DNA from: Escallonia rubra
Taxonomy: Eukaryota > Streptophyta > Magnoliopsida > Escalloniales > Escalloniaceae
DNA length: 64,000 bases
Assembly: GCA_033065855.1 (NCBI GenBank)
Contig: JAVXUO010001766.1
Location: 1 to 64,000, forward strand
Reading direction: 5' to 3'
The notes under the pieces were generated by a model. That model did not search any database, was not told the DNA's origin, and was given only the letters and a program-made list of their open reading frames with translations. Below, one piece after another: positions 1 to 64,000 of this stretch. Each line of letters opens with the position of its first letter. Within the stretch, counting starts at the first letter, position 1. A program made the position numbers and the translations under genes.

Positions 1-108
1 GAGCGGTGCTTATAGCACCAGACATACCTGGTGCCTGGGGCACGTGTTGTGAAAGTGGTGCGGCGACGATCGTCGCGGAATAACACACTGGTGCCGAGGC
101 ACGTATCA

Positions 109-456
109 TGAGAATGGCGCGGAGGTGCGGTGACGAATGTCGTGGAGCAATACTTGGTGCCGGGGCACGTATCATGAGGATGGCGCGCGGGCGCGGCGAC
201 GAATGTCGCGGAGCAATATTTGGTGTCAGGGCACGTATCATGAGAATGGCGCAAAGGCGCGGCGACGAACGTCGCGGAGCAATATTTGGTGTCGGGGCAC
301 GTATCATGAGAATGGCGCAAGGGCGCGGCGACGAACGTCGCGGAGCAATATTTGGTACCGGGGCACGTATCATGAGAATGGCGCAAGGGCGCGGCGACGA
401 ACGTCGCGCAGCAATATTTGGTGCCGGGGCACGTATCATGAGAATGGCGCATGGGC
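109..456. repeat. 66-bp tandem repeat, six copies, in the left LTR
   Basis: Units start near 109, 175, 241, 307, 373 and 439. Each carries a small perfect hairpin GCGACG-AA-CGTCGC or a variant of it. Because 66 is a multiple of three, the array is open in more than one frame, but the 22-residue periodic peptide has no sign of being a real protein. The right LTR has only three units (15058-15206). Confidence 0.9.
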
Positions 457-647
457 ACGGGTTGGGTGTCTCGAAGACAGGATATGAGCTAAGTGTACCT
501 GTCATAACAAGATAATGAATGCAACATGTAATAGTGACAAAGTTGGGGAGTGATGGTATGCGGTTGTCGGCGACGGGTCATTCGGCAGTAGCGTGCGACT
601 TTGGGCGATGGGCATCGCGGAAGCGGTGTGCGGTCATGGACAACGGA

Positions 648-805
648 CGTCCCGAGGTTGATGTACGAACGTCCGCAAGGTGATACACGACGGACGTCGC
701 GAGGTTGATAGACGACGGACGTCGTGAAGTTGATGTACGAACGGACGTCGGGAGGTTGTTGCACGACGGACGTCGCGAGGTTGATGTACGAACGTCCGTA
801 AACAT
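648..805. repeat. Degenerate tandem array around GACGGACGTCGCGAGGTTGA, left LTR
   Basis: Units of about 45-50 bp alternate GACGGACGTCG blocks with 'gttgatgtacgaacgtccg' blocks. The self-complementary core GACGTC recurs. The matching array in the right LTR (15397-15650) has about two units more, so this array changed in the opposite direction to the 66-bp array. Confidence 0.8.
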
Positions 806-855
806 CGCGGAGGTGCAAAGACTCGAGAAAACAAGTGCGCGCGGGATGGGAGACC

Positions 856-1650
856 ATTGGCCAAAATGGAGGGAAGGCCAAGGCTAACCCCTTGTGGAGG
901 CCGAGGCCGACCCCCTAGGCATGGGGAAGGCCGAGGCCGACCCCCTGGGGTTGGCCAAGGCCAAATGGCTAACTCCCATGAAGGAGCCCAAGGCCACTCC
1001 CCCCTCTTGGTGAACTTCGGGCGCGCCGACGGTAGGTGGTTTGATGAGCAAAGACAAATCCGAAAGTTGCATTATGACAAGCGTGTCGACGTGAATCGTA
1101 TCCATATGACGAACGAGGTGTCAAAGTCACGCGCAAAGCGTACGAAGCGAAAAGAGTGCGAAAAAGGGGTTTGCGCGGAGGGGTGAACCACCGGGGAAAA
1201 TGGCCGAGGCCAACCCCTCCTGGAGGCCGAGGCCGACCCCCTAGGCCTGGGGAAGGCCGAGGCCGACCCCCTGGGGTTGGCCAAGGCCAAATGGCCAACT
1301 TCCATTTTCGGAGCCCAAGGCAATTTCTCCTTTTGCGAACTTCGGGCGCACCGTCGGTAGGTGTTTTGATAAGCAATGACGAATCCGAAAGTTGTGTTGC
1401 GACGAGCATGGTACCAAGAATCGTATCCACAAGATGAACAAGGTGCCAAAGTCATGTACGAAGCGAAAAAAGTGCAAAAAGGACTTTGCACGAAGAGTGA
1501 AGAACCGTGGGGGAAAGGCCAAGGCCAAACCCCCATGGGAGGCCGAGGCCGACCCCATGGCCTTGGGTGAGGCCGAGGCCGACCCCATGGTCTTGGGTGA
1601 GGCCGAGGCCGACCCCATGGGGTTGGCCAAGGCCTTTGTCCGTTGACCCT
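856..1650. repeat. About 310-bp degenerate tandem modules with GGCCGAGGCCGACCCC motifs, left LTR
   Basis: Three successive modules, starting near 856, 1195 and 1500 (the last one partial), each begin with repeats of GGCCGAGGCCGACCCC and then share a stretch around 'aaatccgaaagttg...tatccat'. The right LTR has the same modules at about 15702-16500. The same GGCCGAGGCCGAC motif recurs inside the start of the PMD frame (2770-2860), so the motif has spread beyond the LTR. Confidence 0.75.
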
Positions 1651-1921
1651 GTTGCTCCGGTTGCGCCGTCGGTCGACATTTTTGGTAAGGTGTTTGGGTG
1701 ATCTTGGTGTGACGATTGCGCTAGCGTGAGTGACGTCAATGCGAAATAAAAATGTCTAAGTCGCGCACGAAGCACGTGAAGCGAGAAAAACACGTGTCTT
1801 GGGTGCGCGGGCACTGACCGGTTTGATGCGCTGGAAAATTGACCGTTGACAATGTTGACGTGTTCGCGCGTAGTGGGACCCCTAGCGGGCCATTGGGTCT
1901 GACCAAGATGGGTTGGGAACA

Positions 1922-1931
1922 TAAGCCCCCT
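1922..1931 (-). other. Polypurine tract of the Tat-like element
   Basis: On the minus strand AGGGGGCTTA lies directly before the LTR start TGTTCCC at 1921. This is where plus-strand priming is expected for a minus-strand element. Confidence 0.6.
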
Positions 1932-2688
1932 GCGTGCGGTGTGCGCGGAGGGGCAACCCGAGCGAGCGCCGCACGCATAAGCATTAATCGATGAAAAAAG
2001 TGCCGGGCTCGAATTTGGAGGAACGGGCGCTATAGTAACGTGAAACGCGGGGGAGCGTAAATTCCCTTTGAATATGCAAAGTTTCGTTTTTTTTTTTTTT
2101 GGGAAAATAAAATGGTAACGATCTCAGCGTAACGGTGAACTCGAGAAAAAAGAAATAGCGAAAACAAAATGTAACACGCGTGTCCGTTGGCGTTAGCGTG
2201 AAAGAAAGAAATAGCGCGACAACAAATCATTGTGCGGAAGATGGGTTGCGCGAAGAATTTTGATAGCGACGTTAGGTTATGAATGTGAAATAATAATGTT
2301 GTTTGCTAAAATAAAAACGCGTTGGAAAAAAAGTCGGCGTTAAGAAGTGGAACGCTAAAAGAGTTGGGGATTTTGGGAGGAGACTTGGAATTTGAATTGA
2401 TGTGATGGATTTGGGGGGGAAAGTTAAGTGGGAAGTCTTAACTTTCAAGACTTGGGAGAGAGAGAGAAAGAAAGACTTAGCCAAACTAAAGAGAGAAAGG
2501 AGAGGAAGAAAGGAGAGGAAGAAGAAGAAGAAGAAGAAGAGGAGTTGGATCTTGAAGACCCATGAGAGTGAGAACATCACAAGAAGCCAAGAGGATGCAA
2601 CAAGGTAGAGAGTAGGGGCAAGTGGGGGAAGGGGTGGCCATGGGCCAACCGCGACGGCGGCCGAGGCACACCGCCGGGCCGAGGCCGA
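1932..2688. other. Non-coding leader between 3' LTR and antisense PMD frame
   Basis: This stretch holds no convincing gene. It has a T15 run near 2086 and becomes strongly purine-rich (G and A on the plus strand) from about 2450. It would be the 5' leader and promoter area of the antisense PMD frame, but I see no clear TATA box for it. Confidence 0.4.
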
Positions 2689-3100
2689 GTGTGGGGGAAG
2701 GAGAGGGCGGCGTGGCTATGGGGTGAAGGGAAGGAGAGAGGGGGGAGGGCGACAAGGGCCGGCCGACCAAGTGGCCGAGGCCGACCAAGGGCCGAGGCCG
2801 ACCAAGGGCCGAGGCCGAGGGCCGAGGCCGAGGCCGACCAAGGGGTCGAGGCCGAGGCCAGGCTCGGGCGCGGCGCGGGCGGGGGAGGGGGAGAGGAAGG
2901 GGAGGGGAAGAGGGGAAGGGGAGAGGGGAAGAGGGGAGGAGGAGAGGGAGAGGAGAAGGGAGAGGAGGAAGGAGGAGGGGGAAAGGAGAGGAAGGAAGGA
3001 GGGGAAGGGGAAGGAGAAGAGGGGGGGGAAGGAAGGAGGAGGGAAGAGGGAGAGGGAAGGAAGGAGGAGGAAGAGGGAGAGGCGCAGGCCGAGGCCGCGC
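2440..3100 (+). repeat. Long purine-rich low-complexity tract
   Basis: About 650 bp are almost wholly G and A on the plus strand, interrupted by GGCCGAGGCCGAC repeats at 2770-2860. The part from 2689 on codes for the Gly/Glu/Arg-rich start of the PMD frame. Such homopurine DNA can form triplex (H-DNA) or G-quadruplex structures. Confidence 0.7.
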
Positions 3101-6100
3101 GGGCCGAGGCTGCCGAGGCCGCCGACGCCGAGGCCGAGGCCGACCGGAGGCACGGCGTGCGCGGAGATGTATCTCACGGCGCAAAGGGGAATGTTGGTGG
3201 ATTGCCGAAAAAGACACGGAAGAAGCAAAGTGTGCGACGGCGCGACGGAGCTAGCGGGCGATCAACGCTAGCGCCGGGCGACATGTTTGATGATGATGAC
3301 GTCGCGCCGGTTGAAGAAGCGGGGGTGCCGTTGAGCTTCATTGGTAGGGCGAGGAGCTTTGATGCAACGCCAAGCCACAGCAATATTTTGTTGACGGCGA
3401 AGGGGGCGGTGCCCGGATGCCCACCCAAGGAGCTTTGGAGGGAGCTTGGCCAGCGAGTGGGTGCGGATGTGTTTTTGGGTCCTTTCGGTGCGTCGTCGAT
3501 GGCGGAGAGTCCGATGGTTCCTTCGCCGTATGTTCGTGCGCCGAGCGGGGGGGTCGCTCCGGTGATGTCGCCGAGGTACATGCCGGGTTTGTTGGTGGAA
3601 CGACTAGATGTGCCGTGGTCGCCGGTGATGTTCAAGGGCCATAATACCATGCCGGTGGGGTGGAATTTTTGGTGCATGTATATGTTGGAGCAGTCGGGTT
3701 GGGGGGAGAGATTGGAGGCGTTGGGATTGGTGTCTGCGATAGAGGCGACGTTCAAGGTGATTGATCCGGTGAGGGACTTTAAGGGCTTGGCGTTGTTGCT
3801 TTCGAGATGGAGCTCGCAGACGCATACGTTCATCACGGCGTTTGGGGAGATTGGGCCAACGCTTCTCGACGTGATAATGTTGACGGGGTTGCCCATGCAC
3901 GGTACGGAGAATGCTTGTGAGCTGGAGTTGACGGCGGCGGAACGGTTGACGGTAAAGGAACTGCAGGGGTTTGCCTCGTTGATAAGGAGCAATCGCAAGG
4001 GTACGTACAGCGGGTGGCTCAAATACTTCTATCGTACGGCGACCGCGTTACCCGGGCAGAAGTCTGCGTCGGTGAGAAATTTTCACGCGGGTCCTTGCTA
4101 TAAGGACAAGAGATGCGAGCTAGCGGGGTTTCTTGTCATGTTCTTGTCGAGGTACGTGCTTATAATGTCTTCCCTTTAGTATTGTTGCATGTTGTACTTC
4201 CATTGTTCTTGTATGCATAGAATGCTGAATTTTTATACTTAGAGAAAAAAAACGTGTCGGAAAGATAGTGTAGCCATATTGCCATGCAACAGAGTTTACG
4301 TTCAGAATAGGGCGAGAAGGTTATGATAGAAATTGTATGCTCTTATGCTTGTAGGTTTGTATTTGAGGGGACGCCGGAGGATGGCGTGTCCCCGAGGGTA
4401 TTCAAGTTGGCTGTACGTATGGCTGGTGGGGGGCGCGTCGGGCTGGCCCCCATTTACTTAGGCACGCAGTACTCTCGTCTAGATCAGTTTGCCAATGATG
4501 TACAGAGGTCGTATGGACGCTATCAGGTGACGACGTACGTAGACTGGATGTTCTTGCAGCGGTATCTATTCGAGGTCTACATGGATTATCGGCCTCGTGA
4601 TCTTCCCTAATTACATCCGTCACCGCGGATGGTTACGGTGACTCGGCCGGGCAAGTCACGTGAGGTTTCGGCTTGGTACGCAGGTGGCCGAGTATATGCC
4701 TGGGCGGGCGGGAAGAGGCCCGGGCGTGATTTGGCAGACATTTTTGACGATCGAGATGAGTGCGTTCCCCGTGCGTATACCGGCATGCATTATTCGTACG
4801 GTACTCCTCCATGGATGGATCTGCAGGACACTATGGTGCGACTACACGGTCGAGATGAGCTGACGGACACGGCGGTGGCCTTACTAGTGGCGTACTTTCC
4901 AGGGTGGCTACCCGTATTGACTGATGATGGCGGGAAGCCGGCTGAGAACAGATATTACGTGGCGAGATACAGCCCCGATCGATTGTCCTCGAGCTTTGGT
5001 TATGATTTAGAGCCCCCATGTGGCTATACGAGGGCGTGGGAGGTGAGGAAGGCTTTTGGGTATACGATCTTAAAGTGGGCGCGGAAGTGGCCGGTACCGA
5101 CAGAGGAGTGGAGGAGGCCCGGGACGCTATCGACGGGAGTAGCGACGGTTGAGTATGCGCGATGGTGGGATCGGGTACTGGCGACATGGTCGGAGTGGTT
5201 GTCGCAGGAGCCATCCGACAGGCAGCAGGTCGATGTCTTTGCGGGGGACAGAGGACTGGGACTGGTTACAGCGCAGGTCGCGAGGCAGAACGGCATGTCG
5301 GTACTACTTACAGGCGTATCAGATAAACCGGTGCCAGCACGCGCGCCACGGGCGCCGGCAGCAGCAGGTGGTCCGAGGGTGCCGGGTGCTGGCAAGGGTC
5401 CCATTTCGTCATTGAGAGTAGGTATGATGGTGGGTGCACAGCGGACAGGCGCAGGTCCTTCGACGGGTGGTGGACGTAGGCCGAAGAGGTCGCGAGAGGT
5501 GCTGGAGGAGTGTGACTCCGAGGTTAGTGTAATGCTTTGCTTTCGTTGTACAGTTGCCAATTATCATGTTAAGTGTTCTCTAATGCTCGGTTCTCTTTTT
5601 CTTTTTGACAGGAGTTCGATGATGATGATGGTGCCATTGACGTGGAGTAAGACGATACCACAGAGTATGCCGAGGCCGTTACTGATGATACTGAGGGGAT
5701 GGATCTTGAGGCAGCTGAGGAGGATGAGGAGGCAGATGTAGATGCGGCCGATGAGGTCGAGGAGATGGAGGCCGAGCCGGCCTATGAGGGGGAGCCGATG
5801 GATAGTGAGGCCTTCGAGGAGGCCGCGGCGGTAGAGCAGGCAGCGGCCTACATTGTGGAGCCAGTCAGTCACCCGGAGCAGACACCAGCATATGTTGTGA
5901 AGCCGGTCGTGTCGGTTGGTCATTCGAGCCCGTCACCTGTCTTGGTCGAGGAGGTATTCGGTGGCCCGATGGGTCACACGTTTGAGGGTGATGATTGGTG
6001 GGCACATGCGGGGGTACATGCCGGGTTGCCGACCACACATGCGGTGGTTAGAGATTCGTTGCCACGACGCGGTGTACCTGATTCGTCTGTTGTGGAGCCG

Positions 6101-6808
6101 ATAGCGGATACATTGTCGGGGTCAGCCGTGGATGCGGGTGATGCTCTGTTGGCGATGCATGCTGCCACCGTTGGCATGCGATCAGTGGGTGGTAGGGCGA
6201 CAGGGGTTGATGCTGCTAGTGGCGGGTCTTCAGTCGGGCAGGCAGACGGTATGTCCTGGGAGGGCCTCGGGTTGTCTGATGCGGTGGTCCAGTGGTTGGA
6301 GATGATTAGGGCGAGACAACCCCAGACATTTGAGGGCTCTATTACCATGCGGGGCACGGCATTGCTCAAGGCGATGTTTGCCGCACTTGTGGACTGGCTG
6401 GCGACACTTAGTACGGTGCCGACCTCGACTTGGAGTTCAGAGATGAGGTCAGAGTTTATGTCAGAGCTCGAGCCGTTCGTAGCTTTTGGCTTCCAGTTGG
6501 AGTGGTTGTCCGACTATGTCCGAGGTAGAGGGCCGAGTGTTGAGGCCATGGCTGGACTGACTGTGGTAGGAGCGCAGGAGGTGGCGTGTCAGGGCCGTAG
6601 GCGTATGCTTGATGCGGCGTTGACAGATGTGACGCGAGAGGTTTCTGAGATGCGGGCCCGGCTTAGCGAGGCGGAGGCTCGGCAGGCAGAGATAGAGAGA
6701 CAGCGGGCCAAGTTGGAGCAGAGATGGTCCGACTTACAGGTGCAGCGACAGACTCTGGAGTCGTATACTTCTGATACTGTTGGTGCACTGCTTACTTCTT
6801 TACGCTAG
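2689..6808 (+). CDS. Antisense plant mobile domain (PMD) frame of the gypsy element
   Basis: The reading frame runs opposite to gag-pol. The first block has a low-complexity Gly/Glu/Arg start of about 150 residues, then a PMD-like region: 'WNFWCMYMLEQSGWGERLEA', a 'LLSRWSSQTHTFITAFGEI' helix and 'TLLDVIMLTGLPMHG', the signature of the transposase-related plant mobile domain (PF10536, as in MAIN/MAIL1). PMD-like sequence continues to about 5300. An acidic linker (5700-5850) and a C-terminal coiled coil rich in Glu/Arg/Gln (about 6620-6780) follow. The blocks are separated by short gaps with intron-like borders. PMD frames are known from some plant Ty3/gypsy elements and from Mutator elements. 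Its role in the element is not known. It looks largely preserved, with about one break, and I infer it was captured or inherited by this lineage rather than being a host gene at this site. Confidence 0.75.
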
Positions 6809-7254
6809 ATGTGATGTACTTTTCATTTTGCTAGTAGTCATTGGTCCGTAGCGACCTACAAACCTGTGACCTGTATGCATTTTGTTGATACTGATATAGC
6901 AGTTGTATGGTTATTTTGTACCTGTGTTTGTTGTGAGGTGATGCTTAGCTTTTGATGTGCTCGTATATCTTGCATGTGGTGTCCTCCCGTTGTGGTTCCC
7001 CCTTCCCCGCCCATAGCAAGCGACTTAGTGAACGATGTGTAAATGAAAGAGTGCGTTACATACAGTAGTTGAGGCGAGTGAATGATCTTTGCATTGATAG
7101 TATTTGGGCCAAAATGCCATTACATGAAGAAAGCAAGAACTTGTAATAAACAACAAAAGTTACAAGTCATGAACATGTGTGCATATACAAAAAAATGTTG
7201 TGTAAATGTTCTAAGCTTTGGGCGGGTAGGGCTGGGGGAACACTCCGCTGTTGG
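6809..7254. other. Short gap between convergent PMD and pol frames
   Basis: The PMD frame (plus) and pol (minus) end toward each other across about 450 bp. The stretch is AT-richer than its flanks and has no gene. Transcripts from both sides would end or overlap here. Confidence 0.5.
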
Positions 7255-10200
7255 TCATGCATAAAACTTCTTCAAATAGCGACCGTTGATAGGTGCCGTG
7301 ATTTGTCCGTCTTCCGTGTTGAGCAGGAGGTAGGAGCCGTTGTCTCTGGCTTCATGCACTTGAAGTGGTCCTTCCCAATTCGGTGTGAACTTGGGGGCTG
7401 ACATGTTGGCGCGTACATGTTTGGCGGCTTGAAGAACAAGGTCGCCCTCGACGAATGTTCGTTGCTTCACAGTCTTTCCATATGCCTTGGTGAGTTGTTC
7501 GTGGTATTTCTTCATACGGCGCAAGGCATTGGCTCTCCTTTCATCAAGTCCTTCAAGGGCGGTCATTCTGGTTTCTTCCTCTCCAAGCCCACTGCTTAGG
7601 GAGAGTCTGGCTGATGCGACTGTAATCTCGGCTGGTACGACACACTCGTCCCCGTAGACAAGGGAAAAGGGTGTGGTCTTTGTTGCTGTATGCTTGGAGG
7701 TTCTGTAGGCCCAAAGTGCGAGGCTTAACTTCTCGGACCATGAACCACTTGCATCATGGACCATTCGTGATAATACCCGCAGTAGAGTTTTGTTAGAAGC
7801 TTCGGCTTGACCATTCCCTTGTGGGTAGTAAGGAGTGGATGTAGCGTGGTTGATGTTGTATCCTTCCATGAAAGCTCGGACATCCCTGTTGATGAATGGC
7901 GTGCCGTTGTCGGATATGATACACCGGGGGATACCAAAGCGACAGACGATGTGGTCGCGCAAGAAGTTGGCGATGGCGCCTCCCGTGGCTCGCCGTAGAG
8001 GTATGGCTTCGACCCACTTTGTGAAACGTTCCGTTGCAACCATGATCCAAGTGTGACCCCGTGATGTTGGGTGGATGGGGCCTATGAGGTCGAGAGCCCA
8101 GGAGTGAAATGGCCAAGGGGCTAAGATCATGCGGAGATCGGACGCCGGCGTGTGCATTCTGTCGGCGTGTCTCTGACAGGGTTGGCAGTGTCGGACATGA
8201 GAGATCGCGTCAGATTCCATAGTTGGCCAGTAGTATCCCATCCTTAGCAACTCTGCATACAACTTCTGAGAGCCTTGATGCTCACCACAATCACCGTTGT
8301 GCACTTCGTTAATCACCTCGACTGTCTGGGCACCCTGCAGGCATCGCAGGGTGCGTCCCGAAAATCCCTTGCGGAACAACTCTCCTTCCGTCACAAAATA
8401 CTTGACCGACTTGCGCTTGATAGATCGTGCCGAGCTGCGGTCAGGCGGTAGAACCCCGTGGGATAAGTACTGGATGAAAGGCTGGCGCCAGTCACCTTCG
8501 ACGTTAATGACAAGAGCTTCAGTATTGTCCGGTGCGTACGAACACTCGGGGCAGTCCCCTTGTATGTCTGAGGCATCCTTGGCCATGGATGGCCAATAGA
8601 GACCCATACGCTGGAGGCGACGGTATAAAGGGGGACCGTCGAGGCCACAACACTTCTGATGGCCGAACTGTAATTTGTGCTTTGCTTCTTCCGGTGCCAA
8701 GCACCTGGCCAGAGTGCCTCCGGGGCATCGCCTGTACAAGACGTCTCCCAACATCAAGAAATCTGCAAGGGTAGATGCGGTAGCAAGAGATGGCGCCTTA
8801 AGTTGGTCGACAATTGGTTGCCTCCAATCGTCTGTAGTAATGTCCTTCGGGACTAGGTTCAATGATGTGCACGGTTCCGTCCTCTTGATGATGGTTAGCA
8901 TTCGCTGCTCACCATCAACCTCCATCTTTGACGCGATCGTGGCCAAGCTGTCTGCATGTCGGTTGTGGCACCTGTTATGATGTTCGTACTGGATATGGCC
9001 AAATCTTCCTTCCAAGTATTGCACCAAGGCACGATAGGGTGCCAAGGCTGGCTCCTTGACTGCGAACTCCCCGTCGGCCTGCTTCATGATCAAGTTCGAG
9101 TCCCCTTTCACACACAATGCCTTAGCCCCCATACTGGCAGCCAGCATGAGGCCAATGACAAGTGCCTCGTACTCAGCTTCATTGTTAGACACCGGGAATG
9201 CAAGCTTGAAGGATAGGGATGTGGTAACACCCTCTGAATTTCGAAGGACAATGCCGGCACCCCCTTGCCGGAGGGGAGCTCCATGGGGTCCTTTGCTAGT
9301 GGCTGAGCCGTCGAACTCAAGCGTCCACAATTCACCAATGTCAGAGGTCAGGGCCGTCTCTTCACCAGGCAATTGATCTGAGGTCGGTTCATGTTGTTGG
9401 CGTGGGAAGAAGGCCAAGAGGTCCGCGAGTGCTTGACTCCGTAAAGCTGTAGGATTCTTGATGGACAGGCCGAACTCGGCCAATAACAGCAACCAGCGAG
9501 TAAGCCGGCCAGACAGGGCAGGGCGCGTGAGCATGTATCGTAATGGATCGGCCTTGGTGACAAGTGTGATCTGGTGTGACAAGAAGTAGTGTCTGAATTT
9601 CTGCGAGGCGTAGACCAAGGCTAAGCAGTGTTTCTCGAGCTCAGAGTAATTGGCTTCGGGGCCCCTGATTGATCGGCTGAGATAATAAACCGGGCGCTCC
9701 ACCCCATCCACCTCTTGGGCAAGCAATGCCCCTATGGACCTGGGCGTGGAGGTCAAATAAAGCAAGAGTGGTATACCTCGTTGTGGCACGACCATGGTCT
9801 GCGGCGACATGAGAACCGCCTTGATCTGTTCGAATGCTTGCTGTTGGGGCGCACGCCAACTCCACGGTGCGCTCTTACGCGTCAAGTGCTGGAAGGGCGT
9901 GATGAGTTCGGCCAAGGCAGGGATGAATCGGCGGAGGTAAGAGATCTTGCCAAGGAAGCTCTTCAATTGTTTGGTGCTCTTGGGAGGGGGCATCTCTTGG
10001 ATAGAGGCGGCCTTAGAAGGGTCAATGTCAATGCCCTGTCGACTGACCAAAAAGCCGAGGAATTTGCCGGAGGAGACTCCAAAGGCACATTTCAACGGAT
10101 TCATCCGCATGTTGTATTGTCGACAACGATCGAAGACTGCCCGAAGGTCCGTGAGATGTTCACTTTCCTTTTTAGATTTGATGATAAGATCGTCGACGTA

Positions 10201-10971
10201 GTCTTCCACTGTGCGGTGTATCATGTCATGGAAGATCGCTGTCATTGCTCTTTGATATGTTGCACCCGCGTTCTTAAGGCCGAAGGGCATGACTTTCCAA
10301 CAGAAGTTACCCATAGGGGTACGGAAGGCTGTCTTGGCACAATCGTCGGGGTTCATCCGGATTTGGTTGTAGCCCGCGAAACCATCCATGAAAGATAAGG
10401 TTTCGTGTCCGGCAGCTGCCTCGGTGAGCATGTCGATGTTGGGCAGCGGGAACTCGTCTTTGGGGCATGCCTTGTTCAGATCCCGAAAATCAATACAAAT
10501 GCGGACTTGGCCGTTCTTCTTTTGCACAGGAACAACATTAGCCAACCAGATAGGATGAGTGATAGGTTCAATGAAACCAGCTTGTAAAAGTCGTTCAATT
10601 TCTTGCTTGATCTTCAGTTCGAGCTCGGGGCGGAAGGTTCGCGGATGCTGTCGAACAGGGCTGAACCCGTTAGCAATGTTGAGATGGTGCGTCACCAAGG
10701 CAGGATCCAATCCAGGCATTTCGTTGTAACTCCATGCCAATACGTCGCGATATTCGCGGAGGAGAGTAATCAGTCCTTCTCTTCGCCCCGGGGCGAGTTT
10801 CGTGCCGATGTAGGTCAGTCGAGGTTCTTCGTCCGGGTCAGCCAGGTTAATTTCTTCAAGATCTTCGGCCTGCGGTCGAGGGCCATCTTCATAGCAGGGC
10901 GGGGCAGCACCTGGTGTGAGCTCAGGGTCCGGCAAGCAATGCTCGGCCGTACAACACCACTCTGTTTCCAT
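7255..10971 (-). CDS. pol: Ty3/gypsy pol polyprotein (RT, RNase H x2, integrase)
   Basis: This open frame of 1238 codons looks whole. Reverse transcriptase covers roughly residues 115-330 ('VCIDFRDLNKACPKDEFPLP'-type motif, 'YVDDLI' active site). A first RNase H-like region follows (about 390-520), then a second, archaeal-type RNase H ('LEFDGSATSKG', 'NNEAEYEALVIGL', 'GDSNLI'), which is diagnostic of the Tat group. Two H2C2-like linker modules each start with 'DWRQP' and precede the integrase core, which has 'WALDLIGP', 'ISDNGTPF' and 'NGQAEASNK' around the DDE residues. No chromodomain is seen at the C terminus. It would copy the element's RNA into DNA and insert it in the genome. Confidence 0.95.
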   Translation of the reverse strand: METEWCCTAEHCLPDPELTPGAAPPCYEDGPRPQAEDLEEINLADPDEEPRLTYIGTKLAPGRREGLITLLREYRDVLAWSYNEMPGLDPALVTHHLNIANGFSPVRQHPRTFRPELELKIKQEIERLLQAGFIEPITHPIWLANVVPVQKKNGQVRICIDFRDLNKACPKDEFPLPNIDMLTEAAAGHETLSFMDGFAGYNQIRMNPDDCAKTAFRTPMGNFCWKVMPFGLKNAGATYQRAMTAIFHDMIHRTVEDYVDDLIIKSKKESEHLTDLRAVFDRCRQYNMRMNPLKCAFGVSSGKFLGFLVSRQGIDIDPSKAASIQEMPPPKSTKQLKSFLGKISYLRRFIPALAELITPFQHLTRKSAPWSWRAPQQQAFEQIKAVLMSPQTMVVPQRGIPLLLYLTSTPRSIGALLAQEVDGVERPVYYLSRSIRGPEANYSELEKHCLALVYASQKFRHYFLSHQITLVTKADPLRYMLTRPALSGRLTRWLLLLAEFGLSIKNPTALRSQALADLLAFFPRQQHEPTSDQLPGEETALTSDIGELWTLEFDGSATSKGPHGAPLRQGGAGIVLRNSEGVTTSLSFKLAFPVSNNEAEYEALVIGLMLAASMGAKALCVKGDSNLIMKQADGEFAVKEPALAPYRALVQYLEGRFGHIQYEHHNRCHNRHADSLATIASKMEVDGEQRMLTIIKRTEPCTSLNLVPKDITTDDWRQPIVDQLKAPSLATASTLADFLMLGDVLYRRCPGGTLARCLAPEEAKHKLQFGHQKCCGLDGPPLYRRLQRMGLYWPSMAKDASDIQGDCPECSYAPDNTEALVINVEGDWRQPFIQYLSHGVLPPDRSSARSIKRKSVKYFVTEGELFRKGFSGRTLRCLQGAQTVEVINEVHNGDCGEHQGSQKLYAELLRMGYYWPTMESDAISHVRHCQPCQRHADRMHTPASDLRMILAPWPFHSWALDLIGPIHPTSRGHTWIMVATERFTKWVEAIPLRRATGGAIANFLRDHIVCRFGIPRCIISDNGTPFINRDVRAFMEGYNINHATSTPYYPQGNGQAEASNKTLLRVLSRMVHDASGSWSEKLSLALWAYRTSKHTATKTTPFSLVYGDECVVPAEITVASARLSLSSGLGEEETRMTALEGLDERRANALRRMKKYHEQLTKAYGKTVKQRTFVEGDLVLQAAKHVRANMSAPKFTPNWEGPLQVHEARDNGSYLLLNTEDGQITAPINGRYLKKFYA

Positions 10972-11028
10972 TAGTGGGTCGGGGTCGAGGGGGTTAGGCG
11001 GCGAACCCCCCGGAGCCCCCGGACACCG

Positions 11029-13917
11029 TCATAATTGGTAGATCACCCTTCCATCTTTGATGACGCGTTGGAAGGTGGTTTCAACCTTGTGTTTCTTGGA
11101 CTTGGGGGATGAAGGCGAGGGATTGGTCGGGACAGCAGATGGCGCCGTCGAGGTTGATGCCTTGTTTCCATTGCCTCTTTTGGACTTGGCCTTGGACTTG
11201 GCGGGCTTGTCCCCACACAGCTCGTCCCAACCTGGTAGTTTGGTGGAATGAATGTGAGTAGCATTCTCACCATCGGCAGCAATCTCAGTGAAGAAGGAGG
11301 CCTCGGCGAAGTAAGACTCGGTACATTCAAAAGGGGCCTTGGTCGCGGGGATGGTCACCGCTACCTCATGTCCCGTAGGACCGGCCACCAGTTTCACACA
11401 CTGGTGGTACGTCGAGGGGACAGCCTTGTTGGTATGAATCCAGGGTCGCCCAAGCAGGAGGTGGAAGGAAGATTCACTGTCTATCACGTGAAAAGTAGTG
11501 TCACGACGGACGGTTCCGACCATGAGGTTGACAGTGATGTGGCCAAGGGTGGACTGGTGGCCTTGCCCGAAGCCAGTAATTTTGACGGGGTCACGGATGA
11601 TCCTCCTTGGTGGTATACCGGCCTGCTGCAAAGTGGTTAAGGGGATGATGTTGATCGAGGCGCCGCCGTCTACCAAGGCGCGACGAAAGCCGGTGCCATT
11701 AACAGTGCACTCAAGGTACAACGGCCGGTTATGATGCTCAATTGGCGGTGAGTCATCGCCCGAAAAAATGAATGCGGTGGAAGGGATGTGTTTGAGCTCG
11801 GCCTGGGCGGCGAAGCATTCGGGCCCGAGGCCGGTAGTGACCTCGATCAAACAGTCCGAGAGATATGTCCGCGCTGCGGGTGAAAACCCCATTTCATCAA
11901 AGAAGTCTTTGATCTTCGTCATTCGTCCAGCTGAGGATGCTGGCTGGGGGGTAGAAGGTACACAAGTTGTGACCATAGGGGAGACTTCCGCAGAAGCTTC
12001 GGGGACGTGCGGCTCGACGTGGTCGGTAGTAACCATGAGCACCTGATGCTCGCGGTTGTTGTTGCCATGATTTGGGTACGGGTTCTTCCGCACGTCGTGA
12101 TGCTTCCGCAGCTGTAGGTCACCCGTCGCGACCTTTCTTGCGAAGATAGCTCGCAATGCATTGCAGTTCTTGAGGGGATGTCCAAGGGCCTGGTGGTAAG
12201 GGCAGTAGTTAGGCCTGGTTCTTTCTTCGTCTGTGATGGGGATCCTCACAGGTGGCAACTTGAAGTTGTTATCATTGGCAACCCATTCTGTCAGGAGCCC
12301 TTTTACCGTATTCAAATCACACGGAAAGGCGGGCGGAGTCTCCTGCTGTCGCCGCTTGTCGGAGCGTTGGTCCCCATCCGAGAACTGACGCTTAAAACCA
12401 GTGTGATTATTGACGTTGTTGTTGCTAGTGCTGTTGCTGTTGCGCTGGTTGTTGAATGTGTCAGCTGAGGCCAGCAGCGCATTTTGCGGGCGAGGCCTCC
12501 ATGGCTTGACATGACCGACCGTCTCGTAAGTACGGCGGGCTGTTTCCTTGAGGTGTCCCCATGACCTCAACTGTAGATTCTCGATATGCACACGGTAGAT
12601 ATCAGTCATGTTTTTTATGCATATGGGAACCAATGTCTCGTCCTTGCTGAAGTCCGTGCACTCAAGGCATTTGAGATGGAAACGGTGCACGTACTCATTC
12701 AAGTCTTCCCCTTGGTTCTGGCGGATGCCAGTAATATCAACAACACTCACGCGTTCGGCCTCGTAATGGAACTTGTCTAAGAACAATTGGACCATGTCGT
12801 TCCATGCGTGGACAGTCCCCGCAGGGATCTGGTGGTACCAAGTGTAGGCCAAGCTTATAAGGGACTTGTGGAATTCCCTCAACTTCAAGCTGTCTCCCGG
12901 GCCATACTGCTCCAATGAGCCTGCAAATCTTGTCAAATGCTCACGGGCGTTGCCCTCGCGTCCGTTGAAGAGCACAAAGGCTGGTTGTTTGTACTTCGGG
13001 GGATAGGGTATGGTGGCAATATCATTGACATATGGGGCATGGCCTGTCAGGTGGGCAGAGGGATGAGGCGTAGAGTTTTGTGACAAGCGAAGGATGAGTG
13101 TCTCCAAGTCTGAACGAGTGACATAGTTGGGAGACGGGTCGTCATGGACGGTTAAAGGGTGGTGACTGGCTGGGATGCCGCGAGCTCCCGAGCCCCCAGA
13201 AGGAGCAACTTGGTGGACAAGTTCAACGGAGGGTTGATATATGACAGGGGCTTGTGGTGGTAATTGTATATGGGCATGGGTGGTTGGGCGAGACATGTCC
13301 ACTGCTTGGGCATTGGTTTGATGTTGTTCGGTTGAGTAAGGGTTAGGTTCCATCTCAATTGAGTCATGGGTCTCAGAGGAGCTTCGCGCCGGCATGCGCC
13401 GAGGTGCAAGGACAGGGTGGATCTGTTGCAGCACGGGTCCAAGGTCTGCCTGAGGTCGGCGTGATGGCATCACGGGATGTAGTGCAGCAGCTGCATGAGG
13501 TGAAGATGTCGCAAGTCCTACCGCCAATGGTCTGGTTAATTAAGGCGGCGGTGGTCGCGACACTGGGGCCTGAGCGACGTCAAGAGCCAACTCAGGTCCA
13601 TAGGGTTGGACTGGTGCAATGGTTTGTTGGGAGGCCATCGCCTGTATGGACTTTTGCATTTCCATCACGGCTGTCATAAGAGTGGTTATAGTGGGTGAAA
13701 ACTGTTGGATGGCCGCGTTGACTGCAACTTGTATGTCAGGTGCGGTAGTTTGCGGCTGGTCTTGGGGACGCACAGCACTGGTCCCCTCATGTTCACCTGT
13801 ATGGTCCTCTTCTTGAACGGCATGGATAAGGCCCCGGCTGGCAGCCCTCATAACTCTTCGTTGTCTAGTCATGGAGATTAAGTGTGGAAGATAGAAAGAC
13901 TGCAGTACGATGCTCAC
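11029..13917 (-). CDS. gag: Ty3/gypsy gag and aspartic protease region
   Basis: The capsid part (Retrotrans_gag) is seen around 'REHLTRFAGSLEQYGPGDSL' and 'WYHQIPAGTVHAWNDMVQLF'. A zinc-finger-like 'CPYHQALGHPLKNC' follows. The protease has the flap and active-site region 'ALVDGGASINIIPL', with the DGGA form common in this lineage, and then 'LLLGRPWI'. The N-terminal part reads in the upstream portion, near the primer-binding site. I count about one break in gag. It lies directly upstream of pol, separated by less than 60 bp. Confidence 0.88.
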
Positions 13918-13919
13918 CT

Positions 13920-13939
13920 CCCCAGCGGAGTCGCCAAAA
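13920..13939 (-). other. Primer-binding site of the Tat-like element
   Basis: On the minus strand TTTTGGCGACTCCGCTGGGG follows the end of the 5' LTR (...GCATCA). A TTGGCGACTC... primer site in this position is typical of Tat and Athila-type elements. The exact tRNA was not determined. Confidence 0.7.
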
Positions 13940-14188
13940 TGATGCCAAGGAAAGTGGGTTCTTACTTACGTGAAGGTGCCACAAAGGCTGCAGTCCGTGT
14001 CAGCTTCCAAGTATGCAAAGTGGGAGACAGCAAAGACGGAGTAAGGGCTGAGGGCAAGGCTTCTCAAACGGGCCGTGAGGAATGGCAGTGCTGCGAAGGC
14101 AAAGCTAAGACGAACAGGGCCGGCAGTCGATAGTCCAAGTCAGGGTCCAATGCTACGGTCCGAAGTTACGGTCCAAAGTTACGTTTCT

Positions 14189-14226
14189 CTCACTAGAATC
14201 CAAGAGCTCCCAAATTCTAGAGTGAG
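14189..14226 (-). other. Near-perfect palindrome (hairpin) in R/U5 of the 5' LTR
   Basis: The arms CTCACTAGAATCCAAGAGCTC and GAGCTCCCAAATTCTAGAGTGAG pair along their length with one 2-nt bulge and a few wobble or mismatched pairs, centred on GAGCTC. It lies 50-90 nt downstream of the TATA box on the minus strand, so it would be in the first part of the RNA. Confidence 0.75.
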
Positions 14227-14280
14227 AAAGTGATTTTTGTAAGAAAAGCCAAAAGTCCCTTTTTGAGTTGTAAAGTTCAC

Positions 14281-14289
14281 TATTTATAG
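14281..14289 (-). promoter_or_regulatory. TATA box of the 5' LTR
   Basis: The minus strand reads CTATAAATA, flanked by GC-richer DNA. It is the only good TATA box seen in a suitable place in the LTR, about 340 bp before the LTR end. Confidence 0.7.
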
Positions 14290-14754
14290 GAAACAGGGTG
14301 CTTATGTCATAAAGTGCCACATGTCGTCCCCTGGGAGTGACACGTCACCAGGGGGTCCTAAAATATCGGTTCTCCGTTGGACTGCCGGTTCCTAAATTCG
14401 CGTTGCTTGCCCCACACAGCGTCGCTCTACCTGTCTGAGAAGACTGACCATACCGCGGTAGCATGATCAGAGTAAGCCCGTTGCCCCAGCCACCAATCCA
14501 AGCCCTTACTGAATCCCATGAGGCGCGTCAAGAGACGCGCGGAGAACCTGACAGCGGTGAGGGTTACCCCTGTAGCCAACTGCCAGGCGGACTAGGCGCG
14601 ATGCCTTCCGAAGACCTGTTCCCGTCCCGGAGTGACCCGTGGGTCATTGTCCTGGTGATGTCGACGATTGACAGTAACGTGAGTGGACATGGTCGCAGCT
14701 CAGTGCTCCGAGTCCGTGGCGAGGGGTCCTCATACCGGAGCCCCCTGTGACTGT

Positions 14755-14923
14755 GACGGCGATGGCTATGAGGTTGTGAGCCCATCCCGGTATGGGGGCC
14801 GAAGCCCCCCTTGTGATTGAGACGGCGATGGCTATAAGGTTGTGAGCCCATCCCGGTACGAGGCCGAAGCCCCCCTTTTGATTGAGACGGCGATGGCTAT
14901 AAGGTTGTGAGCCCATCCCGGTA
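14755..14923. repeat. About 65-bp tandem repeat, three copies, in the 5' LTR
   Basis: Units start with GACGGCGATGGCTAT near 14755, 14821 and 14886 and contain 'gttgtgagcccatcccggta'. They lie upstream of the TATA box in transcription terms. The matching part of the left LTR is outside the window. Confidence 0.85.
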
Positions 14924-15057
14924 GTATGCAACATGATTATGGCGCATGAGCGCGGTGCTTATAGCACGAGACAATACCTGGTGCCTGGGGCACGTGTTGT
15001 GAAAGTGGTGCGGCGATGATCGTCGCGGAACAACACTTGGTGCCGGGGCACGTATCA

Positions 15058-15206
15058 TGAGAATGGCGCAAGGGCGCGGCGACGAACGTCGCGGAGCAAT
15101 ACTTGGTGCCGGGGCACGTATCATGAGAATGGCGCAAGGGCGCGGCGACGAACGTCGCGGAGCAATATTTGGTGCCGGGGCACGTATCATGAGAATGGCG
15201 CATGGG
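15058..15206. repeat. 66-bp tandem repeat, three copies, in the right LTR
   Basis: These are the same units as at 109-456, near 15058, 15124 and 15190. There are three here against six in the other LTR, so the array changed length after insertion or during copying. Confidence 0.88.
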
Positions 15207-15396
15207 CGCGGGTTGGGTGTCTCGAAGACAGGATATGAGCTAAGTGTACCTGTCATAACAAGATAATGAATGCAACATGTAGTAGTGACAAATTTGGGGA
15301 GTGATGGTATGCGGTTGTCGGCGACGGGTCATTCGGCAGTAGCGCGCGACTTTGGGCGATGGGCCTCGCGGAAGCGGTGTGCGTTCATGGACAACG

Positions 15397-15650
15397 GACG
15401 TCCCGAGGTTGATGTACGAACGTCCGTAAGGTGATACACGACGGACGTCGCGAGGTTGATAGACGACGGACGTCGTGAAGTTGATGTACGAACGGACGTC
15501 GGGAGGTTGTTGCACGACGGACGTCGCGAGGTTGATGTACGAACGTCCGTAAGGTGATGCACGACGGACGTCGCGAGGTTGATGTATGAACGTCCGTAAG
15601 GTGATGCACGACGGACATCGCGAGGTTGATGTACGAATGTCCGTAAACAT
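15397..15650. repeat. Degenerate GACGGACGTCG tandem array, right LTR
   Basis: This is the counterpart of the array at 648-805, with about two more units of roughly 47 bp ('gtaaggtgatgcacgacgg' spacer). Confidence 0.8.
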
Positions 15651-16776
15651 CACGGAGGTGCAAAGACTCGAGAAAACAAGTGCGCGCAGGAGGGGAGACC
15701 ATTGGCCAAAATGGGGGGAAGGCCAAGGCTAACCCCTCGTGGAGGCCGAGGCCGACCCCCTAGGCATGGGGAAGGCCGAGGCCGACCCCCTGGGGTTGGC
15801 CAAGGCCAAATGGCTAACTCCCATGAAGGAGTCCAAGGCCACTCCCCCCTCTTGGTGAACTTCGGGCGCGCCGACAGTAGGTGGTTTGATGAGCAAAGAC
15901 AAATCCGAAAGTTGCATTATGACAAGCGTGTCGACATGAATCGTATCCATATGACGAACGAGGTGTCAAAGTCACGCGCAAAGCGTACGAAGCGAAAAGA
16001 GTGCGAAAAAAGGGGTTTGCGCGGAGGGGTGAACCACCGGGGGAAAATGGTCGAGGCCAACCCCTCCTGGAGGCCGAGGCCGACCCCCTAGGCCTGGGGA
16101 AGGCCGAGGCCGACCCCCTGGGGTTGGCCAAGGCCAAATGGCCAACTTCCAATTTCGGAGCCCAAGGCAATTTCTCCTTTTGCGAACTTCGGACGCACCG
16201 TCGGTAGGTGTTTTGATAAGCAATGACGAATCCGAAAGTTGTGTTGCAACGAGCATGCTACCAAGAATCGTACCCACATGATGAACAAGGTGTCAGAGTC
16301 ATGTACGAAACGTACGAAGCGAAAAAAGTGCAAAAAGACTTTGAGCGAAGAGTGAAGAACCGGGGGGGAAAGGCCAAGGCCAAACCCCCATGGGAGGCCG
16401 AGGCCGACCCCATGGCCTTGGGTGAGGCCGAGGCCGACCCCATGGTCTTGGGTGAGGCCGAGGCAGACCCCATGGGGTTGGCCAAGGCCTTTGTCCGTTA
16501 ACCCTGTTGCTCCGGTTGCGCCGTCGGTCGACATTTTTGGTAAGGTGTTTGGGTGATCTTGGTGTGACGATTGCGCTAGCGTGAGTGACGTCAATGCGAA
16601 ATAAAAATGTCTAAGTCGCGCACGAAGCACGTGAAGCGAGAAAAACACGTGTCTTGGGTGCGCGGGCACTGACCGGTTTGATGTGCTGGAAAATTGACCG
16701 TTGACAATGTTGACGTGTTCGCGCGTAGTGGGACCCCTAGCGGGCCATTGGGTCTGACCAAGATGGGTTGGGAACA

Positions 16777-17598
16777 AGTATATATCCACCAATGCTTAAT
16801 TCTCTAAGTGACTATATTAATTTATACCTCGCAACCACAACCTTCACCTCCTATAGCTACTAGTTGATAAAGCTACTCAAAGACACAAGTGGGGTTGCCG
16901 ATGGTTGGGAAAAACGAAGGCAAGTCCGGGTCACATCAAGAGATGGTTATCGCAATAAAGGGTGAGCCATCCCACATTTCGTAGAGAGGAAGATTGTGGG
17001 TCATGTTTGATCAAGCCTTAGCATCATAAGGTAGGGAGATTGTGTTATACCACATCGGATGTAAGATAATTTGTGATTGGTCTTATAAGACTCTGCCCAT
17101 AAACTCAAGTAATCTCAATGATATAAGCAAGCAATGAACAATAGCAACTATGAAGCAAGTATTCTTCGATTATGGATGAATGATTTATTTAGATTTAGAA
17201 AATGAAGTCACATAGCTAGTAACAACCCCCGTTTCTAGCAAACTTGATCAACATGCACATTTTTCTCTTTTATTTCTCGCTTCCTTATTACTCTCCGTAG
17301 AAAAAAAAAAGGCAAAATAGAAAAAAAGAAAAAACTTCAGGTCAAGATTTGTCCACGGGACAATTCTCAAATCCAAAGCAACTTTAGGCTCTGGGTTTGG
17401 GCTGGCAGAGGTGGCATTGACCCTTTTTTTTTTTTTTTTTAAACCCTTTTTGGTTTTATCCCTATGGAGTTTGTCATTACCTAACCACTGTTATTTTTTG
17501 TTGTCAAGCCTTCTACAATACGTTACTTGCTTTTTATTATACGTTACTTCTTTTTTTGTGTTTTTTTTTTTTAACAAACTTTGGCTGTTACCCTGATT
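16777..17598. other. Host DNA with an LTR-like fragment
   Basis: There is no gene. The part at about 16880-17130 resembles the LTR-like repeat at 29425-29841: shared blocks include 'gaaggcaagtccgg', 'gagaggaagattgtggg' and 'attggtcttataagac'. The rest is AT-rich, with an A/G-rich patch near 17300 and a T run at 17422-17440. Confidence 0.5.
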
Positions 17599-17790
17599 GT
17601 AAAAATCTTCCTACAACCCCTTATATAGTGACAATTAATAGTCGCTAAATATTTTCAATGGCTTTTCTATTAACACTTTTAACGATAACTTTTAACACCA
17701 CTTTTTTAGTGTTACTAAATAAAAGTCACTAGAAATATTTAACAATCATTAATTGTCGCTACATGGAGGGTAGGAGGAAGATTCCTTCGA
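17599..17790. mobile_element. Palindromic MITE-like element, about 190 bp
   Basis: The two halves are inverted copies of about 60-65 bp. The left arm (from AAAAATCTTCCTACAACCCC) pairs with the right arm (ending in TAGGAGGAAGATTCC), and both carry GTGACAATTAAT/ATTAATTGTCGC. It has no coding capacity. The family is not clear, and I could not fix the target duplication. Confidence 0.6.
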
Positions 17791-18131
17791 CCCGGATAAT
17801 AGCCATAAATTTTCCTTTTTTTTTTCCTTTTGAACGCTAATTAAGCGTGATTCCCACCAAATGGGGATGTCATCTTTGTAAATGTATCTATTTCCTTCCG
17901 CTCATTGCTTTCAGTAACTTGTCATATGTATATATCCCTTTCATTAACCAAAAAAAATTGCCTAGAAACTAGGAAACCATGGTACGACTCCGGCAAGATT
18001 GAGGGCGGCTTCTTTGCCGTCATATGTCACTGGTCTGTTCGTCCATTCTTCCAAATGCAACTGCCACGGTTTGAATTCAGAAAAAAAAAAACTGGGGATT
18101 ATTTCTCCCATCGGCAACGGAACTTCGTCCT

Positions 18132-21100
18132 TTAGTTTAGTTCTAGAAGCTGAACAGTTGCATCAAATCTGAAGGCATCACCAGGTTCGAATTCGGATTC
18201 CAGATCTTCAAAGCTTTGTTCTACTCTCAAATCTTTGCTGACTTTTAAACCTTCCTGCAATATGTCGTCAAACCGCATAAACGTTAAATGTTGCAACCAT
18301 CGGAGGAAAGTTATACTAATTCAGTTTTGCAATGTTATGTCAGCTAAGTAGTATGAACAGAGTCAGGATCAGCTCAAATGAATAGAGAGAATTTAAGGCA
18401 AAGTTAAACTGCTTCAATTCTCAAGGATGGCCAGAAAAATGTACCAACCTGATGGCAAAACAAAACTACTTCTTTTCAGAAAAAGACACGCAAGTCTAGT
18501 AATTGGAGGAAACTGCAAGTTTATTTCTTATTACGAGAAGTTCAAAAAAAAAAAATTTCTCTCTCTCACACACACACACACAAACACATTCAGAACATGG
18601 CTGGGTGTTAAACGATGCACTTTAAGAGAGAACCAACATGTGCACCAAAAGACAAATTTGTTTTTCTTTTCCTGCTTGACAAACTATGCCTTTTGAAAAT
18701 TAGCCAAAAATTTAATAATAATAAAACAAACTATGCTTTTATCACATGGTCTCTTGCAGAAGATCATTTAACCTAATTTTACTAAAGATACTGGAACCCC
18801 AATTATCTAATGGTGAAAGTTTTGACTATCCATTTCAGTAAACAGCGACTACGCCTGGAGTGCGTCACGTGCCACTAATTTGCGATACCCACAACATTAT
18901 TTTAACCCTTAGACCAGAAAATAAGGTGTGCATCTTGGCGCACCCGTTGGGGAGACACCCATCAACGTCCCCCCTAGGAAGCCACCAGGTGGGCGTCCCT
19001 AGAGGCCGCCTACCATGGCATCCTTGCAGGGGCTTGCGCACCTCTCTAAAATGTCACTATCATGACCAACCCACCCACCCCCCAACATATCCATCTCAAG
19101 ACGCCTACCTGGGGTGGTCAAACCCTCCTTACTCTTTTCCCTCTTCAACTTTCCCCCACCTCCTACCTCATGCACCCATGACCATGCACCTCATAACACC
19201 TTGCGTGAATGCACCTATATCACCACAGTTGACCATACTTATGCTCTATTCTATCGACATACAGGAAATTTTGGTGTGGCTGGATACCTTTGTCCCATGC
19301 CAATATGCCCAGTACCACACCCGTTACCGTGATGTCCACCAGTCACGCCCATATGTTGTCAATATGCTACTAGGCCGCAGCCTTGTGTTCACCGGCGGTG
19401 CACATGCGTCCTTCCTTCCTATGTTACGTGCCCCCCGCACAACACCTATATGTCGCACTCCCGCGCCGCGACTATGTTGCCTGCCCCTGGCACTGCCTGC
19501 TATTGCCCCGTCTATGCGACGTGCCCCAGATACCGCACCGTACCTCTGCACCTATCTGTCGGCCTCTACATTCACCACACCATACTCTCCCGCCTGGTTG
19601 TGCAACATGCTTTGACCTGCCCTTTAGAGTGCACACCAATATTACCTTAGGGAGCTCCAACTGCTCCGGCCAATGACTCCTCTTCCGCCACGTAGGCGAC
19701 TTCTCCAAGACACTACCTCAGTGAACTATGAGTGCTCCGGCACGAGAACTCACAGCGGGACAAGGGACTCCTCCAGGAAACTGGCTCATCGCGCTCCGAT
19801 TGCTTCGGCACAAGGACTCGTCACGGGATAGCCTACTCTTTTTAGACACTATCTTGCCAAGGGCTGCGTGACGATTTCTACGTGCTCCGGTACCAAGGGT
19901 TATTATTCAGGATCATGATCCCTATGTCACTTCGATATGGAGCAGGTCTTCTGAGGGCATTGTGCGTGGTCCACCTTACAGTCGGGCATAGAGCCTATCC
20001 CACCACTTCCAGGCTCTTTGCGTCTCTTCACGGGATTGAGCAAGCGTATTTGACAAGTATCACTCAGAAACATGATAAAACGCCAGGGAAAGATCTTTAT
20101 CAACAAAATTGGAGTACAATAATAAAAGTGGAGTGCAGTTGTTAATCCCTTTCATGCAATAGTAACTTAAAAAATGAAGAACATCTCACATATTTGACCC
20201 GTTACTGACCATCTGATATAGGTGCAGAGCGTACCATCTTTGAATCAAATGTTGACATGACAGATGTTATAAAAAAATTTAACTTTAATGATACCAAGTG
20301 TCTTATTAGTCATGCTGGTTTTGGCATTCACTAAATGAAGATCAAACATAAAGAAAGACAAAAGTAATGGTAAGAACAAACAAAGTCGAGCATCTTGCAA
20401 GTAAATTTGTAAGAAAAGGTAGAGAAAAAACAAAAAGAATATAGAAAAAGTAAGAAAGGAATGCAAAATATTAGGTATACCCTCCTGATGTATTCAGCTA
20501 TGGTAGAATTGATTACTTTCTTGATGACTTCCCTGTAAACTTTGGAAGGTCCAAGAACTTGTAGAAGAATGTCTCTGGGTATCTGGCACACGAATGTAAG
20601 CATAATTAACAACGGCTTTTGAAGCAAACAAGATCAAGATGTATATGTCTCGAACATGCATCGTGCCTTCTTCCTTATATCTTTCTTCTTAATATCTTCT
20701 AATCCGCTACTCTGTTATGCTAGTTTGTGGGGGGTAAAGGTACCTCGAGGGAAGGTTTAATGCTGCACCTGATGGTAAAGGTGGTTTCTAGAGAGAAAGT
20801 ATGAGGGTTCTGCAACTAAGCTAGCATTATATTAGTTGAAAGAATATACCCGTGCAAAGTAGAAGAGAAGAAAGAACAAATAGAAATAAGACACCACCGC
20901 ATAATGATGTCAATTGATCTTTTAATTTGTTTATCAGCACTTCCTTACTAATAACAATGACCTACGATACTTGGAAGTGAGGCTTGTTCAGTTGAATTTA
21001 TCATCAATCAGAAGAAAGGAAAGAACAATGTCAATAGTGGTTGTGGAATCATGAGCTTCATACAATGAGCCATACCAACAGAAATGTCCGTATATGCAGA

Positions 21101-24100
21101 TAGCTTTCACGTGAATAATACAGAACTTCACAAAGAAGAGACCTTTTTTCAGATAACTATATGCTCCAAAAAGCATGAAAACCAGGATTTTAAGGTTCAG
21201 AAAAGTGGTTCTTATAGAAATGTTCATGATTGCATGCTAGCAAGTCGCAATGGTCAACCCTGGGGATACAAACCCAATTTGCAGCTGTTCCTAGAAGCCA
21301 CTCTTGGAAACTACAAGTAGGAAAGAAAAAAATATGTTTTATCCGCTTATATAGTGTTCATACTTTCTCGACCTATGGTGTCCACTGTACACCTTAGTGG
21401 TCTAAATGTACCAAGTAATGTAACAATCTACTTGACTTTTACTCAGACAGCTGTTTCCTTAGTTAGCTACAATTGTAATAAGGTGACTAAAGCTAAAACA
21501 AAAGTAAGTAAAAACTTACATCCGGTGTTTTTCCTGATAAATCCAAGTTGTTTGCCACAGAAAAACATCCAATGCAAGAAAGAAGGAATATATTAGACTC
21601 AGAAGAAGTAATCAGGAAAAGAAGATTGAAAAATGTAAAAAGGGAGCAAAGCTGCAATCAGGTCCATACAAAGCAAAGAAGAAAACAGAGCTCGGTCCAA
21701 GAATAAAGTTCAGACACATGTCTTGACTTGGAAGGTTTGTTCGATACTACATTTGTTAAGAAAGGTTAAAAGAAGACTGCTTCCAATAAAGCTCACCTCC
21801 TTTGGTTCTTCGAAAGCCTGGAATGGGCTGAGCATCAGCAACCATGTTTGAGAACACAAGGTCAAAAATTTCTTCAGTTTTGCCACCAGATACCTCTATG
21901 CCTATCTGTTATTAAGGATATAAATCATGAAAAAATGATAATATAGAAAAGGACAATAGAGTATAACGCAATTCTATCATAACATACACATTATCTGTGA
22001 CACGGCAATTGAGCACGCGTAAAAATTGTGCCAACAACACTGTTTTTAACTTTCATATTTACGTATAACGCCTTTTATGTACAGTCTGAAACAAAAAAGA
22101 AATATAGGTGTTTCTACCTTTAGTTCGTCACCCTTGTTTGTACTAGTGGAAACCGAAAACCCTTCGAATCGTGAAGAAGATACTTCAGAATCTTTCACAC
22201 CTAATTTTGGTGGAGTTATCATCCCATAGACACCCATTAACAGCATTGGACAAAATGTTAAGGGCATTAAGTACTTGTAGAAAAAACTGACCTGGTTTTG
22301 CACCTGCTGATACGGCTTGAATAGCAAAATGTTTAGCGCTCGTTCTGCACATGAAAAGGTAAATCATCATAATGAGTTTCCCATGCGTAATAGGGTACAA
22401 AGTCGACTTTAACTTTCAGAATGCTGCAGAGGTAGTGCTGCTTTGACAGTCCAAGACCACAAAATATTGAAAGATATATGTAATAAAACCAATAAAGGGA
22501 AACTTCATCAATCAAGAATTATTTCCAAGTTAAAGAAAAATGAATAGTTTCACTTTCTGAACATCCCCTATATATTATACGAGGGATCGACTCCTCAGAA
22601 AATGCAAATTCCCCACCTTGACCCCGGGTCACGGGTTCAAACCATGGAAACAGCCTGTCCACACAGCAGGGCAAGGTTGCGAACATTAACCTTCCCAGAA
22701 CCTGCAATTGAGGGAGCCTCGTGGGCTGAGGCCGCGCTTTTCTTAGAAAATTCTGCTTATAACAGCACTGCCACTATCACAGAAGGCCTTAGTTTTGTTG
22801 GACACAGGCAATAATCATGATCTTTCCTTGTCAAAACCACCAAATTGTAAGCTCAATGTCGCCCAAAAATGTTATTCGCTTTTCCTAATTCCAATCCTCG
22901 TCAATGAGTTATGTAACATGTTATGTTCAGTAAAAAAAAAATGCTGTTCACCTTTTTTTTTTTTTTAAATTTCAAGTGAATTCAGATAAAATATATGGGC
23001 AGCATGCACAACCTTTCCAACTAAGAGTCTACTGCCAATATACAGTACTTTCGTGTTATTTAATGCCTACACGGTATTGAATTGACTAGTAAATAAACAA
23101 TAATGGTCGATACAGATGCTACATCACTTCGCTGAGAGCAGCTTTTGCAACCGCTAAAAGTTGCATGGAAGAACCTCATTGCAGAATTAGATACCCTCTA
23201 ATTAAGTCAAAATTTATCTGATTCAAGAGTGTCATGACTCGGGAGATACTACCAGTGGAAGCTCTGTCCAAGCGGATTGTCATTCAATGGTTTTGAAGAA
23301 AACTATCAATCTGGTGGCATGGTATAGCAAGGAAGTTCATGAGCTTATTTCCAGTCAAGCCCTTGACCAAGCCACCTTGGGCATCGGCCAATGCACCTGC
23401 CAATGCCAATAAAAGCAGCAAAATCAGCTTTCCTAAAGGATGGGTATGTTTCCTGGCATACTTTGAGGCCTTCCAATGCATGGCATGGTGAAGATGAATA
23501 TGTTTTGGAGGACCTAATTCGTGTCGAATTGGTCTTGTCAACAATACTCATTTTGTTCAATCTATTCTGTATTGGTGTAGTCAAACATATTGTGATCCAA
23601 GTACTTCCTGATATTGTCTAGCTGCAGAGAGTAATATTCCAGCATATTAGTTGCACGGATCTGGTTGTGGCGCAAACTTACGTGATTAGCAAACTCGAGT
23701 GGCATCTGTTGCTCCACATCGAGCGGCACTCCAAAATTATCTCTTCCACGTTGCAGATTCCACTCAACATCACTGCTAAATTGGATGCCTAATTTCACAC
23801 ATTTGACTTAAATAATCTAGTTTTTTGCACTCGAGAAGTTTGACATGTTGCCGCCCTCATTTCATTAGCTGTGAAAAATGGGAAGTCATACCTAAGTAAA
23901 GGAAAAACAAGAGCATGCACCTTCGAAGTAAAGAAAAAACAAGAGCATGCACCTTTACTTTAAAAAAAAACTTATCCTAGTTTATCTGATAAAAATTCCA
24001 GGAGTTAAGGAAGTTCAAGAGGCTGGGTTAAAATAAGTAGCACCTTTCACAAAATTGTTGGGCTCTGTATTCCATCATAAGAGAAAAGCATATCTCCTTA

Positions 24101-24156
24101 GCAGGCACATATGGAAAAGAAGTGGAGACGCTCGTGGTATGCACAGAAGTTAAAAT
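18132..24156 (-). CDS. Gene A: plastid trigger factor-like protein (N-domain only), 5' end not found
   Basis: Seven exons join in frame (597 nt, stop included): 24044-24156, 22292-22344, 22118-22200, 21797-21905, 21520-21533, 20481-20582, 18132-18254. All have GT-AG borders. The product resembles the ribosome-binding N-domain of bacterial trigger factor: 'PIPGFRRTKGGKTPDIP' corresponds to the GFRxGKxP ribosome-docking loop, and the end 'FEPGDAFRFDATVQLLELN' matches the last strands of that domain. The isomerase and C-terminal chaperone domains are absent, as in Arabidopsis At2g30695-type proteins (name from memory). The first exon listed is rich in Ser/Thr, as in a plastid transit peptide. 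It may start at an in-frame ATG at 24208-24210 or be joined to a missing upstream exon. Gene B has the same exon phases. I infer it binds nascent chains at plastid ribosomes. Confidence 0.82.
18567..18590. repeat. CT/CA microsatellite
   Basis: A short (CT)n run passes directly into (CA)n, in the last intron of gene A. Confidence 0.8.
18840..20070 (+). other. Retroelement-like insert in the last intron of gene A
   Basis: This GC-richer block sits in an AT-rich intron. Near 18930 'cttggcgcacccgttgggga' resembles the primer-binding region of Tat/Athila-type elements. The area 19640-19920 has degenerate repeats around 'gctccggcac'. A 251-codon open frame (18860-19615) has no recognisable domain and a biased Pro/His/Thr content, so I do not call it a gene. 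I read the block as a fragment of a gypsy-type element. Confidence 0.35.
21520..21533 (-). other. 14-nt microexon of gene A
   Basis: GAAAAACACCGGAT is bordered by ...ATCAG and GTAAGT. It completes a Gly codon and adds Lys-Thr-Pro-Asp right after the GFRRTKG loop. Without it the frame would not join. Gene B has a microexon of the same length and phase (53831-53844). Confidence 0.85.
22612..22745 (+). mobile_element. Au-type SINE fragment in intron of gene A
   Basis: The tRNA-like box B region 'gtcacgggttcaaaccatgg' is followed by 'aaacagcctgtccacacagc', 'gcaaggttgcgaacatt' and 'gggagcctcgtggg', the order seen in plant Au SINEs. It is 5'-truncated and lies antisense to gene A. Confidence 0.8.
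23284..23800 (-). other. Coding-like stretch of unknown origin in intron of gene A
   Basis: Minus-strand open frames here (for example 'VEWNLQRGRDNFGVPLDVEQ' and 'LEFANHVSLRHNQIRATNML') have protein-like composition, but I do not recognise them. It may be a decayed transposon or gene fragment. It lies between exons that join in frame without it. Confidence 0.3.
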
Positions 24157-25089
24157 CTGCATACAAAGATGATAACCAGGTATAATTTTGAGTTGTAGCA
24201 ACAAGAGCATGAAATGTTAGTACAAGTAATTTCGTGGCCACCATCAATAAATTCATTGTGCATCTCAGAACTTTCTATTCTTTAACTACAAGGAGGAAAA
24301 AAGGATACTATCAGTGTTCTAGAGCATGAACGATTGAAGTTCGCATGAAATAAGTAAAGCAAGACAACGACTTCTGAGCGAAATTGAGCCAAGTGACTTG
24401 GAAGCTAAAGAGGGTAAGACAAGAAGGGAGTTAGTGCACACTAAGAGTAGCGCCTCTAAAAATTCAAGCAGACTAGCATGGTTCATCACTCTTAAGTACT
24501 AGAATGAAGCGGGATGAGATTCTGCACAGAACTTTCTTATTTAAGCATGTTCTCCTTCATTCATTATTCTCTTATTTTGTTTAGTGGGAGGGGGGCTGGC
24601 AGGGGCTGTCGCCACCTAGCCTCTGTAGGACGCTCTTATGGCCTTGTTGTACTATACTTATTGCAGGCAAATGAACAATAAATGCAAATAAACCTTGGGG
24701 ATACTTATGCAAACATCACTTCTTGCATCTGAAGTGTCTTATCATGTATGCTTAGTTGCATGAAGCAAGAGCGGGGGAGCGTAGGCACCTAGTTGGAGCG
24801 ACTTGGACAAATAAATATATGAGCATTGTGCATACATCTTTACAATCAAAGCTCAGCAATATAAAAACCAAATATAGAAATGAACAAAGAAGTGGAAGTG
24901 TAGAATACGAAAGGGTACTCCATTGCCAATAACTAGAGGATTTTACATTCTGACTACAAAAGATAGCTCAAGATTATCAAATACTACCGACTTGATGAGT
25001 GGACACAGACTCGGCTACTAACAGCAAAAGGCTTGGGTTCTATCCACTTTTTCTTTACCTGATATATAACAGTTTAATATATGAATAAA
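24157..25089. other. AT-rich stretch upstream of the first seen exon of gene A
   Basis: I see no gene and no clear first exon. Promoter elements cannot be assigned while the true 5' end of gene A is unknown. Confidence 0.4.
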
Positions 25090-25612
25090 AAACTAGCAAC
25101 TGGGAATGCAATGCAGGGGCCTAACAATGGTGTTGTTTTTTTGTCCTTGCAAAGTGTGGACGCCTCTGAACATGTTCTTTAGGAGCTGGTGGAGCGGATG
25201 AATGAGGTGCGTAGGTAGTTCTATTAGAGTTACGGGTATTGGACAAAAGGATGATGCAGAGGTAGGAGTCATAGGAGTTTTAATTGCGACATCATCATCA
25301 TTTCCTTCATCAGCAATACCATCATCATCAGAAACTTCTATTACCACCAAAGTTGCTCCAGATTCTTTAATATTGGTAAATTCCGGATTTGCAGCTCAGT
25401 TCTTCTATGTTGACTCATAATCCTACCCAAATCTTGACACTAGTCTCCCACTATAGTAAATAAAGACCAATTTCTCAGCCCTGGCAGTACCTAACATGTT
25501 TCTTTTCACACTATGGATGTAGGACTTCATACTTGAACACCTTCAAGCGCAACAAAAGTTTACCACTATGAGATAAAGCCATTATAGCTAATGCTATTAG
25601 GGATCATGCATA
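25090..25612 (-). pseudogene. hAT transposase C-terminal relic 1
   Basis: On the minus strand the translation has many stops but parallels the relics at 28270-29010 and 40600-41560: a 'MALSH' segment, 'HPQCEKKHV', 'EIGLYLL', then an Asp-rich stretch and 'TPMTPTSASS'. This order matches the dimerisation region of hAT transposases ('...CERNWSTYSYIHxxKRN...LVFVYYNLRL'). It is cut by the copia insertion on its right side. Confidence 0.55.
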
Positions 25613-25614
25613 GT

Positions 25615-25855
25615 TTCTTAAGAAAATAAAAAGAAGACATAAAGGAAGACATAAAGAGAAGTGGCTGAATGTTTTTCTGTGTTGTTATTTACATTGAGAA
25701 GAGCATGTATATATATACACAAGAAGTATCAATTAATCCCTAAGTCTAAGGTCATAGAGCCCGTGATCCACTTTCAGGGAGATATGATGAGCATAAAACA
25801 TGTGATCCACTTTTGGTGGAATTTTTCACAAACCAATAAGGAAGATATTCTTTAA
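25615..25855 (-). repeat. Copia LTR copy, minus orientation
   Basis: About 235 bp. Its reverse complement matches 27945-28176, with shared blocks 'gtggatcacatgttttatgctcat' (in part) and 'ctctttatgtcttcctttatg'. By eye the identity is about 85%. Confidence 0.7.
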
Positions 25856-27944
25856 AACTCCCCCTCAAGTTGGAGAGTGAATATCCTGAAGTCCCAACTT
25901 GTTAGTAGTGTCTCAAATTGATATTTTCCCAATTCTTTTGTGAAGACATCTGCTAACTGAAAGCGGGGGCAGGTACACATGAAGGTTTGATCATTATGGC
26001 TTGTAGTTTTTCACCAACGATGTGACAAACTATTTCAATGTGCTTTGTGCACTCATGAAAAACAGGATTCGCCGCAATGTGCAAAGCTGCTTGGTTGCCA
26101 CAAAATAATCATGAAGAAGCTACATGTGGAACCCTTAAATCTTGTAGAATATAACGTAGCCAAGTTAGCTCTAAACATGTATTTGCAATAGCTCGATATT
26201 CTGCTTTTGCTGATGATCTAGAAACATTAGCTTGCTTCTTGGATTTCCATGAGACAGGAGAATCTCTAAGGAAAATGCAATCTCCCGTGACTGACCTCCT
26301 TGTGATAGACAACCTCCCCAATCTGAATCACAAAAGGCTTTCAAAGCAAGAGTGTTTGTGGAAGGAAGTAGTAAACCTTGACAAGGAGTACGTTTGATGT
26401 ACTTAAGGATTCGTATAGCTGCATCCCAATGAGGTTTACGAGGCTCATGCATGAATTGACTACGTGTTTGAACAAAATAGACTATGCCAGGCCTAGTGAC
26501 GGTAAGATAAATCAATTGCTAACCAATCATTTATATATAATTGGATCATTCAATAAAACTCCATATGTGGGAGTGAGCTTCAAGTTCTGTTCCATTGGGA
26601 ATTTGTCTGGACGTGCACCTAGAAATCCTGAATCTTGTCAAATATCTACTGCATATTTTCTCTGAGCTATGAAAATGTCTTTCTTTGAACGAGAGAATTC
26701 AATAACCAAAAAATATTTCAAGTCTCCAAGATCTTTGATGCGGAAGCGTTTGAGAAGAATTTTTTTGAGGCATTCAATTTCTCGAAGATCATTTACAGTG
26801 AGAAGTATAGCGTCAACATAGATGAGGATTGCAGTGAATGAAGTACCTTTAACCTTGGTGAAACAAATTTATGTGTGGGATGAACAACAGTTATGTCACA
26901 CAGACAACCAAAGACTTTCAAGTCATCAAATGATGGTGGATTGATTGCATAATTCAAAAGTTGACTTAGAAGATAACAATGGGATGGTAATCAGTTAATA
27001 AGGTAGACAACAGTCAATACGCATTCTCCTCAAAAGGTGAGGCAAATGAGACTGAAAGCGTAATGCTTGTGCTACAGTTAGAATATTGTGATGCTTGGGT
27101 TCAACTACCCCATTTTGTTGTGGACTTGAAACACAACAACAGTTAGAATATAGCGATGCTTGCGTTCAACTACAGTGTGTTGTTATTCAATGCCATGAAA
27201 GTGGAAAAAAATCATGGACAAGATTTCTTTGCCAATATCTACTTTGATTGCTTTAAACGAGGCATGAAATTGAGTTTTAGCAAATGCAATAAAAGGCTAT
27301 AAAGATTTTCGAGTTTATGCAAAAGAAATAGCCAAGTGCACCTTGTATAATCATCCATAATAGTAAGAAAAAAAGAGCCCCTGAATGAGTGAGTACTTTG
27401 TGTGGACCCCATATGTCACAATGCCACAAATCAAATGGAGCACGAGTTGATATAGTACTTGAAGGAAATAGAAGTCTAGTCTAGTCGGCCATAGGACAAA
27501 CAACACAATTATTACCAAAACAGATATTATGGGAAGTAATGGAACAAGTAATATTAGGCGAAATGGTAACCGATGTCCTGGACGCATGTGCCACAAATTT
27601 GAGGGTCGTAAAACTTGATGAGAAACAACTGCTTGTTGTAGTGCGGACATGTAATAGAGACCACCACGCTGGTTACCCGAGCCATCCTTCTAGTATCAGT
27701 TTTATTTATTGGCAAGTGAAGGTCTAACACGTTCAAAACAAAAAAAAAAACTCATTCCAAACCTTCAAACACCAGCAACAGCAGTTTCAGCATGGATCCA
27801 TCAAACCCTATTTTTTTCATCATTCAAATCATCCATGTCACTCGCTCGTACCCATCAAATTAAACGGAGCCAATGATCCATCCTCGAGTAAATCCATGAT
27901 TCATGCCCTCACAGCCAAGAAGAAAATTGGCTTCACCAATCCTT

Positions 27945-28176
27945 ATTGGTTTGTAACAAATTCCACTAAGAGTGGATCACATGTTTTATGCTCATTATAT
28001 CCCATTGAAAGTGGATCACGGGTTCTATGACTTTAGAATTAGAGATTAATTGATACTTCTTGTGCACATATATACATGCTCTTCTGAATTTAAATAACAA
28101 CACATATTAACATTTAGCCAATTCTCTTTATGTCTTCCTTTATGTTTCTCTTTATTTTCTTAAGATGGTATCAGAG
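27945..28176 (+). repeat. Copia LTR copy, plus orientation, with Met-tRNA primer site
   Basis: This is the inverted partner of 25615-25855. TGGTATCAGAGC directly follows it (about 28167-28178), complementary to the 3' end of initiator Met-tRNA as in most plant copia elements. Confidence 0.7.
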
Positions 28177-28269
28177 CTCGTCAAAAATTAGTTCCTCACC
28201 ATCGCCAGTCAATTTCTCCACGTGCTAAGCCCCACTCAAAAATCAGTCAAGCCACACGTGGAGTGCGTG

Positions 28270-29010
28270 TTGAGAGATATCAATACTTCAATACATAAGT
28301 CTTGTAGGCATTTCCTCTCATTGTCAATTGGTTTTGAGTTGGATGCTTTAACATAGCTAGGAGTGACGGGAGTTATAGTTACAACAATATCATCATTTCC
28401 TTCATAAGCAATACTATTTTCATCATAATCTTCTATTGTCTCCAAAGTCCCTCCAGATTCTTTAATATTGGTAACTTTTGGATTTACATCCCAATTCTTG
28501 TATGTTTACTCATAATCCTACTCAGATTTTGATAAATAAAGACCAACCTCTCAGCCCTAGCACTACCTAACATGTTTCTTTAGCATTGTGAATGTATAAG
28601 TACGTACTCGAACACCTTCGAGCACAAGAAAAGTTAACACCATGAGATAAAGCCATTATAGCTAAAGAGCACAAACGCAGGGGCTCCACCGATAACATTT
28701 CCCAGCATACCACAACATCAATTCTTGCTCTATCCGTGACGCCCTGAGGTTGAGAATAAACACCGCTGCATCTCAAAATCACAAATCTGCTGCCTTAAAT
28801 AAAAAATTATGTTGAATCACAAAGCAACCTATCAAGTGCTCGAAAATATTCTCTTTCAACCTCGATGTCAAAATTAGTCATTTTCCTTCATCCACAAACT
28901 GGAGCAACAGGCTTAGCATGCGAAGAAGTTGTATAGTACCTGGGGAGCAAGAGAGAACCAAGCAATATCCCATCCTTTAACCACAAAATCAAGAACCAGA
29001 TTGTAAGCTA
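28270..29010 (-). pseudogene. hAT transposase C-terminal relic 2
   Basis: The minus-strand translation includes 'PLRLCSLAIMALSHGVNFSC' followed by 'ARRCSSTYLYIHNAKE', close to the hAT consensus 'LxxLAIxVLSQxxSSSxCERNWSTYSYIHxxKRN'. Upstream 'DFVVKGWDI' matches the preceding hAT motif. The DNA at 28370-28700 is a diverged direct copy of 25250-25600. It is broken by stops and lacks the N-terminal half. Confidence 0.65.
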
Positions 29011-29424
29011 TAAGATTAAGTCTCTTTCATAAGAACTAACATTGTATCCATTTGCTTATATAACTCTCCAAAGATTGCTTTGCCGGAGTAAAAGATCTTT
29101 ATCATTCTATATATAGATTTGGTGAACTTAATTAATCTGTCACATTTCCATGAAAAATCATCATCCATGCTAGTTCGTTTGAGTCGTTTCATGCTCCTAC
29201 CCTACCCCACTTTTTCTGAACTTCTGCATCGTTTGTTTAAAAAAATAGAAACCAATGGGACTCTTAACTTTTATAAGTCTTGTTAGAAGAGAAATTGCAG
29301 CTATATCTATTTTTTTTTTCCCTTTCAATTTAACTTGAGAAGCTCCAAAGAAGAGAACGTCTTCAATAAAGAATTGTAGTATGTGGTTATGAATATGTTT
29401 CACATTGGATGTTGCACTTAGGCA
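29011..29424. other. Intergenic DNA, nothing recognised
   Basis: AT-rich, with a T10 run near 29310; no gene or repeat is assigned. Confidence 0.4.
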
Positions 29425-29841
29425 TATGGAAGGCTTAACTTGTGATCTCCCACATCAGCTGTGGGATAGTTTGTAATTGGTCTTATAAGACCACGCCAAG
29501 AAACTCATAAGTACCTACTTGGCTATCCAGTTGGCTTGCCGATAGTGGGAAGAAACGAAAGCAAGTCCAGGTATATCACAGATTAAGAGGATGGTTAGGA
29601 CAACGAACGGTGAGCCGGGTATATCCTACATTAACTAAAGAGGAAGATTCTAAGCTATGTGTGGTCGAGCCTTAGAGAGGAAGCTACGGCGTAACGAGGG
29701 AAGTTATAATATCCTACATCAGCTGTGTGATACTTTGCGATTGGCCTTATAACACTCTCTCAAAGAACTCATAAGTACCTACTTCGCTAACATTTTGAGA
29801 GAGGCATTGCCCTTGGTGGGGCTATGGATTGGGTCGTTACA
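29425..29841 (+). repeat. Gypsy-type LTR fragment
   Basis: It starts with the tag 'tgatctcccacatcagctgt' and ends 'gggtcgttaca'. Its last 60 bp resemble the LTR end of the neighbouring gypsy relic ('gagggaggcattg...gggtcgt'). It contains two copies of the 'cctacatcagctgtgtgat ... aactcataagtacctacttggct' block. A related fragment lies at 16880-17130. Confidence 0.55.
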
Positions 29842-29849
29842 GACTTTGA

Positions 29850-30788
29850 TGTAAGATCCCAAATAATCTACAATTAATTATATTATGTTTTAGGCTATCT
29901 TCATAGTTTTAGTAACCTTTTGGGGTAGTAATATCCTTATGGGTCTTTCAAAATAAGGACTAGTCAGTTTCTGTTTTACCGATAAAGTGAGTTTTGTGTT
30001 CCAGAGAGATCGAAGAAAGAGAAACCTAGGGCTTTGAGAATTTCAACATTCTAACCATAATAAGTAATCCTAAAACCAATTTGATTATGAGGAAGATTTG
30101 AATCAATTTATAACCGTGTTTATATAGATTAGACTATAGGTAGGTTGATTTGATTCTTTAGGTTTTGAAATTATTGGAGGCTTACAAAAATTTGGGTAGA
30201 TTATTGCATAATTTGACGTAAAGGTTACACTTGTGATGTCCCTTCTTATGATGATTTTGTATATTGAGTTGACAAATAATAAGGTCAGGAATAAAAATCG
30301 GTCTAAATTTTGTCACTAATACTTCGATTGAATTTTCTTAACTGTAATTTTTTTTCTCTCTTTCCGCGTCACTACACTGTTCTGAAATAGCCGTTATGTT
30401 TTCCCCGTCCCTGTTAGCCGTCCTTTTTCACCTTCACCCACATATTCTGCCCATTTTGGGCGTATGATTATGTGGTGATGTGCCACGTGTCACATTTTTA
30501 GTGGTGCACTTTCTTTTGTTAAAACTTTTGCCCAGATTTCCTTATTTCATAATATTGTGCTCATCCAAACTTGGATTCAACCGATTCTGCTTTCGTTGAA
30601 CTCGTCTCTTCGTTCTCTTCAATTCAAGTATAAAATTGAGTATTTTCTGTAATCGTTAACTTGTCCTATTTGAAAAGCAAAGTTTTGGTATTTTGTGACT
30701 GACATGCCTTTGAGATACTTTGATGTCCAGTGGCGCCCTTTTGAGGGAGGCATTGCCCTGTGGTGGGGCTATTGACCGGGTTGTGACG
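29850..30788 (+). repeat. Left LTR of old gypsy relic
   Basis: About 940 bp beginning TGTAAGATCCC. It aligns with the two outer parts of 36417-38722 ('ttatgttttaggctatcttc', 'cccattttgggcgt', 'cttttgagggaggcattg'). Confidence 0.8.
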
Positions 30789-30999
30789 GATTTGGTATCA
30801 AAGCCTAGGTTTAAGATTATGTAGACTTGGACTTAAGCTTTCAATGTTTTGAGATTGACTTCATGATGTTTGAGATATAGCTTAGAAAAGTTAGTTTTAC
30901 GGTACTCTTGTTTGAAGCGTTTACACTACAGCTGTGATCTTATAAGTTGTTCGCTATCTCAGGAGGAGCTATGCCGCCACGTCTAGCTAGAGGCGGTCG

Positions 31000-31640
31000 T
31001 AGGGTTAATAATGTCACTGAGGTCAACCTAGAAGCAAACTCCCCTCCTGATACCATCAAAGATTTAACCACATGGATTGCACCACATTTGTTGGTCCAGA
31101 TAAGCTAGAGGAAGCGGAGGTCTGGCTGAGCAAGTTAGATCAGAGATTTAAGCTTTTGAATATCATTGATCGTTAGTGGACCTGGCGATATACCAACTAG
31201 AGAATGAGGCTGGCCATTGGTGAAAAATGGTCGAGAGAACTTTGACTACTGAGGAGGAGCAGGCTTTGATTTGGGCACATTTCCAAGGTGATATTTCTTG
31301 TCAAATACTTCCCTAGAAATGTGAAAGGTGATGTGGTTAAAGAGTTTCTAAAGTTGGAGCAAAGAGAGGATGAAACTATTAAGGACTACAAGGCTAGATT
31401 TGCCAGATTATCGAGGTTTGCAACACATGGGATACATACCAAGGAGAGGCATGCAACACGCTTCAAGAATGGACTAAGGTATGGCATCAGGAAGTTCTTG
31501 TGCTGTGACTCTGGACACGTATGGTCAAGTCTTGGACAAGGCTCAAAAGGTGGAGAAAGATGACGAGGCTAGGCGTAAGTACAACAAGGAACAATGACAG
31601 AAGAGAGGAAGAGAATAGAGTAGCTCAAAGGGCAATGATG
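31000..31640 (+). pseudogene. Gypsy gag remnant
   Basis: Translations include 'LEEAEVWLSKLDQRFKLL' and 'VKEFLKLEQREDETIKDYKA', typical of Retrotrans_gag. A zinc-knuckle piece ('CKTCGKNHRGLCY') from the same gag lies beyond the copia insertion, near 35970-36015. Broken several times. Confidence 0.75.
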
Positions 31641-31670
31641 TAGTTCAACAGCTCAAGAACAACAACTTGG

Positions 31671-31894
31671 TGTTGGAAATTCAGAATTGATGGAGATCCC
31701 AAGATTTCGGGGACAGATTTGTATTTCCAAGTATAGGAGATTAGCTGTAAATTAGTCAAACCTTCCTAGATTAGCAACATGTCAAACTTTCCTAGGATAG
31801 CAATATGTCAAACCTTCCTAGAATAGCGATACCTTCGTGTATAAAGGTCTTGGACTGAATCATTTTCAGATAAGGAATTCCAGAATTTTCCTCA
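31671..31894 (+). repeat. 5' LTR of the copia element
   Basis: 224 bp with TG...CA ends, followed by the primer site at 31895-31906. It contains three near-repeats of 'atgtcaaaccttcctag'. A TATA-like 'tgtataaagg' lies near 31838. Confidence 0.92.
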
Positions 31895-32119
31895 TGGTAT
31901 CAGAGCATTAGGCTCTTTTCTGGGATCGGAAACCTCGATACACAGGCCTTCATTGCCGAGACCATAGTGCTATTTGTTTGTGCTATGTTTCAACCCCGTT
32001 TTCAGGTCAAAAATAGAGTTTATTCCACACTTTATGTTCAGCCTTCATTGCTGAAATTTCTTACAGTAGTCTCCGTTCTTATTCTCTGGCATTTATAGCC
32101 CTTTGTCCAACACTCCCCC

Positions 32120-35100
32120 TTGATCTTCATCCCCATGGAAAACCACAAAGTTCAAGGAAAACCACAAAGTTCTCACGGGAATGCAGGACCTAGAAGTGAA
32201 AAACTACGAACCCAAGTGCACATGACTCAATCTAAGGAAGACATGTCACATAGTGATGTAAATTTCAGCGGCGGAGAGGAGAATGAATTCAACAAAGAAG
32301 ACATAGGAAGGCTCAGATCACTCCTTGATTCATTAGAGAAATCTAAAGGTACTTATTCCTTGGCACATTCAGGTAAGCTTCATTCCTCGTATGCTTTAAG
32401 TGCCTCTAGTTCAGACTTTTCAAATTCTTGGGTTATTGATTCCGGGGCAACCGATCATATGACCCATTCTTCACACAAATTCCTCACTTACCATCCATGT
32501 CCTAGCAACAGAAAAATAGCCATTGCTGATGGATCCCTAGCCACTGTTGCCTGCCAAGGAAACATCGTCCTAAGTCCATCCATTACCCTTAAAAACGTGC
32601 TGCATGTACCTAAGTTATCCACAAATCTTGTGTCTATACATCAACTTATAAATGATCTAAACTGTAGTGTGGTATTTTCTCGTATTTCTTGTGTATTTCA
32701 GGACCAAGTTACGACGATTGGACATGCTAGGGTAAGACATGGTCTTTATTATCTTGAGTTACCTAGTGGCCAAGTGAATGATGGGAACAACTCACCTCTC
32801 TCGTTTCTCTCCAGCAATCCTCATTCCAACAAAGACCGAATTTGGCTTCATCATCTTAGACTTGGACACCCTTCCTTTAGCATTCTTAGTGTCATGTTTC
32901 CATATTTGTTCAAAAATGTCAATGCAAACGATTTTCACTGTGATGTTTGTGAATTTGCTAAACACCGACGTGTTTCCTTTCCTTTGAGTAATAAGAGAAC
33001 TACGGTTCCTTTTTCTTTGATCCACAGTGACATTTGGGGTCCATCTCGAGTCCCCAACATTTCAGGGGCTCGTTGGTTTGTCTCATTCATTGATGATTGC
33101 ACTCGAGTTTCATGGATTTATTTGCTAAAACAAAAATCTGATGTGAGCAACATTTTTCCTATTTTCATACAATGGTCAAAACTCAATTCAATGTTGGAAT
33201 TAAGAGGTTGAGGACAGATAATGCTAGAGACTACTTTAATGAAATTTTGTCTCCATACTTTCTAAAGGAGGGAATTATTCATGAATCATCATGTGTTGAC
33301 ACACCCCAACAGAGTGGGGTTGCCGAAAGAAAAAATGGTCATCTTTTAGCCTCTGTCCGTGCTCTTTTGTTTCAAAAGAATGTTCCAAAAATCTTTTGGG
33401 GGGAAGCTGTCCTCACTGCTGCTCACCTAATAAATCGTATCCCGTCTCGAGTCTTGGACTTTAAAAGTCCAATGGAGGTGTTTTCTCAGTATTTTCCAGA
33501 CTTCAATGTGTCAACTAAGTTAGATCCTAAAGTTTTCGGATGTGTCTCATTTGTTCATGTTCACTCTAGTGGTTGGAGCATGCTTGATCCTAGAGCTGTT
33601 AAGTGTCTTCATAGGATATTCACCTACTCAGAAAGGGTATAAGTGCTATAATCCTACTACTCGTAAAACTTATGTTTCAGCCGATGTTACATTTGTTGAA
33701 GAAGAAAGTTACTTTTCTAGTCCTTATCTTCAGGGGGAAACATCATCTATGGAAGATAAGGATCTGTTTTTTAGAGAACCATCAATGTTAGTTAAAACAT
33801 CTCCCGTGCAAACTAAATCCATTCCTGAAGTGGAACTCATTTCTAGAGGGGATTCTGAAGCCGAACCAATTGAATCATTTCCAAATCTTTCTGAAGAACC
33901 ATCCAGGCCCATAAACCCTACACTTACAATGCCACTAAAGGTCTACTCAAGAAGAATTAAGCCCGTGATCAATCCTGTGCAAGTTCAAGAAACCGAATCG
34001 TCACTTGGGAATGAGGTAAGTGTTTCAAATGGAGTACCACCTACTATCCTTGATTTGGATCTGCCTATAGCCACAAGAAAGGGAGTTAGAAAGTGCACAC
34101 AACATCCTTTATCCAATTTTGTGTCCTTTGAAAAATTCTCAACCACACAAAAGCTTCCTTGCTCATCTAAACATTGTAGCCATCCCACAAACATTATCTG
34201 AGGCACTTGGTAAAGAGGAATGGAAGCATGCAATGGGAATAGAGATGGAGGCCTTGGAGAAGAATAAAACATGGGAACTAGTGGAATTACCAACTGGGAA
34301 GAGACCAGTACGGTGCAAATGGGTCTTCACAGTGAAGTATAAGTCCGATGGATCCATTGAGAGGTACAAAGCGAGACTAGTAGCCAAGGGATATACACAA
34401 ACCTATGGGGTGGATTATCAGGAGACATTTGCTCCAGTGGCGAAGATGAATACAGTTAGGGTGTTGTTATCTCTAGCAGCAAACTATGATTGGACTTTAG
34501 AACAGTTTGATGTGAAGAATGCCTTTTTACATGGAGATCTTGAGGAGGAAATCTATATGGAAGTTCCACCAGGCTTTGACATAAATCTGGGTAAAAACAA
34601 AGTGTGCAGACTAAGAAAGGCATTGTATGAGCTCAAACAATCTCCTCGGGCATGGTTTGGAAGATTTACCAAAGCAATGTTGAATATGAAGTACAAACAG
34701 AGCCAGGACGATCATACATTGTTTATCAAGCATTCAGCTTCAGGGGGAGTTACGGCGTTGATAGTTTATGTTGATGATATTATAATAACTGTAAATGATT
34801 CAGATGAAAAGGAAGCTCTTCGCAAGTATTTAGCAAAAGAATTTGAAATAAAGGATCTTGGGAAATTAAAGTACTTCTTAGGAATAGAAGTAGCTCGGTC
34901 CAAGGAAGGAATCTTTGTTTCACAACAGAAATATGTTCTTGATCTGCTAGAAGAAACAGGTAAACTCGGTTGTAGACCATCGGACACGCCTATTGAGCCA
35001 AATCATAGACTGGCAGAGTTCATGGAAGGAGAACCAACAGACAAAGGCATGTACCAACGACTTGTTGGGAAACTAATCTATCTGTCACACATGCGGCCTG

Positions 35101-35697
35101 ATATTGCATACGCAGTGAGTGTGGTGAGTCAATTCATGCAAAACCCTAAGGATGTCCATCTCCATGCAGTATACCAGATCTTACAATATCTGAAAGGCAG
35201 CCCAGGAAGAGGGATTCTCTTTAGAAAGGGCACAAATATGGAACTAGAAGCATATACAGATGCTGATTATGCAGGCTCTCTTACCGACAGAAGACCAACT
35301 TCTAGGTATTGTACCTTTCTTGGTGGAAATTTGGTAACCTGGAGGAGTTAGAAACAACCAGTTGTGGCAAGATCTAGTTCAGAGGTAGAGTTTCGTTCGA
35401 TGGCGCAAGGTATTTGTGAGTTGTTATGGCTCAAGATTATCCTCAAAGACTTGAATTGTGACAACAAGTCTGCAATCAACATTGCGCATAATCCAATTCA
35501 GCATGACACATGACAGAACTAAACACGTGGAAGTTGACCGACATTACATAAAGGAGAAGCTTGAAAGTGGATTGATTTGCACTCCCTACATATCTACGGA
35601 GGGCCAATTAGCAGACATCTTGACTAAAGGATTGGCAAGTTCAGCATTTTACAGGATTGTGAGCAAGCTAGGGATGGAAAATATCTACTCCCCGGCT
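32120..35697 (+). pseudogene. Copia pol remains: protease, integrase, RT, RNase H
   Basis: In order along the plus strand: protease ('WVIDSGATDHMTHSS'), GAG-pre-integrase ('LHHLRLGHPSFSIL'), integrase core ('HSDIWGPSR', 'SFIDDCTRVSWIYLL'), reverse transcriptase ('WKHAMGIEMEALEKNKTWEL', 'VYVDDIIIT') and RNase H ('YTDADYAGSLTDRRPTS', 'KHVEVDRHYIKEKLE'). The order protease-integrase-RT-RNase H defines Ty1/copia. It is broken about four times. Confidence 0.92.
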
Positions 35698-35707
35698 TGA
35701 GGGGGAG

Positions 35708-35927
35708 TGTTGGAAATTCAGAATTGATGGAGATCCCAAGATTTCTGGGACAGATTTGTATTTCCAAGTATAGGAGATTAGCTGTAAATTAGTCAAACCT
35801 TCCTAGATTAGTAACATGTCAAACCTAGGATAGCAATATGTCAAACCTTCCTAGAATAGCGATACCTTCATGTATAAAGGTCTTGTACTGAATCATTTTC
35901 AGATAAGGAATTCCAGAATTTTCCTCA
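35708..35927 (+). repeat. 3' LTR of the copia element
   Basis: 220 bp, nearly identical to 31671-31894, preceded by the purine tract and followed by the target duplication CTTGG. Confidence 0.92.
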
Positions 35928-36416
35928 CTTGGCTATCAAGCAACCAGTTCAGAATACCCAGGAACCCGCCAAAGCTTGCAAAACTTGCGGGAAGAACCAC
36001 AGAGGTCTATGTTATTGGGAGAGTGGTGCGTGTTTAGCTATTAGCACCAGGGACACAGGATTTGGGATTGCCCTCAGCCTCTTAAGCCCTAATTTACTCA
36101 GGGAAGGGGGTTGCAGAACCGGTTGCCAAGAACTAATCAAGCCACAACTACTCGGGCTTAAGCTTATGCCTTGACACGAAAGGATGCCACTGCATCTCAA
36201 TGATGTAGTGACACCTACATTTTATAAATGTTCATCTAGAGCTTATTCTTTAATTAATCCTTGTTCCACATTTTTGTACGTCTCTACGTCTTTTGCTCAT
36301 AGGCTCTGCGGTGAATCAGAGTCCTTAGATAGTGGGAGCTCTAGGAGTCCATAAGAGTATCCAGATAACTTGAGGTGCATAAATTTCAAGGACAAAATTT
36401 TTACAAGGAAGGAGGA

Positions 36417-38722
36417 TGTAAGACTCAAATTATTTATAACTAATTATTTTATGTTTTAGGCTATCTTCGTAGTTTTAGTAACTTTTTGGGGTACTTTTGA
36501 ATAAGTAATGCATCCTTAGGAGTCTTTTGAGTTATTTACCACGTTTAGAGAAACAAAGACTAGTCAGTTGGTGTGTTATCGATGAAGTGAGTTTGGTCTT
36601 CCAGAGAGAGAAGAAAGAGAAACCTATGGGCTTGGAGGAAATCAACCTCCTACTTATAATTGGTAAGTAATCCTACACCCAATTTGATTAGAAGGAAGAT
36701 TTGAATCAACTTAGAACTGTGTTCATATGTATTAGAATATAGGTGGGTTAATTTGATTCTTTAGATTTCGAAATTATTCGAGGGTTACACAACTTTGCGA
36801 AGAATGTTGCATAATTTGAGGTAAGGATTACACTCATGATGCCCTTTTTGTGATGATTTTATATACCGTGTTTGCGATAGTTAGATCACAGATAAAAATT
36901 GCTCTGAATGTTTGGTCACTGTTCCATCAGTTGAATTTTCCTTACTGTAATTTTTTTTCCTTTTTCCGCATCACTGCACTATTCTGAAACGGAAAATTCT
37001 TTGCTGCTGATCAAGAAGCAGCCTCATCCTACTACCCCTCCATGTGGCAGCGTTTCATTGGTCCAGCAAGCCAGTCGTCATGCTCCTAGCACGTGAAAAA
37101 AACTGGAGACACATAACAGAATATCACCGTTTACACATCCCTGGAATTTCGGTGGTAACTGTGTAATCACGTAGGTAGTCTCTCTCTCTATATCCATCTC
37201 TCTCTCTTCTCATCTTCTTCGCCCGTGCACACTCCAAAAACTGCTGTGTTCAAAAAATTATCACTGAATTCACATCAAACCGGTGATCACATCTGCTCAA
37301 GTGATCCAATGGTGGTATTAATTTGAAGACTGGTAAATTTCTGGGATCTCATCATCCGGGTAGAAATGGAAAGGATATTGTTGAGAAGGTACTAAACAGA
37401 ATCAGAATATCGTGGGATAGTTTCTCCACAATGATAATTTTTTTTTGGAAAGGAAAGGGAAGTTATGAGATATTTGTATCAGATGCATCTGATTATTGAG
37501 AAAATCAAGCAACAGGAAACCTCATGATTCTTGGGGGTTGTGGTCAAGTTTCCAGCAGCTTTATTAAGCTTCTAGTCTCCTTTGATGTGCCCACTTCCTT
37601 TATCTGTGCTCATCAAGCCACTTTGATCTTTGGGGAGATTTCATGATTTTTCCTTCTGTTTTCTTTTGGATACAAAACAAATAGTTCCGCTGCCTATGCA
37701 TTTCATTCTTGAGAAAATGCAATTTGATTCCTAAGTAGATATGCATTTGATGCTTGATTTAGGAGTGTAGATCTATGTATATGAGGTCTCCAATGGTTAG
37801 CTGAATCTAACAATCCTTTGTGAATGGTGGACAAAATTTACCCGTACTTTGCTAGTACTGGCTCTCAACCCTTCTAGCTGAGTGCATAGATGTGGAAATG
37901 TTGTATTTGTTGTGCGTGTTGTTATGGTATGTGATATCTCTCCTCTCTGTTGGTACGGGAAATAGTAAATCTTAAGAGAAAAAAGTTCCCAGTAACAGTA
38001 ATGAAATCTGAAAAACCCTTTTCCTTTGGTCAGTGGTCATGGCTGGACCTTGCAACAGCGGGAAGAAGCAGACGGAAAGGAAGAGAGAAATTTTTGGAGT
38101 GTGGGCGGCAGGAAGAAGATGAAGAGAGAGAGAGAGAGAGACCAAGTGATTACCATTTCTCAACCGAATATCAGGGATGCATTTGACGGTGATATTCCGT
38201 CAAGTAGATCTTGCAAGGAGCATGACGGCTGGTTTGATGGACCAATAAATCACCGCCACGTGGAGGGGTAGCAGGATGAAGCTGCTTCTTGGTCAGCAGC
38301 AAAAAAATTTCCTTCTGAAACAGCCATCCTTTTTCCCCTTCCTGGCAGCGGTCCTTCTCACCGTCACGCATCATATTCAGCCCATTTTGGGCGTGTGAGA
38401 ATGTGGATGGATTTGCCACGTGTCACATTTTTAGTGGTGCACTTTCTTTTGTTAGAAGTTTTTGCCCAAATTTCTTTATCTCATAATTGCGTGCTCATAC
38501 GAACTCGGATTCAATATATTCCACTTTTGTTGAATTCGTCCGTTCGTCCTCTTCGATTCAAGTTTAAAACCGAGTACTTTTGAAATTGCTAAGCTACCCT
38601 ATTTGAGATGCAAAGTTTTGATAGTTATGTGCCTCACATGCCTTTGAGATACTTCGGTGTCCAGAGAAGCCCTTTTGAGGGAGGCATTGGCCCATGGTAG
38701 GGTTGTAGACTGGGTCGTCACA
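36417..38722 (+). repeat. Right LTR of old gypsy relic, split by a Mutator-like element
   Basis: It begins TGTAAGACTC and ends GTCGTCACA. Without the insertion at 36991-38312 it would be about 975 bp, matching the left LTR. Confidence 0.8.
36991..38312. mobile_element. Non-autonomous Mutator-like element (MULE), 1322 bp
   Basis: Terminal inverted repeats of about 58 bp: the left end starts GGAAAATTCTTTGCTGCTGA and the right end, reversed, GGAAATTTTTTTGCTGCTGA, and both run on to ...CCCCTCCA(C/T)GTGGC. The 9-bp target duplication TTCTGAAAC (36982-36990 and 38313-38321) is exact, which defines the Mutator superfamily. There is no transposase. The interior (about 37180-38200) holds a CT-rich leader-like stretch, GA microsatellites and sequence that could be captured from a host gene, but I cannot name the source. 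It inserted into the right LTR of the gypsy relic, so it is younger than that element. Confidence 0.93.
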
Positions 38723-40599
38723 TAACTTTTGCTTTTATCTTTCATCAGAAGTTAAGAGCGTGAAGTAAGCATCGCAACTGAAAGATCCAAGAATATTTCT
38801 TCTCAGTTATGGTACCTGCAAGCTTGCAATTGCAATATAAAAACCAACTTAAACAATTTTTGCAAGGTGAAAACTATATTCCCTTTAACAAAAATCTCAG
38901 CTATATTTGATCCACTATTTTTTATGAATGAACAGTCATGGGCGCTCAAGAACATGCCGTTACCTTTTGAAGCAGCCATAACATTAACCAATGATTGTAT
39001 CTTTACAATCCAAAAATCCATCAGAGATCATTAACAGCCCATATATATCAGATTCATCCATTTTTGTTGTAATGAGTCTTGGTAGTCTCTAAGCCATTTT
39101 GCTCTGAGCCATATTCTCGACTGTAAATGAGTCAACCGGAGCCCATCCTGCGTTCTTCTAGTAATTCATTTAACTTACCGAGCTTTATATAATGCTCTAA
39201 CTCTATTTTCCTTTTTCTTTCTCTCTCTTGAGCCAATCTCAAACGAGCTTTTGCTTTCTCTCTCTTGAGCCAATCTCAAACGAGCTCAAGACCTATGTAG
39301 TTATGTTTATTGAGTCGAGCTCATATGACGGTGGCTGGTTCATGTTACAAACTGGTCTCGAACAATGAACACGAGCTATGGTAAAGACCCTTACTGGTCG
39401 TAGTAGAGTAATGAGTAGGCTAGGCTTGCTCTGAGTCAACCTAAGATGAAAATTAGTTCACCTCACAAATCAAGCTCAAACAAGCACTTAAAAAAGATCG
39501 AAGACGAGCCCTCTTAAAGATTCTTGTGGAGACGAAGAAGAGTAATCAGTTGGCTTTTGGGCTATTCTGATATATTCCTTTCTCTTCACATGGCACTACA
39601 ATAAATTTTTATGGACGAGATCCTTTGCTGATCAGGTTTTCCTCACAAGATATCCTTCGGTGCACTATGCTATTGGTCAAGAGCCTCCAGGAGAGAACTC
39701 TGGGACTCAATTGCTGGGTCCTATTTGAACTCCAAAAAGCTAATAAAGATTGCAATGTGCGAAAGCATGGTACAATAGAGGAGCTTTGGAATAGATTACT
39801 TATCGGAAAAAGCGAGTTCGAGGTGAAACCTTAGGTAACATATACAAAATACATTAATGACTCAACATAGGAATCAGGAATTTTTTATTCAAGAATTCGA
39901 TTGCATTATTTGGCCACCCCAAACATGCACATTGAATTTGAAGTCTATTTAAGGTCAAGAATTATTTGCTTATACACATTTTATAGCATAAAGCAGACGT
40001 CTCTTGACCTCTAATTGACATGAAATTTGATATATGTGTCCCTAGCGATAAAATCTTGTAGTCCAAGAGTGAGTTATTGAATGATTGGTTTGCATGATAA
40101 CTTATTACACGTCACCTTAGATAAGACCTCAAGGTTTAAACTCACTTCTCCCTTTATGCTACCAACTGCAATTGCAAGCTTGCAGGTAGCCTATTGAGAA
40201 GAAATAGCCTCGAACCTTTTGGTCAGGATGCTTAACTCGGACTGGTACTTTATGGATGAATTATATAGTCAAATGTTTCAGATCCAAGCCTTTCATTTAT
40301 TGGTGAGACCTAAAAACGAGCAGAATTTATTGTGAAATACAGAAACAACCACAGTTCTTGCCAATCTTTGTTCAAGACTTCTCAAAGCCAAAAACCAGAT
40401 TTAGACACCATTTTATCGTTCTAACTAGACTTTAAGTAATAGTTGCTTTGGTTTCTACAGTTCTGCATAAATAATGTGAGAACCGGAGAAAAAGTCAGCT
40501 AAGGGAGGAGCATGACAAGACCCAACATACTATCATGGATGACAATATTTGCAGGGAACGTGAAAAATTGATTAGGTTCACCAAATCTATATGCAAGAT
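38723..40599. other. Intergenic DNA with a diverged inverted repeat
   Basis: There is no gene. The segments at about 38790-38840 and 40160-40210 are inverted copies (shared core 'ctgcaagcttgcaattgca'). They may be the ends of a decayed transposon of about 1.4 kb. At 39224-39300 a 40-bp unit 'ctctctcttgagccaatctc...gagct' is repeated directly twice. Confidence 0.4.
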
Positions 40600-41560
40600 G
40601 ATAATGTTTATTTGACTCCGACAAAGCAGTCTTTGGAGAGGTATATGAGCAAATAGATACGACGTTGGGGTATAGAAAAAGATGCACTTTCTGATGATCT
40701 CTTATTTCACAATATGATTCATGATTTTGTGGTTGAAAGGTGGGATAAACTGAATCTTTGCATTGTCTTGTTTATGTGTTGGTCAATAAATACTATTCAA
40801 TTTCTTGGATTGCTAAGCCTGCTTAAGGTGGAAAAAGAAGGAAGAAACCTTATTCTGATACTAAGATTCAAATGCATATTTTCAAGCACTAGATAGGTTG
40901 TTTTCCGATGCACCATATATGTTTTGGTGAGGCAACTGATTTATGACTTTGTGAGTTATGGACGTGTTTTTTCGGAATTTCAAGTCGTTACCGATAGCGA
41001 AATAATTGATGTTGTGGCATAGAGGGACATGCATGTTGGCAGAGCTCCTAAGTTGTACTCTTTAGCTATATAGGCTTTACCTCAAAGTGTTGAGACTTGA
41101 GAGTTCTCGTGCTAAAAGATGTTGGGTACGTACTCGTACATCCATAGTGGGAAAAGAAACACATTAGCTGTTACAAAGGCTGAGAAGTTGGTCTTTGTTT
41201 ACTACAATGAGAGATTATTGACAAGGTATAGGGAAGATCATGAGGCATTATAAAAGAGTTTGGATGCAAATCCAGAATTTTACCAGTGCTGAAAAATCTG
41301 GAGAGACTTTGGAGGCAATAGAATGTTCTGATGAGATGAAGGAACTGATGAATATGTTGCCACTACAACTCCTATTCCTATAACTCCTAGCCGTGCATCA
41401 TCCCTAAGCTCAATATCCATAACTCTAAAGGCAGCTACCTCAACACCTCATTATATACTCCAACAATGAACAATTCTAGAGGCGCCTACACCTTGCAAAG
41501 ACAAAGAAACAATGCAAGTAACGAGGCTGCTTTGTTGCATGACAAGGTGCTAGGTTTTTG
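40600..41560 (+). pseudogene. hAT transposase C-terminal relic 3
   Basis: The plus-strand translation, over several frames, gives 'VYEQIDTTLG', 'MIHDFVVERWDKLN', 'APKLYSLAI', 'SSRAKRCW', 'GKRNTLAVTKAEKLVFVYYN' and 'ERLLTRYRED'. This is the order of motifs in the C-terminal half and dimerisation domain of hAT transposases. It has several stops and frame changes and no N-terminal zinc finger. It is opposite in strand to relics 1 and 2 and better preserved. Confidence 0.72.
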
Positions 41561-44500
41561 TTCATGTGTTAAACTGCTTTACAGCATACGAAAGAAAAAG
41601 TGGTAGAACTCTAGCCTTCTGTCCATTCATCAAGTCATAGTATTTTGGTACACTTCAGCTTTTTTGTCAGTGGGATGTAAAACCCTTTTGTTATTAGTAA
41701 TGGAGTACAATTTTGTACGAAATGAAACTAAGAGTTATGAAGCTATATTATCCAACACTTCTACTTCTTTGATCATCTCTGCATTTATTTTCTTGTTCTT
41801 CAAAGAGATTATAAAGATATATTGTCTAATATGCCTAAAAAATTAGTAACAACATTTATGTATTTATTCCCCCCTCCCATGCTTCGTGCAAACTAAGCTC
41901 CAAAGACTCTTCCAAGGAAAAGATGACGCATATCTAAGAAAAATTGTAGTTTAAGATGGGATCCATAGTATCCCCTCAAAGCATACCACCATATCCACCC
42001 AATCTCTAATTCCATCCACCGAATCCAAGAGCCGCAACAAATCAGACACCAAAATAGCTTTCAATCATTAAAAGTTTCTCCGAAACGTGGCATCTATGAA
42101 AGATCATCATCTCCAATGAATAGAACATCTGCCAAAGAAAGAAGGAAATAAGTTGCAAAAAGCCAGCTCCCAACACCACAGATCTCGCCAGAATTCTGCC
42201 CATACAATGAACCTGAAGAATTGGCACGACCAATGTGCACACAACGAGATGTGGTTGGCCAAAGTTAGGAGAAACTCTGTCCGTTCACCTCCCAAAGTTG
42301 ACTAGTAACCATATCCGAATGCAACTTTCTATAGAAATATGGGGTGTGTTTCCCTTACAAATGTCCATCCATAAACAGAAGCCAGTAGAGTGGGCCTTGA
42401 AGCTTAAGATTACAAATATGAACTAATCAGTAACATAAGTCTGTCAAAACAAAGTCATGTAGCACTAGGATTATACTACCTTCCAGTTCCAGCTAAATAT
42501 CATAATCACCTATTTAAGCCTTTGTCGCAATCATCATCATCGTCGTCACCTTCTAAGCCTTTGTGGGGGCTGGCACATCAACCTATTTACCTTACAGCTA
42601 AATAATCATTAAAAATTTACAATCCACAACCTTTAACTATCATCTTTCTTTGAGAAAGGGGAACACGAACAGAAACCCAGTTAGAAAATTCCAGTAAATA
42701 CGCGATATTTTCACACATGAATACATATCACCCACAAAATTAACAAGATAAGGAAGATATGACAGCTCTTTTTAAGCAGAATAATATGCAAGTTCTTTCA
42801 CATAGGGAGAAATAAACAAGATAATGTGAAGTGGGTTTGTTTCACCTTAGGATTTGAACCCAAAAAGACTGCACTGCTCACTGCACTTTCCATATCCTTC
42901 CTCTCACAGTCTCTCTTGCCCCGTCCCCTCTCTCTCTCGCTAAAAGCGGAAGTGAAATTGGGTGTATGGGATCAGCGCTTAGAACTTAGAAGTCATTTGG
43001 ACGAGTTTACCCAAGCCAATAGAAATTTCTTGGAAACAAATACGCCCGTGTGAGGTGAAAGTGCTAACGTGGCATAGTTTACTTTATCTTTTAGTTTTAA
43101 ATTCTGTCTGTATTTTTTATCTTAGAATAAAAACTGAATTACTGTTGAGGGTATTGTTACAATTTTCTCTGTTAATACCCACCAGAGAGACTTCTTATCC
43201 TTTTTATTGTTCTTCCGGGGCTCGTCGTACATTCGACTTTTTTCGATATTTGAGACGTGTATATATATGTATTATATAGATTATCAAAAAAATTTACAGT
43301 AAATTACTATAGTTGTCGATTGTGTTTCAAGTACGAGATTTAGTAAATGTTAAGATTCATCGACCGGAATCTTGGTTCCACTGTATGCATTTAAATTTCA
43401 TTTAGTTATAGTAACTATAAATTTTGCTCTTTTTCTTAGCAACTTAGAGTAAAGCAAGTGGTCAGATGTCGAAAAATGATGAAAAACTTACCATCTACCA
43501 TAAAAAGTACCAATGACACTCTACGTACATGAAGTTCATGATTATTATCATCACATATATGACGTTTCAGAAACTACATTCACACTTTGATTTTTGCCTG
43601 CACTCTATCACTCCCACTCGATTTTATCCTCATATACCCTACTTGCTCTTAAGAACCCAATCCCAAACAATGGAAGATTATGTAATGACAGGAAGGAAGA
43701 AATCTAGTGAGCATCGGCATAAATACAATTATGGACATACATTCTGATTTGCCAAATATAGAAGCAGTCCAACCAAGCACAAAGCTATCAACCTCAGTTT
43801 TTAATGGTTGCTGAATTATGCTGTTAATTCCAAAATTTTCAAGATCTCGGTCATCTAATTCTCCCTACTAATGTACGTAATTTCTATGTATATTTGTTAA
43901 GTAATTTTGTGCTAAATACTTAAAAATTAAATTGGGTGATTGGTGACAGATAGAATCATATGATCTCGAATGCGGTGGTTTAGCATGGTGGTGGTTTAAT
44001 GGTGATGTAATTAGTGGAAACGGTGGTTGGATGGTGATGGACAACAATTGTGTGATGGCTGATTGTGATGTCAAGGTTTGAGAGAGCAATTGTAGATCAA
44101 GCGAGAGAAAGGAGAAAAAAATGTGGGAGATGTTTCATTGGCGGCTGCAATGGGGGAGTAAGGCAAAAAAAGAAATAAAATAGAATATAAAATGCAGTAT
44201 GGTCAATACATGCTTCTCCATGAATAAAATGAGTGAAAACAACAAATGATAGCCCGCCCGTATATGAGCTCGATTCCAAACCAACATACTATGCACATTG
44301 CTGATGAATATTCTTACATTTTATGTAATAAAAAACATATATGCTAAGTCTATTTTTAATTGGTTCTTTTATTTTAATTTATCGATAATGTAATATCACA
44401 TACCACCTACATAAACTATACGTCCACTTCCTTAAGCACGTGAAAGACAAGGATTTAAGGAACAGATAAGTAAAATGGAACGAGTGACATGAGGGACAAA

Positions 44501-44586
44501 ATTGCCATACATAACTAACTAAAATTTGAACCAAAAAAAAATAACTAACGAAAATGGAACAAGTGACATGAAGGACAAAATTGTCA
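41561..44586. other. AT-rich intergenic DNA upstream of gene B
   Basis: I see no gene. Short open frames (for example minus 42042-42295) have no recognisable domain. The tandem words 'aagcctttgt' and (ATC)n occur near 42505-42565. The original promoter of gene B should lie in the last few hundred bases before 44587. Confidence 0.4.
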
Positions 44587-44704
44587 TATAACCTAGTTAT
44601 TAGGATGTCGGAAGCACAGAGAGATGAGATGATGTTGTAGTTGCCGAGCTCTCGTGACTGGAAAAGCATGGCGACCCTGACGACGTCGTTTAGACCTTCT
44701 TCAC
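44587..44704 (+). repeat. 118-bp direct repeat, upstream copy (duplicated start region of gene B)
   Basis: It is identical over 118 bp to 45891-46008. It contains a copy of the 5' leader, the ATG (44668-44670) and the first 12 codons of gene B plus one base of the next, then runs straight into the TIR element. This copy cannot encode the protein. Confidence 0.95.
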
Positions 44705-44937
44705 TATGTCCCTGAGGTTTGGGGGTAATTACACTTAAGGACACAAAGTTTCAAAATGTAACACTTATGTCCCAAAAATGTTTCAAATGTATCACCCGTG
44801 TCCAACCGTTAGGGTTCCATCCAAAAAATATACTGTTCACCATTTTGTATTTTAAAAATGACAATACTACCCTTGTACTGTATATATTGAAAAATATATG
44901 TTTATTATTATATATGATTTATTTATCAGTTTTAGTT

Positions 44938-45145
44938 TTAGGATATTCTTGAAACCCTAATTTGCAAATTAGGATATTCTTGAAACCCTAATCTGCAAAT
45001 TAGGATTTTCTTGAAACCCTAATCTGCAAATTAGGATTTTCTTGAAACCCTAATTTGCAAATTAGGGTTTTCTTGAAAAAAAAATTCAATGTTCAAATTA
45101 GGGTTTTCTTGAAAAATATCCAATGTTCAAATTAGGGTTTTCTTG
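44938..45145 (+). repeat. 31-bp tandem repeats with telo-box motifs
   Basis: AAACCCTAA occurs at 44952, 44983, 45014 and 45045 (spacing 31), and its complement TTAGGGTTT at 45062, 45098 and 45132. The units also hold the palindrome-like 'aatttgcaaatt'. AAACCCTAA is the plant telo-box found in promoters of translation-related genes. Confidence 0.9.
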
Positions 45146-45159
45146 AAAAATATCCAATG

Positions 45160-45660
45160 TCTTCCCCGGCTAACTCATCGGCAGCCCCTTCCCCTCGCCC
45201 CACGCCGGCAGCCCCTTCCCTTCGCCCCACGCCGACAGCCCCCTCCCCTCGCCCCACGCCGGTAGTCCCTTCCCTCTTACACGCCATGGCAGCCCCACTA
45301 CCGGCAGCACACGCGGTCGCCGGCGCCGGCGACTAACTCTGTTCCCCGCGCCTTCACCGAAATGCCCCTTCATCGTGCCTCTGCGAGCATCGCGCCGATG
45401 CGATCGTGCGGTTACCACTGCAACCGTCCGGTCAGCAGCCCGTCGCCGGCCAGCAACTCCGATCAGCAGCCCGTCGCCGGCCAGTAACTTCGATCAGCAG
45501 CCCCACGCTCCTTCACCGAGCGCCATCACCAACGCCTCAGCTGCCATCTCGAGGGAAGGCGACGCCGGCGACGGGAAAGGGGAAGGGGGAGGGTGGGGGC
45601 GACGGGAAAGGGGAAGGGGAAGGGTGCGGCGACAGGCGAAGGGTGATGTCAGACAGAAAT
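45160..45660. other. GC-rich block inside the TIR element, possible captured gene fragment
   Basis: About 500 bp of high GC content in an AT-rich setting. It has four tandem units near 'cggcagccccttcccctcgc' (45178-45270) and 'ccgtcgccggccagcaactc' repeats (45435-45495). Open frames exist on both strands but have no known domain. Capture of GC-rich host sequence is typical of Pack-MULEs, and that is an inference here. Confidence 0.45.
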
Positions 45661-45890
45661 GGCCAAATGGGCTTGGGGGGGGGGAAGTAATGACATTAAA
45701 AATAAGAAGATGAAATAATGGCATTGAAAAATAAATAAGGTTCCAACTCAGGGGTAATAAAGTCTTTTCATTAAAACCGTTAGGGTTTTTAAGATTCCGT
45801 TTGGTCAATGGACATAAGTGTAATTTGTCCAAACTATTGTCCTTGGCTGTAATTACCCCTAAACCTCAGGGATATAAGTGTAATTTGCCC

Positions 45891-46008
45891 TATAACCTAG
45901 TTATTAGGATGTCGGAAGCACAGAGAGATGAGATGATGTTGTAGTTGCCGAGCTCTCGTGACTGGAAAAGCATGGCGACCCTGACGACGTCGTTTAGACC
46001 TTCTTCAC
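45891..46008 (+). repeat. 118-bp direct repeat, downstream copy (functional start of gene B)
   Basis: The exact copy of 44587-44704. Here the sequence goes on into the rest of exon 1 (to 46034). It leaves only 81 bp between the transposon end and the start codon. Confidence 0.95.
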
Positions 46009-49000
46009 CCCTTTGTCACCCTCGAGGCTCCACTGTAAGAATCTTGCCCCAATTCATTCCCTTCACAATTGCCATAACATACAGCATTCGCTAGCTGCTA
46101 ATAAAGCATGCCAAGTTGTCGATTATTACTGCGTCGTGCGTGTGTGACTGTGTGTGCACTTGCATGGAGCGAAGCGGCTCTGTGGGGCGGGTCACGGTGC
46201 ATTCGCGATAGAATCTTAACCTTTTCGCGACAAAATAATGCGTGACAAGAATGCCCTACGACGGCTGTGTAGATTAGGACAAGCAATGCATAAATAATAA
46301 GAGAAACAATTACAATTGTCCGAAATTTTTGGAATTCGTTAGTACTAGGAAGTTAACTTCAGTTTAAAAGCTGTAGTGGAGTCTCTAGGACTAGGAAGAA
46401 TTATTTGTAAACGGCCAAATGCGCAATTTGTGAATGTGTTAGTTCCGCAACAAAAGTGATGCGCATGAGCACGTACAGGAGGGAACATCCCTGGAATATT
46501 CGGTTTTTACCATGCCATTCTATGCTGTAGTGACCTGAATTTATATTGCTTTGAGCTAATTCATTGCTTGCTTTGTCCTGCTGGGCTGCTTTCTACAGCA
46601 GTTTAATATTAGGAGTGCCAAGGTGCATTTTCTAGCTGGCCATGCTGCAACAACTACCACTATACGCTCCGAGCGAAACGTATGCTGGAGGTGAATCACC
46701 TGCCACCTAGCATTTGTTTTTAAAAATTATCCTTTCTTCTATAGTTATTGTGTTTTGCGTATCATTCTGAGTTCTACAATCAGATATATTGTGCTATATT
46801 GTTCTTGAGCGAGTATTAAGGGAAAATAATTGCCTAATTTGGCTGGAAACCGTGTTTATCCTGGTGGGGCTCATGGCTGCTCTGGTGTCTCTTTCGCTGG
46901 TTTCATTCTGTGTATGTTAAGGCTTGATTGTTTAGTATCACAACCAGGAACTGAACAATTTCTAGCGTAGCTTAAAAGATTTCTGCGGAGTTTTCAAGGG
47001 ATGCTTGCTTTCATTTGTACCTCTTTAGGTGGTGTTCATCTGATTGTCTTTAAAATTGGTGTATATTCCCATCAAATGTTGGATATTTTCAGTGCTCCGT
47101 GCAAGTATGGTTTTCATGTTTGCTTTTACCCCAAAGTTCCGTAATAATATGGGTGGATGTGCTTGTTTTTTTTATGTTTGTAGACAATTAAGCCACAGCA
47201 GTCTCGATATCAGAGGGCGTGGATGTTTTCTTAAGCCAATATCTGCTGTTCGTTCAGGTGATCTGAACTTCAAGTTGATTATGAAGCATATGTAGCTAAT
47301 CTGGTTCTTTCTCCACCTGTGTGTTTTTTGGCGATGACTGAGTCGTAACTTTTGCGTACGGCGGTGTAGGTTTAGAGGCTTCAATCACAGACCTGAAGGA
47401 CAGTGCAATAACTGTGAAAGATGCCAAGACAGTTGTAGAGTCTCAAGATGATGAGAAGATACAAGTGAGTCTTCTAGCTTCACTTCTCTTACAACGTTGT
47501 TGTTCATCAAAATGCATCTCCAGTAATGGAGTTTTCCATGGTTTTGTTGTTGTATACTCCGAGGAAAATTGTGAATTTCCCGTCAAATGCTATTGTTTTA
47601 GAACTAGATATCTGCGCTTATCAGTTGTATTAATGGAGTCATCTACCTTTAAATATGTCATGCTAGTCCTTCAAGCTTTGGTCTCCTACCGAAGTGGTCA
47701 GTTGGTAACTAATGGGATTTAGGTGGTCATGTACAAGTCGTGTTACCATTGTGTTGGATTCGCCTGATTTGCATTTGACAATTTAATACCTTGATTAATC
47801 AAGTTTGGGACCAAACATCAGTGTATGTAACGGAATTTAAGTTAGAGGACTAATGTTTCGAGGCAGAGGATAATTTTAGCATAACTGGCAAACTTAAAGG
47901 ACCAAAATATTCATCAGCCTTTCTCTGATATATTAGCTTTTACCTGTGTACTCCAAGTAGACCGCATATTGATGCAGGTTGTATGAATCTGACGGAGAGA
48001 CCCTGCCACTCATCTTAATAAATTACTTCCTATACAGTTTCTTTGAGTATAACTACACCGAATAAGGTTGTACACTGATATTCATATGAGTAGTCCTTCA
48101 TGTGTTGTCAATCCCTGGATACGTCATTGATGGACACACCATCATCAGCTAGCCCCTCATGTGTTGTCATTGTTGTATTGTAGTCTGTTGTTTTTTCCCG
48201 AAGTGTTTATTTGCTGAGAACCAAAATTCTCGAGAATTGCAAGCTCCCAGATATCTAACTTTTGATCATTTAACACTTCAAGAACTTAAATTTTAGTGCT
48301 CGTGTAACCAATGAAAATTGGTATTAAGAGGACGGTGGAAGCATCTTGTTAGTGAGCACCATCACCAGAAACCTGGCGTGCATTGTACAACCGTGGAATG
48401 GCTAAGTCCCTCATGGTTCTCCATTGCACTGATCAGGACACCAAAAAGGAACATAAAACTCCAAAGAAGGTGTAGAAGAAGAAATAATGGTGAGAAAAGT
48501 GCTCATAACTTGCCCAACCTATGAATGTTGCTTCTTCAGAATCACAACACCATTCTCTCTGTTAGCGATATCTAATGTCCAACCTGGACCAGCAATTGGT
48601 TTAGCGGCACAATGTCTCCTACCTCTTCTCTCCTCGGCCCTTGACATCTTCTTTGACTACGCCTCACCCTTAACTGGTTACTAACACTCCTGTCCAACAC
48701 AAGCAACACCACCCACCAGCAATCATTCTCATGACCTGATGGTGAACACTTCAACCACACTGCTCGACCTGATCGCCAACCATGGCATACATCAAGTACG
48801 CCTTAGGAGGGGCACCTTTCAATTCCTACACCTTAACTTTGGTGTACAATTACTCTGTCCAACTCCGGGTGTAAAACTGCGAGGGGTGGCACCCCATCTC
48901 ATGTTTCTCCACTGGTAACCTCTGCAAAAAGCAAAAGAATAGTGGCAGAGACGGGCAGGATAATCTCTCCTCGCTTTTGCAATTTGCCATCTTGTCCAGG

Positions 49001-52000
49001 AAAATAGCCAAAGAAGAGCGGAAGAGAAGGATGAACATATCAATGTATACACGTTGCCACTGGTACTCTTGGCTGATGGTTAGGAGCTGTATCTATGGAG
49101 TGATCTGTTTGCAGAGGTCAGTGTACACGGCGTTAGGATATGATATTGAAAAGAGTTGTATTCCCTGTGTTTCGAATGGATTATGGGCGGTTGGAAACCC
49201 CTTGCTTGCTGGGCAAGTCTGTTATGGTCTTCCAAAATCCCTGAAGCCAGTGGAACAATATTTTCATGCATCTAGTTCACGACAACTAGTGATTTTTCGT
49301 ACTCTTTTTGTTCTCTTTGTGAGAGATGATGCCCTCATTAGAATACATTAGGTTTTCTTATTATAAAGCACACCTTTTAAAATACTTTAATCTGTCTACT
49401 AAATATTTTAAGTTTTAACAATATGCTCAGATATGGTGTTAATTGCTGGAAGTTAAACTAGACTTATATTTTTGAACTGGAAGAGTTCTCCTGCTCTATG
49501 TTTTCCTTGAGCTGTTTACATGGCAAAACTGTATGTTCTTGTAGTTCTGTATGTTCTTTCATGACCGCGGGTAATTATGATATGCGATTGGTCGGATCGC
49601 AATCGTCTATGGAGAATTGAGTTTGTGGTTTAAGACTACCGAATTACTGACCTGAGGTTTTAGGTATGGTGCGATTTAGTGACCATGAATGTTCCACCTG
49701 TTTCTTGGATCTTATTTGTCGAAATTCTCGTTTTGTGTTTCTGTAGCTAAGAGTGGACTTGACAGGGAAGGAGACACAAGTTGTATTTGAGAAGGTTTTG
49801 AGAAATTTAGCTCGTACAGCACCACCAGTTCCAGGCTTTCGCAGACAAAAAGGAGGTAAAACACATGTCAATTAATCGAGACAGCCTTTTCCTATGTTTG
49901 GTTGTGGTCTTCATTTGCTTGGTTTCTCTCTAGCATGAAGGTGTCGATTACCATAATTTGGTCCAATAAAGTAAAAATCAGATTTAGATATTTCGTTTAC
50001 TTAATATGCATGACTGATATCATTGTCCGTGCAAGGCCGTTTTTTTCTGTTTCCTTTTTGTTCTTGTTTTTTCCCTTTAGTTTTTGTCCCCGCCTATAGA
50101 TGTCTTACCGAGATGCTGTCATAGCAAGTACCTCTATATATGCCATATCGATTTGTTTTATACTGGATTACTTTTACAGCCTTCACTTTAGTAATGACAG
50201 TTTTATTAGTCTTATAAGTTGGCGAGATCTTTTCCCACACATGTTAGCACTTTGAGATGCTATCTGCTTATATAATATGCGTGATACAAAGAGCTTTTCC
50301 TCCAAAAGGTGTTGGATTATCAAGGTATTTAATTGCATACTGGAGGCTCTGGCATTTCTATTTGCGTTAATATTAGTTTTGAGTTATATGCTATTGGCAA
50401 AATTTGAAATATCTGCCACTTCAACTGTTTAGTTCTAAGTGTGTTATGCCATAAAGTACTTGGTAGTACTTCACTCATTCACTCAAGGACTTCATGATGG
50501 TTGCAAATGCAGTGGAATTTAAATGCACTTACTGATCCTACTGCTAGCCATCAGGGGGGGGGAACTAATTTTTCTTTTTGTAATTTCTCTTATTGTCAAA
50601 GATATGGCTAATTGCATAATCCTTTCTATCCCTTGCTAGTGGGCTTATCTCACTTCAAAATGAGGTACTGACATATTCTTCCCATGTGGTTTCAGAGTTT
50701 GGAACTTCATACGAGGTTGTGTTTTTGTTCCAATTTTTAGTTACTTGGAGTATAACCTTGTTTTGGTTCTTTATCTTAAGGTGGACTGTAGCGCGTGTCA
50801 CGACCCAAACCCACGGGTGAGCCCACGAATTGTGCCTGTGACCGGCCACAGGCCCACTAAGCCTCCCTAGGGCTTTGCCAGGCCTAGTATAACCTACACT
50901 CAGAATTCATTCCAACTTGCTAATTGGCTATCAAGAGCCTCACTTAGAAATTTCCTTAATTGTCATAAATAACTTCAGTTACATAATTAACTCCTTGGAG
51001 ATCAATGATCCAACCAATCCTCAAAAACATAAAATTTGACTGCAATGTCATCTAAAGATTAACAATTGCTCTAAGAGAGATTATGTCCCTAACGACCATC
51101 TCCCGCGAGTCCGTCCTCGTTTCCCCATGAATGTCGGGTTCATCTAAGTAGTCACCTGAAAACATTTATAAAAGAATGAGCTTGGGGCTCAGTAAGTAAA
51201 GAAACCATATCCCTAAAATAGGTTTTGAGGTTTATAAATGCCATGGTTTCTTCGATTTAAAACTGGTAAACATTTTTACAAGAGATACTATACATATAAA
51301 TACTTTATGAAAGCAATGCATCCAAGATTCTCAGAACCGGAGTATGACATCAAGAAGGCTCATCAACAACTATCACAGTTCATCATAACTTAGGCATGTT
51401 GCGGTCAGCGTACAATCCCCCCTGATTAGGGCCCACAATCCCTACTCCACCCGGGATAAATTTTATTTGGTCAGGGTACAAGGCCCCCTGATTAGGGCCC
51501 ATAATCCCTCCTCCCCCTGGGATACATATTATTGTGGTCGCATGGGCGAACCACGAGCAACAATATTGCGTCAACGTATCATCCCGTCGACTAGGACCCA
51601 CAATCCAACTTTTCCCTATGGATATGGGGTACAACAACCAAGCCAGAGACACCGTTTCATTCAACATAAGCCAACTTTAAAACACTACTCCTATAAACAA
51701 TGGCATTTTTAATTCATTTTTCTTATCAAACCAATTTCAGAACATCAGAAGCATAACAAATACTCAAAACTTTCATTTGGTAAAATCACATATACATATA
51801 CATATATTAGAAAATAAGTTGTACGGACAAACATGGCAGGAGTACGTACCTGAATAGTTAAGCAGTTCATCTCCCAAGTCTGCCCTAGCTCTTGTCTATT
51901 GGAACCTAACAATAAATCATCCGGATGTTACTCATTGCCGTTAAATCATGCCTAGGTGCTAAATTTCTCCCAACTGAGTGTTACCAAAATACCCCTAGAC

Positions 52001-54283
52001 TTGTGTAAAATTACCAAATTACTCCCGACACCTGACGTGACATTTCACACTCAGAAATAACCCAAAACATCCTTTTAAACAACTAGGTGGTTTTTTTGGA
52101 CAAAAATGGCTTTATGGGAATTCTCAGTTTGGAACCCTAAATGTCTCCTTAAATTAAACACCAAGGTTCCTATTTCAAAATATATCCAAACAGCGCCGAA
52201 ATGCCACGAAATTTCATAAGCTCAAGCGTCTCAATATGCTTAGATCACTGAAAAAATTTCGGTTAAAAATAATTTTGTTCAGTATATCAAATAATTCAAA
52301 AGCCTTTTTTCAAAATAAGATCATTTCAGGCCTTTCGCATGCCTAGAAAAATCTCATAAAACACAAAAAATAAGGGGATATTCAGTTTTGCACTTTGCCC
52401 AAATATGCTTAGGATTGGCTTAAAAGTTTTGGGCAATTGACTGATCTGTAATTCTAGAAACAGCATTTTTCAGCAAATTCTAGTTTTGTAGATTGACCAT
52501 TTTGAAGAAGAAACATGACAAATATTAGAAAGCTCAAAACTACAAAGTTAGAGTAGACTTACTGAGATTTTCATAAATATACGGGTCACAAAAATCCAAC
52601 GAGTAATGACTTTTTTATAGCAAATCGGAGTGGCTGATAAACCCAACACATCTCCGTGCAGACCGGTTTTATTCAATGATTATTTCGGAGCCGAAATACT
52701 ATGGATCTCATAAAACTCAAAACTACAAAGTTGAAGAAGACTTTCTGAGGTTTCTAGAAACATAAATTTCACAAAAGACCCATGAGTAATAAATTTTCTA
52801 TGACAAATCGAGGTGGCTACCAGAAACCGAAAAATTCTGGACTTCTGCAGTGGATTGACTTTAATATTTCAATGTGCAAACGTGAGATTCTGAGAAAACT
52901 CAAAAAGAGTTGATGGCAACTCAACGACGTTTTCAGAAAGTGTAAAATCATTTCAATCGAATTTGAAATAAAGGAGATATAATGAAAACCCTAACCCCTT
53001 CTTATGCTGCTCTATAGCAGCCTTCTTCTCACACACCCCCGCATCAATACACACACAAAAGTTACCAATTTCACAACAAAAACGTATACAAGATCCAAAT
53101 TCATGGCTAAACTAAGGAGAGAGTTTAAAGATTTTATTACCTTGAATTTTCTCTTGCCCTAGCTTGGTTTTCCCCTCCCTTCTCTCTCCTTTTTCACGTG
53201 AAACAGGGGCTGGCAGATCTGCTAGGACGGCTGCCCTCTCAAGGTTCTCTTTATATATGGTTGCCCTAGTTTGGAAATTTCTAAAAGACCCCCCACACTT
53301 AGCTAGTGTTCTCATCTCACTTACATTTCTTTAAAAGACCACCATATGATTTTATATTAAGCGTGAGGAAAATAAAAAATTTCGACAACTAAAGTTTCCA
53401 TCGACGAAATAAAATTTCGGGCGTTACAGTGCGTGTCAGTCTCAAGTTCATCATTTTTCCTTCTGGAATCTGCAAATTGTTTTGTCCCAGCAGACACAAG
53501 CCCCAGCCTATGGTCTATCCATCGGATCACAAAATTTTTATCCAGTGTTTAGAAGAACTTGGAGAAAATGAAGGTGTTCCCATGCAAAGCCTTGTTACAA
53601 TGAATTTTTATCTGAGCTGTTCAATGATTTGACAGCTTAGATTAGACTCTAATCTGATGTTGACCATGCTGCATCTCATATGAGCGGGCATGAAGTTGCT
53701 ATTTCAATCAACTGACAATATTTTGTGTACAAAAGTTTGCAACACCTGCACCTTTTTTATAGCAACTCCAGGCTTATTAAACTACTAATTCTAGTCTAAT
53801 TATATTTGCATGTCCATGCGGCTACTCCAGGAAAAACATCAAATGTAAGTACCCTTTGCTTCTAGAATCAATTTCCATGTTTGCTTTATAATGAACTTTC
53901 CTGTTGCAACCGAACTGCTAACTTTTATCCTTTTCTGCTTCAACTCTGCAGGTCCCAACAGATTTCCTGCTACAAATGCTTGGTGAAGAGCGTGTCACTA
54001 GTTTTGTCATACAAGAAATCATTAACTCGACTCTGGGCGATTTTGTAAAGAAGGCAAGTTGATCTTTACTCATTACTTCCTGTTTTTGAGCTTGAATAAC
54101 CTTATGACATCATCCATCCACCAGGAAAATTTGACTGTTAAGGATAATAAGATTAACACTACTCAGACTGCGGAAGAACTCAAATCGTTATTTGTTCCTG
54201 GAAATGAATTTGGATTTAATGCTACACTGGAGCTTGAAAAAACAGAAGCTGAAATAGCCAGTTCAAGCCCCTCTGAGGAATGA
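45972..54283 (+). CDS. Gene B: plastid trigger factor-like protein (N-domain only), 235 aa
   Basis: Eight exons join in one frame (708 nt): 45972-46034, 46599-46690, 47184-47257, 47370-47464, 49747-49855, 53831-53844, 53952-54053, 54125-54283. The start MATLTTSFRPSS and a Ser/Arg-rich first 75 residues look like a plastid transit peptide. From residue 109 the protein resembles the ribosome-binding N-domain of bacterial trigger factor: 'VPGFRRQKGGKTSNVP' (residues 136-151) corresponds to the GFRxGKxP loop, and 'FVPGNEFGFNATLELEKTEA' matches the end of the domain. No isomerase or C-terminal domain follows (bacterial trigger factor is about 430 aa). By eye it is about 45% identical to gene A over the domain. 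All introns are GT-AG except one with a GC donor. The role, inferred from family, is to bind nascent chains at plastid ribosomes. Confidence 0.88.
46035..49746 (+). other. Introns 1-4 of gene B
   Basis: Introns 1-3 are short (564, 493 and 112 nt). Intron 4 (47465-49746, 2.28 kb) is longer and has a GC-richer patch around 48520-49000 with short open frames on both strands, possibly an old insertion that I cannot classify. Confidence 0.6.
50796..53428 (-). repeat. Ty3/gypsy solo LTR in intron 5 of gene B
   Basis: On the minus strand it begins TGTAACGCCCGAAATTTT and ends GGGTTTGGGTCGTGACA, typical ends of long gypsy LTRs. A TATA-like 'catatataaag' is at about 53250-53262 on the minus strand. 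The flanking 5-mers are GCGCG and GTGCG, a probable target duplication with one change. There are no internal genes and no second LTR, so it is a solo LTR of about 2.63 kb left by recombination. Its orientation is opposite to gene B. Confidence 0.8.
53831..53844 (+). other. 14-nt microexon of gene B
   Basis: GAAAAACATCAAAT is bordered by CTACTCCAG and GTAAGT. It finishes a Gly codon split with exon 5 and codes for Lys-Thr-Ser-Asn in the ribosome-docking loop. It has the same length, phase and place as in gene A. Confidence 0.88.
54054..54059 (+). other. GC-AG intron donor in gene B
   Basis: Exon 7 ends AAG and the intron starts GCAAGT, the usual context of the rare GC donor class. The 102-nt exon length is the same as in gene A, whose matching donor is GT (GTATAC). 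Any GT donor nearby would break the frame. Confidence 0.8.
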
Positions 54284-56598
54284 CGTACTATCGTCCCCTT
54301 CCTTGGACCACGGACTCACTAATCAAGACTCCAGAAGAGCTGGTTGTCTGTAGACCTGCCATTCAATTTCAGGGGTTAGTTCGTTTTGTAGCATTTGATT
54401 GGTCAGCTCCATCCTTTTCTTGTTATCTTTTTTGTGATATACTGGTTGTGCTGTTCAGCTCCATATTTGGTAAAGCCAGTCATGGACGGGCACTGGTTTT
54501 TGTCCCACGTGATGAAATGGAAGACAAGACCTATCATTATTGCGGTTGCCTCTCACCATCCCGTACTATTATCTGTAGATGATTGTAATCCTTCACACTC
54601 CAACAATGGTGTTAATGACGGTGTTCATTCTTTGAATTTTGAAGAGGTTTATTTTTGGGATTAGGATCTTCTTCAATTCCTTTTGGAACTTCAGTACATA
54701 AATTTTGTCATAAAACTGGTAGCGATATGTACTGTGATGCTTTGCGGAAGATGCAGACACGCTTACTATTCAGCAGCAAAAGTAAACTTCAACAGAGAGG
54801 CAGACACGCTTTCGTATTCGTTACAATAGCAAAAACACTTTGTCTCCCTTCCCTCTAAACTCCCGCCACAATCTCGCCGGGGGGGGGGGGGGGGGCTGTT
54901 TGTGCGCTTGTTTCTGAAGCTCCCTCTCCCCTCTTTGTATCTTCTTTTGCTGTAATTAGCTGCCCCCCCAAGCTTCTTATAATGCAGTTAAAGTCGCCGT
55001 TTCCGTTGTCTTATTCTGGCCGTTTTTGCGGTGACAGCCTTTGCACTCAAAATTTCACAATAGTCGTTTATTTTATTAGATCTAGGGTCTTGTGTACTAG
55101 ATGTGATATATTTTCCCGCTTTTATTTTTCTGGCGAGTGCATTTGGTCTTCAATTCATGTGCGACGGGATGTTTCGCCTGGGTTAGGGTGATGTGCTACT
55201 AGGCGTTAGGTTTGGTGTTGGTTGTGGGCTCAAATTTGATGGAGATGATACATGTAGTGGTGCTCTTCTTTGCGCCTTCCTCAAACCCCACCCCACCCCC
55301 CCCCTTCCCCAGCCCTCCATTGCATCCCTCTTTGTCCGTTGACTCGCTAGTTTGCTGAGGTTGTGGTGTGCTTAAGCTTCCTCCCTTAAGTGTTTCCTCC
55401 CCTAGCTGTTGGCGGGGCTTTCCCACCCTGTCCAACCCCTCCTCTTCTTCCCTGCTAGGTGGCTGTAAATTTTTCTAAGACCTATTAAATAGTCTTTTAT
55501 TAATTTGACCTTTGAGAAACTTTTTTGTAGAGTCAGGTATGTCGTGACCTATTATTTATTTGCATTTTTCAAAGGCAATTGAAAAAACTCTGGAACCTTC
55601 ATTAATAATATCATTCTCCTATTTTCTAAAAGAAAAAATGCAGAAGACATGTGCCAGTGTCTGGGATACATACTATTTCTTAGTAAATGTAGATTTCTCG
55701 TGGCGGACAAAACTAAATTGTCATCTTCCCAGCCTAATCCGGACCCTATTGTAATTCCTATGTCCATAAAAAACAGATGGTTATCCATCCGGCAAACTGA
55801 AACGCCTTTTGCAGAGCCACACTAGTGGGTTCATTGACTCCTCTATTCACGTCACCCTGTCCCAAAATCATCATCATATACACATACTTCCAGCAGATGA
55901 AGTAATAGCAGTAGTACCACCACCATTACCCCCAGAACTAAAGAAGAAATAGCAGCAAGAAGCCAAAGCGTGGGGTTCCTGCTAAAATAGACGATGCTCA
56001 TAAGACAATGATCATGTTCTGCGTCTCGCTCAGTTTGCCGCGGATGAACGCAAGGGGAGAGATTGTGTCGATGTATCAATTTGGAGGCAAATATGAATAT
56101 GGGTCGAGTTTTTGCAATGGGAGCCTCTGGATGATTGAAGTAGTAGTTAGCAATACAGAAAACACAAACAACTTGATATAAATATTGCAAAAGGGTACAA
56201 GGATTACCGAGCATATCTCTGATGGCTGGCTACTCACTGGAACGACAGAGCGTAAATGAGCACGGATTTATTGACATAATTCTGCTCGTGCCGTCATACC
56301 ATGTAAAACAGAAAGGAAGAACGAAGGGGGATACCAAAAATACAAGCATCTCATTCCTTGTGTTACTGCTTAGTTCTAAACCGGACTCGCTAATTGTACT
56401 TCCTATGTCCATCAAACAATGAACAATTTTGCCATCAGGTACATACACAGACCAAAAATCATGGCCACAGAGAGATAAACTATAAGCTACTATCAGCTTA
56501 CAAAGCGAGCTTAACTATGAACTAAAGAATGCACAGGGACTCCGTATTTGTAACAGCTTCAGTGGTCTATACAGAAGCTCAGGCGTCTCTTAGATATG
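54284..56598. other. 3' region of gene B and intergenic DNA
   Basis: The first few hundred bases are probably the 3' untranslated region of gene B. There is a long G run near 54879-54895 and a C-rich run near 55288-55310. A minus-strand open frame at 55852-56214 has a strongly hydrophobic segment near its end but no recognised domain. Blocks at about 55680-55770 and 56370-56425 share a diverged sequence ('ttcctatgtccat'). Confidence 0.4.
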
Positions 56599-56724
56599 CT
56601 ACAAGGTTTGTCTCTCAAGGTTCGACCACATATAGAAAGCTCTTCTGATGACAGAATCTGCTGAAAATCCTTCTGCATAGGCACTGATAGCTGTCAAGAG
56701 GCTCGTGAACTTCTCACCATTGTC
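56599..56724 (-). CDS. Candidate terminal exon of gene C (alternative end)
   Basis: Behind an acceptor ...GATACAG, 42 codons end in TAG: 'DNGEKFTSLLTAISAYAEGF' followed by 'SADSVIRRAFYMWSNLERQTL'. The exon is in phase 0. It could be joined to exons of gene C upstream, for instance from a GAG|GTACCT donor inside the 57437-57547 exon, which is also in phase 0. It reads like real, amphipathic protein, but I do not recognise a family. Confidence 0.45.
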   Translation of the reverse strand, partial: DNGEKFTSLLTAISAYAEGFSADSVIRRAFYMWSNLERQTL

Positions 56725-57436
56725 CTGTATCAACAAGATCAGTGCTTCAAATTCTGTGAACATTAGTGGGCTGAATGACATCCTTTGTAGTATAATCCCA
56801 GACCACATATAGGATGATCTCTATTTTGAAGTAACTAGCATGCACATGTTTGTAGTCGTGCAAACACATCAGACAGCATTATTTTTCAACATTAAAACAG
56901 AGGTTGATATCCCATCAAGTAAGAACATTCAAAATCACCAAACAAGCAGGGGGACTTCCCCCGCTTGTATACACATACAGGACGTGGCCGCCGGGGGGGG
57001 GGGGAGGGGGTCAGTCGGGTCTAGTCCCGCACCTTAACTATTTCACACCCCTGCTGTTGCTAGAGGACACAAGCTTACTGCCTAATGAGTAATAGATTAT
57101 GGTGCCATAGTGAATAAACTTTGCTGGAAGTTAGCAACAGATAACCGTCACTTTATAAGTTTAGTAGCAGTTCTGCACACATCTCAAGTGATGTATATTA
57201 GCAGCACTTATTTAGCATCACTTAATTTTTCCACTAACCATATTTAATGACCACGAATTGTGGTACAGGGGAGGAGGATTATACCCTCTTGCTACAATCC
57301 TGTTAGAATTACTGTATGTTATGAGAAAGAAGAGCTTTACTGAATACAAGAATACTAGATAACACGAGATTGTATACATATCGGGTACACAGAATTGGTA
57401 CATATACATATTAGACAACAGAGAACTCATGTTGGT

Positions 57437-60400
57437 TCACTCAAATTCGAAGTTGTATGGGGCAACAGGTACCTCTGGTTTCGCAAATGTGAGATCGTTG
57501 GTGGTAAATGGAACTATATAGGAAGGGAGGTCCGTACGTAGCAACGCCTGCCATCATGTAAGATGTCAACATTATCAAGAAAATTCAATTAACATGTTCA
57601 GCCACAGCTGTACAAATAAAAATTATGTTTGATTAAATTTATTTGGGAAAAGAGGAAAAATATCATAGAAGAACAAAAGTTATAAATAAAGCCTAAGCAT
57701 TATGCCATAAGTCTCGGAGCATGCATCAGAAGATGTTTTAATTGACTATTGTAATACAGTTTTACAGTAAAAGTTTAATTTAAATTGTATAAGAACCAGC
57801 AAGTGCTAGATTGAGGAGTCATGGTGAAATAATGCAATCTTGAGAAAATTGAATAGCAGAGAGCATGTCTATTCCAAAAGGTGCAACCAATTTCGTAGCA
57901 TGGCATTGATAAGCAAAGGAGCACATGGAGTGCTCGAAATCAACTGGAAGGGGAAAGTTTTGTCTTAAACTGACGAAGTCAATATGAAATAAGAAAATAT
58001 GTAAAAAATACGAGTTCATCTCTGGTTTTGCGCCACATGTCATCTGTTAATTCTTTCCAATTTGTTGAACCACCATTTTGTGAACTCTATCCAATTATTT
58101 CATTTAATTTATTCAGATGATTGTGTTATAAGCCATTATTCTCACAATCATAATTTTCACTTGATTAGCTTTATTATTACTTCCTCCATCCCATAATACT
58201 TAATCGTGTTTGACTTGCACGCTTATTTAGGATATGAGTTTCCCATTTTACCAAGAGAGAGAGAAAGAGGTAGAGAGTAGGCCTAGAGAAAGAAAGTGGG
58301 TGGGTGGAGGATTAATTATGGAGAAAGAAAATAGAATAAAATAAGTGTAAAAAGGGTAAAATACCTACATAATCTTTCTTATTTTGGACAGTGATAAATT
58401 TTTTTAGGAAAACACCTATATAATCTTTCTTACTTTGGAAAGTGATCAATTTTTCTGGGACAGCCCAAAAAGGAAATATGATCAAATTTTTTGGGACGGA
58501 GGGAGTACATCGCAATAATAACCACCTTAGGAGATTGAATGCATTGTACTAAAATAACATTTGACTCATTGCATCAGACTTTACCTACAGATACTTCTCG
58601 TTTCTCCTCAAACAAATTGCCCTAACAAGTTGGACACGCAAGAACACACCATTTGTAAAGGTGCATTAGTAATGGCGACATATGCTTTTCCACCATTTTT
58701 TTCTCAAAAAATATTTTGGTGAGCAACAATGGTGTGCAATAGTAAATGAGAAAGTGAAAATAACCTTGTCTTTAATAGTGAAAGAAATATTTAACTTTAT
58801 ATCAAAGTAGAAGTATACTAAAATAATAATATTAACAATTATATAAAAGATGAGTTACGCGTTGGTTGTACGACAAATGTCCTTTTTCCATTCTTAGCTC
58901 TCTGGTGAAGTACAACTTCAGTGAAACTCTTTATTACATAGTATTTAAAACAACTTAAGTTAGACTCATTCATGAAAGTAAAGGATTCAATGTACAAAAC
59001 AACTTAACATGAACCTTTATTAACTTTCTAAGCATTGACTTTCTACAAACTTACACATTAAATTCAGATTCCTATTAAACATTTAACTTCTTTCAATATT
59101 CTCATATTAGATAGAATAAACATCCAATTGAATGAAAACTTAAAAATTATCACAAAAACTCCATTGATGCTTTTGAGGTACATGTTTGTATACATTTGCA
59201 TTTTTACAACTACCTTCGATTTAGTCTATTGTTATACGTAAACTTTTGGAATATTCACTTAGCTCATTCACAAAATCCATGGTTTACAAATAAAAAGTAA
59301 AATAAAATTCATGGTTTGTTATTAAATACATTATAGTTACTTTCTCTGCATAGGTTTTGGCCCGTCATGATGATGTTCTATACCGGAGATGAAGAGCAGC
59401 AACATCAGTAACTGTCTACCTTGTCAAGCTGGATTAGGATCCCTTGTTGTACTAGAATTATAGCAACAGATATTTTTGTAGTTAACCACTAACACGTTTT
59501 GAAAGGAAAAGATCATATTTCGGATCCGTTCCGTGTGTAAAAAGACCCAGAACAAAGATCATCATCAAATAAGCCCTAAACTACACGTAGACCAGAAACT
59601 TTGTCCATAATAAACATAAACTAAGTCTCGAGCAACCCCCTTCAATGCCCACATCGGGAGTTTGTGATAGAGGGAAAACAAAAATACCGAACAAAAATAA
59701 AATTTGCCAAAGCGATGCCAGTTCAACTGCAGGCACAATTGGAATGCAACTCCTATGCTACTGTTGACCTTCAAAGATGATACTACTATCGATATTATTG
59801 CAGTACTAATACCAATACTACGAGTATACTCTCCTAATTCTAACATGACACAATCTGTTACGCGGTGGAGAGAGTCATAAAAACCTTGCAACCCACACTC
59901 ATGCATCACATTTTATGAAAGACTAACACTGAACTGAATTATCTTTACTCAGACAAACTAAAAACTTGATACTACAAGAAAACATATGTGACGAAAGATA
60001 GCATTACCAAATTCTTGCTCAGGATAGCCTGCTCGGCATTTGAAATCAAAGCCTGCAACCAAAAGATGAGTTATGAAGCATATAAGACTTACAGGATTGT
60101 GCAATCATAACAAACTTTGACTAAAAGAAATATGACACTGACAAAGGACAGGCTATACAACGAGGAATTACACAACCTGAAAGCAGTTCTTGGAAGATAT
60201 ATCTATTGCTGTGATAGTATGACGTGGTCGAACAGCTCAATAGGATCCGAAAGTTACAACAACTTGAACAGTACATTATTATTGTGCCGTTCTTTTGCAC
60301 ATATACTTTCCGTCAATTACACCACGTCATATCTTTGAGCATAAGAGAGAATAGTATTCCCCAATATTGAGCTAAGAACGGGGAAGGAGAAACTGGGAAG

Positions 60401-61641
60401 ATGAGGTTTTACATGGTTATAATATTGGATTCCATGTTATATGACACAAAACAACCAGTCGAATTGCAGTCAGTAAGCATGCTTTCCATTCTCACAGACT
60501 TCTAAATATTAGTTGCAGAAACATGGATATGGTAGTAGAAAGGTCCATATTTAATCAAGTAGGAAAAAATGATATATAACTAGGGTTTAGGGGAGGGGAG
60601 GAGGGAGAGACGAAAATTAGGGGTGTCTCTGCTCTCTGGTTCACCGGTGGTGGGTAGGGAGAGTTGTCGGAAAGGGAAGGAAGTGGGACACCCGGAAAAT
60701 AAAAACGAAAGGGATTTAGAGAGACAGTTTAAAAATGTTTTATACTGGTGGGGCCTAATAATGACATGGCGTGCCATGTCAGGTGGGAATCAAATTTTAG
60801 GATAAAGTGGTAGGAACTACCGCCTTGGTCGATTCCACATGGAACCAAGGTCTTGCATGATATACATAGATAGCAAGCGCATTCTATTTGTGCTTTGGAA
60901 ATCTTCTACATACAAAAAACTGGAATCCTACGCCAAAGCTTATGCTGTTTACTAGAGGAAATTCAAAAGCAATAGCTTTAGTGACAAAGGCCGCATGAAA
61001 GACTTTCTTCAGATCAGACTACTGCTGCCTCCAATTTTAGGGAGCTCCAATTTATCCAAGTTTATTTGCTATTCTTTTCTATACTGCTATTGTAAGAGAC
61101 TATCATATCCTACCTTATGTTTCAAATTATTTATAAGAAATCAACAACTTATGAACAATAGATTTGGATATGACTGAAGCGGTCCATGGCTGATGTCTGG
61201 TTCACCATAATGGGGAAGGACCAGTATACCATATATTGACAATCTTTCATAGGAAAAACAAGGAATTGACTAAACTGTTATGCACCATCATCCAGTGGCT
61301 TCAGACAAGAGCATGAAAAGGACCAAACTGGAAGAGGATCCACATCAATCACAATTTGCTACCAATGCAGTTCGGATCAGCTATATAATAAGATCCAACT
61401 CAGCAATATTTGCGAACTGTAATCATTGAGAGTAGTCAAATCCAACAGAAACCTGAACAGTAAGTCATGGTCTGACAAACTCAACTCAGATCAGGAAAAG
61501 GGCTCCATTTATATCTGATTCCAGTGTACTGTAAGGACATAAGAAGGCATTGTAAGACGTCACACTATAAGAGATTGACAACCTTTTTAATTCGCTCCTC
61601 TTCGACTTGATCAACATGTTCCAACAAGTTCTCCAACGTAC
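57437..61641 (-). CDS. Gene C: unknown conserved-looking protein, partial exon set
   Basis: Three exon candidates on the minus strand join in frame: 61583-61641 ('TLENLLEHVDQVEEERIKK'), 60008-60052 ('ALISNAEQAILSKNL') and 57437-57547 ('ALLRTDLPSYIVPFTTNDLT', then 'FAKPEVPVAPYNFEFE' and TGA). The two internal junctions are phase 0, with good GT-AG borders except for a weak acceptor at 61642. The first part is charged and helical (coiled-coil-like). I could not find the N terminus, which may lie further right or outside the window. I do not recognise the family. A second possible C-terminal exon is at 56599-56724. Introns are long (about 1.5-2.5 kb) and hold a Stowaway MITE. Confidence 0.5.
58180..58505. 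mobile_element. Stowaway-like MITE (Tc1/mariner), 326 bp
   Basis: The ends CTTCCTCCATCCCA and TGGGACGGAGGGAG are inverted repeats of the CTCCCTCCGTCC type, flanked by TA on both sides. Inside, the block 'ataatctttctta(t/c)tttgga(c/a)agtga' occurs twice. It lies in an intron of gene C. Confidence 0.88.
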
Positions 61642-61992
61642 CTTTTTTTATCAAAGAGGGGAAAAAAAAAGTAAGCAATCACAAATAAGAATGGGGGAGC
61701 AACAAAATAATCGCAAAATGAGGAAAATCACCAAAAAATCATCCACAAAACTTGTAAATTACGAGAGTGAAAAATGCGGTATGTTCTAGAATTCATTGAC
61801 TACTTAGTACTGAAGCGGGATGCTCAAGCTCTTTTTGCAGAAAACCGTAGAGCTGCATTGCTGGACAAACAATACGTATCATTCCCTCGCATGCGTTTGG
61901 GAAGTCTATTATATATTTTCACACCCCTATTACTCGCCCAAGAAGCCCATATTTGTCACTAAATATTGAATCGGTGACAAAATAAAGGGCTT
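61642..61992. other. Intergenic or intron DNA before the Mutator element
   Basis: Nothing recognised; AT-rich with a poly-A-like run near 61660. Confidence 0.4.
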
Positions 61993-62001
61993 TATGTTTT
62001 A
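61993..62001. repeat. 9-bp target site duplication (left) of MULE
   Basis: TATGTTTTA, identical to 63427-63435. Confidence 0.92.
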
Positions 62002-63426
62002 GGCCTAATCTCAAAACTGTACCCTCAAGTTTACCCCAAGTACAGCTTTAGTACCCAAGTTTGAAGGTGTGCTAAAGAAGTACCCAACTTTTAAAAAGTG
62101 TACCAAATCAGTACCTAAGATGACGGAGCACGGATGCCGTTAAAAAGTTAGAGAGGTAGGACTGTCATTAAAAAAGTGTTTTTATTTAAAAAGTTCAGAT
62201 ACTGATTTGATACGGTTTACTTTTATTACTTTTTCTTTTCACAGTCGTTCGATGTGGCACTATCTTAACCGTTTGATTATTTTATCTTCCTTAATTAATC
62301 ATTAAAAACTCTCTCTCTCTCTCTCTCTAAGCCACAGTCTCCCTGTCATCTCGGAGCCACTGGGTGTTGGGTTTGTGACGGCAATTGTGACACGCGGTGG
62401 TCGGCGACGGTGTTAGGCAACGATAGTGGTGGTAGTGGTGGTGGTGGTGGTCGTCTGGTGTGTGATGGTGGTAATGGATAAACCGTCGATCTGGCCGATT
62501 TGGCCACTGCCACCTCCCACACCAGTGAACGCACCACCGTCACCACCGATCTAGCGACCGCCATTACCTACCAACCTGTTTACCACCATCGTCCCTGACC
62601 GCCGGCAACCAAATCAATCTCTAATCACCGCCGACGCTCACATCCATGACCCAAGACCAACCGTCACCAGTGCACCAAGCACCACCACAACCTAACATCA
62701 CCATCACCGCAACTCCTACGTAGCGGCATCATCACTGCCAGTTGACTAAGCACCAATTTTTAAAAACCGGGGTACTGGTTATAACACGGCGTTTGTGCAC
62801 AATCTTCTCATTTCGGGTGACACGGTTCTGTAGAATCCGTGGCGTGGTTGCGAGGGGAGTTTGAATGTGCACAATCTTCTCCATGGTTTATGTATTTTGC
62901 TTCAAGCCTCTTACTGTGTGCGATGGTGTTGGTAGTGTGCAATGGTCGACAGTGTTGGGTTTGTGGCGGCGGTGTTGGGTTTATGACGGCAGTGGCCACA
63001 CACGGTGTTGGGTTTGTGACGGCCGGGTTGGGTTTGTGACGGCGATGGTGACACACGGTGGTCGACGACGGTGTTAGGCGACGATGGTGGTGGTGGTGGT
63101 GGTCTGGTGGGTGATGGTGGTAATGGATAAACCGTACCAAAGTCAAACGGCTGTGAAAAGAAAAAGTAGTAAAAGTAAACCGTACTCAATGAGTACCTAT
63201 GAAAAGTAAACCGTACCAAATCAGTACCTGAACTTTTTAAGTAAAAACACAAGTTTTAATAATGACAGTCCTACCCCTGACTTTTTAACGGCATCCGTAC
63301 TCCGTCAGCTTAGGTACTGATTTGGTACGCTTTTTAAAAGTTTAGTACTTCTTTGGCACACCTTCAAACTTTAGTACTAAAGTTGTACTTGGGGTAAACT
63401 TGAGGGCACAGTTTTGGGATTAGGCC
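62002..63426. mobile_element. Non-autonomous Mutator-like element with long TIRs, 1425 bp
   Basis: Terminal inverted repeats of about 250 bp start GGCCTAATCTCAAAACTGT (left) and, reversed on the right, GGCCTAATCCCAAAACTGT, and go on through 'cttgggtactaaagctgtac'-like blocks. The 9-bp target duplication TATGTTTTA is exact on both sides, which places it in the Mutator superfamily. There is no transposase. The interior has a CT microsatellite near 62310, GGT-rich repeats, and a direct repeat of about 115 bp (62365-62480 and about 63015-63130, sharing 'gtgatggtggtaatggataa'). Confidence 0.95.
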
Positions 63427-63435
63427 TATGTTTTA
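63427..63435. repeat. 9-bp target site duplication (right) of MULE
   Basis: TATGTTTTA, identical to 61993-62001. Confidence 0.92.
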
Positions 63436-64000
63436 ACAAATTATGGAGCTTCAGACAAGCACTTGAAGGTGTAGATTTATTCCTTCCCCCATAATTTCAT
63501 CAGGAAACAAACAAGTCAATTGCCCATATGGAAAAGTATAACTGTATTCATTTCAAATGAAATACTTGTCAATTACAGTAACCGCGCCAGTTATCATTTA
63601 TTAGCGTAAAGTATCAGAACAAGTCAACACTCGTTATTTTCACCAACACAACATTAATAGCTAACGATGAGTTGATAAGTACATACTTGCCGGTAATTGT
63701 ACCTAAATCCAGCCCTCATTTATAGCAAAGTTAGTATAGTCTTTTTCAATATTACCCTTGTAAGTCAACCACCACTTCAATGTTACTACAAATTATTACC
63801 TTTTCTCTGAACATGCAGAATGAGTAGATGAACAACTGAATTAGTTGTCAGGTAGCCATGGAAACAAAGTGAGAGTTCAAAGTGTCAATTGACAATGTAT
63901 GAAGATAAAATGACAGCGGAAACTTTGGGCAAAGTTCATGGTATTTGGGGTGATTTATCCTTTCCATTTCGGGCTACTCTTAGCTGAAACTTTGTGCCTA
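63436..64000. other. AT-rich DNA, nothing recognised
   Basis: No gene, repeat or splice-supported exon is seen up to the window end. It could be intron or upstream DNA of gene C. Confidence 0.4.

Follow-up and report, generated by a model that had tools for sequence, protein, structure and literature searches.

A 14-nt microexon in the docking loop of two Tig2-like genes of Escallonia rubra

A 64-kb stretch of the Escallonia rubra genome (the window, positions 1–64,000 of contig C2049) carries two genes that each encode a trigger-factor N-terminal domain standing alone. Both genes, A on the minus strand and B on the plus strand, contain a 14-nt microexon. Very probably, this is a conserved plant Tig2 microexon that is ordinarily always included, that two old paralogs inherited together with their exon layout, and whose downstream intron is removed first. 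Judged by its sequence, the 14-nt exon is real, and its use in this plant is predicted on the same grounds. An exon of this kind has been reported before, and the microexon itself is, with high likelihood, also known: a 14-nt microexon has been described in the Arabidopsis gene AT2G30695 (Yu et al. 2022 Nat Commun, Fig. 2e; PMC8831610), which encodes Tig2 (Ries et al. 2025; PMC11731035).

Exon layout of the two genes

The gene models cover exons 4–8 of both genes and, for gene A, a proposed exon 3; more 5' exons lie outside the models (Table 1). Exons 4–8 span 22200 to 18132 on the minus strand in gene A and 47370 to 54283 on the plus strand in gene B. Exons 5, 6, and 7 are equal in length in the two genes (109, 14, and 102 nt). 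The intron phases are also equal at the four introns mapped on both sides, being 1 before the microexon, 0 after it, and 0 at the other two.

Table 1. Mapped features of genes A and B, in window positions
Feature	Position	Strand	Basis
Gene A exon 3, proposed, 53 nt	22292..22344	-	open frame, AG/GT borders and phase only
Gene A exon 4, 83 nt	22118..22200	-	
Gene A exon 5, 109 nt, end ...PGFRRTKG(G)	21797..21905	-	Trigger_N match, spliced exon 4–8 protein
Gene A intron 5' of microexon, 263 nt, GTGAGC...ATCAG	21534..21796	-	
Gene A exon 6, 14-nt microexon GAAAAACACCGGAT, end of split Gly codon + KTPD	21520..21533	-	AG/GT borders, frame
Gene A intron 3' of microexon, 937 nt, GTAAGT...GCCAG	20583..21519	-	
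Gene A exon 7, 102 nt, IPRDILLQVLG...AEYIRR	20481..20582	-	
Gene A exon 8, final coding exon, end ...VQLLELN stop	18132..18254	-	
Gene B exon 4, 95 nt, LEASITDLKD...DDEKIQ	47370..47464	+	
Gene B exon 5, 109 nt, end ...PGFRRQKG(G)	49747..49855	+	
Gene B intron 5' of microexon, 3975 nt, GTAAAA...CTCCAG	49856..53830	+	
Gene B exon 6, 14-nt microexon GAAAAACATCAAAT, end of split Gly codon + KTSN	53831..53844	+	AG/GT borders, frame
Gene B intron 3' of microexon, 107 nt, GTAAGT...CTGCAG	53845..53951	+	
Gene B exon 7, 102 nt, VPTDFLLQMLG...GDFVKK	53952..54053	+	
Gene B exon 8, final coding exon, end ...SSSPSEE stop	54125..54283	+	

About 25 kb separate the mapped exons of the two genes, which run in opposite directions. 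The final intron of gene B (54054–54124) is of the GC-AG type (GCAAGT...CACCAG), and its counterpart in gene A is GT-AG. Upstream of gene B, an ATG at 45972 opens a Ser/Thr-rich frame. No tRNA genes were found within the window. Long imperfect direct repeats at about 152–1921 and about 15.0–16.8 kb are separated by about 14.8 kb (main offsets 14685–14883), consistent with the two ends of a large element of the LTR type. Between the two genes, at about 25.8–27.7 kb on the minus strand, the open-frame list contains broken frames that we take, by eye, to resemble a Copia-type polyprotein.

Domain content and divergence

The spliced protein of gene A exons 4–8 matches the Pfam family Trigger_N, the trigger-factor ribosome-binding domain, with 46 bits (E 8.6e-12), well above the cut-off of 22.2. 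The protein of gene B exons 5–8 scores 38.1 bits (E 2.4e-9), and 44.5 bits (E 2.5e-11) when exon 4 is included. The domain assignment made in the first-pass annotation of this DNA is borne out by these scores. Neither spliced protein (exons 4–8) matches any other Pfam family at E ≤ 10. Both reading frames stop after Trigger_N and contain no PPIase or C-terminal chaperone domain. Since both encode a lone trigger-factor ribosome-binding domain, A and B are Tig2-like. Arabidopsis Tig2 is a chloroplast protein composed of this domain alone (PMC11731035).

The genome (566 Mb, 3222 contigs) was searched with the exon 5–7 protein of gene A and the exon 5–8 protein of gene B. They returned four and five places, respectively, all within the two genes, and no further Tig2-like copy was found by these searches. 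A six-frame search of the genome with the Trigger_N profile had no match at E ≤ 0.001 and missed even A and B, likely because matching goes exon by exon. A two-sequence profile compared with solved structures gave eight matches at E ≤ 1, none of them significant: two trigger factors (E 0.19 and 0.20), five viral capsid or Gag proteins, and one Hbb chain (0.38–0.92 for these six). Bacterial relatives were sought by pattern, and none of the 143 matching stretches was confirmed.

Across exons 5–7, the two genes share 31 of 75 residues, with a third-position identity of 0.33. The NG86 estimates are 0.50 for dN and 1.91 for dS, the latter near saturation. The paralogs are therefore old, and the common position of the microexon is not merely the product of a recent duplication. 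dN is also well below dS, which indicates that the genes were under constraint for a large part of their past. This argues against the idea that one gene, B being the likelier given its upstream intron of 4 kb, is no longer expressed and keeps the microexon as a relic. In favor of that idea, introns of 2282 and 3975 nt precede the microexon in gene B and its last intron is GC-AG, but its exons 4–8 are open and have GT-AG or GC-AG borders. We consider the loss of expression improbable.

The microexon completes a split glycine codon

The first-pass annotation had placed a 14-nt exon at the same position and in the same phase in both genes, and the borders and frames confirm it. Both 14-mers (21520–21533 in A and 53831–53844 in B) are bordered by AG and GT. 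Exon 5 ends with ...AAA GGA G in both genes, and the GA at the start of the microexon completes this Gly codon. The following codons are AAA ACA CCG GAT (KTPD) in gene A and AAA ACA TCA AAT (KTSN) in gene B, so the encoded residues differ in the last two only (PD vs SN). Exon 7 opens in phase 0 with IPRD in gene A and VPTD in gene B. The earlier count of four added residues is about right, as the exon provides four codons and two bases of the split Gly codon. The intron after the microexon begins with the 5' splice site GTAAGT in A and B alike; for the intron before it, this site reads GTGAGC in gene A and GTAAAA in gene B.

Skipping and intron retention

Joining exon 5 directly to exon 7 shifts the frame in both genes. 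The predicted disruption in the middle of the domain is thus upheld. The skip product of gene A contains 29 foreign residues and stops 13 nt before the last exon junction, and that of gene B contains 10 foreign residues and stops 67 nt before the junction. Their Trigger_N scores are 12.7 and 19.2, respectively, both below the cut-off. By the 50–55 nt rule of nonsense-mediated decay, the skip transcript of gene A would likely escape decay, and that of gene B is a decay candidate. These unlike fates speak against a conserved regulatory purpose. A retained upstream intron would likewise terminate the reading frame; in gene B it happens by chance to read GGKTHVN and then stops. At 49856–49875 of gene B, the exon 5 splice site reads on in frame as GGT AAA ACA. 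A retained intron there starts with GGKT and mimics the real loop, which is a trap for gene prediction.

The Arabidopsis exon has been followed by RNA. In one chromatin sample, 55 reads had both introns of the AT2G30695 microexon spliced, 41 had the downstream intron alone spliced, and none had the upstream intron alone spliced; the figure legend gives no skipping count (PMC8831610). Among 69 constitutively spliced microexons, 16 show this downstream-first pattern, and the exon serves as their example. From its family and size, it would occupy the same place and phase as the exon described here. The same study reports that 35 of 45 conserved microexon clusters are common to flowering plants and moss.

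The first-pass annotation had further suggested that inclusion of the exon could turn the protein on or off. In such a scheme, the microexon would be skipped in some tissue or in the cold, producing a truncated Tig2. The exon length is not a multiple of three, skipping truncates both proteins with likely escape from decay for A and possible decay for B, and loss of Tig2 in Arabidopsis results in a cold phenotype (PMC11731035). In addition, GRP20 is required for the inclusion of some plant micro exons (PMC10808074), but the main text of that paper, as available, contains neither 'trigger factor' nor 'Tig2'. A conserved switch would hardly yield skip products as different as those with stops 13 and 67 nt before the junction. 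Because the Arabidopsis case belongs to the constitutive set (PMC8831610), the switch was rejected as the main reading, and we regard it as quite unlikely; none of the present results speaks for it. Minor skipping is possible, as coding microexons generally show some alternative splicing, most with a PSI above 0.5 (PMC8831610).

The agreement between the paralogs does not call for regulation either. It is expected because both would inherit one exon layout. Their conservation is most simply explained by inheritance with the whole layout and is not evidence of regulation.

Similarity of the two microexons

Between exons 5 and 7, there are 31 open frame-restoring mini-exons of 2–38 nt with AG/GT borders in gene A and 89 in gene B. 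With so many candidates, a small frame-restoring exon is by itself weak evidence. The 14-nt candidates with AG/GT borders number six in gene A (three open) and seven in gene B (five open). The microexon pair is the only one among these that is alike, matching at 11 of 14 bases; the next pairs match at 5 of 14. When both stretches were randomised 1000 times with a first-order Markov model, a 14-nt pair with at least 11 matches appeared three times; this test is somewhat lenient because the length of 14 was set after the fact. This agrees with the earlier claim that the conservation across the paralogs exceeds chance. Among the open frame-restoring mini-exons of 2–38 nt that are followed by GTAAGT, the microexon is the sole one in gene A and one of two in gene B.

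That the pair is a chance artefact of hunting introns for any small frame-restoring exon, for which the AG/GT rules alone offer ample candidates, is extremely improbable and was rejected on the randomisation and the identity of the exon lengths (109/14/102), to which the GTAAGT after both copies and the published 14-nt microexon of a Tig2 gene (PMC8831610) can be added.

The codons of shared residues are identical in five of five cases for K-G-G-K-T across the exon 5/6 border and in 9 of 26 elsewhere (one-sided Fisher P 0.012, for a stretch chosen after looking). Within the microexon itself, three of three are identical, compared with 11 of 28 elsewhere (P 0.08). A permutation of the longest run of equal third bases gave 0.15. 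A purine-rich splicing signal in the microexon, such as the poly-purine motif of GRP20 (PMC10808074), is only a lead. The introns flanking the microexon have 21 of 60 bases equal upstream and 22 of 60 downstream, raw counts that include the common AG and GTAAGT and for which no background was computed.

The docking loop and a Tig1-like gene

A genome search with Trigger_C returned one piece, located on contig C925 and scoring 24.2 bits (cut-off 22.7; E 0.009). An exon reading VPGFRPGKRVPESIL lies 4.8 kb upstream on the same strand, and we infer that the two belong to one Tig1-like gene. At about 3717–4490 of locus L012, on this contig, lie two exons of the Tig1-like gene, with an intron directly before VPGFR. 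Its loop, VPGFRPGKRVP, is uninterrupted within a single exon, and an AG acceptor directly precedes VPGFR.

The Tig2-like loops, GFRRTKGGKTPDIP and GFRRQKGGKTSNVP, are five residues longer than the Tig1-like GFRPGKRVP (tblastn E 0.010 for gene A and 0.003 for gene B). The tblastn gap lies over GGKTP, which are mostly microexon residues. In a weak profile alignment with a bacterial trigger factor (E 0.19), a six-residue gap runs from the split Gly onward and also covers mostly the microexon. In Arabidopsis Tig2, the GFR ribosome-docking motif is found in a loop seemingly longer than that of Tig1 (PMC11731035), which supports the earlier placement of the exon in the ribosome-docking loop.

Scoring of shortened loops against Trigger_N divides the extension differently. 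The best score for gene A, 61.6 bits compared with 46 for the intact protein, is obtained when TKG of exon 5 and TPD of exon 6 are removed and GK is kept; this type of double deletion was scored in gene A only. Other forms of gene A score 50.1 bits without GKTPD, 50.5 without KTPD, 53.4 without TKG, 48.9 without GGKT, 47.0 without KG, 48.2 without GKT, 53.7 without TPD, 55.2 without TKG and DI, and 49.7 with the loop as GFRRKGIPRDIL. Gene B, with 44.5 bits when intact (exon 4 included), scores 47.3 without GKTSN, 49.4 without KTSN, and 51.3 without QKG. All loop-shortened forms, 10 of gene A and three of gene B, are above the intact score. The score is 31.4 without PGFRR, and 40.1 (A) and 38.6 (B) without the residues after the loop.

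The bacterial-type docking motif has the form GFRxGKxP. On the profile reading, the microexon would hold the K of a GFRxGKxP-like motif and three extension residues. The first-pass view of the four residues as a loop extension is therefore partly sustained: the alignment gaps fall mostly over the microexon, but the Trigger_N profile prefers GK to be kept. The residues assigned to the extension differ with the method, two alignments favoring the microexon and the profile scoring splitting it between exons 5 and 6. A purely inserted microexon is one possible reading. In either case, the 14-nt exon falls within the stretch by which the Tig2 loop is extended.

It is possible, and we suggest it tentatively, that the change from a chaperone's docking domain to Tig2 has its genetic basis in the microexon, which would carry much of the loop extension that sets Tig2 apart from Tig1 and bacterial trigger factor. 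Its gain, together with its introns, would then date the shift from chaperone to ribosome assembly factor.

Discussion

Constitutive inclusion of an inherited microexon most likely proceeds as follows. One ancestor would have given both Tig2-like paralogs their microexon along with the remaining exon layout. The GTAAGT after the microexon would let the downstream intron leave first, so that the microexon and exon 7 (102 nt) become one exon of 116 nt. This fused exon would be recognized as a normal one, and the upstream intron would be removed with a delay. The microexon would be required for both the reading frame and the longer docking loop. Because skipping gives a truncated protein, the skipped form would be an error product and not a programmed state. 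The present analysis provides the position, phase, frame, family, exon-length identity, and 5' splice-site pattern of the microexon, and the 14-nt Tig2 exon of Arabidopsis, its downstream-first order, and its constitutive class are taken from print (PMC8831610, PMC11731035). Escallonia rubra probably splices the microexon as Arabidopsis does.

Gene finders that miss the 14-nt exon would produce broken Tig2 models in this plant, and the microexon literature warns likewise. Our literature search did not find 'trigger factor' and 'microexon' together. A search for Tig2 trigger factor with splicing gave one reference-list mention of splicing in the available text of PMC5587573; 'trigger' is absent from that of PMC12409088, and 'trigger factor' and 'Tig2' from that of PMC11096116. 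Two points are added here: two anciently diverged Tig2-like copies in one plant both keep the microexon, and the microexon coincides with a loop extension that is absent from the Tig1-like gene of the same genome. The link between the microexon and the Tig2 loop extension can be used to test, in concrete terms, how a domain of a chaperone became a ribosome assembly factor.

The closest known system is the AT2G30695 microexon (PMC8831610). Genes A and B match it in gene family, as assigned by domain, in the 14-nt size, and in being coding and flanked by introns. The removal of the downstream intron first was observed on RNA in Arabidopsis, and the downstream GTAAGT here fits the same order. The published exon is from a single gene and the exon described here is present in two paralogous copies. 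At the protein level, A and B have in common with Tig2 (PMC11731035) the presence of Trigger_N only, GFR in an extended loop, and an end at the domain end. However, that study speaks of one second trigger-factor gene in Arabidopsis, and this plant has two copies that have diverged widely over exons 5–7. Like A and B, the Tig1-like gene found elsewhere in this genome contains the VPGFR loop of the trigger-factor N-terminal domain, but its loop is five residues shorter and contained in one exon. The 9-nt microexons of AP2 and invertase genes (PMC8831610) are likewise conserved inside a core protein motif. Those exons are multiples of three, unlike the 14-nt Tig2 exon.
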